Assembly (NCBI GenBank): GCA_025454525.1 | Contig: JALOOG010000027.1 | Coordinates: forward strand, 1 to 43,839 | Reading direction: 5' to 3' | DNA: 43,839 bases | DNA from: Anaerolineae bacterium | GTDB taxonomy: Bacteria > Chloroflexota > Anaerolineae > Aggregatilineales > Phototrophicaceae | Shown: positions 1-43,839 of the stretch, in pieces | Layout: each line of letters opens with the position of its first letter | Position numbering within the stretch: the stretch's first letter is position 1 | Program-made: the position numbers and the translations under genes | Notes under the pieces: generated by a model | Databases searched by the model: none | Seen by the model: only the letters and a program-made list of their open reading frames with translations | What the model was told of the DNA's origin: nothing

Positions 1-1
1 A

Positions 2-733
2 CCGCTTCCAGTCTTGTTTATGATCCATGGGGGCGGTTATGTCTTTGGCAGCAAAACGATCTTAGCCCCGTATGCGGAGTATTTCGCCGAATTAGGGTAT
101 GCGGCCGTCGTCCCCAATTATCGACTCGCGCCGGATGCACCGTATCCGATCCCGCTACAAGACTTGTTTTGCGCGTTGGCTTGGACATATCGTGAAGCAT
201 CTCGCTATGGCTTAGAGTCGGCGCGGGTGGTGTTGATCGGCGAATCGGCGGGTGGGAACGCGGCCGCTCTGTTAGCGAGTGTGGATGATCCGAACCGTTT
301 CCTAAACGATTGCGCTTATGCCTTTGATCCCGATGATCGTCCACAGGCCTTGATCACCTACTATATGTATTCGGATCTCTTGACTTGCGCGGAGGAGGCG
401 TGTTCCTTAGTGCGTTATGCCAGTGGTTTATACCTTGATACCGATCTCACCGCGTTAGAAGGTGATGATCTACTCGCGGCTTGGGGAGATGCGTCCCCGA
501 TCACTTGGCTGAACGGGGATGAACCGCCTACGTTGGTCATTCATGGACTCGCGGACATGATCGTCCCATATACGGAGTCGATCCGATGGGCGGAGGCCCT
601 TGAACGCTATAAAATTCCGGTGCAGACGCTCTTGATTGAAGATGCGCCACACGGGTTCATCGAGAAGTTTCGCGTCACCGGGAGCATTGAAGCGCGTGAT
701 GCGGTAGAAGCGTTTTTAGCCGCGTTGCCTTAA
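2..733 (+). CDS. Alpha/beta hydrolase, hormone-sensitive-lipase-like (5' partial)
   Basis: Carboxylesterase/lipase of the alpha/beta hydrolase-3 (HSL, family IV) type. The reading frame is open to the left window edge, so the N-terminus lies outside. The visible part begins just before the oxyanion-hole motif HGGGYVFGS. The nucleophile elbow is GESAGGN. The acid is probably the Asp of HGLADMIVPY, and the catalytic His is in DAPHGF, giving a complete Ser-Asp-His triad in the usual order. Family members are about 300 aa, so roughly 60-80 residues are missing. The substrate is not predictable; these enzymes hydrolyse short-chain esters. Its 3' end overlaps the convergent glycosyltransferase gene by 18 nt, with no obvious terminator between them. 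Confidence 0.85.
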   Translation, partial: PLPVLFMIHGGGYVFGSKTILAPYAEYFAELGYAAVVPNYRLAPDAPYPIPLQDLFCALAWTYREASRYGLESARVVLIGESAGGNAAALLASVDDPNRFLNDCAYAFDPDDRPQALITYYMYSDLLTCAEEACSLVRYASGLYLDTDLTALEGDDLLAAWGDASPITWLNGDEPPTLVIHGLADMIVPYTESIRWAEALERYKIPVQTLLIEDAPHGFIEKFRVTGSIEARDAVEAFLAALP

Positions 734-1963
734 GATCGCCTCATGATAGAAGCGTTCTAGTTGGGTGATATGTTGCTCTGGCGTAAAATCGCGTAATAAG
801 CGTTCACGCCCCGCTTGTCCCATTGCTTGCGCGCGCTGTGGATTGGTGAGCAGATGAGTCAGGCGGGCCGCGAAAGTCTCGGTATCAAAGGGGTTCACAA
901 TATAACCCGTTTGACCGTCGATCACCGCTTCTGATGAGCCGCCGTAACAGGTCGCGATCACGGGTTTTCCGGCGGCCATCGCCTCTAAGTTGATCGTTGG
1001 GAACACGTCCAGACAAATCGACGGCACGGTCACGACCTCTGCCAATTGATAAGCGGCGGCAAGTTCCTCTCCCTGTAACCAACCGCCGATCGTGATATAG
1101 GGGCGAAGATGTTGATATTGCGGTGTTTCGAGGCCCTGTTCGGCCAATGTGGCACGGGTCAAGGTCAATAAGCGGACGTTCGGATGCGTCTTAATCACCC
1201 GACCCAACGCTTTTAAGAGTTCATGACTGCCTTTATCCCGTGATAAACGTCCAGCAAACAAGATCACCTGTTTTCCCTGTAGATCAAGGCGCGTCCGTAA
1301 GCTATCTACTACCGACGGCGCAACCTCAAAATCAGACGAGATAATACTGGCATATAACACCCGAAAATCCGGTAAATCATTGGCGGCTAACGCTTGTCGC
1401 AGGCTTTCACTTCCGGCGATGCGAAGTTGTGTTGAATCGCGTAACACCCGCTGAATTGTCCAATTTCGCAACGGGTTATAGCGTAAGCGCATCGTCTTGA
1501 GGTTATAGAAGGGGGGTAAGCGATACGATTTCGGCTCACAGCGTGCCGGATCGATAAAATGCGTTAGCTTGCTATAGGAGAAAGCCATGACATCTTGTAA
1601 GGTGATCACGACGGGAATCTCCATAGCAGACGCAAGCGTCAGGCTATGATAAGTCAGATCACGATGAATATTGTAGGCACCGATCACCTCCGGCTGAATC
1701 TGCTGATATAAGCGTTTCAACGGCCCGTTCACTTGGGGGTTATACAGGCTCAAATAGGCGTTAAAACGGGTTGGATAAGCGACATGAAGATGATAGGTTG
1801 GGATACCATCCCGAATCGCCTCAAAGGGTGCATCTGGAGTCGCTGCGATCACCGAGACCTCATGACCCCGATCGCGTAAACCTCGCGCCGCTGCCCAAGC
1901 CACTTTTTCCGCGCCGCCTTTATTTTCGGGTGGAATGCGATCACTTAACAGCAAAATTCGCAT
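716..1963 (-). CDS. Glycosyltransferase family 4
   Basis: 415-aa GT-B fold glycosyltransferase. The N-terminal Rossmann domain opens with MRILLLSDRIPPENKGGAEK, the typical GT4 start with a GGAE acceptor-side loop. The C-terminal domain carries VILFAGRLSRDKGSHELLKA and a sugar-nucleotide-binding stretch VPSICLDVFPTINLEAMAAG, in which the usual EPFG-type motif is altered (LDVFPT) while the second Glu (NLEAMA) is kept. It probably transfers a sugar from a nucleotide donor to an envelope glycan or exopolysaccharide intermediate on the cytoplasmic side. The start codon overlaps the stop of the preceding GT4 gene by one base (TAATG), so the two are translationally coupled. Confidence 0.85.
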   Translation of the reverse strand: MRILLLSDRIPPENKGGAEKVAWAAARGLRDRGHEVSVIAATPDAPFEAIRDGIPTYHLHVAYPTRFNAYLSLYNPQVNGPLKRLYQQIQPEVIGAYNIHRDLTYHSLTLASAMEIPVVITLQDVMAFSYSKLTHFIDPARCEPKSYRLPPFYNLKTMRLRYNPLRNWTIQRVLRDSTQLRIAGSESLRQALAANDLPDFRVLYASIISSDFEVAPSVVDSLRTRLDLQGKQVILFAGRLSRDKGSHELLKALGRVIKTHPNVRLLTLTRATLAEQGLETPQYQHLRPYITIGGWLQGEELAAAYQLAEVVTVPSICLDVFPTINLEAMAAGKPVIATCYGGSSEAVIDGQTGYIVNPFDTETFAARLTHLLTNPQRAQAMGQAGRERLLRDFTPEQHITQLERFYHEAILRQRG

Positions 1964-3075
1964 TAGGATCTCCCCGCTAACGCTTGGGTGTAGATCGCGA
2001 TCAAGTCATGTGCTACACGATCCCAAGTGTGTGTTTGAGCGCGGAGTCGGCCGGCCGCTCCCATATGAGCGCGTTTCACCGGATCACGTAAGAGCGCTAA
2101 GATCGCGGCGGGGAGTTCATGCGCTACATCTGCTTGTGAGACCAGTAATCCGGTGATTTCGTGATCGATCGCGTCTTCGATCCCACAATTGCGCGTCCCG
2201 ATCACCGGGAGTCCGGCGGCACTGGCCTCCATGTGGACGAGTCCGTACCCTTCAAACATCCACCCGCGATTCATGGACGGCAAGACAAACAGATCCGCTT
2301 GAGCGTACCAGTGAAGCAAGGTCGCTTCTGGGACAAACCCTAAGATCTGTACACAATCTTCTAACTGATGATCGTGGATCACGGCGCGGACTTGGCGCGT
2401 ATAATCTGATCCTTCGGCGGGATTGCCGATCACGATACATTGAATTTCGGGCAGGCTTTTTCGCACTTCGGCGATCGCCTGCACCAGTTCTAAAGTGCCT
2501 TTGCGTTCTTTGATCCCACCAACCGTTAAAACGGTGTTTCCATGCTTAGGTAGCGTCGGTAGGTGAGCAAAACGATCCGCATTGATCCCCAACGGCACGA
2601 CATAGATCGAGGTATGTGGAAACGCCTCACGGGCCACGTTTGCGGTAAAGTGGCTAATGGCTACGATCTGGCTGCGTGCGATCGCCTGACGATAGAGGGT
2701 GGTCAACGGGGGGCGTTGCCAGTGATCAACGCGGAGATAACTCCCGACTCCCGCTTGAATCAAGGGGCGTTTTCCACCGATCCATGCGGCCAAAGGTGCG
2801 AATGGCTCAACACAGGTGTGAATCAGGTCGCAATCCTGCAAGCAATGGCGGGACTTGCCCATTTGAAGCGCTAATTTTGGCAAGATCGCCGTTTCGCGTG
2901 GCACAAGCGAAGGCAAGATCCGATTTTGAGGCAGATCGGCATGAGGCGGAGAATTGTGTGATGCGAGGATCGTCAATTCTACGCCGGCCTTGTGGAGGGC
3001 TTGCGCCAATTCAAGGCTATAATGTGCCCACCCGTGTTTATGGCTTAAATCTGCTGCGATCAATCCAATTTTCAT
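1963..3075 (-). CDS. Glycosyltransferase family 4
   Basis: 370-aa GT4 enzyme and first gene of a two-gene glycosyltransferase operon. The N-terminal domain starts MKIGLIAADLSHKHGWAHYS. The donor-binding domain has VLTVGGIKERKGTLELVQA, then FVLPSMNRGWMFEGYGLVHM, where FEGYGLVHMEA is the E-x7-E-type donor motif. No signal peptide or transmembrane segment is visible, so it is probably cytosolic or peripheral. The specific sugar and acceptor cannot be read from sequence. No strong ribosome-binding site precedes the ATG. The region upstream (3076-3937) is a repeat-rich intergenic stretch. Confidence 0.85.
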   Translation of the reverse strand: MKIGLIAADLSHKHGWAHYSLELAQALHKAGVELTILASHNSPPHADLPQNRILPSLVPRETAILPKLALQMGKSRHCLQDCDLIHTCVEPFAPLAAWIGGKRPLIQAGVGSYLRVDHWQRPPLTTLYRQAIARSQIVAISHFTANVAREAFPHTSIYVVPLGINADRFAHLPTLPKHGNTVLTVGGIKERKGTLELVQAIAEVRKSLPEIQCIVIGNPAEGSDYTRQVRAVIHDHQLEDCVQILGFVPEATLLHWYAQADLFVLPSMNRGWMFEGYGLVHMEASAAGLPVIGTRNCGIEDAIDHEITGLLVSQADVAHELPAAILALLRDPVKRAHMGAAGRLRAQTHTWDRVAHDLIAIYTQALAGRS

Positions 3076-3156
3076 CGTTTTCTATGCCTATTTATCGCTG
3101 GGTAGGGCGCATCTTAGCGAGTTTGGGATTCGGATGCAAGTCGAAAGATAGGTTGA

Positions 3157-3180
3157 CACAGAAGTCCGTACAGGAAAGTT
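3157..3180 (+). repeat. Left arm of 24-bp inverted repeat
   Basis: Begins CACAGAAGTCCGTACAGG. The reverse complement of 3754-3777 matches it at 22 of 24 positions. The pair brackets 621 bp that contain the leader cassette and both local repeat cores. No convincing target-site duplication is visible outside the arms. Confidence 0.75.
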
Positions 3181-3194
3181 CCTGTGAAAAGCAT

Positions 3195-3336
3195 TGAACC
3201 ATAGAGAACACAGAAGTAACCTCAGGAAAGTATCCAACCCATGCAGACGGAACAGCGCATCTCACGCACGCCAGTTCCCTCCCCATGTATGGGTGAGGGC
3301 TAGGGTGGGGTTGGTTCTATACTTACTTCTGAGGTT
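3195..3336 (+). repeat. Dispersed hairpin repeat, copy 1
   Basis: About 142 bp. The left end is TGAACCATAGAGAACACAG, the core (3234-3314) runs from CCAACCC to GGGGTTGG, and the right end is TTCTGAGGTT. The core includes CCCATGTATGGG, which can fold into a small hairpin, and GGGCTAGGGTGGGGTTGG. The arms are imperfectly self-complementary (AAGTATCCAACCC against GGGTTGG...ATACTT). The same ends recur around copy 3 near 9.2 kb, and the core is about 84 percent identical to copy 2 by eye. Confidence 0.7.
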
Positions 3337-3432
3337 TTCTTTTTTTTCTTTTTTTCTTCTTTTATCTATTATTGTTTTCTTTATATTTTCTCTAAAAATA
3401 CAGACAAATGTTACGATTTTTCCGCTCATCTG

Positions 3433-3441
3433 TGCTATCAT
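3433..3441 (+). promoter_or_regulatory. Extended -10 promoter of leader cassette A
   Basis: TGCTATCAT is an extended -10 (TGn plus TATCAT). Upstream TTACGA at 3411-3416 would be a -35 with a long 19-nt spacer, so the extended -10 probably dominates. The block CAAATGTTACGA...GTGCTATCATC is conserved in cassette B (minus strand, 43131 downwards). Predicted start of transcription is about 3448, some 32 nt before the leader ATG. Confidence 0.55.
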
Positions 3442-3479
3442 CGATTCAATATGACCGTGATCACCCTAAGGAGGATCGA

Positions 3480-3551
3480 ATGAAGACTAGACACTTTCGG
3501 CTTGTTTTTGCCTTTTCGTGTTGGCTTGGGCTAATCTTACGATCCACCTAA
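3480..3551 (+). CDS. Putative 23-aa leader peptide, cassette A
   Basis: Short open frame with a strong ribosome-binding site (AAGGAGG ending 6 nt before ATG). The product contains LVFAF in the middle and ends LILRST. A second copy at 42978-43043 on the minus strand encodes a 21-aa peptide sharing M-x-x-R, LVFAF and ILRS near the C-terminus. Peptide-level conservation across a divergent middle, plus conserved promoter and ribosome-binding site, suggests the peptide is translated. The peptide is too short for a domain assignment. A regulatory leader (uORF) for the downstream cation ATPase is one possibility; a relic carried by a repeat is another. Confidence 0.5.
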   Translation: MKTRHFRLVFAFSCWLGLILRST

Positions 3552-3611
3552 CCATGTTGCCGCTGTCGCCGAAATAATTTTTTTCCTTTGCCGCTACCGC
3601 TAACTGCCGCA
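3552..3611 (+). promoter_or_regulatory. Conserved post-leader element A
   Basis: Directly after the leader stop comes GTTGCCGCTGTCGCCG, then an A/T tract AAATAATTTTTTT, then a second GCCGCT-type block ending CTGCCGCAC. The same order (GTTGCCGCTGTCGCCG, AAAAAATTTTTT, CTGCCGCAC) follows leader B at 42919-42977. It could be an RNA regulatory segment or a binding site of two similar half-sites around an A/T tract. Confidence 0.45.
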
Positions 3612-3650
3612 CAGAGCAATGTTGGGTGGCAAGGTTTGAAAAAAGGTTCA

Positions 3651-3777
3651 GAAGTCATCTCAGACCACCCATGCAGACGGAGCAGCCTATTTTATGCGGG
3701 CCAGTTCCCACCCCATGGTTGGGCTGAGGGCTAGGGTGGGGTTGGACGCGAGAAACTTTTCTGTACAGACTTCTGTG
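3651..3777 (+). repeat. Dispersed hairpin repeat, copy 2
   Basis: The core at 3664-3745 is in direct orientation to copy 1: both have ATGCAGACGG, a CCAGTTCCC block, CCCCATG, and end in GAGGGCTAGGGTGGGGTTGG. The left end is CAGAAGTCATCTCAG and the right end is the 3754-3777 inverted-repeat arm. It lies between the leader peptide and the P-type ATPase gene and so may affect readthrough. Confidence 0.7.
3754..3777 (-). repeat. Right arm of 24-bp inverted repeat
   Basis: Reverse complement begins CACAGAAGTCTGTACAGA and differs from the left arm (3157-3180) at only two positions. It also forms the right end of repeat copy 2. Confidence 0.75.
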
Positions 3778-3814
3778 GACATGAGGCACTCCGACGATTT
3801 TAATCGAATGCCTT

Positions 3815-3853
3815 GGCCATAGCACAAATGAGCGTAAAACTGTAACGGATGTC
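3815..3853 (-). promoter_or_regulatory. Inverted promoter-like copy
   Basis: The reverse complement reads CGTTACAGTTTTACGCTCAT followed by TTGTGCTATGG. It resembles the conserved promoter block of the two leader cassettes but points towards lower coordinates and has a weaker -10 (TATGGC). No leader peptide follows it. It is probably a decayed partial copy. Confidence 0.35.
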
Positions 3854-3970
3854 CGGAATGTGCTGAAACTTGCGTGGGGTTTTTTCGTAAAACAGAGGGG
3901 AAAGCATAACTTCTCGGTGCGTTAATGGTTATTACAATTGGACTCGTTTAAATCGGCAAGGATCACAACT

Positions 3971-6475
3971 GTGCAGCAGACCGCAATACAACCCAACTTA
4001 AAAACGCAACCTGTGGAAGTGAAAACTCCCTTAACCACAGGCCTTAGTGAAGCGGAAGTCATCTCACGGCGGAAAAAAGGGTTTGGCAACAATGTCAACC
4101 TACAAACCAGCCGCTCTTACCTTCAGATCTTGCAACAAAACTTGTTTACGTTCCTGAACAACGTGTTAATGGCGATCGGTGTGGTGTTGGTGTTGGTTGG
4201 ATTGTATTCCGACGCGATCACCAGTGTCGGATTGGTGTTCTTGAACGTGGTGATCGGTGTGTCGCAAGAATTTAGAGCGAAACGCAAACTTGATCAGATC
4301 GCGCTATTGACCCGTCCGAAAGCGACCGTATTACGCGAAGGTCAACAAAAAACGATCGACCCTAGCGAGATCGTGTTAGGCGATCTGTTGATCGCCACAT
4401 CGGGCGATCAGATCGTGGTAGACGGTGAGATCATCGGACAAGGTAAAATGGAAGTTGATGAATCGCTCCTTACGGGCGAGTCCGATTTGATCCCAAAAGC
4501 CAACGGGGATAAGGTGATGTCTGGGAGCTTTTGTGTGACAGGTAGTGCGATGTATGAGGCGCAAAAGGTCGGCGCTGAAAGCTACGCGAATAAATTGACC
4601 GAAAGCGCACGCAAATTCCGTCTCATCAAGACTCCGTTGCAAAAAGACATCGATATGGTGATCCGCTTGCTATTGACCTTAGCGGGCATGTTGGGCGTAT
4701 TATTCGGCGCATCGTTTTTGATCCGCGCTGCAACCGCGCAAGACAGCGCACAAATGGCCGCGGTGATCGCCGGACTTGTGCCGAATGGCTTGTTTTTTAT
4801 GGTGGTCGCTGCCTATGCCATGGGCGCGTTGCGGATGTCGGGACGGGGCGCTCTGTTACAACAGATGAACGCGGTTGAGTCGATGAGCAATGTCAACGTG
4901 TTGTGCTTGGATAAAACTGGAACGTTGACCGCCAATAAGATCCATTTTGAGAGCCTGCAACCGATCCGACTCCCTCAAAACGAGGTGGAGCAGATCCTAC
5001 GGTATTTTGTCCATAGTGCATCGGCTAACAATCGTACCAGTGAAGCGATTGCCGCGTTCTACACGGGTGAAACTTTGCCGATTGTCGATGAAGTGCCGTT
5101 TTCATCAGCGCGCAAATGGAGCGCATTGGCTTTTGATCGGCCGGAATTGACCGGAATTTATGCCTTAGGCGCGCCAGAAATGTTGGAGTCGCATCTGGCC
5201 GATCCACAAGTATTGGATCGGGCGCAAATGGCGGCATGGGCCGATCAAGGGTTGCGCGTTTTATTGTTGATCGGCGATCAGACGCGCACAACCTTGCATG
5301 ACTCGTTAGGTCAACCCGGATTACCCCAAGGGATGCAACCTTTGGCTTTACTCAGTTTTAGCGATGAATTGCGCGCCGAAGCCAAAGAAACCTTAGAGGG
5401 ATTCGCTAGGGTTGGGATCAAGCTCAAAATCATCTCTGGGGATAACCCGCAAACGGTGGCCTCATTAGCGCGGCAAGCCGGCCTCTCTAACGATTTTAAG
5501 GTGGTATCGGGTCTCGAATTGGATTCGATCGATGACACCCAATTAGGTGAATTGGCTGAAGAAACGACCGTATTTGGGCGCATCCGGCCGGATCAAAAAG
5601 AGCGGATCGTGAGCGCATTACGTAAGCGTGGGCATTACGTGGCGATGATCGGGGACGGGGTGAACGATGTGTTATCGCTCAAAAAGGCTCAGATCGGGAT
5701 CGCGATGCAAAGTGGTAGCGCGGCGACTCGCGGTGTCGCAGACATCATTTTGTTAGGCGACTCGTTCGCAGCCTTGCCCTCGGCGTTTACCGAAGGTCAA
5801 CGGATTCTCAATGGGATGCAAGACGTGGTACGTTTATTCCTCACGCGGGTGTTTTATGTGACGTTGTTGATCCTTGGGACGGCGGTGGTCGCTGATCCGC
5901 GTTTGTTCCCGATGACCCCAACTCAATCGGCGTTATTGACCTTTCTTACGGTAGGGATTCCGACCTTTGCGTTAGCGGCATGGGCGCGGCCGGGGGTGTA
6001 TAAGGGGGATCTGATCCCCACAGTGTTAAAGTTTGTCGTACCGGCCGCGGTATCGATCGCGGGTTTCGGATTGAGTTTGTTTGTCTACTATTTGTTGCAA
6101 CACAGCAATCCCCAAGCGATCCTCACCGGATTAGAGATCGCTACGGTCGAAACCGCACGCACGGTCTTGTTACTATTTTTGACCGCTGCTGGAATCGTGT
6201 TGATCGTGTTTGTTGAACCGCCGATCCGGTTTTTTGCGGGTGGTGACGAATTGACCGATGATTGGCGACCGACACTGTTAGCGGGGGCGATGATGATCAC
6301 GTTAGTGATCGTCAACTTGATACCGTCCATGCGCGATCTGTTTAGCTTATCGGTGTTGCGACCCCAAGATTACCTGTTGATCGCCGGAACGGTGATCGCA
6401 TGGGCGTTGACGTTGCGTTTGATCTTCCAATTGCGATTATTTGAGCGGATTTTTCACAGTAAATCCGAGGCATAA
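3971..6475 (+). CDS. P-type cation-transporting ATPase, CtpE/PacL-like
   Basis: Integral-membrane ATPase of about 834 aa that moves a cation using a phospho-Asp intermediate. Landmarks in order: actuator motif LLTGESD, phosphorylation site CLDKTGTLTANK, hinge MIGDGVNDVLSLKKAQIG, and about ten hydrophobic segments, the last cluster after the hinge. The stretch GLVPNGLFFMVVAAYAMGA before the phosphorylation domain resembles the CtpE branch (mycobacterial calcium uptake ATPase), with no heavy-metal CPC motif and no N-terminal metal-binding domain. The GTG at 3971 is chosen because AAGGA lies 8 nt upstream; an in-frame TTG at 3938 has no ribosome-binding site. Calcium or another divalent ion is the best guess. 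Upstream is the leader cassette; downstream is a hairpin shared with fabD. Confidence 0.85.
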   Translation: MQQTAIQPNLKTQPVEVKTPLTTGLSEAEVISRRKKGFGNNVNLQTSRSYLQILQQNLFTFLNNVLMAIGVVLVLVGLYSDAITSVGLVFLNVVIGVSQEFRAKRKLDQIALLTRPKATVLREGQQKTIDPSEIVLGDLLIATSGDQIVVDGEIIGQGKMEVDESLLTGESDLIPKANGDKVMSGSFCVTGSAMYEAQKVGAESYANKLTESARKFRLIKTPLQKDIDMVIRLLLTLAGMLGVLFGASFLIRAATAQDSAQMAAVIAGLVPNGLFFMVVAAYAMGALRMSGRGALLQQMNAVESMSNVNVLCLDKTGTLTANKIHFESLQPIRLPQNEVEQILRYFVHSASANNRTSEAIAAFYTGETLPIVDEVPFSSARKWSALAFDRPELTGIYALGAPEMLESHLADPQVLDRAQMAAWADQGLRVLLLIGDQTRTTLHDSLGQPGLPQGMQPLALLSFSDELRAEAKETLEGFARVGIKLKIISGDNPQTVASLARQAGLSNDFKVVSGLELDSIDDTQLGELAEETTVFGRIRPDQKERIVSALRKRGHYVAMIGDGVNDVLSLKKAQIGIAMQSGSAATRGVADIILLGDSFAALPSAFTEGQRILNGMQDVVRLFLTRVFYVTLLILGTAVVADPRLFPMTPTQSALLTFLTVGIPTFALAAWARPGVYKGDLIPTVLKFVVPAAVSIAGFGLSLFVYYLLQHSNPQAILTGLEIATVETARTVLLLFLTAAGIVLIVFVEPPIRFFAGGDELTDDWRPTLLAGAMMITLVIVNLIPSMRDLFSLSVLRPQDYLLIAGTVIAWALTLRLIFQLRLFERIFHSKSEA

Positions 6476-6481
6476 CCCAGC

Positions 6482-6505
6482 ATGTACCCCGTTAAAGGGG
6501 TACAT
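6482..6505. terminator. Bidirectional hairpin between ATPase and fabD
   Basis: ATGTACCCC and GGGGTACAT form a perfect 9-bp stem with a 6-nt loop, just after the ATPase stop. The last fabD codons and its TAA stop lie inside the hairpin, so it serves two convergent genes. No strong T-tract follows on either side. Confidence 0.65.
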
Positions 6506-7451
6506 TGCGTTGCATGGACTCGATCCATGTCTGTAATGACGGGAGATTGTTGATCGCCAGTCCTTTCGCGTTGCGATCGATGCGTTTGAGCAGTCCGGTC
6601 AACACCTCTTTTGAGCCAATTTCGATAAAGGTCTCCGCTCCGGCGTGGATCATCGCACGGATCGAATCCGTCCAACGTACCGATCGAGTCAACTGATGAT
6701 GCAATTCTGATCGGATCGCGTCTACGGTGTCTAAGCGTGTGGCGGTCACATTGGCATATACCGGAATCAAGGGCGGTTTGAACTCGGTTTCGGCGATCTG
6801 TCGATAGAGTGCTTCTGAAGCGGAGTCCATTAAAGGGGAATGCGCTGCAATGCTCACCGCTAACTTGACGGCTCGTTTTGCGCCGGCCGCTTTGGCTAGT
6901 TCAAGGCCGATCTCTAATGTGGTGAGATCCCCAGAGATCACCAATTGACCGGGGCAATTGTCATTTGCGACCACCAAAACTCCGCCGGTTTGGGCTTGTG
7001 CCGCTAAACAAACTGCTTGTGCCGCGTCTACCTCTAACCCTAACAGGGCGGCCATTGCGCCGGGGGTGTCATCACCCGCATCCCGCATGAGACGGGCGCG
7101 CTCTCGCACCAGACGTAAGCCGTCCTCAAATGAGAGTGATCCGGCCGCGGTCAAGGCGGTAAATTCACCTAAACTGTGACCCGCTACGGCCGCTGGATAA
7201 AGTGGGCCTAATTCGGATTGCAAGGCGCGTAAGATCGCGATGCTACAGACATACAGCGCAGGTTGTGTGTTATAGGTCTGATTCAACGCCTCTTCGGGAA
7301 GGACGCTAAGATCCTCTCCGAGTAAAGCGGTTGCCTGCTCAAATACTTCACGCGCTACAGGATAGGCCGCGGCGATGTCTTGACCCATACCGACTTCTTG
7401 CGATCCTTGACCGGGGAAGATCAAAGCGATATTTGACCCATTGATCGTCAT
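6492..7451 (-). CDS. fabD: Malonyl-CoA:ACP transacylase
   Basis: 319-aa cytosolic enzyme that loads malonyl groups from CoA onto acyl carrier protein at the start of fatty-acid elongation. It has the N-terminal FPGQGSQEVGMG motif (residues 12-23), the nucleophile in GHSLGEF (Ser93), the substrate-carboxylate Arg in LVRERARLM (about Arg118) and the catalytic His in AAHSPLM (His204). Length is normal for the family (about 310). An AAGAGG ribosome-binding site precedes the ATG. It follows the DUF4230-like gene by 10 nt in the same direction, with no other fatty-acid gene adjacent. Confidence 0.95.
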   Translation of the reverse strand: MTINGSNIALIFPGQGSQEVGMGQDIAAAYPVAREVFEQATALLGEDLSVLPEEALNQTYNTQPALYVCSIAILRALQSELGPLYPAAVAGHSLGEFTALTAAGSLSFEDGLRLVRERARLMRDAGDDTPGAMAALLGLEVDAAQAVCLAAQAQTGGVLVVANDNCPGQLVISGDLTTLEIGLELAKAAGAKRAVKLAVSIAAHSPLMDSASEALYRQIAETEFKPPLIPVYANVTATRLDTVDAIRSELHHQLTRSVRWTDSIRAMIHAGAETFIEIGSKEVLTGLLKRIDRNAKGLAINNLPSLQTWIESMQRNVPL

Positions 7452-7461
7452 CGTAAACCTC

Positions 7462-8115
7462 TTATTGGCAGGTAGGGGGTAACACAGGTTGCACAGGCAA
7501 CGGATCGGAGGTCACGATGATCTGACGGTATTGATCACCGGCCAGCGCTTCGATAAATAGGCGGATCGCGTTTTCGGCCTGAAGTTGGGCGTTCGGTAAG
7601 ATGTCACTTTCAAGCGCGGAATTGCGGAACTCTTGTAACGCTAAACGCCGGGAGGCAAGGTCTAAACGAGGTAATGAGCCGGCAAATAATCCGGTATCGC
7701 GTGAAATCACATGAGAGTCTTGTTCATTGAAGAAACAATCTTGTAATTGCGCGGCCGGAAGGCGAATCGTCAACACTTGATTGGTGACTTGGAAGTTATC
7801 CGCTGTCATCAATGAGAGATCCACGCCCGCGTTGACATGGCCGACAGTGAATAAAACCAAGCGTTGCCCATAGAGTCCGCGCAAGAGGGCGGGCATGTCT
7901 ACTTCTGATTCTAAGATATTATCGTAATTATAGCGCACGGTGGTCAATTGCGACATGAGTTGAACACTATTTAGGATTGTGGTCACTTGTTGATTGACGT
8001 TGGGTGTACCTCGTAAAAAGTTAAAAAAGCTGCTATCTGCAAATAACACACCTGCAAGAAAGACCGCGACCACTAACAAAATGAAAAAAACCGTGCGAAT
8101 GCCTAAATTGATCAT
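7462..8115 (-). CDS. DUF4230-like membrane-anchored protein
   Basis: 217-aa protein with one N-terminal transmembrane segment (about residues 7-27) and an exported or membrane-proximal body. The pattern (SVQLMSQLTTVRYNYDN, then VGHVNAGVDLSLMTADNFQV, then a LTIRLPAAQLQDC block) matches my recollection of DUF4230 proteins. No enzymatic motif is visible and the function of the family is unknown. It is 10 nt upstream of fabD, so probably co-transcribed with it. Confidence 0.65.
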   Translation of the reverse strand: MINLGIRTVFFILLVVAVFLAGVLFADSSFFNFLRGTPNVNQQVTTILNSVQLMSQLTTVRYNYDNILESEVDMPALLRGLYGQRLVLFTVGHVNAGVDLSLMTADNFQVTNQVLTIRLPAAQLQDCFFNEQDSHVISRDTGLFAGSLPRLDLASRRLALQEFRNSALESDILPNAQLQAENAIRLFIEALAGDQYRQIIVTSDPLPVQPVLPPTCQ

Positions 8116-8209
8116 CGGGTTTCCTTTCGATTCGGGGTAAGATCCGACAAACTAGATTGATCCTAACATAAAGCGGACTAAACGTAAGTGTGGAGATTGG
8201 ATAAACACG

Positions 8210-8641
8210 GTGAGAAGCACGGTCGCGATTTATGATGGACAATGTGTAATTTGTAACACCACGCGGCGAATTGTGACGCTCTTAGATTGGGCAAAACGGG
8301 TGGAATTTTTGGATTTACATCAACATAGCGAGATCGCACAACGCTTTCCTCAATTGGATCATGCGGCAATGATGGGACAAATCCATGTGGCCGCCGATCA
8401 ACGGATCTACGCGGGATTTGAGGGGACAAGGCGGATGTTGCGTGATCTTCCGTTGGGTTTGCCCCTGTGGGCATTGTTGCATATGCCGATCATCGGGACA
8501 TGGTTAGGGCCGAAATTGTATCAATTCATCGCCCGCAATCGCTATACGATCAATCGATTGTTAGGGGTGGATCTCTCGAAAAATGCGATGGAATGTGAAG
8601 AAGTGTGCAAGATCCCGACCGCCTCAAAGGACAAACGATGA
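8210..8641 (+). CDS. Thiol-disulfide oxidoreductase-like DCC family (DUF393) protein
   Basis: 143-aa protein of the DCC family, a thioredoxin-like group named for a conserved D-x-x-C-x-x-C motif. Here it is YDGQCVICN (Asp9, Cys12, Cys15) near the N-terminus, followed by the typical family body GFEGTRRMLRDLP and a C-terminal IARNRYTINRLLG helix. It is probably a cytosolic redox protein; its substrate is unknown. The start is a GTG at 8210 with a GGAG about 12 nt upstream. The next gene begins inside its stop codon (ATGA), so the two are coupled. Confidence 0.8.
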   Translation: MRSTVAIYDGQCVICNTTRRIVTLLDWAKRVEFLDLHQHSEIAQRFPQLDHAAMMGQIHVAADQRIYAGFEGTRRMLRDLPLGLPLWALLHMPIIGTWLGPKLYQFIARNRYTINRLLGVDLSKNAMECEEVCKIPTASKDKR

Positions 8642-9189
8642 TCCCGAACCGGGCCGAAAACGTCAAAAAGTGGACGTATGAGGAATTATGGTTGATCTTG
8701 ATGCGACAATTCAAGCGCTTGTCTTTTGAACGCGGAGTCGAAATTACCGATGTAACGGCGCGGGCCTTGGCCGCCCAAGCCGCCCAACGCGCCCCTGTTG
8801 ATGCGATCGCTGATCCGATCCGGCAAGTGTTGATCGCGATCGTTGAAGAAAGCGTTAACGTGTTAGGTCAATGGCAGTTGACCTATGAGCAGGCGCTACA
8901 AACGACGATGAATGAGATGCACGGGTGGGAGACCACCGCCGATTTTTTGAGCTTGGCTAATGAGAAAGGCAACGCCGAATTGCGGATCGCGGCCGGAAGC
9001 GCGCTTTTGGCTGGGTTAGGTGATGCGCGTTATGCCCGCTATCTCTGGCAGACGTATCAGCATGGACGGCATGATCCTGAAGATGTGGATGCGATTGTGG
9101 CTTGGCGGGCGTTGCTGTTTGCCGCGGGGATCGCGGAAGATGATCCCCAAGCGATCGAAAAAGCGGAAAATTTCCGTCAAAAGCTTTGA
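8638..9189 (+). CDS. Conserved hypothetical protein coupled to DCC protein
   Basis: 183-aa mostly helical soluble protein with no recognised domain. The start at 8638 is chosen because the ATG overlaps the stop of the DCC gene (ATGA) and AAAGGA lies 5-10 nt upstream; a longer frame opening at 8605 has no such signal. It contains no cysteines in the visible region and no membrane segments. The acidic stretch HGRHDPEDVDAIVAWRA near the C-terminus is distinctive. Coupling suggests a role with the DCC redox protein, but this is inference only. The stop codon is part of a dispersed-repeat end. Confidence 0.6.
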   Translation: MIPNRAENVKKWTYEELWLILMRQFKRLSFERGVEITDVTARALAAQAAQRAPVDAIADPIRQVLIAIVEESVNVLGQWQLTYEQALQTTMNEMHGWETTADFLSLANEKGNAELRIAAGSALLAGLGDARYARYLWQTYQHGRHDPEDVDAIVAWRALLFAAGIAEDDPQAIEKAENFRQKL

Positions 9190-9374
9190 ACCACAGAGAA
9201 CACAGTGGAAGAACATAGAGAAAGAGCTGTTGTGAGCTGTTAAAGTATGGTTTTGGCCCTTTATAAGCTTAAATTGCAACCCCATCCCTAACCCTTCCCC
9301 ATACATGGTGCAGGGAATCGACCTGGGTGAGATGAGGTGGTGTGTCTCTATCGGTGGGAGAGTTTTCTGAGGTT
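9187..9374. repeat. Dispersed hairpin repeat, copy 3
   Basis: Starts within the stop codon of the preceding gene with TGAACCACAGAGAACACAG (18 of 19 bases match 3195-3213) and ends TTCTGAGGTT, as copy 1 does. The 82-bp core at 9277-9358 (CAACCCCATCCCTAACCC through GAGATGAGG) is the reverse complement of the copy 1 core, with more divergence. The ends keep one orientation while the core is flipped, which fits a hairpin-type element. Confidence 0.65.
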
Positions 9375-9393
9375 GTTGATGTTAAGGTTTAAA

Positions 9394-9417
9394 CCCCTCC
9401 ACAAGTTTGAGGAGGGG
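9394..9417. terminator. Convergent hairpin terminator
   Basis: CCCCTCC and GGAGGGG form a perfect 7-bp stem with a 10-nt loop between two convergent genes. On the minus strand it is followed by TTT, so it may stop both transcripts. Confidence 0.5.
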
Positions 9418-9429
9418 AATAGAATTGCG

Positions 9430-10650
9430 CTAACTACAGGTGATGCCGGGGCGACGTGATTGACGCTTTAGGCGCTCATATTCCGCGAGATATTGCGCCA
9501 CTAGATCGCGATCTTTGATGATCAACAGATTCTCATCGTTGCTCTGAACGGCGTTTTGCGAAAAGTTGAACGATCCGACGATCACCGTCGCATCATCAAT
9601 GATGATCACTTTATGGTGCATGGTGAACGAGTTACCGTCTTGTCGCACATCGAATCCGTCGCAGAACAACGGACGCAACTCACTAAACTCGGTTTCACTG
9701 CCGCGAGTCTCAAAAATGCCTTCAATCGTGACATTTTGTTCCGCCCGTGCCAACATTGCGTCTAAGAGATCGTCATAGGTGAACGAGAAGGCCATAAACC
9801 GGATCGATCGGCGCGCTTGCCCGATCTCACGGATGATCGCGGGCATCACTTCGCCTTCTGGTGCAAAGAAGATCTGAATGCCAACCCCGTCTTGGGTGAA
9901 ATTGGCGCTATTGCTATTTGGGCTACGTGGGCCAAATTGGCGTTGTTCAAACATCTCGTTAAATTCGGTTTGATACACTTGCACCGCTTGGCGTGATCGT
10001 AACATCAATAGGTTGTTGTTATTGCGATACACATCGTTGATCGTAAAATTGGTTGAGCCTGTCCAGACAGTGGTGCTGTCCATGATCATAAATTTATTGT
10101 GCATGAAGGCGCTCCGCTCATCATACACCACCGGAATCCCAACATCGATCAACGCTTGGATCACGCCGTCGTCTTCGATTGTGTGTTCGTTATCAGCGAC
10201 CACACGCACCCGGACTCCGCGTTGTTTAGCGGCAACCACCGCCTGATTGATCGCGGGGTTATTCCACTCAAACGCGGCAATATCTAAGGTTTGACGCACC
10301 GCGCCGATTGCGGTTGCTAAGGGTGCGTCAACGCCATTCCGATAGGTACTGGTGTCGGTGCTACCCGTCGGCGCGGTGAAATACACCTCCCAAAAGCCTT
10401 TACGCGCCCCGAATCCTTGTCCGATCTGAATCGGGGTCACATTCCCAGAAGGTGCGGAGGTTGCATTAACTACGGCGGTCGGCGCGTTCGGTGTGCTGGC
10501 GGAGGTGCCAGTGAGCAGACCTACAAAGTCGATTCCAGTGAGATTCGTCAATAACACGGCGATCACGATCACGATCCCTGTGCCGATCGTGATCAACAGC
10601 GATACAATCGGATTGCGTTTAGAGGGTTGTTTGCGTTGTTTCTGGCTCAT
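9430..10650 (-). CDS. Membrane-anchored phospholipase-D-like protein with two HKD motifs
   Basis: 406-aa member of the phospholipase D superfamily (phosphodiesterases, transphosphatidylases and nucleases). An N-terminal transmembrane anchor (about residues 15-40) is followed by a Ser/Thr/Ala-rich linker. The two catalytic motifs are MHNKFMIMD with GSTNFT (around residue 183) and MHHKVIIIDD with GSFNFS (around residue 344), so both active-site halves are intact in one chain. The catalytic domains probably lie outside the membrane. Candidate roles are phospholipid head-group exchange, cardiolipin formation or extracytoplasmic nuclease activity; sequence does not decide. It overlaps the upstream small gene by 32 nt. 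Confidence 0.85.
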   Translation of the reverse strand: MSQKQRKQPSKRNPIVSLLITIGTGIVIVIAVLLTNLTGIDFVGLLTGTSASTPNAPTAVVNATSAPSGNVTPIQIGQGFGARKGFWEVYFTAPTGSTDTSTYRNGVDAPLATAIGAVRQTLDIAAFEWNNPAINQAVVAAKQRGVRVRVVADNEHTIEDDGVIQALIDVGIPVVYDERSAFMHNKFMIMDSTTVWTGSTNFTINDVYRNNNNLLMLRSRQAVQVYQTEFNEMFEQRQFGPRSPNSNSANFTQDGVGIQIFFAPEGEVMPAIIREIGQARRSIRFMAFSFTYDDLLDAMLARAEQNVTIEGIFETRGSETEFSELRPLFCDGFDVRQDGNSFTMHHKVIIIDDATVIVGSFNFSQNAVQSNDENLLIIKDRDLVAQYLAEYERLKRQSRRPGITCS

Positions 10651-11059
10651 CAGGTGTGTCCTCTGGAGATGGCAAGGTTAAAGGTTTGGGTGTCAGTTGG
10701 TCGATCAAATAACGGAGCGCATCTAAGCGCGAAAGTGTGGCGATCGCTTCATGATAAGCGGACGCTTGCGCCTCACCGAACGGTAATGCGAGGCGGGTCG
10801 TGGACTCGATCAAACGTGGAAAAACCAACGAGGTGTCGATGCTTTCCTGTTGACCGATCAAACGATTTACGCCTTTGACGATCTGACGCAAAGCCCCAAA
10901 GGACTCATCAAAGGTCAGTTCGTCCGGCGCATGGGCGATCAGATCAGGCAAGCGTGCGGCCGCCCAACCTAACAGTAATTGCGCTTCTTCGTCAATCAAA
11001 TCTTCCGTAATGCTGGGATCTTCGTATAATCGGGTAGTGGCAGTTTCCAGATCAATCAT
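10619..11059 (-). CDS. Hypothetical protein upstream of PLD-like gene
   Basis: 146-aa helical acidic protein with no recognised domain. The ATG at 11059 is chosen because an AAAGGGG ribosome-binding site lies about 10 nt upstream; a longer frame reaching 11104 has no such signal. The C-terminus (PKPLTLPSPEDTPDEPETTQ) looks unstructured and is encoded in the overlap with the PLD-like gene, which starts 32 nt inside. The overlap implies translational coupling. No catalytic residues can be assigned. Confidence 0.6.
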   Translation of the reverse strand: MIDLETATTRLYEDPSITEDLIDEEAQLLLGWAAARLPDLIAHAPDELTFDESFGALRQIVKGVNRLIGQQESIDTSLVFPRLIESTTRLALPFGEAQASAYHEAIATLSRLDALRYLIDQLTPKPLTLPSPEDTPDEPETTQTTL

Positions 11060-11123
11060 GGCATGGTGTCCCCTTTCTCTATCGATAATAACCGTTCCTG
11101 GCAAGGCAATCTACTGTTTTTTG

Positions 11124-11132
11124 TGGGATAAT
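11124..11132 (+). promoter_or_regulatory. Extended -10 promoter of the seven-gene operon
   Basis: TGGGATAAT is TGn plus a near-consensus GATAAT, 32 nt before the ATG at 11164. No good -35 at the usual spacing. It would drive the PyrK-like to GT4 operon. Confidence 0.45.
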
Positions 11133-11163
11133 AGAGGTCATTGTACTCTGAAACTAGGGTTTT

Positions 11164-11907
11164 ATGAAAGAAACACAAGCAGTCATCGAACGTATTAAAC
11201 AAGTCAACCTCGGCTACCAACGGATCGAGTTAAGTGTGGATGAATCGCTACTCCAGATTAAACCGGGGCAATCGATTTTAGCAAGGTTAACCGAAACGTG
11301 GGATCCGTATTTGCGTCAACAATGGTTTCCGGTGAATCTGCTCAACGGCAAGTTGATCGTAGAGCGTCCGCTCAGCGAAACGTATGAAATCGGACAAGTG
11401 ATCCATGTGTTAGGGATTATCGGTCAACCGTTTCGTTTTCGCAAGACGTTACGTAACGTCTTATTGGTGGCGTATGATACCCCGCCGATTCCGCTATTGA
11501 TGACGATTCCATGGTTGTTAGCCAACAAAGTCAGCGTGACGATCGCACTGTTGGGCGTGGCTACAAGTTACGATACACAACATCTGCCCCCAGAGGTGGA
11601 GGTTGAATTGGGCAATAATGAAGGCGAATTTCTTTGGCAAAATCAGGTGATGACTTTAGGTTGGGCCGATCAAGTGTTCGTCACAGTGGGGCCGGATAAT
11701 GAATTTAGCCGCTTTGCCAACGTGATCGAACGGGTACGCGAATTGCGTCATGATGTGCCACGTCATTATCTGTTTGGGGTGTTTCAGCAACTGCTCCCAT
11801 GTGGCGCAGGCGCGTGCCATAGCTGCATGATCCGCACCGATGAAGGCACAGCGTTGATCTGTCTTGAAGGGCCGGCCTTTGACCTTACACAGGTGATTTT
11901 ACGATGA
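11164..11907 (+). CDS. PyrK-like iron-sulfur electron-transfer protein, divergent
   Basis: 247-aa protein resembling the electron-transfer subunit of class 1B dihydroorotate dehydrogenase. The C-terminal cluster-binding segment LPCGAGACHSCMI with a fourth Cys in LICLEGPAFD is the PyrK [2Fe-2S] pattern. The middle is unusual: where PyrK has a flavin-binding R-x-x-S (RRPIS-type) motif there is QQWFPVNLLNG, and the glycine-rich nucleotide loop (VGGGxG-type) reads LLVAYDTPPIPLLM. FAD/NAD binding may therefore be altered or lost. It starts an operon with a PIG-L deacetylase and a PyrD-like protein, and its stop overlaps the next start (ATGA). Confidence 0.7.
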   Translation: MKETQAVIERIKQVNLGYQRIELSVDESLLQIKPGQSILARLTETWDPYLRQQWFPVNLLNGKLIVERPLSETYEIGQVIHVLGIIGQPFRFRKTLRNVLLVAYDTPPIPLLMTIPWLLANKVSVTIALLGVATSYDTQHLPPEVEVELGNNEGEFLWQNQVMTLGWADQVFVTVGPDNEFSRFANVIERVRELRHDVPRHYLFGVFQQLLPCGAGACHSCMIRTDEGTALICLEGPAFDLTQVILR

Positions 11908-12653
11908 AATCAGTGGTGGGTTTTTTCGCTCATCCCGATGATGAGACCGTTTTAGCAGGCGGTTTGACCGCGATGCTGATTCAGCAGAATATTCCCGTAC
12001 ATCTGGTATGCGCGACTCGCGGTGAAGGGGGTGAAACCGGCCCCTCGGTGCTGATGTTACGACGCGAAACCTTAGGCGCGGCCCGTGAAGCGGAACTCCG
12101 ATGCGCGGCGATGGCCTTAGGGGCAAGTGTGGAAGTCCTCAATTATATCGATCCTACGATCGGCCAAGATGAGGTTTTACGCGCCTTTGAAGTCTCTTTA
12201 GACACGTTGGCCCGTCAATTTGCCGCGATTCTGCATGAGCGACGCGCTGATCTGGTTTTAACGCATGGCACGGACGGGGAATATGGTCATCCCGCGCATC
12301 AATTGGTACATCGAGCGGTGATCGCAGCCGTCAAACAGTATTTTCCCCGCGCCCTCGTTTATAGTGTGGCGGCGCGCGTGCCAACGATCGAGGATGACCT
12401 GTGGAATCAGAATCAGATCGCCCATTTTGCCTTAGACATTCGTCCATGGGCTGCTCAAAAAATCGCGGCCATGGAATGTCATGCCTCCCAACATGAATTA
12501 TTTTTACGGAAGTCGAATCAGAATACGGTGAGCGAAACGCTCCGCGTCGTGGAGTCGGTGCGCCGCATGTGGCCGGTGTCTGATGATGAACCGCCACAAG
12601 ATGCTTTTGCCAATCTACTTCGCTTAATCGGTGCTTGGAGTCCAGAAAGCTAA
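11904..12653 (+). CDS. PIG-L/LmbE family N-acetylglucosamine deacetylase
   Basis: 249-aa zinc-dependent deacetylase. The metal-binding motif AHPDDE is at residues 9-14 and the third ligand is the His of GHPAHQLVH, both intact. Family members remove acetyl groups from GlcNAc linked to inositol, malate or other aglycones (for example MshB, BshB), or from glycan precursors. Length is normal. It sits between the PyrK-like and PyrD-like genes and upstream of glycosyltransferases, so a glycan or sugar-conjugate substrate fits the context. The start overlaps the upstream stop by 4 nt. Confidence 0.85.
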   Translation: MKSVVGFFAHPDDETVLAGGLTAMLIQQNIPVHLVCATRGEGGETGPSVLMLRRETLGAAREAELRCAAMALGASVEVLNYIDPTIGQDEVLRAFEVSLDTLARQFAAILHERRADLVLTHGTDGEYGHPAHQLVHRAVIAAVKQYFPRALVYSVAARVPTIEDDLWNQNQIAHFALDIRPWAAQKIAAMECHASQHELFLRKSNQNTVSETLRVVESVRRMWPVSDDEPPQDAFANLLRLIGAWSPES

Positions 12654-12660
12654 CCCTACT

Positions 12661-13578
12661 ATGTCGGTTGAGATCACCCGCAATACCAAAAACGCGATCA
12701 CGATCCAAACGCCGATGATGCCGGCCGCCGGAACTTTCGGTTTCGGGGATGTGTACCGGGACATCATCAAAGTTGATTTGTTGGGCGCGATCGTGACCAG
12801 TCCGGTCACTTATGAGCCATGGCATCCCGCGACTGGGACAAAAGTCGTCCCATTAGATTCCGGTGTTCTGGTTCATACTGGGCTTCCGAATCCGGGCTTA
12901 CATAAAACCCTTAAGACCTATCGCAACTTGTGGAGTATGATGCCGATTCCGGTCATCTTGCACCTTGTAGCGACCACCGCCGAACAGATCCGCAAAAGCA
13001 TCACCCGAATCGATGAAGAAGAGTGTATCGCGGGCATCGAGTTAGGCTTAAACGATGACATCAGCGCACAAGAAGCGGTGAAATTGGTAGAAACGGCCGT
13101 GAAGCGTGGCGAAAAACCGGTGTTAGTGCGTTTACCGATGTTAGACGCTTACGAGATCGCTGAAGCAGTCGCGGATGCGGGCGCGGATGCGTTGATCATC
13201 TCTGCACCGCCACGAGGCACGGCCCGCGATCCCAAAACGGGGAAATTGGTCAGCGGACGTGTATATAGTCCGATTGTTAAACCGATGGTGTTACGGGTGG
13301 TCGGTCAATTGATGCGCCGATTGAAAGAGATTCCGGTGATCGGCGCGGGCGGGATTCACACCTTGCAAGATGCACGGGATTACCTAGAGGCGGGCGCAAC
13401 GGCGGTACAAGTGGACTCGGTCGCTTGGATTCAACCGGACATGCTCGAAAAGATCGCCCGCGATTTAGGGGGGAAAAGCGTCACCAAAGAGACGGGCGCA
13501 TTTCCAGATGAATGGTATCCCGGCATGGGGGATACTGAACGCGAAAAACGTCGGCGTGGCGAAAGTTTTAAGGAATAA
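12661..13578 (+). CDS. PyrD-like (dihydroorotate dehydrogenase-like) TIM-barrel flavoprotein
   Basis: 305-aa TIM-barrel protein with the fold signature of class 1 dihydroorotate dehydrogenase: PAAGTFGFGDVYRD near the N-terminus and a C-terminal FMN-phosphate motif IPVIGAGGIHTLQDARD followed by YLEAGATAVQVDS. Hallmark catalytic parts are missing: the N-x-SCPN segment that carries the catalytic Cys reads IELGLNDDISA, and the usual TKT/TKG lysine segment reads VTSPVTYEP. FMN may bind, but dihydroorotate oxidation is doubtful. The ATG at 12661 is chosen over a GTG at 12631 that overlaps the previous gene. The partner is probably the PyrK-like protein two genes upstream. Confidence 0.7.
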   Translation: MSVEITRNTKNAITIQTPMMPAAGTFGFGDVYRDIIKVDLLGAIVTSPVTYEPWHPATGTKVVPLDSGVLVHTGLPNPGLHKTLKTYRNLWSMMPIPVILHLVATTAEQIRKSITRIDEEECIAGIELGLNDDISAQEAVKLVETAVKRGEKPVLVRLPMLDAYEIAEAVADAGADALIISAPPRGTARDPKTGKLVSGRVYSPIVKPMVLRVVGQLMRRLKEIPVIGAGGIHTLQDARDYLEAGATAVQVDSVAWIQPDMLEKIARDLGGKSVTKETGAFPDEWYPGMGDTEREKRRRGESFKE

Positions 13579-13586
13579 CGCTGATC

Positions 13587-14552
13587 ATGGACAGACAAGC
13601 GCAACCGCTGTTATCAATTGTCATCCCGAATTGGAACGGGTTAAAATTCCTCAAAACCTGTTTGGACGCATTGCGCGCTCAAACCTATCGCACTTTAGAG
13701 GTGATTATTGCGGACAATGCCTCTACGGACGGATCACAAGTGTTTATTCGTGATCATTATCCCGAAGTGATCTTGATCGAATTGCCGGAAAATCGGGGGT
13801 TCACAGGCGCATGTAACGCGGGGATGCAAGCCGCTAAAGGTGAGTTGATCTGCCTATTGAACAATGATACCGAAGTGGATTCGGGGTGGGCGGCTGCGAT
13901 CATCGATGCGTTTACCCGTCATCCTGAAGTTGGTCTTATCGCGAGTAAAATGTTGTTATTTGACCGTCGCGATACGATCCACACCACAGGGGACTATTTC
14001 ACGGTGGAAGGGCGGCCGGGCAATCGCGGCGTGTGGCAACGCGATGAAGGGCAATATGACCGTGAGGAATACGTCTTTAGCGCATGTGGTGGATCTTCGG
14101 TGTATCGGCGCACGATGTTGGATCAGATCGGCTTATTGGATGATGACTTTTTTTTCTCTTTAGAAGATGTCGATTTAGGCTGGCGGGCGCAATTAAGCGG
14201 TTGGCGGTGTCTTTACACCCCGCACGCAGTCGTGTACCATCACCTTTCGGCCACGGGGGGCGGTGTGACGGCCAGTTATTACGACGGACGTAATCTGATT
14301 TTATTGTTGATCAAAAATCTTCCGACGGCGATCTGGCGCAAATACGGCCCTTTAATTCTCCGTTCACAACTTAAGACCGCTTGGCAGGCGTTACGTGCTT
14401 GGCGTGGGCCCGCGGCCCGCGCTCGGTTGCGTGGGATGTTACGGGGAGTGATCGACGCGATTCGCTTGTGGCCTAAACGTCGTGCGGTTCAACAGATGCG
14501 AACGGTTTCGATTGAGTATTTAGAGAGTATGCTCTCACCGCCACAAGGATAG
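13587..14552 (+). CDS. Glycosyltransferase family 2 (rhamnosyltransferase-like)
   Basis: 321-aa GT-A fold enzyme. It opens LSIVIPNWNGLKFLKTCLDA, then IIADNASTDGS for nucleotide binding and ICLLNNDTEVDSGW containing the metal-binding D-x-D-like acidic pair. The FSACGGSSVYRRTMLDQIG and FFFSLEDVDLGWRAQ segments are typical of the rhamnosyltransferase-like branch. It is probably cytosolic with a basic C-terminal region that could touch the membrane. It follows the PyrD-like gene by 8 nt in the same operon, pointing to cell-surface glycan synthesis. The sugar donor is not determined. Confidence 0.85.
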   Translation: MDRQAQPLLSIVIPNWNGLKFLKTCLDALRAQTYRTLEVIIADNASTDGSQVFIRDHYPEVILIELPENRGFTGACNAGMQAAKGELICLLNNDTEVDSGWAAAIIDAFTRHPEVGLIASKMLLFDRRDTIHTTGDYFTVEGRPGNRGVWQRDEGQYDREEYVFSACGGSSVYRRTMLDQIGLLDDDFFFSLEDVDLGWRAQLSGWRCLYTPHAVVYHHLSATGGGVTASYYDGRNLILLLIKNLPTAIWRKYGPLILRSQLKTAWQALRAWRGPAARARLRGMLRGVIDAIRLWPKRRAVQQMRTVSIEYLESMLSPPQG

Positions 14553-14558
14553 AAGTGT

Positions 14559-15314
14559 ATGCAGCTACAAGGCGCAACGCCTTTGTTATCGATCATTATG
14601 CCCGCGCATAATGAAGAACATCGTTTACCCCCCAGCCTAGAGCTGATCGATGCTTTTTTGCAAACCCAACCCTATCAGGCCGAAGTGATCATCGTCGAAA
14701 ATGGCAGTAAAGACCGGACGTATGAGATCGCCGAAAGTTTTGGCCGTCGTTTTCCGTATGTCCGTGCGATCCGTGTCACCACACGCGGTAAGGGACTCGC
14801 GGTTAAGGCCGGCATGTTGGCAGCGCACGGGGACTATCGTTTTATCTGTGATGTGGATCTCTCCATGCCGATCGAAGAGATCGTTAAGTTTTTGCCGCCT
14901 CACAGCGACGGTTATGACATCAGCATCGCCACCCGTGAAGGTCAAGCGGCCCAACGGGTCGGTGAGCCGGAGTATCGCCATATCATCGGGCGGATCAACA
15001 ATTGGATCATCAAATTGGCGATCTTACGGGGTTTTGAGGACACCCAATGCGGCTTTAAGATGTTTAACCGTCGTGCTGCTGAAGACTTGTTCCAAGTGCA
15101 ACAGATGACTGGGATCGGATTTGACATCGAATTGTTATACATCGCGCAAAAACGCGGTTATCGGGTGCGCGAAGTGCCGATCACTTGGTACTTTAACAGC
15201 GAGAGTAAGATCCGCTTATTCCAAGACTCATTACGTTTGTTACAAGAAATCTGGGAGATCCGACAAAATTGGAAGAGAGGCCTTTATGCCAAAACGACCG
15301 ATCAAAACCGCTAG
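14559..15314 (+). CDS. Dolichyl-phosphate beta-glucosyltransferase-like GT2
   Basis: 251-aa GT2 enzyme resembling Alg5-type polyprenyl-phosphate glucosyltransferases. Motifs: LSIIMPAHNEEHRLPPSLE, VIIVENGSKDRTYEIAE, the donor-site R-x-x-GKG in TTRGKGLAVKAGML, and FICDVDLSMPIEEI with the D-x-D. The C-terminal stretch DTQCGFKMFNRRAA and IGFDIELLYIAQKRGY match this subgroup. It probably charges an undecaprenyl-type lipid with a sugar. No C-terminal transmembrane anchor is visible. A good AAGGA ribosome-binding site precedes the ATG. Its 3' end overlaps the rnhB start by 29 nt. Confidence 0.8.
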   Translation: MQLQGATPLLSIIMPAHNEEHRLPPSLELIDAFLQTQPYQAEVIIVENGSKDRTYEIAESFGRRFPYVRAIRVTTRGKGLAVKAGMLAAHGDYRFICDVDLSMPIEEIVKFLPPHSDGYDISIATREGQAAQRVGEPEYRHIIGRINNWIIKLAILRGFEDTQCGFKMFNRRAAEDLFQVQQMTGIGFDIELLYIAQKRGYRVREVPITWYFNSESKIRLFQDSLRLLQEIWEIRQNWKRGLYAKTTDQNR

Positions 15315-15951
15315 TTTGCAATACGAACATCAATTTTTAGCGGAAAAAGGCGCAAGTCACATCGTGGGTTTCGATGAAGTTGGGCGGGGCGCATGGGCCG
15401 GCCCGGTGGTGGTTGGGGCGGTCTGTCTGCCGATTGATCAAGCGGATCTTACGGAAAAACTGGCCGGTGTGCGTGATAGCAAACAATTGACTCCGCGCCA
15501 ACGAACTCACCTAGTCGAAACGATCAAAGTGACTGCGATCGCATGGGGCATTGGTTCAGCGACCAACGGCGAGATCGATCAAATGGGGATTATGAGCGCA
15601 ACACGTTTAGCGATGCGACGCGCTTATGAACATCTGATCGTCCAACAACCTGAATTTACACCGGAGGCGTTTTTTCTGGATGCGATCACTTGGATAGACG
15701 CACCCGTCAATTGTGAACAATTGCATCTGACTAAGGGCGATCAACGTTCCTTGAGTATTGCCGCTGCCAGCATTCTCGCTAAGACCTATCGCGATCACTG
15801 GATGCGTGAATTGGAGCAAAACTATCCGGGCTATGATTTTGCGCTTCATAAGGGTTACGGCACTGCGAAACATCGGGCCGCCTTGACCTTGAAGGGACTT
15901 ACCCCCGTGCATCGAGTCAGCTTTAAGCCTATGGGTGGGACATTACTTTGA
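15286..15951 (+). CDS. rnhB: Ribonuclease HII
   Basis: 221-aa cytosolic nuclease that nicks RNA in RNA-DNA hybrids and at single ribonucleotides in DNA. Motif I is GFDEVGRGAWAGP, motif II contains VRDSKQLTPRQR, then FFLDAITW with the third carboxylate and SILAKTYRDHWM with the fourth. Start at ATG 15286 is supported by an AGAGAGG ribosome-binding site and by starting just before the conserved domain; the frame extends further upstream without support. It is embedded among glycosyltransferase genes and overlaps its neighbours (TTGA with the next gene), so expression is operon-driven. Confidence 0.95.
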   Translation: MPKRPIKTASLQYEHQFLAEKGASHIVGFDEVGRGAWAGPVVVGAVCLPIDQADLTEKLAGVRDSKQLTPRQRTHLVETIKVTAIAWGIGSATNGEIDQMGIMSATRLAMRRAYEHLIVQQPEFTPEAFFLDAITWIDAPVNCEQLHLTKGDQRSLSIAAASILAKTYRDHWMRELEQNYPGYDFALHKGYGTAKHRAALTLKGLTPVHRVSFKPMGGTLL

Positions 15952-17051
15952 AATTGGCACTTGTGCATGATTGGCTGAATCAGATCGGCGGGGCAGAAGA
16001 TGTCCTCATGGAGCTGGTCAAGATGTACCCAGATAGCCCGATCTATACCAGTATTTACGCGCCGGAGTTGATGCCCACGATCTACCGTTCATGGGATATT
16101 CGCACCTTATGGATCGATCGGTTGCCTGCGATTCACCGTTATCATCAACCCTATTTGCCGTTTTATCCGTGGGCATGGAGCGGATTGGATCTGTCGGATT
16201 ACGGTGTGATCTTGAGTAACAAGAGCGGTTTTTGCCATGGGATACACGCTGGACCCGAGACGCTTCACATCTGTTATTGTCTTGCCCCGACGCGCTACGT
16301 ATGGCAATTTGAGAGTTATATCGCCCGTGAGGGGATCGGACGGGCCATTGAGATCGCTTTACGGCCGTTGATCGCGGCCTTGCGTCACTGGGATTATGAA
16401 GCGGCACAACGAGTCGATCATTTCATTGCGATCTCGAGCGAGATTCAAGCGCGCATTCAGCAATTTTATCACCGGGAGTCGGTGGTCATTTATCCGCCGG
16501 TGGAGACGGAACGATTCGCCACGGCGCGGGTACAACCGGAACAGGTGGAAGATTATTATTTGATCGTCTCGCGTTTGATCCCCTATAAACGGATTGATCT
16601 GGCGATTCAGGCGGCGAATCGATTGGGAGTCCGGTTGAAGATCGGTGGACGCGGGCGTGATCTCGACCGTCTTAAGGCGTTAGCGGGTGAAACCGTCGAA
16701 TTTTTAGGGTATGTGCCGGATGATCAATTGCCGTCGTTAATGGCGCGCTGTCGGGCATTTTTATTTCCGGGACTCGAAGATTTTGGGATCACGCCGGTAC
16801 AAGCGCAAGCGGCGGGCCGTCCGGTGATCGCTTTTGGCGGTGGAGGTGCTTTAGACACGGTGATCCCGGCGCAAACGGGCGAATTGTTCCAAGAATTGAC
16901 CGTAGACAGCTTAAGCGCTGTGATAGACGATTTTGATCCCACGCGGTATGATGTTGATCGGTTGCAGGCTCATGCTCGGCGTTTTGATGTCACGGTATTT
17001 CAATCGGCGTTAGCGCTGTTCATCACGCAAGCTTATCTAGCCAGAGCTTAG
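15948..17051 (+). CDS. Glycosyltransferase family 4
   Basis: 367-aa GT-B glycosyltransferase. N-terminal LALVHDWLNQIGGAEDVL, then donor-site YYLIVSRLIPYKRIDLAI and FLFPGLEDFGITPVQAQAAG, which carries the E-x7-E-type motif (EDFGITPVQ). The segment ICYCLAPTRYVWQFESYI is typical of a subgroup found in capsule and exopolysaccharide loci. It starts with TTG, which overlaps the rnhB stop (TTGA) with GGGTGGGA upstream, an unusual but well supported start. It is last in the seven-gene operon. No transmembrane segment is evident. Confidence 0.85.
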   Translation: MKLALVHDWLNQIGGAEDVLMELVKMYPDSPIYTSIYAPELMPTIYRSWDIRTLWIDRLPAIHRYHQPYLPFYPWAWSGLDLSDYGVILSNKSGFCHGIHAGPETLHICYCLAPTRYVWQFESYIAREGIGRAIEIALRPLIAALRHWDYEAAQRVDHFIAISSEIQARIQQFYHRESVVIYPPVETERFATARVQPEQVEDYYLIVSRLIPYKRIDLAIQAANRLGVRLKIGGRGRDLDRLKALAGETVEFLGYVPDDQLPSLMARCRAFLFPGLEDFGITPVQAQAAGRPVIAFGGGGALDTVIPAQTGELFQELTVDSLSAVIDDFDPTRYDVDRLQAHARRFDVTVFQSALALFITQAYLARA

Positions 17052-17061
17052 CGAATTCCAG

Positions 17062-17090
17062 TTGATGAAAACATTTTTAAATTTTATACT
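17062..17090 (+). promoter_or_regulatory. Sigma70-like promoter P1
   Basis: TTGATG, 17-nt spacer, TATACT. It would give a 5' leader of about 200 nt for the FHA gene. Confidence 0.5.
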
Positions 17091-17200
17091 ACTGCTAATC
17101 TGAGAATTGACTTTTGGAAGCACCGTTGCTGAAGTGATTAACTTCTTGTCCAAAGATTGACCGACTCGGAGTCAAGGATGTGACAAAATTTTTATGACAC

Positions 17201-17230
17201 TTGCCAATTGCAATTCCTAAAGGTTACACT
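17201..17230 (+). promoter_or_regulatory. Sigma70-like promoter P2
   Basis: TTGCCA, 18-nt spacer, TACACT, about 70 nt before the FHA start codon. Confidence 0.4.
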
Positions 17231-17301
17231 AGTTATCATATCATTCAATGTAAGCTGATGAGAGGAGACGGGCGATTTTTTTAAAGAAGATCGCTTAGCC
17301 G

Positions 17302-17796
17302 ATGATGTCTGATAATCAACCCCCAGAAACATTTGATCCCCACGCTCAACGCACTACAAACGACGTGCGTCGTGAAGCGGAAGAGGCTTTGAAACTATAC
17401 GCTGCGCTCCAAAAAAGCGACATCAACAAGAGCGAAAGTGGCGTTTTTGATTTAAGTATGGCCTTGCGAGTGGAAGTGCAAGGATCAGAAAGTCCCGTGG
17501 TGTTACTTCCTGTCAATGAATTGGTGTTAGGGCGCTTAGATCCAGCTTCAGGTGATATTCCGGGCTTTGATCTGTCCCCTTATGCCGCTTACCAGATGGG
17601 CATTAGCCGCCGTCATGCGGTGATTCGTCGGGAGATGGATCAATTGTTTTTAGTGGATTTAGGTAGCCGAAACGGGACGTTTTTAAATGGCAAACGCCTA
17701 AGTCCGCATGAGTCGTATAAACTGCATGACGGGGATGAGATACGTTTGGGCAAGATGTCGCTACGGTTGTTTTTCCGGCGCAAGAACGAAGGATAA
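17302..17796 (+). CDS. FHA domain protein
   Basis: 164-aa cytosolic protein with a C-terminal forkhead-associated domain (about residues 60-158), which binds phosphothreonine peptides. The key residues are present: the beta3-beta4 Gly-Arg (LVLGRLDP), Ser and His in GISRRHAVIRR, and Asn in GSRNGTFLNGK. The N-terminal 55 residues are charged and low in structure and may be a phosphorylated tail. It probably reads a Ser/Thr kinase signal, but no kinase lies in the window. The double ATG at 17302/17305 leaves the exact start open by one residue. A strong hairpin follows the stop. Confidence 0.85.
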   Translation: MMSDNQPPETFDPHAQRTTNDVRREAEEALKLYAALQKSDINKSESGVFDLSMALRVEVQGSESPVVLLPVNELVLGRLDPASGDIPGFDLSPYAAYQMGISRRHAVIRREMDQLFLVDLGSRNGTFLNGKRLSPHESYKLHDGDEIRLGKMSLRLFFRRKNEG

Positions 17797-17799
17797 ATC

Positions 17800-17820
17800 A
17801 AGGGGCGATGATCGCCCCTT
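17800..17820. terminator. Hairpin terminator after FHA gene
   Basis: AAGGGGCGAT and ATCGCCCCTT are perfect reverse complements around a single G. It lies between the convergent FHA and roadblock genes and probably serves both. Confidence 0.65.
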
Positions 17821-17828
17821 GTCTAAAA

Positions 17829-18233
17829 TTATCTTCCGCCGAGGATTTCGGCAACTTCTGCGGCGGCCTTTTTGGCAGCGAATAAGACATGCGCCATCCG
17901 TGCATCTTTGTCAACCAACACAGCCAATGAGGCACGCCCCGCCGGATACACCACCATCACCCCTTCTTCACCTTCCATCAGCAAGCGTTCGAGATCGCCT
18001 TGTGCCAAGCGCCCTAAGGTACGTTCTGCTAACCCAATTAAGGTAGCAGACATGGCGGCCACTTGGGGACTGCTAGTTGGATTTTCATGGGGGTTATCTT
18101 CATCACCGGGTGGAAATGAAGCCACCAATAAACCGTCAATATTGACGATCACGGTCGCTTTCACCCCATCCACCACGGTATGAAGGGTTTTCAACTTTTC
18201 CTCAAGCTCATCACTGCGGTATTTCTGAGCCAT
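17829..18233 (-). CDS. Roadblock/LC7 domain protein
   Basis: 134-aa protein of the roadblock/LC7 (MglB-like) family, small dimeric proteins that regulate Ras-like GTPases. The pattern VVDGVKATVIVNIDGLLVAS, then a MSATLIGLAERTLGRLAQGD helix and a GVMVVYPAGRASLAVLVDKD strand pair fits well. The ATG at 18233 is chosen because AAAGGTAG lies just upstream; the longer frame to 18326 lacks such a signal and adds residues outside the domain. No GTPase partner (MglA-like) is in the window. Signalling or polarity is the general family role. Confidence 0.8.
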   Translation of the reverse strand: MAQKYRSDELEEKLKTLHTVVDGVKATVIVNIDGLLVASFPPGDEDNPHENPTSSPQVAAMSATLIGLAERTLGRLAQGDLERLLMEGEEGVMVVYPAGRASLAVLVDKDARMAHVLFAAKKAAAEVAEILGGR

Positions 18234-18328
18234 ACCACTACCTTTGTAAACCGCGCTTTGTCTGGAGATGGAATAATAATGCCTTTGGAAGTATAGCCTA
18301 ACCTTCGCCTCAGGCCAAAACTTCACCT

Positions 18329-18337
18329 ATCATAGCA
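18329..18337 (-). promoter_or_regulatory. Extended -10 promoter of roadblock gene
   Basis: On the minus strand TGCTATGAT (TGn plus TATGAT), about 95 nt upstream of the roadblock ATG, in the gap after trmD. Confidence 0.4.
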
Positions 18338-18348
18338 CGTTTTATCTT

Positions 18349-19092
18349 TTAACGGGATAGAGATCCTTCATCTAATGCGATTTTAGCCAATAAGTACCGC
18401 TCATCTTCAGATAATACAGCCTTAAATAACAATTCGGGACGGTTACGCCATGTTCGGCGGATGGCTTGTTCGCGCCGCCAAGTTTCGATCTCCGCATGAT
18501 GTCCGCGTTGTAGTACCTCTGGTACTTCGAGTCCGCGAAAATTTTGGGGACGGGTGTAATGTGGGCCTTCTAACAACCCGTCGGCGTGGCTATCGCGTTC
18601 ATGCGCGCCTTCTGCACCCAAGACTCCGGGGAGTTGACGGGTGACGGCATCGATCACCACCATGGCCGCTAATTCACCGCCTGTCAAGACATAATCGCCG
18701 ATGCTGATCATATCCGTGATCAGCAAATCGACCGCACGCTCATCAATGCCTTCATAATGTCCGCACAAGAAGATCAAGCGGGGATGTTGTGCCAATTCCG
18801 CAGCGATCGCATGAGAGAACAAACGCCCCTGTGGTGATAGATAGATCACAGGGGTTTGATCGGTGTCTTTTACGGCTTCAATCGCGTTAGCGATCACATC
18901 AACTTTCATCAACATCCCACCGCCGCCGCCATAAGGGGTATCATCCACCGCCCGATGTTTATCGGTGGAATGATCGCGGATATTGTGCAGATGAAGGTCT
19001 AAGAGGCCCCGATCCCGCGCTTTCCACATCATACTAGTGGTCATCGGGCCTTCAAACGCTTCGGGAAATAGGGTTAGGACATCGACTCGCAT
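18349..19092 (-). CDS. trmD: tRNA (guanine37-N1)-methyltransferase
   Basis: 247-aa SPOUT-class methyltransferase that makes m1G37 next to the anticodon and prevents frameshifting. Hallmarks: [17 protein letters not shown] start, [27 protein letters not shown]-type motif ([15 protein letters not shown]), and the knot strand [17 protein letters not shown]. Length and motifs are typical. It lies directly downstream of the ArsR-type regulator (6-nt gap) and not in the common rpsP-rimM-trmD-rplS operon, which is notable for a core gene. Confidence 0.95.
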
Positions 19093-19098
19093 TGCGGC

Positions 19099-20175
19099 TT
19101 ACCCTTTGCGACTTAAAAACATGCGGAGTTCCAAGATCGTCTCTTCGATACGACCATAATTTAGGCTATAGCATTTTGATACCTCTCGGCGGCGTTCAAT
19201 CAGATAACCGGAAGCGGTCAATTGTCGCAAATGTCGAGAGGCGCTTGATTGGCTTAGCTCTAAGAGGTTGATGATGTCTTGGGCGCATAATTCAGCATGT
19301 TGGGTGAGCAGCTCTAAGATGCTCAAACGAGTGCTATCGGCTAACGCATTTAACTGAACCAACAGATCAGAGCGCGTTAAGTTGGGAGAAATGCCTTGAA
19401 TGCCTTCTGGTGTGCGTGCGCCAAAAAATACAAAGATCTTGGGGATGCGCCCATAACGCGAAATATAGGGGCCGATGTGCGCGGACGGGATAAACACCAC
19501 CTCACCAATTTTATCGCTATCTGACCAATACCCGCTTAGATCGCGTCCGGTAATGGCGCGCACCGCTTCTAACACCGTGAGATCGTTGTAGTCGAATTGT
19601 TGAAAGACCGTGAGCGACTCTTCTAATAACGGTAAGACCTCTTGCCATTCCGCTTGAAGCGCGTGTGTCCACATCCAACGTAGATGTTCGATCAACATAG
19701 CCTTAAGTCCCGTTGGATCTTGTAACCAGCGGTGGACTTCCAGATATAAATCGGCCTTAAATTCTTCTTTGTCCTCGTCAAAAAAGGCCTTCATCACCGC
19801 TAAATAGGCTTGCGGATCGCGCAATAAAATCTCCGCGATTGGTGCATCAGGACGCTCTTGATAAATTGCGTTCAAATACCGTTCACGCAATTGAAGCGGA
19901 TCTTGTGCCTCTAAATCGTCAAGGTAATGTTCAAACGTTAAGGGCGTGGTGGAATTAGTGGGTTCAAGCAAGTTATAGAACGCACCAGCAAGTCGATTTT
20001 TTTGACGGCGATCAGCGGTTAGGGCTTCGGCGGTTTCATAGATCCATTCCCCTAAACCGGAGCGCGTGGTTGTGACATTCAGCAAGAATAGACTATTGAG
20101 GAGATTACGGACGGGTTCTAAGGCAATGCTGACCTTGATAGTTGTTGGCGCTAAGATTAAATCTTGTTTTGGCAT
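19099..20175 (-). CDS. ArsR-type winged-helix regulator with large N-terminal domain
   Basis: 358-aa protein with a C-terminal ArsR-type DNA-binding domain (about residues 275-345). Its segments are LNALADSTRLSILELLTQHA, then the recognition region LLELSQSSASRHLRQLTASG and wing YLIERRREVSKCYSLN. Typical ArsR repressors are about 100 aa; here some 265 residues precede the helix-turn-helix. The N-terminal part is mixed alpha/beta and contains no metal-binding Cys cluster of the ArsR/CadC type, so it may sense a different signal. Such long forms occur in some bacterial groups but the function is unknown. Transcribed with trmD. Confidence 0.8.
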   Translation of the reverse strand: MPKQDLILAPTTIKVSIALEPVRNLLNSLFLLNVTTTRSGLGEWIYETAEALTADRRQKNRLAGAFYNLLEPTNSTTPLTFEHYLDDLEAQDPLQLRERYLNAIYQERPDAPIAEILLRDPQAYLAVMKAFFDEDKEEFKADLYLEVHRWLQDPTGLKAMLIEHLRWMWTHALQAEWQEVLPLLEESLTVFQQFDYNDLTVLEAVRAITGRDLSGYWSDSDKIGEVVFIPSAHIGPYISRYGRIPKIFVFFGARTPEGIQGISPNLTRSDLLVQLNALADSTRLSILELLTQHAELCAQDIINLLELSQSSASRHLRQLTASGYLIERRREVSKCYSLNYGRIEETILELRMFLSRKG

Positions 20176-20244
20176 GGTGGCTCATCTCAAATTACCCACT
20201 TAAATCGATAATGAGACTAGCATGAAAACGCTTAAAATGCCAAT

Positions 20245-20280
20245 AAAAAAACAACGCCATCCTTTTCGAGAATGGCGTTG
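20245..20280 (-). terminator. Rho-independent terminator
   Basis: On the minus strand CAACGCCAT and ATGGCGTTG form a 9-bp stem followed by seven T residues (20251-20245), after the gene ending at 20308. This is the best canonical terminator in the window. Confidence 0.85.
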
Positions 20281-20307
20281 CTTCACAAAACAGAGGGACG
20301 ATCGAAC

Positions 20308-20754
20308 TTAAATCGCATACCGCTCACTTTTCGTCTCGAACGATGCCAGTGCGGTCTGGCGAGCCGCCGGATGTAACCGTTCGGCGATGCTGACCTGCAA
20401 GCAATACACAGCGTAAGACCAATTGGTCTCTTGGGTTTCCGCTTCAAAATAGGCACAAGTTGCGATCAATTGGCTAACTTCGTGCATGATCTCGGAGGTG
20501 ATGCTGAGATCGATCGCGTCTTGGCGTTGCCACCATTGATTGCGTTTTTCATTAACATTTTCGATCGCTTGTGGCTCAAGTCCTTGAGCGATCTCGACTT
20601 GTTTGTTAAAGATCTGATTGTACAACGCCCATGCTTCGGGCGAACTGCCGGGTTTGAGGCTATAGTAGCGGCCATATTTGGCTTGAAACGACGCGCACAG
20701 ACGAGTCAATTCAGCGACTTTGGCTGCGATTTCACAGGCCAATTGTGAGTTCAT
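20308..20754 (-). CDS. Hypothetical protein with internal duplication
   Basis: 148-aa soluble helical protein of unknown function. It holds two related halves: EIAAKVAELTRLCASFQAK near residues 8-26 and SEIMHEVSQLIATCAYFEAE in the second half. Both contain E-I-x3-V-x2-L-x3-CA-x-F-x-A, and each is followed by a helix with IAQGLEPQA or IAERLHPAA. The conserved CA-x-F position suggests the duplication is real. The start at 20754 has an AAAGAAAGGA ribosome-binding site; a longer frame to 20799 is less supported. It has its own promoter and a strong terminator, so it is monocistronic. Confidence 0.65.
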   Translation of the reverse strand: MNSQLACEIAAKVAELTRLCASFQAKYGRYYSLKPGSSPEAWALYNQIFNKQVEIAQGLEPQAIENVNEKRNQWWQRQDAIDLSITSEIMHEVSQLIATCAYFEAETQETNWSYAVYCLQVSIAERLHPAARQTALASFETKSERYAI

Positions 20755-20804
20755 GGTTATTCCTTTCTTTAAGAAATTGGGATCGGATTTAAAATACATT
20801 TAAC

Positions 20805-20832
20805 ATCTTACATCCCATTTCAGAATTGTCAA
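20805..20832 (-). promoter_or_regulatory. Sigma70-like promoter
   Basis: On the minus strand TTGACA (perfect -35), 16-nt spacer, TAAGAT, about 50 nt upstream of the duplicated-domain hypothetical gene. Confidence 0.55.
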
Positions 20833-20990
20833 TAGATCAATCATGAGAGGTTAGTTATTTAAACTGTAATAAAAAGGCATGTAGATTTGAGTTTTTTGAA
20901 AAGTACCGATAAATTGCCGTTATCAGCAATAATCAATCCATCACGCTTGCAAAAATTGCATAAAAGTTACATCAGAATTTGCACTCTCCA

Positions 20991-21020
20991 TTGAGATCTG
21001 CTAACAGTGTGGTGTATGAT
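20991..21020 (+). promoter_or_regulatory. Sigma70-like promoter of FmdB-like gene
   Basis: TTGAGA, 18-nt spacer, TATGAT, 46 nt before the ATG at 21067. It makes an in-frame start at 21007 unlikely because that start would precede the transcript. Confidence 0.5.
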
Positions 21021-21066
21021 GTTAAACGTCGCGATGTTCTATAGTGTGGAGTCTTTGAGGAATTAT

Positions 21067-21405
21067 ATGCCGGTTTATACCTATCGCCGTGAAGACGGGA
21101 CTACCTTTGATATTCGTCAGTCGTTTCAAGATCAAACGTTAGCCACCTGTCCCACCACCGGACAAAAGGTGACGCGGGTGGTTCAAAATGCTGGAGTGAT
21201 CTTCAAGGGATCCGGCTTTTATGTCAATGACAGCAAAAGCGCCTCTAAACAGAGTTTGAATAGTGGCAACGGGAGCAAAGATACCGCGACCGAGTCCACT
21301 AAAGACACCAGTGCGCCTAGCAGTGAATCAACACCTGCGCCGGCCCCTGCTAAAGAGACGACTCCTGCTCCCACTGCTTCTCCCGCTTCTAATGCCGCCG
21401 TGTGA
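21067..21405 (+). CDS. FmdB-like protein with degenerate zinc ribbon
   Basis: 112-aa protein of the FmdB regulatory family by its N-terminal outline MPVYTYRREDGTTFDIRQSF and the conserved GVIFKGSGFYVND block. Family members usually have two C-x-x-C pairs forming a zinc ribbon; here the first pair is replaced by YRREDGT and the second keeps only one Cys (TCPTTGQ), so zinc binding should be lost. The C-terminal 50 residues are a Ser/Pro/Ala/Thr-rich unstructured tail. The start at 21067 has GAGGAATT just upstream. Original family function (formamidase-linked regulation) is itself weakly established. Confidence 0.75.
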   Translation: MPVYTYRREDGTTFDIRQSFQDQTLATCPTTGQKVTRVVQNAGVIFKGSGFYVNDSKSASKQSLNSGNGSKDTATESTKDTSAPSSESTPAPAPAKETTPAPTASPASNAAV

Positions 21406-21436
21406 TCAGCGGATCGGCAATCAACAACACAAACAA

Positions 21437-21463
21437 AAACACGCCCAACGATCGGGCGTGTTT
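21437..21463. terminator. Bidirectional hairpin terminator
   Basis: AAACACGCCC and GGGCGTGTTT form a 10-bp stem between the convergent FmdB-like gene and the gene ending at 21467. A/T-rich on both sides, so useful in both directions. Confidence 0.7.
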
Positions 21464-21466
21464 CGT

Positions 21467-21775
21467 TTAAATCTGAAATTCACCCGAAGCGCGCACAACT
21501 TTTTGGGTGTAATTTTCGACAAACTCCATCAATTTTTCTTGGAGTCGTTGCCATTCGGGGCTTTTTAAGATCCGTTGCATGGTTGGGAGATCTTCAGCTA
21601 ACGCCTCGGCCATAATTTGCGGCATCGGGCGATGACTATAGGCGGTGTACCATGCGCCACTCGGTTCGATCCCTAAGCGTGAGATTCCGGGGGCCCACTC
21701 CCGGATCACAAACTCAAAATAATCTTGATCACGACCGGGTTTAATGTCCCAGTGCATCAACAATTTAACACTCAT
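21467..21775 (-). CDS. Small hypothetical protein, dimeric alpha-beta-barrel-like
   Basis: 102-aa soluble protein. The outline LLMHWDIKPGRDQDYFEFVI with a late LPTMQRILKSPEWQRLQEKL helix resembles ferredoxin-fold dimeric alpha-beta-barrel proteins (NIPSNAP or monooxygenase-like), but this is a shape-based guess. No catalytic residues can be named. It is 5 nt downstream of the MBL-fold gene and likely in the same transcript. Confidence 0.55.
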   Translation of the reverse strand: MSVKLLMHWDIKPGRDQDYFEFVIREWAPGISRLGIEPSGAWYTAYSHRPMPQIMAEALAEDLPTMQRILKSPEWQRLQEKLMEFVENYTQKVVRASGEFQI

Positions 21776-21780
21776 GAGAT

Positions 21781-22434
21781 TTACTCCTGTTTCACTTGCG
21801 GGCGTAACATGATCACTTCCGGCTGTTCCGGGAGCGTAGCCGTGCTGATCTTTAATATATCATCTTCTTGCACTTTACTCACGCCCATTTCTTTCAAAAA
21901 CTTCTCTACTGGGTCGAGTTCTACCCGCAATCCCGGGAGTGCGTAGTGCATCGGCACAATGTAATTCGGTTCGATCAACGCGATCACTTCTGCGGCCATG
22001 GCTGCCCGTAAGCTATTACCGCCGCCCACAGGTACTAACGCCACGTTGACCTGTCCGACTTGACTGATCGCCTCAATGGTGGATTGATCTGGCACATACG
22101 CTAGATCACCTAAATGTAACACGTTCAAATTGCCATACTGGATCAAATAGGCTACATTGTCGTGCATCGACTCTTGATCTACATAGTGCATAGCGATCCC
22201 ATAGATAAAAACGTTGTTGATCTCGTATTCCCCCGCTCCCGTTAACACATAAGAATAACCTTTTACGGCCTCAAGGTAATTGTGACCGGGGCGCTGATGA
22301 CTCACGGTGACAATATCCCCCTTGAGTCGCAATGGGGGTAAACCAATCGCTTCGGAATAAGGATCTGTGATCACCGTCGCTTGTCCGCGTTCCGTGATGC
22401 GGAAGCAACTATGACCGTACCAAGTGATGTCCAA
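21781..22434 (-). CDS. MBL-fold protein with altered metal motif
   Basis: 217-aa metallo-beta-lactamase-fold protein of the UlaG/UPF0173-like type. It begins MDITWYGHSCFRI (first His kept), but the HxHxDH signature that normally binds zinc reads SHQRPGHN, so the second His and the Asp are missing. Later elements remain: GAGEYEINNV, LHLGDLAYVP with its Asp, and VPMHYALPG with its His. Hydrolase activity with two zincs is therefore doubtful; a one-metal or non-catalytic role is possible. It lies after the SH3b lipoprotein gene, separated by a terminator. Confidence 0.75.
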   Translation of the reverse strand: MDITWYGHSCFRITERGQATVITDPYSEAIGLPPLRLKGDIVTVSHQRPGHNYLEAVKGYSYVLTGAGEYEINNVFIYGIAMHYVDQESMHDNVAYLIQYGNLNVLHLGDLAYVPDQSTIEAISQVGQVNVALVPVGGGNSLRAAMAAEVIALIEPNYIVPMHYALPGLRVELDPVEKFLKEMGVSKVQEDDILKISTATLPEQPEVIMLRPQVKQE

Positions 22435-22464
22435 GTGTCACGTCCTCGTTAGTGGTTAGACAAA

Positions 22465-22482
22465 GGCGCGGAGGCCCGCGCC
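22465..22482 (-). terminator. Hairpin terminator after SH3b lipoprotein gene
   Basis: GGCGCGG and CCGCGCC form a 7-bp G/C stem with a 4-nt loop; on the minus strand it is followed by TTTGTCT. It lies downstream of the gene ending at 22514. Confidence 0.6.
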
Positions 22483-22513
22483 CGTTTATTTTAGCACAAA
22501 ATAGCGATTGACT

Positions 22514-24568
22514 CTATGGTACAAGCACATCGAATCCATTGATTCGGCCGGCGATCCACCCTTGCTGACCGTTGGCGATCTGCACCCGCCACCATTCGAC
22601 ACCGTCCGCCTCCACCGGCCCTGCCAAAATCGCCACATATTCCCCGTTATTCACCAAGCCGATCGAATTGGCTGATCGGGACGGGTTTTCGCGTAAATTC
22701 AATAAGCCGGTGGTCGAATTGACCCGCAATTGTTGCCCTGGTTCTAAACGCGCCCCTTCGATCACACCCGACGGCGGTTCACCAAAGGCGACTCCCGTAC
22801 CACTATCGGGCGGTTGTCGTCCCCAATTTACGGCCCGAATATCACCGACTTGGCTGGTAATCTCGCTAATTCCGCCATTTACATCGGCCACAAATTTACG
22901 GCCGTCCTCTGTCTGCAAATAAACCGCGCTCCGACCCGGACTCCACTTGACTACCACCGGCCGACTTGTGCCGATCAAGCCGGTCAAGGCCACACCATTT
23001 TGATCGTAGATCTGCATTGCCCCGTTTGCATCACCGGGCCGGCCCAAAGCGACTAAGGTTCCATCCGGGCGTTGTACCCCGTCTTGTAACCATAATCCAA
23101 CCGCTGAACCGTCTAAGGCGATGCGCTCATCACTGCCATCTAACGCCACTGATCCGAGGATCACGCGCCCATCTGGCCCACGTCCACTCACCACGATCCG
23201 TTGACCATCCCCCGCCCAATCTCCATACTCATAGTAAAGCGCGTTCGGACGATTCGATCGACTCGTACCGCGTGACAGCACAAATAACACACGCCGTCCA
23301 ATATCAAACCCATCCGCTTCTGCCAGAATGTATTGGCTATTGGGCGACCACACGATCGATCGTGCGATGTACGTATAGGGAACGCCGGGAATCTGGGTGA
23401 TTTGACATTGTTCAGGCGCATTCGGTGGACAATGGACAAGCAATTGAGTCGGCGCAATTTCTCCCGGCACGTAAAACCACACGCCATCATCACTGGTGGC
23501 TTGGTTATCCACACTCCATGAATCGACGATGATCGCCACGGCGCGGCCATCCGGTGACCAAACCGCATCTACGATCACATGATTGTTATCGGCGCGTGAG
23601 GTGGGGGTATCTGGGAATTGACCGCCTGTAAAACGTTGCTGTTCCCCGCCGTTGACCTCAAAAATCAATCCGGTCTCGTCAGTCATCAAATAACTGTTCG
23701 GAAACACGGGATTCGGGACAAACAGCGTCGGATTACGAATGCCATTGGTAACACTGAACGCACCACCACCCCCTAACGCAAAAGCCCGCGTGATCACTGT
23801 GGGATTGGTGGTGTTAAAGCTGATGATGCTCAAGGTTGGCGGAGGTTGCACATTGGCCACAGTAGGCGCGGGGGGGAGCGTCGGAGTCGCGATCGTTTCA
23901 ATTGTGGTATCGGTGCTAATCACTGCGGGTAACGTTTCGACCACTTCCGGCGGGATCGGAGTCAGCGCTTCGGTGACGATAAACGTCGGGGTTACGTCTA
24001 AGGTCGGTGGGATCAGTGTTAACGACGGGGTGAGCGTGATCGTCGGTGCCAAGGTGACGGTTAAAGTTGGGGCGCGATTGGTGGCCTCTAACGCAGTCGC
24101 GGTCAGATTCGGCGTGCGGGTGGGTGGGATGCGCGTGGGCAATGGGATCGGCGTTGAACTCGCGGCCTCGGTAGGGGTGGGAGTCGGTGTAGAGGTAGCC
24201 CCTAATGTTGGTAATGGCGTGAGGCTGGGAGTCAAGGTCGGTGTGATCGCGGTAGGGGTGTGACTCGGTGTTACCGTTAAGGTCGGCGTGCGTGTGGCAG
24301 TAGGGGCGTTGGTATCGGTCGGTAAAGGCGTGATCGTCTCGGTGGGAGGTCTTGGAGTGACCGTAAATACCTCCGTTGGGAGAGCGGTTGCGCTAGAGGT
24401 TGCGGACGGGATCGGCGTGCGTGAAGGTTCTAACGCGATCGCGGTGTTTTCAGCCGTTGGAGTCGCGGTGCGCGTGGGAGCAACTGTTGGAGTCGCTTGT
24501 GGCACACTTAAGCCCGCACAAGCGCTCAAACAGCAGGCGCAAATTAGGATCATCACCCGGCGAAACAT
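22514..24568 (-). CDS. Large lipoprotein with Thr/Pro-rich linker, propeller-like body and SH3b domain
   Basis: 684-aa exported lipoprotein. The N-terminal signal ends in lipobox LSAC (Cys20 or so after the hydrophobic core MILICACCL). Then come about 220 residues of low-complexity Thr/Pro/Ser spacer (repeated TPTPT-like units), then a beta-rich region with WSPDGRAVAII and WSPNSQYILAEA repeats typical of TolB/WD40-like propellers, and a C-terminal bacterial SH3 domain (GLLNLRENPSRSANSIGLV to QQGWIAGRI). It is probably anchored outside the membrane and reaches through the wall; the SH3b may bind peptidoglycan or protein. AGGAG precedes the start. Ligands are unknown. Confidence 0.85.
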   Translation of the reverse strand: MFRRVMILICACCLSACAGLSVPQATPTVAPTRTATPTAENTAIALEPSRTPIPSATSSATALPTEVFTVTPRPPTETITPLPTDTNAPTATRTPTLTVTPSHTPTAITPTLTPSLTPLPTLGATSTPTPTPTEAASSTPIPLPTRIPPTRTPNLTATALEATNRAPTLTVTLAPTITLTPSLTLIPPTLDVTPTFIVTEALTPIPPEVVETLPAVISTDTTIETIATPTLPPAPTVANVQPPPTLSIISFNTTNPTVITRAFALGGGGAFSVTNGIRNPTLFVPNPVFPNSYLMTDETGLIFEVNGGEQQRFTGGQFPDTPTSRADNNHVIVDAVWSPDGRAVAIIVDSWSVDNQATSDDGVWFYVPGEIAPTQLLVHCPPNAPEQCQITQIPGVPYTYIARSIVWSPNSQYILAEADGFDIGRRVLFVLSRGTSRSNRPNALYYEYGDWAGDGQRIVVSGRGPDGRVILGSVALDGSDERIALDGSAVGLWLQDGVQRPDGTLVALGRPGDANGAMQIYDQNGVALTGLIGTSRPVVVKWSPGRSAVYLQTEDGRKFVADVNGGISEITSQVGDIRAVNWGRQPPDSGTGVAFGEPPSGVIEGARLEPGQQLRVNSTTGLLNLRENPSRSANSIGLVNNGEYVAILAGPVEADGVEWWRVQIANGQQGWIAGRINGFDVLVP

Positions 24569-24652
24569 ATGCGCTCCTCATCACTTTTTCGACTCGATTC
24601 TACTATAACGTGACCCGACTCGAAATAAAACAACGTTTACCCCGCGTTTGCC

Positions 24653-25318
24653 CTACGTTAACTGTTTTAAGGCCCAAGCGGCGGTTTCTGCGATCAACGG
24701 ATCGTCCGAGTCTTTTAACGGAGTGATCGCATTTCTGGCACGCCGATCACCGATCTGCACCAGAATTTCGATCGCTTTGAGTCGCGCTTCAGCATCGATT
24801 GTCGGATCACCCAACGCCGCGCTTAAGTGATCCACAGTGTGCGTGCCGCCGATCCGTGCCAAGGCCTTAGACGCAAGGTAGCGCGTATTTTCATCAGGAT
24901 CATGAAACAATACGCTGATCAACGGGTCAATGATCGTCATATCACCGCCGATCTCCCCGATCGCTTCAACCGCCGCGGCCCTAATGACCGGATCAAGATC
25001 CGTTAAGACCTCGAATAGCGCGGGCATCGCATCGGTTTGACCTTGTCGGCCTAAGGAGGCAATCAATTGAGCGCGGATATCAATTTCAGGTTCAATTTGC
25101 AAGCGGGTCAATAATGGCCCGACGATCTTGGGATCGCGCAAATTGCCAAGTGACTCGGCCACGCGCAACCGGACATCGTTATCCAGATCATCAATACAAG
25201 CCAACAACGGATCGATGATGCGGAGATCGCGAAAGCGTCCCAAGTTCCATGCGGCGTTACGACGCACGTTCGGATCGGGACTTTGCAGATGTTGTAGGTA
25301 ATCGTCAAGCTCAAACAT
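24653..25318 (-). CDS. HEAT-repeat protein
   Basis: 221-aa soluble alpha-solenoid made of about six HEAT/PBS-lyase-type repeats. Each has the pattern D-x3-VR-x3-A-x2-L-G-x-[IL]: for example DPNVRRNAAWNLGRFRD, LDNDVRLRVAESLGNLRD, LDPVIRAAAVEAIGEIGG. Such proteins are scaffolds for protein-protein contact; phycobilin lyase activity is not implied because no phycobiliprotein genes are present. It overlaps the end of the Lgt-like gene by 8 nt, so it is translationally coupled to a membrane protein, which may be its partner. Confidence 0.85.
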   Translation of the reverse strand: MFELDDYLQHLQSPDPNVRRNAAWNLGRFRDLRIIDPLLACIDDLDNDVRLRVAESLGNLRDPKIVGPLLTRLQIEPEIDIRAQLIASLGRQGQTDAMPALFEVLTDLDPVIRAAAVEAIGEIGGDMTIIDPLISVLFHDPDENTRYLASKALARIGGTHTVDHLSAALGDPTIDAEARLKAIEILVQIGDRRARNAITPLKDSDDPLIAETAAWALKQLT

Positions 25319-26054
25319 GCGTTGTTTCCTTCATAGGTATCAGAGACCAAAATCCGAACGCGATCATCAGCAGATCTAAGCCTTGATCCGCTCTCCAACC
25401 GTTTAACAGAAGTACTTGATCGCCGCGCAAAAATCCTAACATGCCCATGATCACGCCCCAACTGATCAACGCGATCCCGAACCGCCGTCCATAGAGTCGT
25501 CCGGTTAAAGTCAGGGCTATCAAGATCATCATCAGTGCGATCGCGAAAGCCATGCCTAAGTTCTGGGTGTTATAACGCGGCGCGATCAATCCGTAAATGT
25601 CCTTTGCTTCCCAGACCAGATAAGACGGATAAGCGGACAAATTTGCGATCTCTATGCCATAGCTACAACTGTTTTCACGACAACCCCACCACGCCATTAA
25701 CCCGATCCACGGCACAATCAACGCGAGGCGATCGGTGAGATCGCGCCAAGCGATTCGACGCAATCGTGCTACAATCGCGATCCCGATCAGCGCCCCGATC
25801 ACCGCGCCATGCCATGCCAATCCGCCGGTGTTGAATTGGGTGATCTCCGTCGGATGAGCGCTGAAATATGACCATTGTAACAGCACATGCACGATCCGGC
25901 CGCCGATCAATCCGCCCGCGAGTCCCGCGAGTCCTGCATCGATCAAACGCGGTTGTCCATAGGCCAAGCGTGCGAGACTCACCCCGATCGCGATCATCAA
26001 TAAGAGGGTATAGGTGGGTAAGGTAAACGGCCCAAGTGTGGTATATGGCATCAT
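25311..26054 (-). CDS. Prolipoprotein diacylglyceryl transferase-like membrane protein
   Basis: 247-aa polytopic membrane protein (about seven segments) of the Lgt family outline: GGLIGGRIVHVLLQWSYF and NTGGLAWHGAVIGALIGI correspond to the Lgt second and third segments, including the conserved W-H-G. The canonical Lgt signature H-G-R-x-G-N-F-x-N is absent; in its place is WWGCRENSCSYGIEI. True Lgt transfers diacylglycerol to prolipoprotein Cys, so this may be a paralog with a different acceptor or an inactive one. Several lipoproteins in the window do need Lgt. It is followed by an overlapping HEAT-repeat gene. Confidence 0.7.
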   Translation of the reverse strand: MMPYTTLGPFTLPTYTLLLMIAIGVSLARLAYGQPRLIDAGLAGLAGGLIGGRIVHVLLQWSYFSAHPTEITQFNTGGLAWHGAVIGALIGIAIVARLRRIAWRDLTDRLALIVPWIGLMAWWGCRENSCSYGIEIANLSAYPSYLVWEAKDIYGLIAPRYNTQNLGMAFAIALMMILIALTLTGRLYGRRFGIALISWGVIMGMLGFLRGDQVLLLNGWRADQGLDLLMIAFGFWSLIPMKETTHV

Positions 26055-26186
26055 GTCGCTTTCTAGGTTAAACTTTTAGCGTGTCATCCCCCCAATAATT
26101 GGGCTAAAAAAGACACGACGATCTCACGATGATAGTATAGATGTGAGAGGGCCGAAACAAGAATTGCATTCTACAAGGAGAAATGT

Positions 26187-27221
26187 ATGGGCATTAGTGA
26201 TTTACTAGGGACAGTCTCGTTACTGGGCTTTGTCCTATTTATTGCAGGGATTGGTTTAGCCGTCGTCTCGGTTTCACAAGGTCGGGCGGCTGGCGGCGGG
26301 GTGTTTCTAGCGATTGTCGGTTTAGTGGTAGGTTTTCTGTTTAGCTTGATCAGCGGCGGTATCTTGATCGTAGGGCCAACCGAAGTTGCCGTCATCACCA
26401 ATACGTTAAACGGTACGTTAGAAGAACCGGAACGCGGCGCTGGGACAAGTATCATCATCCCTTTGATACAACAATCCGAAATTTACCCGACTCGCCAACA
26501 AGAGTACACCATGTCTGGGGTATCTAGTGAGGGGGCGCGTGCGGGAGATGACGCGGTAGATGCGACCACCGTTGACGGTCAACAGGTCTCGGTGGATGTG
26601 ACGATCATCTTTGCGATTAATCGTGAAGAAGCTAACCGCGTTCATTTGCGTTGGGGTGATAATTACATTGATGGGTTTATCCGTCCGACTGCCCGCACCG
26701 TCGTGCGAGATGTGATCGCCCGCTTGCCCGCTGAAGAAATTTACGGTGAGCGCCGGAATGAAATGCAATTGAGTATGCAAACCGAGATGGAAACCCGCAT
26801 GGCCGATGAAGGTCTGATCTTGTCAGATTTCCTCGTGCGTGGGTTGACCTTCTCTACTGAATTTGCCCAAGCGATCGAAGACAAAGAGATCGAACAACAG
26901 CGCGTCCAACAAGCGGAGCAAGCCGCCCAACGTCGTCGTACTGAAGCGCAAGGTGAGGCCGACGCAGCCCTATTACGCGCACAAGGTGAAAGCGATGCGG
27001 CAGTGGTGCGCGCTCAAGGTGAGGCCGAAGCGTTGCGTTTAGTGAGTGAGCAGATCGCCGTGAACCCGTCACTGATTCAATATCTGTATGTGCAGAATCT
27101 CTCCGATAACGTCAGCTTGATCCTTGTCCCTACCAGTGGACCATTCTTGTTTGACTTCAATTCATTGGCACAAGCAGGCAGTCCTGGCTTGATCACGCCG
27201 CCTTCCAACACCACTCCGTAA
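26187..27221 (+). CDS. SPFH/band-7 domain protein (slipin/prohibitin-like)
   Basis: 344-aa membrane protein. Two N-terminal hydrophobic segments (about residues 8-30 and 38-62) precede a band-7 domain (GPTEVAVITNTLNGTLEEPE through VVRDVIARLPAEEIYGERR), followed by an Ala/Gln/Glu-rich coiled coil (EQQRVQQAEQAAQRRRTEAQ and repeated AQGESDAAVVRAQGE) and a C-terminal hydrophobic patch. Family members form ring or cage assemblies that organise membrane domains or regulate FtsH-type proteases. A good AAGGAG ribosome-binding site precedes the ATG. It is transcribed alone, ending in a clear terminator. Confidence 0.9.
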   Translation: MGISDLLGTVSLLGFVLFIAGIGLAVVSVSQGRAAGGGVFLAIVGLVVGFLFSLISGGILIVGPTEVAVITNTLNGTLEEPERGAGTSIIIPLIQQSEIYPTRQQEYTMSGVSSEGARAGDDAVDATTVDGQQVSVDVTIIFAINREEANRVHLRWGDNYIDGFIRPTARTVVRDVIARLPAEEIYGERRNEMQLSMQTEMETRMADEGLILSDFLVRGLTFSTEFAQAIEDKEIEQQRVQQAEQAAQRRRTEAQGEADAALLRAQGESDAAVVRAQGEAEALRLVSEQIAVNPSLIQYLYVQNLSDNVSLILVPTSGPFLFDFNSLAQAGSPGLITPPSNTTP

Positions 27222-27253
27222 GATTTTCCCTCGCACCGCGTTCTAAATAAAGG

Positions 27254-27284
27254 TGAGGTAGCCATCGCGCTACCTCATCTTTTT
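27254..27284 (+). terminator. Rho-independent terminator after band-7 gene
   Basis: TGAGGTAGC and GCTACCTCA form a perfect 9-bp stem with a 6-nt loop, followed by TCTTTTT. Confidence 0.85.
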
Positions 27285-27314
27285 GAACTCTCATGAACCC
27301 TCAATACACCCTAA

Positions 27315-27343
27315 TTGAAAAAAACACGGTTCTCCTTTATACT
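27315..27343 (+). promoter_or_regulatory. Sigma70-like promoter of mutS2
   Basis: TTGAAA, 17-nt spacer, TATACT, about 30 nt before the mutS2 ATG. One of the best promoter matches in the window. Confidence 0.65.
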
Positions 27344-27373
27344 AAGTTTTGAACTTTTAACGCGGAAACACAC

Positions 27374-29767
27374 ATGATTAGTGAAAAAACCATCCATGTT
27401 CTCGAACTAGACAAGATTCTAGCTCGACTAGCGAAATATGCGTCTTTTTCGGCTGGGGCTGATTTGGCGCGCGATCTACAACCAACGATCGATATTGATG
27501 AAGCGAAAACTTGGCAACGCGAAACACAAGAGGCGCGTTTGCTCTTGTTTGAAAACAAGACGAACATCAATCTTGGGGGTGTGCATGATGTGCGCGATGT
27601 GGCGATCGCCGCCCAACGCGGAGTGTTGATCGATGCCTCGGTCTTATTAGACATTCGCATGACCTTGCGGCGGGGCGCAACGCTGAAACGCACCCTCGGC
27701 CGCATGAAAAGTCAATATCCGTTGCTTTCGGAAATGGTGGAGGAAGTGGAGGAGTGTAACGACTTACAACGCTCCATTGAAGCGGCCATTGACGATAATG
27801 CCGAAGTTAGGGATAGTGCCAGCGCCCGCCTCGCCATTATCCGCCGCGATCTAAAAACCGCCTTTGAACGTCTGCAAACCAAACTCAATCGGATCATCAG
27901 CAATCCTAACAAAGCACAATATCTCCAAGAGACGATCATCACCATGCGGAACGGTCGCTATGTCGTGCCGATCAAAGCCGATCATAAAGGCAAGATCCCC
28001 GGTATCGTACATGATTCATCGTCATCGGGCGCAACGTTGTTTATTGAGCCGCTAGAAACCGTGGAACTCAACAACCAATGGCGCGAGATGCAATTGGAAG
28101 AAGAAAAAGAGATCCGCCGGATCTTGACCGCGCTCACTGCTGAAGTGGGTGAGGTCTCTGAGCAGATCGTGCGAACTGTCGAGATCTTAGCTTATCTTGA
28201 TCTGGTCATGTGTAAGGCCACTTATGCCGAAGACCTGAAAGCGGTGCAACCCGTGATCATGCCCTTTAAACCGCGTAGTGGCAATCACCCCGGCAGCACA
28301 ATCATGCTTAGGGGAGCGCGTCACCCGCTACTGAGTGGCAATGTCGTGCCGATCGATGTCGAATACGATGATGATACGTGGGTTTTGGTGATCACCGGCC
28401 CTAACACGGGTGGGAAAACGGTCTCGCTAAAAACGGTGGGCTTATTAAGTCTCATGACTCAATGCGGGCTGCATCTGCCGGCGGAAGAGGCCAAACTTTC
28501 GATATTTGAAGGCATTTTCGCCGATATTGGCGATGAACAGAGTATCGAACAGTCGTTGAGTACCTTTTCATCGCACATGACCAACACGATCCGCATCTTA
28601 GATCTGTGTAATGAGCGCAGCTTGGTGATCTTGGATGAAGTGGGCGCAGGCACAGATCCCGCCGAAGGATCGGCTTTAGCACGGGCGATCTTGTCCTATC
28701 TGGTGGATCGTCAGGTGACGACGATGGTCACGACACATCACCCAGAATTGAAGATCTACAGTGTCGAAACCACCGGAGTCCGTAATGCGAGTGTCGAATT
28801 TGACCTAGAAACCCTTGCGCCTACCTATCGCTTGATCGTCGGTTTACCGGGGCGCTCTAACGCTTTAGCGATTGCCAAGCGACTCGGACTTAAAGACGAG
28901 ATCATCGAAACCGCACGCGGCATGGTGGCCATTGAGGACTTGTTAGCCGATGATCTCTTAGATGAGATTCATCGCACCCGCGAGTCCTTGCGCCGCCAAC
29001 ATGAGGAGAGCGAAGACCTCAAACAGCGCCTTGAGCAACAACGCGATGAATTGCAAGCGCGTCTAGATAAGATCGAAGATGAGCGCCGCGATATTCTCAA
29101 CGCCTCGCGCCGTCATGCCGAAACTGAAATGGAAGATCTACGCCGCGAGATCAAACGCTTGCGTAGCGATCTTCGGACGGCCGGTTTACCTTTAGAGAAC
29201 TTGCGCGCCGTGCAGGAGACCGCCGATAAATTGGCGAATTACACCCCACCGCCGATTGAACCGATCCCGGAGGCTTCAGAGCGTCCAGATTGGAATCCGC
29301 GACTCGGCGATGTAGTCTGGTTAGAGACCTTGAACGCCGAAGGCACGGTGACTGAATTGGATCAAAATGACGCGGTGGTGCAAGTGGGGACATTGCGCGT
29401 TCGGGCTAAGTTACACGAATTGCAAAAACGTACCAAAAGCCAAAAACGTCAGATCAAGCGCGGTCATGTCCGCCAATATGACGAAAGCGAGACGATCATC
29501 CCGCGCACCAAATCACCGGGTTTAGAGTTAGATCTGCGCGGACAACGGGTGGAAGAATCGTTAGAGCGTCTTGAGTCGTATGTCGATTCCGCTTATACCG
29601 CCGGACTTCCGTTTGCACGCATCATCCACGGCAAAGGCACGGGAGCGCTCCGTAAAGCGGTGCGTGAATTTTTGGAGCATCACGTCCTGATCTCTAAAGT
29701 CGAAACCGCGCATCCGAATGAAGGTGGCGACGGGGTGACGATCATCCACATGGTGCCAATCACCTAA
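27374..29767 (+). CDS. mutS2: Endonuclease MutS2
   Basis: 797-aa MutS2. The N-terminal core and clamp (residues 1-320) lead to an ATPase domain with Walker A GPNTGGKTVS (about residue 342), Walker B LVILDEVGAGTDPAEGSALA, and the H-loop TTHHPELK. A coiled-coil insert (about 525-600, rich in RQQHEESEDLKQ-type residues) follows, then a C-terminal Smr nuclease domain from LDLRGQRVEESLERLE to IIHGKGTGALRKAV. It lacks the mismatch-recognition domain of MutS1. MutS2 suppresses homologous recombination or rescues stalled ribosomes in different bacteria. Full length, with no missing motifs. Confidence 0.97.
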   Translation: MISEKTIHVLELDKILARLAKYASFSAGADLARDLQPTIDIDEAKTWQRETQEARLLLFENKTNINLGGVHDVRDVAIAAQRGVLIDASVLLDIRMTLRRGATLKRTLGRMKSQYPLLSEMVEEVEECNDLQRSIEAAIDDNAEVRDSASARLAIIRRDLKTAFERLQTKLNRIISNPNKAQYLQETIITMRNGRYVVPIKADHKGKIPGIVHDSSSSGATLFIEPLETVELNNQWREMQLEEEKEIRRILTALTAEVGEVSEQIVRTVEILAYLDLVMCKATYAEDLKAVQPVIMPFKPRSGNHPGSTIMLRGARHPLLSGNVVPIDVEYDDDTWVLVITGPNTGGKTVSLKTVGLLSLMTQCGLHLPAEEAKLSIFEGIFADIGDEQSIEQSLSTFSSHMTNTIRILDLCNERSLVILDEVGAGTDPAEGSALARAILSYLVDRQVTTMVTTHHPELKIYSVETTGVRNASVEFDLETLAPTYRLIVGLPGRSNALAIAKRLGLKDEIIETARGMVAIEDLLADDLLDEIHRTRESLRRQHEESEDLKQRLEQQRDELQARLDKIEDERRDILNASRRHAETEMEDLRREIKRLRSDLRTAGLPLENLRAVQETADKLANYTPPPIEPIPEASERPDWNPRLGDVVWLETLNAEGTVTELDQNDAVVQVGTLRVRAKLHELQKRTKSQKRQIKRGHVRQYDESETIIPRTKSPGLELDLRGQRVEESLERLESYVDSAYTAGLPFARIIHGKGTGALRKAVREFLEHHVLISKVETAHPNEGGDGVTIIHMVPIT

Positions 29768-29777
29768 TTTGATCTCT

Positions 29778-29801
29778 ATGAGGCGGGATTATCCGCCTCA
29801 T
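29778..29801 (+). terminator. Hairpin terminator after mutS2
   Basis: ATGAGGCGG and CCGCCTCAT form a perfect 9-bp stem with a 6-nt loop, 10 nt after the mutS2 stop; followed by CTCTG rather than a T-run. Confidence 0.65.
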
Positions 29802-29871
29802 CTCTGATACTACACCCTTATCCAAACTGATAAGATCCGCTAAGATGTACTCATCGCGTGAAAGGTGAGTT

Positions 29872-30246
29872 ATGTTGCGGACGCTTATTTCATTGTTGAT
29901 CGGACTCGCGATCGGGTTAGGGATCGGGCTTTACCTCGGTTGGGTACAATTTCCGGTCGTTTATACCGAGAGTCCAGCGAGTCTCTTAGATCAGCGGTTT
30001 AAGGATGAATACACGGTGATGATCGCCGCTGGATACTTGGCCGATCGCGATCTGCAAGGCGCGGTTGGACGTTTGCGTGTCCTCGATCTAGATAACATCC
30101 CCGATTATGTGCAACGCCTTACCGAACGTTTCATCAGCGAATCTCGCGATTTTCGCAATATTCAATATCTGGTCGCACTATCCGTCGGTTTAGGACGCGA
30201 TGCAGGCGCGCTTTATGATCCTTTTCGAGAAGTTACCCTACCATGA
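29872..30246 (+). CDS. Membrane-anchored hypothetical protein, paralog of next gene
   Basis: 124-aa protein with one glycine-rich N-terminal transmembrane segment (ISLLIGLAIGLGIGLYLGW, about residues 6-24) and an outward soluble domain. Its outline (G-x3-GL-x-x-W, a FKDEYTVMIAAGYLADRDLQ segment, then a GAVGRLRVL helix) is repeated in the next gene, so the two are paralogs. No known domain was recognised. An AAAGGTGAG ribosome-binding site precedes the ATG. The stop overlaps the next start (ATGA). Confidence 0.65.
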   Translation: MLRTLISLLIGLAIGLGIGLYLGWVQFPVVYTESPASLLDQRFKDEYTVMIAAGYLADRDLQGAVGRLRVLDLDNIPDYVQRLTERFISESRDFRNIQYLVALSVGLGRDAGALYDPFREVTLP

Positions 30247-31136
30247 CCGAATCACGCCGCTCTAGTCGTTATGAGCGCCCCCGTTATCCCATCTCATTCA
30301 CCGCTTTGATCCTTGGTGTGGTGATCGGGATAGCGGGCGGCTTATTTTACGCTTGGAATCTCGCTCCTACGGAAGAATTTAACACCGAACCTTGGCAATT
30401 ACGTGCCGATGATCAAGCGCATTATGTCGTGGCGATCATGCTCAACTATGCTTATGATAGCGATCTTGCTTTGGCCGTTACCCGCCTCGCGCAATTACGC
30501 CCTCCGGTCGACCCGATTCAATATGTCGCTGATGTCGCTTGTGATCTTGCGCGTTCTGGTTATGTCAACGATAACAGCGGCCTGACCGCGATCCGAGCGA
30601 TGATGCGCTTTTATCAGGGTCAAGGCCGCACAGGTTGTGCCGATCAATTGATCCCCGCCGCTGAAGGCCCGATCGCCACTGAGGCCCTGATCATCGCGGC
30701 CACGCCCACGTTACCCCCACCACCCACCAAAACCGCCACACCTTCCGGTAGCCCACAATTGACTCCGACCACCGAGATCCGTGCGCCGTCTACCCCCGCG
30801 CCTCAAAGTGCTTTTCAGTCAATTAACCCGACGACTTTTTGCGATCCGGAATTTGCGGGTGTGATTGAGATCTATGTGCGCGATGGGCGTGGTCAGCCCG
30901 TCCCCGGTCAACCGATCCGCGTGGTATGGGCGGATGGTGAAAGTTTGTTTTTCACCGGATTACAACCGTTACGGGGCCTTGATTACGCCGATTTTCAGAT
31001 GACCCCCAACACGGGTTACACCGTCGAAATGCCGGGGTTATCTGAACCGACCAATCAATTGATCGCCTCAACTTGTGTGAGTGCGGACGGCACTGAGACG
31101 ATCACCTCGTATCGGGTGATCTTTATCCCGCGCTAA
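30243..31136 (+). CDS. Membrane-anchored hypothetical protein with C-terminal beta domain
   Basis: 297-aa protein. After a short basic N-terminus, one transmembrane segment (about residues 20-40) leads to a helical domain related to the upstream gene (ADDQAHYVVAIMLNYAYDSD, then LALAVTRLAQLRPP). A Pro/Thr-rich linker (about 155-190) follows, then a C-terminal beta-rich domain FAGVIEIYVRDGRGQPVPGQ to YTVEMPG resembling a carboxypeptidase-regulatory or Ig-like fold. The C-terminal half is absent in the shorter paralog. Its stop overlaps the convergent lipoprotein gene by 4 nt. Function unknown. Confidence 0.65.
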   Translation: MTESRRSSRYERPRYPISFTALILGVVIGIAGGLFYAWNLAPTEEFNTEPWQLRADDQAHYVVAIMLNYAYDSDLALAVTRLAQLRPPVDPIQYVADVACDLARSGYVNDNSGLTAIRAMMRFYQGQGRTGCADQLIPAAEGPIATEALIIAATPTLPPPPTKTATPSGSPQLTPTTEIRAPSTPAPQSAFQSINPTTFCDPEFAGVIEIYVRDGRGQPVPGQPIRVVWADGESLFFTGLQPLRGLDYADFQMTPNTGYTVEMPGLSEPTNQLIASTCVSADGTETITSYRVIFIPR

Positions 31137-32323
31137 CGGGTGGTGGTGAGCAGCAATAACGCGCCTTGATCGCTGATCTGTGACCAACTCAACGACCAAT
31201 GGCGCGCTTGATCAACTGTCAAAGCAGGCAAACCGATCAACGGTTGGGTGAGGGTGACGATCGGTTGATAAGCCACAATTGAGCCGTTTTCCCAGTAGAT
31301 CAGCGCTAATTGATCGCCCACTTGCGCGGCCATCGGGAGTCGTTCGGCTTGCCCACTGACAGGAATTACCCATGATAAGGTTTTTTCACCATGACTTGCT
31401 AAGTACGCACCACCTCCGTTATAAGTGGTGACATAGCGTTGTTGATCGGTCATTTCGATCCCTAATCGTGTAGGGGGCGTCCAAGGTTGATCCCCTTGAC
31501 TCACGCTGTACCAAGCGGACGCGACTCCATCACGATCGATCACGTTCCAAAATAGGTAATCTGTGTTTTCTACAGCTGCCACTTCTACGCTGATCAAACG
31601 ATCGCTCCGTTCTAAGAGCGGGCCTTGGGTGATCGCTTCAATGTTTCGTAGCACCCCTTCCTCCAATTCGGCCCGTAACCATTGCCGCGATCCTTCACGT
31701 TGCCAAAATAGCGTTATGCGTCCATCAGGTTGTCGGATCAAGCGCGGATGTTCACCGCCATACACGATCAAAACGGGTTCACGCGGCCGCCCTTGGGGAT
31801 CGATCAATTGGGCATAGAGGCGGGTTTCGGAGTCGATTCCACCACTCCACACGATCCAAGTGCTGTTATCCCATTGGGGAGCAACACTAAAATCAAGGGT
31901 GCGAACCGTCGAGAGCGGATTCGGGCCGATCGTGAGGGTTAGCACAGGGGTGACTTGCGCGCCGAATAGACGATTTTCACCACTTGGATCTTGATCGATC
32001 CAAAACAGATTCACAAAGCCCGGTTCATAACCGCTAATCTGAAGATGCCGTGGGGTGATCGGGTCAAGTGGAAGGATCGTGATCGGCCCGAAATTGTCCC
32101 CATCAAAAGTACGGAGATCCTGATGTACACCGGAAGCATCTGATCCGATCCATGCGAACACGGTTTGATCCACACCTGACCACATGGACGGGGCGTGCGC
32201 TTGTTCGGTTTGAGCGATTACCGTCACTTCGCCCCAAATTGACGACGGTAACGGGAGCGCGGTGGGGGGGGATGTTGGGCCGCACGCGCTTAAGATCAAC
32301 GATAACACGATCAACCAACGCAT
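31133..32323 (-). CDS. Lipoprotein with propeller-like body
   Basis: 396-aa exported lipoprotein with signal MRWLIVLSLILSAC ending in lipobox LSAC followed by GPTSPP. The body is beta-rich with repeated blades such as WSGGIDSETRLYAQLIDPQG and TLFWQREGSRQW, which look like a beta-propeller sensor or binding domain but match no family I can name. It is the last gene of a five-gene operon; its ATG overlaps the previous stop by one base (TAATG). It may bind a cell-surface ligand. Confidence 0.75.
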   Translation of the reverse strand: MRWLIVLSLILSACGPTSPPTALPLPSSIWGEVTVIAQTEQAHAPSMWSGVDQTVFAWIGSDASGVHQDLRTFDGDNFGPITILPLDPITPRHLQISGYEPGFVNLFWIDQDPSGENRLFGAQVTPVLTLTIGPNPLSTVRTLDFSVAPQWDNSTWIVWSGGIDSETRLYAQLIDPQGRPREPVLIVYGGEHPRLIRQPDGRITLFWQREGSRQWLRAELEEGVLRNIEAITQGPLLERSDRLISVEVAAVENTDYLFWNVIDRDGVASAWYSVSQGDQPWTPPTRLGIEMTDQQRYVTTYNGGGAYLASHGEKTLSWVIPVSGQAERLPMAAQVGDQLALIYWENGSIVAYQPIVTLTQPLIGLPALTVDQARHWSLSWSQISDQGALLLLTTTR

Positions 32324-32703
32324 TAGATTTCGGTCAATGGGGTGAGGTCATCCGGCCCTTTGTAGTGGATGCGTTGGGCGGCGTAATACGCGATCGTCTT
32401 GACGATGTATTGGGCAACACGCAAGGTTGCATTGGCAAAGATCGCCTCTTGCGATCCATAGTATACCCCGACATGATAGCGTTCACCGCCCATTACCAAG
32501 TTTTTAACGATCCAACCGGTCGGCCCTACTGGACGGGCCGCCTTGACCACTTCGACTTCTTCGATCCATTCCCACCGTACCGGTTGGCCATCTGCCAACA
32601 ATTCTGCGCCATAGGCATCAAAATGTTGTTGTAGGTATTGCAGTTCTTTGTCGCTAAAGCCGTCGGTCGACGGACGGTAATTGATCCGCTGTAAATAGGT
32701 CAT
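32323..32703 (-). CDS. Hypothetical protein in MutS-like/PLAT operon
   Basis: 126-aa soluble protein with no recognised domain. It is mixed alpha/beta with a Trp/Glu-rich segment VRWEWIEEVEVVKA, then TGWIVKNLVMGGERYHVGVY and a C-terminal helix. No cysteines or membrane segments. It lies between two lipoprotein genes with a 3-nt gap upstream and one-base overlap downstream, so it is co-expressed with them. No function can be assigned. Confidence 0.6.
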   Translation of the reverse strand: MTYLQRINYRPSTDGFSDKELQYLQQHFDAYGAELLADGQPVRWEWIEEVEVVKAARPVGPTGWIVKNLVMGGERYHVGVYYGSQEAIFANATLRVAQYIVKTIAYYAAQRIHYKGPDDLTPLTEI

Positions 32704-32706
32704 CGC

Positions 32707-33120
32707 TTATCCTTCATCATCAGTGCGCGGGACGACTTCAACCACAATAATCGTGCGATCGCTGGGGGTTCCGTCTGGTCGGTATGCGACGGCGGACAAG
32801 GTATGATTCCCGATCCCTTGCGCTTGCCATTCCGTAGTCACCCGAAAGATCGGTTCATTGCCACTTTCTGGTGCGCCTTCTTGCATCAAGATCTCATCGA
32901 TCAAAAATTCGATCCGCGCAATGCCCGCCGTGTCATCTTGTGCGACCAGATCGATCACCAACGTAGATCCCTCAAAAATTCGGGTACGATTTTCGGGTGC
33001 CAAAAAGGTCACTTGTGGTAAATCGGGTGTGGGAAATGGGGTAGGAGCGGGCGCAGTGAGGTTACACCCGCTCACTCCCAAGATCAGAATCGCGATGCAC
33101 ACACTTAACAAGAGACGCAT
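32707..33120 (-). CDS. Small lipoprotein with Ig-like fold
   Basis: 137-aa lipoprotein. The signal MRLLLSVCIAILILGVSGC ends in lipobox VSGC, followed by a short Pro/Thr linker (TAPAPTPFPTPDLP). The mature part is a single beta-sandwich: FEGSTLVIDLVAQDDTAGIA and IEFLIDEILMQEGAPE, then IGNHTLSAVAYRPDGTPSD, resembling bacterial Ig-like domains (Big-type). It probably sits on the outer face of the membrane. Its start overlaps the end of the PLAT gene by 16 nt, so the two are coupled. Confidence 0.75.
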   Translation of the reverse strand: MRLLLSVCIAILILGVSGCNLTAPAPTPFPTPDLPQVTFLAPENRTRIFEGSTLVIDLVAQDDTAGIARIEFLIDEILMQEGAPESGNEPIFRVTTEWQAQGIGNHTLSAVAYRPDGTPSDRTIIVVEVVPRTDDEG

Positions 33121-33467
33121 TCAAACAATTTTCCTGATTCTTCTAACCCCAACCATTGGTTAAACGTAAACACCCATTCTCGTTCGGTTTCGTCATCTTG
33201 CACGCGCACATCGATCACAAACCAACCGGAGTCGGTTTCGGTGTTGTCTTGTCCGATACAACAGCGTTCTAATTCCCCTAGATCCGGCACTTCTAACACA
33301 TATTTATCGGTGCTACCGGATTCAAACGAGAAAATATCACGGGACGGTAAGTGGATCGATTCAGTTTTGCCTTCTGTCCCGAATAATTGGATAAACACGT
33401 TCGAGTCTGTGCCAGCAAAGCTATCTTCCCCAGTGCGAATCCAGATCGCGTAAGTGTTGGTTTTCAT
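33105..33467 (-). CDS. PLAT/LH2 domain protein
   Basis: 120-aa single-domain protein with the PLAT (lipoxygenase homology) beta-sandwich: YAIWIRTGEDSFAGTDSNVF, the TG...AGT-x-x-V signature, then IQLFGTEGKTESIHLPSRD, FESGSTDKYVLEVPDLGELE and a C-terminal WVFTFNQWLGLEES strand. PLAT domains bind lipids, proteins or calcium, mostly in eukaryotes, and are less common alone in bacteria. No signal peptide is visible, so it is probably cytosolic unless exported by another route. Neighbours are a membrane MutS-like ATPase upstream (2-nt gap) and a lipoprotein downstream. Confidence 0.8.
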   Translation of the reverse strand: MKTNTYAIWIRTGEDSFAGTDSNVFIQLFGTEGKTESIHLPSRDIFSFESGSTDKYVLEVPDLGELERCCIGQDNTETDSGWFVIDVRVQDDETEREWVFTFNQWLGLEESGKLFECVSC

Positions 33468-33469
33468 CT

Positions 33470-35308
33470 TTATTGCCTCCGCTCTTCCGGTTGATTATCC
33501 GATGTCCGCGCTTCTGGCGCAAGCGAAATGGGCAATCCTTCGATCGCCATAATACGGAGGGCGTTGGTGGTGGGACTCCCACCGCGCCGTAACTGATAAT
33601 CAAACTGCATTCGATTATCGCGGATCTGTTCACGGAAATGATAATTGCGGATCGTGCTGAAACTTTCTTCAAGGTGGATCAATTCAAGGTCATGGGTCGA
33701 GATCAACCCACAACCGTTGCCATTCAGCAAGGCCTCAATGTAGGCACGACTCCCGATCAACCGTTCACGATTATTGGTGCCGCGGAAGATCTCATCAATC
33801 AAGAAGAACAGCGGTAACGCATCAGTGACCTGTAGCGCATTAAGCAAGGCCTTTAAACGGCGGACTTCTGCATAAAAATACGAGATCCCGTCTACCACCG
33901 AGTCGCTCACTTTGATACAGGTGAATACTCTGAATAAACCCGTGTGTAACGACTCCGCGCACACCACACTTCCCGCATAAGCCAAGATGAGGTTTACGCC
34001 TAACGTGCGTAGAAATGAGCTTTTACCAGACATATTTGATCCGGTGATGATCACCACTTCACCCGGTTGGATGGTAAAGTCATTTTTTACCCGCGCCGGA
34101 ATCAGCGGATGACCGATCGCGGTTGCGCTAAATGTCCGTCCGTTATCTACATGGGGAAAGGTATAGGACGGGTGAAGGTCGGCGAAGGTGGCCAACGATA
34201 ACAACGCCTCTAATTCATACAGCACTTTCAGCCATTCGGGGAGTTGCTTGGCCAATGCTTGTTTGTTTTGGGCTAATTGATAGCCAAAGAATACATCCCA
34301 CGGCATGAGGATATTCAGGGTAAACCATAGGATTGGGTTACGTTGGATGCTCGTGGCGGCCACGACTCGCTGAATCCGGCGTAAGCTTTTTGACGGACGT
34401 TGATCGGCGATCTGAAAGGCTTTAAACCATGCGGCCAAGCGTGCTGAACGTGGCTGATAAGTTTCAAGATAGCCTAACACCGCGCTTAAACGCTCTAACT
34501 CATTTTCTAAGGTGAGCGCTTCTCCGAACAAGTCCAATAAGTTCCGAAATTGCGCGCCTGTGGCAAAAATGTACACGATCAAGGTGATGATCCAAATCGG
34601 CCCGATGATCCCAAGTTGATAAAGTCCAAATAGGATCGCATTGACGAGGGCTAATCCGCCTAATCGCAATAAGATCGCACGGGTGATCGGTGTGCCGTGA
34701 TCTTGCGCTAACCAATGCCGTAAACGTTCACCGTCCCATTTGCCTTTGATCCCGGTTTGACGCGCTTGTAGTGCCAACCGATCGCGAAAGCTTCTTAAGG
34801 GCGTGAGTTCTTGTACAACACCTTGGCGTTCTTGGATCACCGTTAGATCGGGGTGTACTGTTAACAGCCAATCGCGCAAACGTGCGCTACCCCCCTGTGA
34901 AAAGGTGGTATCCAACAACCGATGCACCGAATAATCACCTAACAGGTCAAGATCAGCGGCAAACGGATGATCTGTATTTGCGGTCAATGTGGATGGTGGT
35001 AACTGGGTCCAATCCAGACGCAACCGCGCTAACGTCTCTCGTTTAATTTGAGCGGCGATCTTGAAGCGTGTGATCATGTTTTTAATCTTGCGATGACGAT
35101 AGATCAACAAGCCAAAGCCCAAGATCCACGCCAGGATCGCACCATAACCGACGATCTCCGCAAGGTTAAAGGCGATTATGATCCCGATCAATCCGCCGAT
35201 AAACGTCAAGATCCGCCATTGCGAGTAACGATTACTCCAGTGTTGGAGTTGAACCGATCGCCTTTGATAACGATCTAATTGTCTTTGTAAAATAGTGTCA
35301 TGATTCAT
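33470..35308 (-). CDS. Membrane-anchored MutS-family ATPase
   Basis: 612-aa protein with a C-terminal MutS-type ABC ATPase: Walker A IITGSNMSGKSSFLRTLG (about residue 420), Walker B PLFFLIDEIFRGTNNRERL (about residue 500), and H-loop LISTHDLELIHL. The N-terminal part has two transmembrane hairpins (about residues 32-70 and 215-250) instead of mismatch-recognition and connector domains, so it is a membrane MutS-like protein and not a repair MutS. The family function is unknown. It heads a tight operon with a PLAT protein and lipoproteins, pointing to an envelope role. Confidence 0.85.
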   Translation of the reverse strand: MNHDTILQRQLDRYQRRSVQLQHWSNRYSQWRILTFIGGLIGIIIAFNLAEIVGYGAILAWILGFGLLIYRHRKIKNMITRFKIAAQIKRETLARLRLDWTQLPPSTLTANTDHPFAADLDLLGDYSVHRLLDTTFSQGGSARLRDWLLTVHPDLTVIQERQGVVQELTPLRSFRDRLALQARQTGIKGKWDGERLRHWLAQDHGTPITRAILLRLGGLALVNAILFGLYQLGIIGPIWIITLIVYIFATGAQFRNLLDLFGEALTLENELERLSAVLGYLETYQPRSARLAAWFKAFQIADQRPSKSLRRIQRVVAATSIQRNPILWFTLNILMPWDVFFGYQLAQNKQALAKQLPEWLKVLYELEALLSLATFADLHPSYTFPHVDNGRTFSATAIGHPLIPARVKNDFTIQPGEVVIITGSNMSGKSSFLRTLGVNLILAYAGSVVCAESLHTGLFRVFTCIKVSDSVVDGISYFYAEVRRLKALLNALQVTDALPLFFLIDEIFRGTNNRERLIGSRAYIEALLNGNGCGLISTHDLELIHLEESFSTIRNYHFREQIRDNRMQFDYQLRRGGSPTTNALRIMAIEGLPISLAPEARTSDNQPEERRQ

Positions 35309-35371
35309 GTGCTTATCTTAGACCGGAAAAGGTGTGCTGAATAGGTCAAATCGTCGTATATGATCATTGGT

Positions 35372-35400
35372 TTGTTCGGAGCTAGAGACGGCGTTATACT
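35372..35400 (+). promoter_or_regulatory. Sigma70-like promoter of acyl-CoA ligase gene
   Basis: TTGTTC, 17-nt spacer, TATACT, about 40 nt before the ATG at 35440. Confidence 0.55.
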
Positions 35401-35439
35401 TCAATGAACTTAATGCTTTAAAGTTGATTGAGGTATTTC

Positions 35440-37014
35440 ATGATTTTTAACAGCCCTAACCCTGATGTTGAAATTCCCGTGACTCCGTTTACCCCGTTTT
35501 TGTTGGCTTATGCTACCTCACATCCCGATAAACCCGCATTGATCGATGGCCCTTCTGGCCGGGTTTTAACCTATGGTCAATTGGTGAACGCGATCCGATA
35601 CGCTGCGGCCGGATTACATGCACGCGGCTTTAAAAAAGGGCAAGTATTCGCCATTTGCAGCCCGAATCTACCGGAATATGCGGTTGCTTTTCATGCGGTC
35701 GCCACTTTAGGCGGAATTGTCACGACGATCAACCCGCTCTATACCGCGGAGGAGATCGCCACTCAGTTAAACGATTGTCAAGCGCGCTACCTGCTGACGA
35801 TCCCGCCCTTTATCGAAAAAGCGCGATTGGCCCAAGCAAAATCTGCCCTTGAAGAGATTTTTGTCTTTGGTGAAGGGGAAGGTGCAACTCCGTTTAGTGT
35901 GTTATTACAATCGGATGGGGTATTGCCAGAGGTCACGATCGATCCCAAAGAAGACTTGATCGTCTTGCCTTATTCCAGTGGCACGACCGGACTTCCTAAA
36001 GGGGTGATGTTGACGCATTACAACTTGGTCTCAAACATCGCACAGATGCGGCCTAGTATTGATTTTGGCCCAGATGACACAATGATCGGGATTTTGCCGT
36101 TTTACCATATCTACGGGATGATCGTGGTGATGAGTTTTATGTTGTATGTGGGTGGGACGGTGGTGACGATGCCGCAATTTGACCTTGAGACCTTCCTCAA
36201 GATCATGCAGGACTATCGGATCACCCGGGCCTGTTTAGTCCCGCCGATCATCGTGGCGTTAGCGAAACACCCTAGCGTAGATCACTATGACCTTTCGCAT
36301 CTCAAGCAGATTTTTTCGGGGGCCGCGCCCTTGAGTGCTGAATTACAAGCGGCGGTTAGCAAGCGGATCGGGTGTTTAGCCGTACAGGGGTATGGCTTAA
36401 CCGAAACTAGCCCGGTAACTCATGCCACACCCAACGATCGCGATCAAGTCAAAGTGGGATCGGTGGGCCCCAGTTTAGCGAATACCCAAGTTTGTATTGT
36501 GGACATTGGATCGCGTCAACTCTTAGGCGCAGGTCAAGAAGGTGAGATCTGGATTCGTGGCCCACAGGTGATGAAGGGCTACCTCAATAATCCCAGTGCA
36601 ACCGCGCACATGATCGACTCCGAGGGGTGGTTACACACGGGCGACATTGGTTATGTTGATCAAGACGGCTATCTTTATGTTGTGGATCGTCTAAAAGAGC
36701 TGATCAAATACAAAGGCTTACAAGTTGCACCTGCGGAATTAGAAGGGGTGTTATTACAACATGACGCGATCGCCGATGTTGCGGTGATCGGAACACCAGA
36801 TGAAATGGCCGGTGAAGTCCCTAAAGCTTACATCGTGTTGAAACCGAATCGTGCGCTAAGCGCGGAGGAGATCATGTCATTTGTGGCGGAGCAGGTCGCA
36901 CCCCACAAAAAGATCCGTCGGGTGGAATTTGTCGCCCAGATCCCAAAATCTGCTTCTGGCAAGATTTTACGACGGGTGTTAGTCCAAAAAGATCGCGAAA
37001 CCTCACACTCTTAG
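35440..37014 (+). CDS. AMP-dependent acyl-CoA synthetase/ligase (4-coumarate-CoA-ligase-like)
   Basis: 524-aa adenylate-forming enzyme that activates a carboxylic acid to acyl-AMP and then acyl-CoA. Motifs: phosphate loop YSSGTTGLPKGVMLTH (about residue 178), GYGLTETSPVTHATP, the hinge-side GWLHTGDIGYVDQDGYLYVV, KYKGLQVAPAELE and the catalytic lysine motif PKSASGKILRR near the C-terminus. The pattern fits the 4-coumarate/long-chain acyl-CoA branch rather than acetyl-CoA synthetase. ATG 35440 is preferred (TTGAGG a few bases upstream). The substrate cannot be read from sequence. A 16-bp-stem terminator follows. Confidence 0.9.
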   Translation: MIFNSPNPDVEIPVTPFTPFLLAYATSHPDKPALIDGPSGRVLTYGQLVNAIRYAAAGLHARGFKKGQVFAICSPNLPEYAVAFHAVATLGGIVTTINPLYTAEEIATQLNDCQARYLLTIPPFIEKARLAQAKSALEEIFVFGEGEGATPFSVLLQSDGVLPEVTIDPKEDLIVLPYSSGTTGLPKGVMLTHYNLVSNIAQMRPSIDFGPDDTMIGILPFYHIYGMIVVMSFMLYVGGTVVTMPQFDLETFLKIMQDYRITRACLVPPIIVALAKHPSVDHYDLSHLKQIFSGAAPLSAELQAAVSKRIGCLAVQGYGLTETSPVTHATPNDRDQVKVGSVGPSLANTQVCIVDIGSRQLLGAGQEGEIWIRGPQVMKGYLNNPSATAHMIDSEGWLHTGDIGYVDQDGYLYVVDRLKELIKYKGLQVAPAELEGVLLQHDAIADVAVIGTPDEMAGEVPKAYIVLKPNRALSAEEIMSFVAEQVAPHKKIRRVEFVAQIPKSASGKILRRVLVQKDRETSHS

Positions 37015-37017
37015 GAT

Positions 37018-37066
37018 AAGTTGGCGATCACTCCCATAAGAGTGATCGAAGAGTGATCGCCAACTT
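37018..37066. terminator. Long bidirectional hairpin
   Basis: AAGTTGGCGATCACTC at 37018-37033 and its perfect 16-bp complement at 37051-37066. An inner AGAGTGATCG copy allows an alternative shorter fold. It lies between the convergent acyl-CoA ligase and uvrB genes. Confidence 0.75.
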
Positions 37067-37070
37067 GGGT

Positions 37071-39089
37071 TTATTTCGCCATCAATTCGGTATCAATCTC
37101 TTTTTCGGCCAAGATTCCGCGAATCTCAAACAATTGATCCCGTAACGCGGCCGCCTGTTCAAACTCAAGCGCTTGAGCGGCTCTTTTCATCTCAGTTTCT
37201 AGCTCTTTGATCACCTTATTGAGCGCGGGTTTCGACATGCTGTGATAGTTTTGCTTTTGGGCTTCGCTAGGTTTGCCTTCTTCTTCGGCAACCATCATCT
37301 TCACCCGGTCGGTGAGATCGCGAATCTGTTTCACGATGTTCTTCGGCACGATCCCATGTTCGCGGTTATACGCTTCTTGAACAGCGCGGCGACGTTCCGT
37401 TTCAGCGATCGCACGAGTCATCGAGTCGGTCATGCGATCGGCATACAAGACCACTTGGCCCTCAATATGACGGGCTGCCCGTCCGATCGTCTGAACCAAT
37501 GCGGACTCAGAGCGTAAAAAGCCTTCTTTGTCCGCATCTAAGATCGCTACAAACGAGACTTCGGGAAGATCAATCCCTTCGCGCAACAAGTTGATCCCGA
37601 CAATCGCATCATAAATGCCTAGTCGCAGATCGCGTAAGATCTCCACCCGTTCAAGTGTATCGATTTCGGCATGTAGATAATGTGCCTTGATCCCGATCTC
37701 GTTTAAGTAACCGGCCAGTTCTTCAGACATCTTTTGCGTAAGGGTGGTGATCAAGGCGCGTTGACCTTTTTTCACTCGGAGCGCCACTTCTTGTAGCAGA
37801 TCATCAATTTGCCCTTTGGTGGGACGTACACTCACTTGAGGATCTACGATCCCGGTGGGTCGGATGATTTGTTGGACGATCCGGTCACTTTTGGCGTATT
37901 CATAGGGCCCCGGTGTGGCGGATGTATAGATCGCTACATGGACTCGATCTTCAAACTCGTCAAATTTTAGTGGACGGTTATCCATAGCAGAGGGCAACCG
38001 GAATCCGTAATCCACTAAGACCTTCTTACGCGACTGATCTCCATTATACATCCCGCGGATCTGCGGGATCGTCATGTGGCTTTCGTCGATCACCAAAAGA
38101 TAGTCTTTTGGGAAGTAATCTAACAAGGTATGGGGTGGACTGCCCGGTGCGCGATGTTCCAATTGGCGGGAATAGTTTTCGATCCCAGAAGTAAACCCAA
38201 CCTCCCGAATCATTTCGATGTCATAACGCACGCGCTGTTGAAGGCGTTGTGCTTCAACCAATTTGTCCTCTTTTTTGAAGAATGCCAATTGTTGTTCGAG
38301 TTCTTTTTCGATGTTATTGACTCCGTCCTGAAGTTTGTCTTTATCGGCGATGAATTGTGCCGCCGGAAAGATCACCACGACGGGTTGATCAGAGAGCAGT
38401 TCTCCCGTGAGCGGGTCAAAATGCAACACGCGCTCAATATCATCGTCAAACATATTGATGCGATAGGCCGCTTCTTCATAAGGCGGAAAGATCTCTAATG
38501 TATCACCACGTACACGAAACGTCCCATGTTCCAAGATCATGTCATTACGTTGATATTGCAGTTGCACCAATCGCCGTAGGATCGTCTCACGGCGTATATT
38601 GTCCCCCACGCGCAATTCAAGAATCGACTTCCCCCAAGTTTCGGGATCCCCTGTGCCGTAGATACATGAAACCGATGCAACGATTAACACATCACGCCGG
38701 GAGAGCAAGGCCGCTTTGGCCGCGATCCGTAAGCGTTCGATATGTTCATTGATCTCGGTTTGTTTCTCAATGTAGAGATCATAGCGTGGCACATAGGACT
38801 CTGGTTGATAATAATCGTAGTAACTGACATAGTATTCAACCGCATTCTTGGGGAAGAATTGTTTGAACTCCGCATAAAGTTGTGCGGCAAGGGTTTTATT
38901 ATGTGCCAAGACGAGAGCCGGCCGTTGTAAATTTTGTATGACACTCGCAATCGCATAAGTTTTCCCTGTACCCGTTGCGCCCAACAAGGTGATATTTTTA
39001 TGGCCATTTATGACTGCTTCGGTCATCTGTTCAATGGCTTTGGGTTGATCGCCGGTAGGTTGGAACTCGGACACCAATTGAAAGGGCAT
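37071..39089 (-). CDS. uvrB: UvrABC system protein B
   Basis: 672-aa nucleotide-excision-repair helicase that takes damaged DNA from UvrA and recruits UvrC. It starts MPFQLVSEFQPTGDQPKAIE, with Walker A LLGATGTGKT, the damage-binding beta-hairpin region VSYYDYYQPESYVPRYDLYI, Walker B-like LLVIDESHMTIPQIRGMY and VGINLLREGIDLPEVSFVAI. A C-terminal UVR domain (LEFEQAAALRDQLFEI) completes it. The start at 39089 has GGAGAG upstream and matches the family; the longer frame to 39185 is unsupported. Typical length, single copy in the window. Confidence 0.97.
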   Translation of the reverse strand: MPFQLVSEFQPTGDQPKAIEQMTEAVINGHKNITLLGATGTGKTYAIASVIQNLQRPALVLAHNKTLAAQLYAEFKQFFPKNAVEYYVSYYDYYQPESYVPRYDLYIEKQTEINEHIERLRIAAKAALLSRRDVLIVASVSCIYGTGDPETWGKSILELRVGDNIRRETILRRLVQLQYQRNDMILEHGTFRVRGDTLEIFPPYEEAAYRINMFDDDIERVLHFDPLTGELLSDQPVVVIFPAAQFIADKDKLQDGVNNIEKELEQQLAFFKKEDKLVEAQRLQQRVRYDIEMIREVGFTSGIENYSRQLEHRAPGSPPHTLLDYFPKDYLLVIDESHMTIPQIRGMYNGDQSRKKVLVDYGFRLPSAMDNRPLKFDEFEDRVHVAIYTSATPGPYEYAKSDRIVQQIIRPTGIVDPQVSVRPTKGQIDDLLQEVALRVKKGQRALITTLTQKMSEELAGYLNEIGIKAHYLHAEIDTLERVEILRDLRLGIYDAIVGINLLREGIDLPEVSFVAILDADKEGFLRSESALVQTIGRAARHIEGQVVLYADRMTDSMTRAIAETERRRAVQEAYNREHGIVPKNIVKQIRDLTDRVKMMVAEEEGKPSEAQKQNYHSMSKPALNKVIKELETEMKRAAQALEFEQAAALRDQLFEIRGILAEKEIDTELMAK

Positions 39090-39156
39090 AATCTCTCCGT
39101 ATGGAACTTCTGTTCGGAAGCGGACACGGAATTGTAGCAAACAACACGGCCAAATC

Positions 39157-40734
39157 CTAGTCAGATTTCTCGGCGCAATCGGCATCTAGGTTCAGATAGA
39201 GATCACCAATAGAGGTTGATGTTAGCTTTTCTAAATTTAATGGAACGGAAAATAAGTCTAGATTTTCCTGAGTAAACAAGAGATAGCGCGATTTTGGGTG
39301 TTCTTCAAAGAGATCCGGATAAAAAGTGATGCCATATCCGATCCCGGCAGGTAAGCCATATCCGATCCCGGCAGGTAAACCCAACAGTTCAACTGGAAAA
39401 TTTTTACCTAAAACAGTGTTGCACCACGGATTTGATTGATTTGGATCAAAGATAAGGTAATCATCAACATCCTCTTTAAACTGCTCAATTAACACAAGCG
39501 ATTGATAGCGGTCAAATTGGCCTTCTTGAACTCCCAAAAAGGTGTCGTTGAATAAAGCATAAGTCTGAAAGAAAAAAATAATACACACAAGATTCGTAGC
39601 GCACAACAACCTGACGAACCGATATTGACGATTTAAGATAAATAGAAGTGTGCTAAGCGCTATAAATGGTAAGAACACACGGTAATCGCGCCATTCAAAC
39701 GCATCATATAACAACAGTTGTAGCCCTAAAAGTGCTACCAAGAGATAGATATGTAAGTACAAATGCTGACTCGGAAGCTTAAACCACTGATAGATTTTCT
39801 TGGCAAATGTCGATTTTAAGGTGCGCCGTTGCGCTAGAAAAACGATCGCTAAGATCAAAATAAGAGCTAACGCTTGGAAACGCAACAAGATCTCAAGAAT
39901 ATTACCTTGCCCAAGCCACAAAGTATTTTGCAGAATGTATTGAATCCAAAATGAAATGGTGCTGATTGGATCTTGAAACAGTCTGCTCAACAATAACCGT
40001 GCTATCGTGTGGGGATACGGAGCAGCCCAATAAACAAACAACCCAAAACAAAAGAGAAATAATCCCAATGCCACTATCCCGGCTAAAATCCGTTGGCGAT
40101 TCGTTTGATAACGCGGTAAAAAAACCAGAACCGGAAAAAATAAGAGCGCCCATGTGACCCGTAAGGCGGCAGCATATAAAATCAACAGACAGGTAAAAAT
40201 GAATTCAGGGGTGGTCAATTGCTGATTTAATTGACGATGTAAAAAACAGGCAAGAATGATCGCAAGTGAAAAATGAAAGGTTTCCTGAAAGGAAAGTGGT
40301 AAAAACAATAGCAATCCCCATTGTGTCGCTAACCATAGACTGATCATCAACTTTTGACTGCGATCTAGCCGAATCGTTAGAATAAAACCGAATAACGTTA
40401 TGGTGATCAACCCCAAATTATAAAAGGGAAGGGTGTTATATTCGAATCCGGTTACACGACTGATCAGGCCGTTAGTGATAATAAAGGCTGGGCCATGCGC
40501 TCCAAAACGGCTAAAGCCGGTTGTAGCTGGAATTTCTTCATAAGTGAAGTAACCGCTATTCAAACCCGCTACCCGAAATGCATTGATCTGAAGCCAATAA
40601 AAATTTTCATCACTCCAATAGGGAACACTGGTTTCAAGACTTTCGCCCAAATATCCATAGATCATCACTATCGTGATCATTACAGGAATCAAGGCGATCA
40701 CCACAGCTGAACCCCATTTTGTTAATATGGTCAT
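39157..40734 (-). CDS. Polytopic membrane protein, possible GT-C glycosyltransferase
   Basis: 525-aa integral-membrane protein with about ten hydrophobic segments, an N-terminal segment followed by an acidic loop (SVPYWSDENFYWLQI), and a soluble C-terminal part. The Asp-Glu in the first outer loop is typical of GT-C (GT39/ArnT-like) enzymes that use polyprenyl-phosphate sugars, but no family match is firm. The gene looks more A/T-rich than its neighbours (many AAA, AAT and TTT codons), which may mean recent acquisition. A perfect 24-bp tandem duplication encodes repeated GLPAGIGY near residue 455. AGAGGA precedes the start. Confidence 0.6.
   Translation of the reverse strand: MTILTKWGSAVVIALIPVMITIVMIYGYLGESLETSVPYWSDENFYWLQINAFRVAGLNSGYFTYEEIPATTGFSRFGAHGPAFIITNGLISRVTGFEYNTLPFYNLGLITITLFGFILTIRLDRSQKLMISLWLATQWGLLLFLPLSFQETFHFSLAIILACFLHRQLNQQLTTPEFIFTCLLILYAAALRVTWALLFFPVLVFLPRYQTNRQRILAGIVALGLFLFCFGLFVYWAAPYPHTIARLLLSRLFQDPISTISFWIQYILQNTLWLGQGNILEILLRFQALALILILAIVFLAQRRTLKSTFAKKIYQWFKLPSQHLYLHIYLLVALLGLQLLLYDAFEWRDYRVFLPFIALSTLLFILNRQYRFVRLLCATNLVCIIFFFQTYALFNDTFLGVQEGQFDRYQSLVLIEQFKEDVDDYLIFDPNQSNPWCNTVLGKNFPVELLGLPAGIGYGLPAGIGYGITFYPDLFEEHPKSRYLLFTQENLDLFSVPLNLEKLTSTSIGDLYLNLDADCAEKSD
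39331..39378. repeat. Perfect 24-bp tandem duplication in coding sequence
   Basis: The unit GCCATATCCGATCCCGGCAG plus GTAA occurs twice in a row with no mismatch (39331-39354 and 39355-39378). It adds eight in-frame residues (a second AGIGYGLP-type block) to the membrane protein, which fits replication slippage. Confidence 0.9.
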
Positions 40735-40796
40735 AAATTCCTCTACTTAAGTTGGCTTCAAATCCGTTCCATTATAAGCGATCTTCTGGTAGATAA

Positions 40797-40805
40797 TGCT
40801 ATAAT
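40797..40805 (+). promoter_or_regulatory. Extended -10 promoter of R2lox gene
   Basis: TGCTATAAT, a consensus TATAAT with TGn, 46 nt before the R2lox ATG. No clear -35. A CAGGAG ribosome-binding site follows before the start. Confidence 0.65.
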
Positions 40806-40850
40806 TTCGCCTTAAACGGATCGATCGATGATTTTACAGGAGTTTAAGCA

Positions 40851-41759
40851 ATGACCCTTACCAATCAACGTCAATTTGCGACCACTGCACGCGGTTTGCA
40901 ACGCGATACCCCCCCGATGAAATTATTTGAAAAGGCCAAAAAATACGGGATCTGGAATCCGAGTGAGATCGATTTTTCACAAGATAAACTAGATTGGCAA
41001 TCCCTTTCACCTGACGAAAAAGATGTGATCTTACGTCTTACCTCACAATTTCAGGCGGGTGAAGAAGCTGTCACCCTAGATCTGCTCCCGTTGATTATGA
41101 CAGTGGCCAAAGAGGGACGGATCGAAGAAGAAATGTTCTTAACGACCTTTTTGTGGGAAGAAGCTAAACACACCGATTTTTTTAATCGCTTTTTGATCGA
41201 AGTCACGGGCGATCCGGGGGATCTTTCCCGTTATCACTTGGATAGTTACCGCACGATCTTCTACGATGCGTTACCCACGGCCCTAAACCGTTTGACTCAT
41301 GATCAATCTCCCGAAGCGCAATTGATCGCTGCTGTGACCTATAACATGATTGTGGAAGGCACGTTGGCCGAAACCGGCTATTACAGCTATTACACCGCTC
41401 TACGCAATAACAACATTATGCCCGGTACAACACATGGCATTGATCTACTCAAACAAGACGAGTCGCGTCATATCGCTTATGGGATCTTCTTGATTTCGCG
41501 TCTGGTAGCCGAACATCCGCACCTTTGGGAGGTTGCTGAAGGCACGATGAACACGCTGTTAATGCCCGCGCTTGGTGTCGTCACAGAGGCCTTCGCCTGT
41601 TATGATCCGATCCCGTTTAATTTAGATTTAGATACCTTTGTCAGTTACGCCACAATGCAATTTCAAAAGCGCTTTGATCGCATCGCAAAATCACGCGGCG
41701 CAGCCCTGAGCGAGGTGTATCAGATTACCCATACCGCGATTGATCAGGATAACGCATGA
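40851..41759 (+). CDS. R2-like ligand-binding oxidase (R2lox)
   Basis: 302-aa ferritin-like diiron-type protein related to the ribonucleotide reductase small subunit. The R2lox branch (as in mycobacterial Rv0233) uses a Mn/Fe site and forms a Val-Tyr ether crosslink instead of a tyrosyl radical. Residues match: metal ligands Glu71, Glu104 and His107 (WEEAKH), Glu169 (IVEG), Glu204 and His207 (DESRH), and the crosslink pair Val74 and Tyr164 at the expected spacings. N-terminal PPMKLFEKAKKYGIWNPSEI is also typical. No large reductase subunit is nearby, supporting oxidase rather than ribonucleotide reductase. Substrate unknown. It overlaps the next gene (ATGA). Confidence 0.9.
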   Translation: MTLTNQRQFATTARGLQRDTPPMKLFEKAKKYGIWNPSEIDFSQDKLDWQSLSPDEKDVILRLTSQFQAGEEAVTLDLLPLIMTVAKEGRIEEEMFLTTFLWEEAKHTDFFNRFLIEVTGDPGDLSRYHLDSYRTIFYDALPTALNRLTHDQSPEAQLIAAVTYNMIVEGTLAETGYYSYYTALRNNNIMPGTTHGIDLLKQDESRHIAYGIFLISRLVAEHPHLWEVAEGTMNTLLMPALGVVTEAFACYDPIPFNLDLDTFVSYATMQFQKRFDRIAKSRGAALSEVYQITHTAIDQDNA

Positions 41760-42268
41760 TTTTTACCTTTACCTATCAGCACCAAGATCACACTTATACG
41801 GTTCAACTTGAGCCGTTAGCCGATGGAAGTTATCAAGCCCTGATCGGTGATCGCAATTATCGGTTTCATGCGACCGATCTTGCGGGCCAAGGATGGGTGA
41901 TCACCCTTGATCATGGTGAGCGCGTCGTGGCCTATACTGCACAAGCGGCTCAAGCGCGTTTTGTACAGGTGACAGGCGAAACTGCTCAAGCCTTGACCGT
42001 ACCCGATCAGCGACGCGCCCGACGACGTGGCACAGAGGCAGGAGGTGCAACACAATTGTTTGCACAAATGCCGGGGCAAGTTGTCGATGTCCTCGTGCAA
42101 CCCGGAGATACCGTGCAGTCCGGTCAAACCTTGCTGGTGTTAGAGGCGATGAAGATGGAAATTCGCCTATCCGCTCAAACACAAGGCATCATCAAACAAA
42201 TATTGGTGAAAAAAGGCGATGTGGTCGAACGCGAACAATTGTTGATCGAAATCGACACGCAGATATAA
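41756..42268 (+). CDS. Biotin carboxyl carrier protein-like
   Basis: 170-aa protein with a C-terminal biotinyl domain (about residues 98-168). The biotinylation motif is LEAMKMEI with Lys133, flanked by MPGQVVDVLVQPGDTVQSGQ and a late VKKGDVVEREQLLIEI strand. The N-terminal 80 residues resemble the linker domain found before BCCP in acyl-CoA carboxylase alpha chains. Alone it must work with separate biotin carboxylase and carboxyltransferase subunits, none of which are in the window. Its ATG overlaps the R2lox stop (ATGA), an odd pairing. A hairpin follows. Confidence 0.85.
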   Translation: MIFTFTYQHQDHTYTVQLEPLADGSYQALIGDRNYRFHATDLAGQGWVITLDHGERVVAYTAQAAQARFVQVTGETAQALTVPDQRRARRRGTEAGGATQLFAQMPGQVVDVLVQPGDTVQSGQTLLVLEAMKMEIRLSAQTQGIIKQILVKKGDVVEREQLLIEIDTQI

Positions 42269-42278
42269 AAGACGTTTT

Positions 42279-42299
42279 AGCCGGCCTCATCGGCCGGCT
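42279..42299. terminator. Convergent hairpin terminator
   Basis: AGCCGGCC and GGCCGGCT form a perfect 8-bp G/C stem with a 5-nt loop between the BCCP-like gene and the convergent membrane protein gene. Confidence 0.7.
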
Positions 42300-42305
42300 G
42301 ATCGC

Positions 42306-42809
42306 TTAAACTTGTTCGATCAATTCTGCCGCCAACAACACCCCTGAATACGGTGCGCGATAGATGTGATACGTTGCACCGTGCTGAAAGGCCTTAAATA
42401 CCTCTTTTGAGACCACCACCTCCGCCTGATTTACCCGGATCAAGTACGTGATCACCCGCCGATTAATTGGTTTGATCACGCGCTCTAATTCACCGCTGTT
42501 GATCATAACCCGCTTGCCGTTGATGTCGGCGGTTAATTTCAGCCAATAACGCGCAAAAATACCCGTAAATGCCGCGCTACAAATGCTTAATCCCACCCCA
42601 ATCAAGATCAAGATAGGCGATTCGTCTAAATTACCCACATAGATGAATCCGGATGCGATCACGACCACCACCAAGACAATCAACGCCCCGATGATCTCCG
42701 TCCGACGGCGCTGAAGACGTAAACGGTAATGTTGCATCTCACTTAGCTCACCGCGCTGATTGTGTTTCAGATCATCTTGTGAAAACTCAATACTTTGCAT
42801 TAAACCCAT
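42306..42809 (-). CDS. Small membrane protein with two transmembrane segments
   Basis: 167-aa protein. A charged N-terminus (about 40 residues, Arg-rich LRLQRRRTEI) precedes two hydrophobic segments (IIGALIVLVVVVIASGFIYV and LILIGVGLSICSAAFTGIF). A C-terminal cytosolic beta-rich part contains VITYLIRVNQAEVVVSKEVF and YHIYRAPYSGVLLAAELIE. No family was recognised. The start could be either of two ATGs at 42809 or 42800; the first has AAGG about 8 nt upstream. It lies downstream of leader cassette B, as the P-type ATPase lies downstream of cassette A, so both may respond to the same signal. Confidence 0.6.
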   Translation of the reverse strand: MGLMQSIEFSQDDLKHNQRGELSEMQHYRLRLQRRRTEIIGALIVLVVVVIASGFIYVGNLDESPILILIGVGLSICSAAFTGIFARYWLKLTADINGKRVMINSGELERVIKPINRRVITYLIRVNQAEVVVSKEVFKAFQHGATYHIYRAPYSGVLLAAELIEQV

Positions 42810-42918
42810 GTGCTTAACCTTGCCAACTGCGAATTTCCTGTATTAAACCCAATTTGACGTGAAATTTGAAGTGATGAAGTAGGATAGGCGATCGAGTCCG
42901 CTTCAAACTCACCGATTG

Positions 42919-42977
42919 GGTGCGGCAGTGACGGCAGCGAAAAGCAAAAAATTTTTTCGGCGACAGCGGCAACGTCG
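42919..42977 (-). promoter_or_regulatory. Conserved post-leader element B
   Basis: On the minus strand GTTGCCGCTGTCGCCG, then AAAAAATTTTTT, then a CTGCCGTC/ACTGCCGCAC block, matching the element after leader A in order and spacing. It may be an RNA or DNA regulatory site. Confidence 0.45.
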
Positions 42978-43043
42978 TTAGAGGGATCGTAAGATTGCAT
43001 TCTGAAGTCGAAAAGCAAACACCAAGTAGAAGCGCAGATTCAT
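42978..43043 (-). CDS. Putative 21-aa leader peptide, cassette B
   Basis: Short frame with a GAGGGGG ribosome-binding site 5-11 nt before ATG. The peptide starts MNLRFYLVFAFR and ends AILRSL. It shares LVFAF and ILRS plus flanking DNA with leader A (3480-3551); the first 80 nt of the two cassettes align without gaps at roughly 86 percent identity by eye. It is 168 nt upstream of the membrane protein gene at 42809 and in the same direction. Confidence 0.5.
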   Translation of the reverse strand: MNLRFYLVFAFRLQNAILRSL

Positions 43044-43081
43044 TCGATCCCCCTCACGTTGATCACGGTCATAATGAGTAG

Positions 43082-43090
43082 ATGATAGCA
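43082..43090 (-). promoter_or_regulatory. Extended -10 promoter of leader cassette B
   Basis: On the minus strand TGCTATCAT, identical to the -10 of cassette A, 38 nt before the leader B ATG. The palindrome at 43102-43129 overlaps the expected -35 area. Confidence 0.55.
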
Positions 43091-43101
43091 CAAATGGGCG
43101 A

Positions 43102-43129
43102 AAAAGTCGTAACATTTGTTACGACTTTT
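43102..43129. promoter_or_regulatory. Perfect 12-bp palindrome, possible operator
   Basis: AAAAGTCGTAAC and GTTACGACTTTT are perfect reverse complements around ATTT. The position upstream of the cassette B -10 fits an operator for a dimeric regulator; it could also act as a weak plus-strand terminator. Only one arm is well kept at cassette A. Confidence 0.5.
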
Positions 43130-43490
43130 GGGGCGATTACCTTGATGAAATGAATGGGTTAGTTGGCAGCATTTTCATCTTGTGTTAAAGTTTGAATATC
43201 ACTGGGAACCCTCCCAGTTTTAGGTAAAAATTTTCAGTTAAAACTTACGTTAGATTTAACTTTAAGTAATGTTTCAAGCGCAATTTTTACGAAAAAGCAC
43301 ATTTTTTATCAAAAAATAAGAGAGTGTTCCCAGAAAATTGAAGATTCCCTGACCAACGTGGAGGTGTCAACGTAAAAGTTGTCCCTTCACACCTAAATTT
43401 TACTTTTACCCGTTGTAAGCTTCGCAGGCGGCCACGGTGAGAAGCGCTTAAAACGTTGATGTGTTCACAGGAGGGACAACCCATTCAAGA
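43130..43490. other. A/T-rich noncoding region
   Basis: About 360 bp with no credible gene. It holds a hairpin ACTGGGA/TCCCAGT (43201-43218, followed by TTTT) and a nested stem AGGTGT/ACACCT (43362-43394) with CAAC/GTTG inside. It separates leader cassette B from the GH1 fragment. Confidence 0.5.
43201..43218 (+). terminator. Possible rho-independent terminator
   Basis: ACTGGGA and TCCCAGT form a perfect 7-bp stem with a 4-nt loop followed by TTTTA. No plus-strand gene lies directly upstream, so its purpose is unclear. Confidence 0.4.
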
Positions 43491-43499
43491 TACCTTTTC

Positions 43500-43839
43500 T
43501 CGTTTTACTCCACACGCTGTTGTATCTCCATAACGCTTATCATCCCCCCGCGATCTACATCACCGAAAACGGTTGCGCCTATGCTGATCAAGATCGCGAT
43601 GATCGCTTGGTACACGACCCTGAACGCACGCACTATTATCGCCTGCATCTTGACGTGGTGAGTCAGGCTCTCGCGTTAGGGGTACCTGTGGCGGGCTATT
43701 TTGCCTGGAGTTTGTTGGATAACTTTGAATGGGCCGAAGGTTATAACAAGCGCTTTGGCCTGTACTTTGTGGACTTTGACACACAACAGCGCATCCCTAA
43801 AGAAAGTGGGTTATTTTATCGCGATTACATCACACAAAC
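43500..43839 (+). pseudogene. 5'-truncated GH1 beta-glucosidase fragment
   Basis: A plus-strand frame (codon phase of 43553) encodes the C-terminal part of a family 1 glycoside hydrolase. It contains HPPAIYITENG with the catalytic nucleophile Glu, then GYFAWSLLDNFEWAEGYNKR and RFGLYFVDFDTQQRIPKESG. These are diagnostic GH1 motifs. GH1 enzymes are about 450 aa, and the acid/base Glu (NEP motif) and most of the barrel should precede, but similarity fades above about 43505 and the frame meets a TGA at 43457-43459 without a start codon. The right window edge cuts the extreme C-terminus. It is probably a decayed relic left by deletion or insertion, less likely an assembly artefact. Confidence 0.75.

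Follow-up and report, generated by a model that had tools for sequence, protein, structure and literature searches.

A dispersed repeat with a putative promoter in an Anaerolineae genome, probably a MITE-like derivative of an HTH gene unit

The window analysed here, i.e., the whole stretch of 43,839 nucleotides from an Anaerolineae bacterium, contains a block of about 205 bp twice, on opposite strands, and the question is what this block is. The preliminary description took it for a duplicated promoter and leader-peptide cassette serving membrane-transport genes. Both copies are found where it had placed them. Copy A (3404-3612) and copy B (43119-42920) are 78% identical over 210 columns by blastn, with an E value of 9.6e-37 in the search of the own genome, and a hand count gives 11 differences in the first 80 aligned nucleotides, in agreement with the ~86% estimated before. 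The parts claimed for the block, namely an extended -10, a strong Shine-Dalgarno (SD) sequence, the GCCGCTGTCGCCG block and an A/T tract, are present in both copies, and the open frames of 21-23 codons are found with 23 and 21 codons, ending in ILRST* and ILRSL*.

The conserved core of copy A occupies 3390-3611 on the plus strand in an alignment of 39 copies (model match 3392-3605, 176.9 bits). It consists of a P block at 3404-3442 (ACAAATGTTACGA ... extended -10, with TGC at 3433-3435 and TATCAT at 3436-3441), an SD and start region at 3468-3482 (AAGGAGG 3468-3474, ATG 3480-3482), the short ORF MKTRHFRLVFAFSCWLGLILRST* at 3480-3551, the T block AATCTTACGATCCACCTAACCATGTTGCCGCTGTCGCCG at 3533-3571, and an A/T tract with a GCCGCY-rich tail at 3572-3611. 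The E1-E2 (P-type) ATPase gene follows on the same strand at 3938-6475 (PF00122, 4.4e-39). The core of copy B lies at 42918-43133 on the minus strand, as judged from sequence, alignment and model match, with its P block at 43082-43119 (extended -10 TGC TATCAT at 43090-43082) and the short ORF MNLRFYLVFAFRLQNAILRSL* at 42978-43043. The gene downstream of it (42306-42809, minus strand) encodes 167 aa with two hydrophobic segments and shows no Pfam match at E 1e-5. The two copies represent two types: in type A the sequence AAAAATACAGAC replaces the left palindrome arm, while copy B, of type B, has the full palindrome AAAAGTCGTAACAAATGTTACGACTTTT. A degenerate P-only relic stands inverted about 200 bp after copy A (3809-3859, minus strand; nhmmer 19 bits, E 1.4e-4).

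The duplication described before is therefore real, but its extent had been underestimated, since there are more than 100 copies and the whole element is longer. With copy A as the query, the own genome (G000; 5,239,579 bases, i.e., 5.24 Mb, in 230 contigs) returns 43 rows; two of these come from the palindrome matching in reverse within copies already listed, and another two are fragments of a single copy. We have built an alignment from 39 copies and made a sequence-only model from it, which gives at least 151 matches in the genome at E <= 1, some copies being split in two. A promoter-core pattern with at most two mismatches occurs 144 times (reversed control 0), and a 3' motif with at most three mismatches 82 times (control 0). 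Overall, the cassette is a dispersed family with well over a hundred copies in this genome, far more than chance would give.

For the counts below, 137 stretches of the genome, chosen by having matched the family, were fetched (737,697 bases including the window). In these, nhmmer reports 168 hits, namely 112 full, 42 5'-only, 11 3'-only and 3 other, where about a dozen weak 5'-only hits (<20 bits) are palindromes of full copies matched in reverse. Since nhmmer detects copies via P and T, the counts are too low for copies in which P or T is damaged. One copy of 26 bits (L143_2718) is included in the counts of 112 and excluded from those of 111. Bit-score classes stand for distance from the model consensus, not for age, and ORFs are longest open frames rather than curated genes.

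From the left, a complete member consists of a left end (C)AGGGYAATCGCTTCAAAAGACATCGG, the P block (GTAACAWWTGTTACGAYTTTTYCGCTCATCTGTGCTATSATC), a variable 5' UTR, and the SD with ATG, followed by a variable middle, the T block, the A/T tract, a GCCGC-rich tail and the right end TGATTTTTGAAGCGATTGCCCT. Where both ends survive (L028, L081, L080), the whole element is 281-304 bp long. The spacing in the P block is 27 nt in 101 of the 102 measured copies (9 of the 111 being unmeasured), and the T block has the form AATCTTACGATCCGCCTAACCACGTTGCCGCTGTCGCCG in one group and the related form CTTACCATCAAGCTTACGATGCCGCCGCCG in another. An SD-like motif with a start is present in 101 of 112 copies, taking the best of a window with a score of at least 6 on our own scale.

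Some copies are bounded by terminal inverted repeats of ~17 bp with GGGYAATCGCTTCAAAA ends. Allowing up to two substitutions, the end motif has 23 hits in the 737,697 bases and none in one mononucleotide shuffle; 21 of the hits are within 150 bp of a family member, and only 2 within the 738 kb fetched stand away from copies. Matching end pairs are seen in L080, L028 and L087. Most copies have no recognisable ends in a fuzzy search: with at most five errors, a left end is found in 43, a right end in 32 and both in 15 of 111 copies, several of these being spurious. Copy B itself may retain a left inverted-repeat remnant, AGGTAATCGCCCC (43130-43142, minus strand; 3 errors), and possibly a right-end remnant, GTGAGTTTGAAGCGGACTCGATCGCC (42887-42912, minus strand), seen by eye at a place where the fuzzy search gave no match.

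Direct repeats next to the ends have been scored in 12 of the 15 both-end copies, L027, L038 and L118 being dropped as their end match (5 errors) looked spurious. Four of the 12 reach a score of at least 7, against 0.8% of cross-pairings: TTAAAGAG at L041, TATTAAGTTCGGC with one mismatch at L078, TAAGTTA at L080, and TAATCGC at L028, the last of which could be a fortuitous match lying in the repeat motif. In wide windows around 83 copies, an exact 8-mer or longer is common to 13, while 9.8 are expected from cross-pairing, so that the data are suggestive of target-site duplication and do not go further. In the features by which a MITE is recognised, the family is short, repeated, dispersed and mostly intergenic, and terminal inverted repeats are present in a subset of copies only. 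There is no transposase gene of its own; the ~300 bp hold short frames only, of at most 66 aa in the extracted pieces, some of them open at the piece end.

Where the inner blocks may come from is indicated by the ends of contigs C152, C78 and C126, at which the P block of the family is followed by the start of an HTH gene. In C152 the SD region is similar as well, and the ORF continues in frame through the T block (MSRRYTPETRAKALAMLRDHGNN...LKPYDPPNHVAAVAEKNF...). That is, the homeodomain-like HTH gene at 5027-5566 of C152 (L161) has, in its promoter, start and linker codons, the counterparts of the conserved blocks of the cassette, the T block of copy A corresponding to the codons around KPYDPPNHVAAVAE. 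The N-terminus of its product resembles HTH_Tnp_1 (PF01527; 22.6 bits, E 1.3e-4, below the Pfam gathering cut-off of 24.1). This gene appears to be broken, its C-terminal part lying by eye in another frame than the start, and it was used unrepaired. The HTH gene is present more than once, cut by the contig ends of C78, C126 and C76. Since a number of copies fall at contig ends (e.g., C54:12, C8:1 and C94:4, besides C152, C78 and C126), complete HTH-bearing units are not visible in the assembly.

A homologue of the HTH protein in the genome G026 has 162 aa, with 43% identity over 68 residues, and this protein as a query finds homologues in 40 of 98 genomes of the bacterial family, the own one and G026 included. 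The start of the HTH gene could be placed by script in 16 of 30 loci and not in the other 14. Upstream of 3 of the 16 (L199, L200, L202) there is a GAACAYNTGTRCTAT-like promoter, which resembles the CATCTGTGCTAT of the cassette, so this promoter accompanies the HTH gene in other genera too. The cassette is thus best read as the 5' region of the HTH gene plus linker with the HTH codons missing, and we infer that descent ran from the HTH gene to the cassette. A phage origin was rejected, as tblastn of either HTH protein against phages gave no match, and likewise a plasmid origin, the G026 protein having no match among plasmids. In viral contigs the 3' motif finds no match, and neither HTH protein has a confirmed relative there.

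Putting ends and HTH match together, we favour as probable the reading that the cassette is a non-autonomous MITE-like repeat, an internally deleted derivative of an HTH-gene unit. A unit bounded by inverted repeats of ~17 bp would have carried the promoter, SD, start codon and linker fragment of the HTH gene, but no longer its HTH-coding part. Mobilised in trans by a transposase, this unit would have increased in the lineage to well over a hundred intergenic copies, with insertion or survival mainly near gene starts. Against this stand the facts that no transposase bearing such ends turned up, the end motifs having been searched in 738 kb, that direct repeats occur in just 4 of 12 copies, that ends are mostly unrecognisable, and that 12 of 14 HTH homologue loci have no flanking inverted repeat, the remaining two having weak ones. 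The constraint on P and T described below is a further difficulty.

The earlier reading, by contrast, was that of a translated leader peptide or attenuator. The SD-like motif with its start in 101 of 112 copies would fit it, and so would the position of copy A before a P-type ATPase. Also, of the 107 copies followed by an ORF, 88 have the promoter-like block before a same-strand gene, as had been proposed. On the other hand, the frame leading from the best SD-linked start into the 3' block is of the ILRS kind in just 29 of 112 copies, the SYDPPNH type in 26 and the NLTIPL type in 18, with other frames or an early stop in 39. By score, the ILRS frame is kept in 27 of 56 copies with at least 150 bits, and in 2 of 56 below. 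Since the frame differs among copies, the conserved peptide ends, from which translation had been deduced, are conserved DNA, and the short ORF of copy A is probably not a conserved peptide. The preliminary description had itself said that frameshifts in most copies would point to a selfish repeat, and this is the situation observed.

The supposed link to membrane transport is not supported either: hydrophobic segments, one or more, are seen in 29 of the 88 proteins encoded downstream, and in 154 of the 491 remaining ORFs of these loci. As for attenuation, alifold on 39 copies gives -2.2 kcal/mol with no covarying pair, and folding of single copies yields a mean z of +0.44 over 104 copies and no conserved fold. 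A scan of copy A detects no terminator-like site around it. The leader-peptide reading is already largely refuted by these results, and we consider it very improbable, although the first interpretation as a whole is partly supported through the promoter-like block and its place before a same-strand gene. We regard it as extremely improbable, too, that the copies are type I toxin-like genes for small hydrophobic peptides. Many less diverged copies do encode hydrophobic peptides of ~21-30 aa, but the frame survives in only 2 of the 56 copies under 150 bits, and the search for an antisense RNA, made at copy A only, gave one promoter-like site on the minus strand, as in shuffles.

A family of small regulatory RNAs, with the T block as an unstructured conserved pairing segment, is another reading, to which we assign little likelihood. 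It could draw on the promoter-like block that each copy would bring along, on the conservation of T at all codon positions in the 39-copy alignment, and on the constraint given below. In addition, SD-T duplexes in 111 copies (-10.68 kcal/mol) are better than those with permuted partners (-10.23 kcal/mol, p 0.02) or with shuffled SD (-9.71, sd 0.28). However, duplexes with shuffled T are just as good (-10.79, sd 0.22), there is neither a fold nor a terminator at copy A, no Rfam family reaches the gathering score in the window (best 14.8 bits, E 2.6, at 3300-3750), and the T block matches codons of the HTH gene. The related proposal that T sequesters the SD, which looked good by eye in copy B, was dropped on the same shuffled-T comparison.

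The P block, in its turn, is a putative promoter, considering its extended -10, its conservation, its strict spacing and its place before the HTH gene. A scan for sigma-70 consensus promoters finds no plus-strand site at copy A, which counts against the promoter part of the MITE-like reading; the scan misses this P block because it has no consensus -35.

Between nearest-neighbour copies less than 12% apart (9 pairs), 17 of 387 sites differ in P (4.4%) and 16 of 351 in T (4.6%), while 61 of 441 differ in the middle (13.8%). The corresponding values are 6 of 144 for the SD block, 16 of 207 for the UTR and 68 of 328 for the tail. Neither P nor T has gaps, while the middle has 11. That is, the middle diverges about three times as much as P and T in these pairs. 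Such strong constraint is not expected of dead repeats or MITEs. It may reflect selection acting on individual copies, source elements whose multiplication depends on P and T, homogenisation or, in part, the way in which copies were detected.

As to placement, not one of the 111 copies has more than half of its length in an ORF of 150 aa or longer. The downstream ORF is on the same strand in 88, on the opposite strand in 19, and missing in 4, and the median gap to a same-strand ORF is 111 bp. By gap type, 42 copies are in divergent, 2 in convergent and 45 in tandem regions (30 sense, 15 antisense), while one neighbour is missing for 22. The intergenic background without hits in the same loci amounts to 8.2 kb divergent, 18.1 kb tandem and 3.5 kb convergent, from which our own arithmetic gives a same-strand share of ~58% by chance, against 82% seen. 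The ratio of same to opposite strand is 38:14 for copies with at least 150 bits, 19:2 for 100-150 bits and 31:3 below 100 bits. Within type B it moves from 23:9 to 47:5, i.e., more sense copies among the diverged ones (Fisher p 0.036), and type A has 18:5 overall. Tandem regions show 14:11 at 150 bits or more versus 16:4 below, and 5'-only copies of at least 24 bits 18:4.

These trends could speak for a repeat-derived regulon, in which former insertions are now kept and a common promoter, perhaps with the P palindrome as operator, controls the downstream gene. Selection would then account for both the P/T constraint and the orientation bias, and the rise of the same-strand excess in lower-score copies, the tandem and 5'-only ratios and the threefold lower change of P and T are all in its favour. 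The objections are that the palindrome is not kept, the 78 type B copies having its left arm CGTAACA in 35 cases and its right arm TGTTACG in 70, so that a dimeric operator is not required; that many downstream genes have TATAAT-like sequences of their own, namely 41 of 88 in the 90 bp before the ORF against 22.9 (sd 4.4) in shuffles, with exact TATAAT in 11 against 2.8; and that loss of wrongly pointing promoters would yield an equal orientation bias.

The downstream genes scanned share no function either. Pfam was run on 30 of the 88 proteins and matched 29 of them, and many kinds of genes appear instead of the coherent set expected of an attenuator, among them Clp ATPase, trigger factor, class-V aminotransferase, dCTP deaminase, GARS (purine synthesis), peptide deformylase, endonuclease III, TatC, signal peptidase II, UPF0102, P-type ATPase, RlmN, esterase, MFS, ABC transporter, FtsK, protein kinase, signal peptidase I and class I tRNA synthetase. 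They are diverse and often housekeeping genes, with no functional theme among the 30 scanned. We hold the regulon reading to be unlikely, and equally doubt that the copies persist mainly for their regulation of host genes.

Under the favoured MITE-like reading, the carried promoter (TGTTACGA ... extended -10) would fire toward the right end, insertions pointing it against a neighbour would be lost more often so that sense copies remain, and these may add a distal transcript to the downstream gene. As the latter often has its own promoter-like sequence, a copy would be either a distal promoter or merely tolerated; co-option as distal promoters is a plausible possibility. A bolder version supposes that a captured mobile promoter cassette has rewired the genome, with ~90 genes in the loci examined, housekeeping ones included, under one common repeat-derived promoter and possibly one regulator, selected in sense, and with a separate 72-copy core set in the genome G050. 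We regard this as a rather remote prospect.

Type A comprises 26 of 111 copies, copy A among them. In these, AAAAATACAGAC stands where the left end and palindrome arm would be, after a T-rich or CATAAAAAATCG sequence, and a second MITE-like repeat, R2 (AGTNATCTCAGRAAAGTATCC ... TGAGGGCTAGGGTGGGGTTGGACGCAAGAAACTTTCCTGANNTTACT), often lies further left. The R2 core has 46 hits with at most three substitutions in 738 kb of the own genome. Copy A has R2 on its left (3209-3333) and on its right (3643-3777), both on the plus strand with approximate ends, and it is enclosed by an imperfect inverted repeat (73%) whose arms lie at 3209-3234 and 3752-3777. All four interrupted cassettes that were inspected (L030, L147, L151 and L168, on C216, C202, C181 and C113) have R2 inside. 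Type A copies would have lost their left end; they are joined to R2 and have probably spread together with it.

As to distribution, the T block with at most one mismatch is absent from the 60 other genomes of the bacterial family tested, and the full model, run against 30 of these, matches only in G050, where 17 of the 18 hits fall in model positions 2-94, and in G005, with a single weak hit. Across 98 genomes, the promoter core occurs 72 times in G050 and 0 or 1 time in each of 96 others, with reversed controls of 0 in the own genome and G050 and of 1 in each of five others. The 16 other genomes of the G050 genus are without it, except for one hit with two mismatches (G047). G050 belongs to a second genus and has its own set, with the palindrome GGAACAWWTGTTCC instead of GTAACAWWTGTTAC, altered symmetrically, and with variable bodies (e.g., L063, L065, L224). 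At 20 of the 72 sites, the core is dispersed with no matching ends seen and no orientation bias (9 same, 11 opposite), which counts against the MITE-like reading. Among named genomes, the exact 3' motif has one match, on a Gilvibacter sediminis contig (L066, 1008-1032); this is probably chance, which by our own estimate would account for about as much with 19 fixed bases in 257 Gb.

The altered palindrome invites comparison with the Gram-positive-type LexA (SOS) box. In G050, GGAACAWWTGTTCC contains a LexA-type box, with GAAC-N4-GTTC as in the lexA promoter of that genome. In the genome studied here, however, the own lexA promoter has GAAC-N4-GTTC (CCGAACGAGTGTTC) while the cassette has TAAC-N4-GTTA (CGTAACAWWTGTTACG), and LexA was rejected as the regulator on account of these differing operators. 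Two ORFs of 72-73 aa consist of a LexA DNA-binding domain without the peptidase domain (L070:1510-1728 on C159 and L072:1507-1728 on C213), the one on C213 stopping immediately ahead of a promoter-only relic, which is itself followed by another ORF. They give no clear lead.

If the favoured reading is true, a bacterial repeat with a ready-made promoter has been seeding many genes with one control sequence, and its more and less diverged copies, graded within one genome, offer a test of how selfish promoter repeats join host regulation. No description of this family was found in the open-licence PMC literature, searched by words rather than by sequence, and titles and abstracts on Chloroflexi, Chloroflexota or Anaerolineae contain no paper on such repeats.

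Bacterial MITEs are internally deleted derivatives of a larger element. The cassette is like them in having inverted repeats (in a subset), many copies, no transposase, and a longer relative whose coding part is deleted here, but differs in that no catalytic domain is seen in the HTH protein which this relative encodes. Among known repeats, the Correia elements (CREE/NEMIS) of Neisseria are described in the cited passages as small, non-autonomous, intergenic and high-copy, with inverted-repeat ends and promoter sequences that can affect neighbours (PMC2649163, PMC2229807), and also as ~105-155 bp long, with TA-ended repeats and a stable stem-loop RNA (PMC2229807). As far as these passages go, the cassette resembles them in being small, non-autonomous, intergenic and high-copy, with inverted-repeat ends and a promoter-like sequence, whereas its length of 281-304 bp, its other ends, its unstructured RNA, and its SD, start and HTH gene fragment set it apart. 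BOX, RUP and SPRITE of Streptococcus pneumoniae are dispersed in 125, 110 and 30 copies, respectively, and SPRITE has been suggested to be co-opted (PMC3049150). Those repeats are folded or terminator-like, while the cassette is unfolded, carries a putative promoter, and stands upstream of genes.
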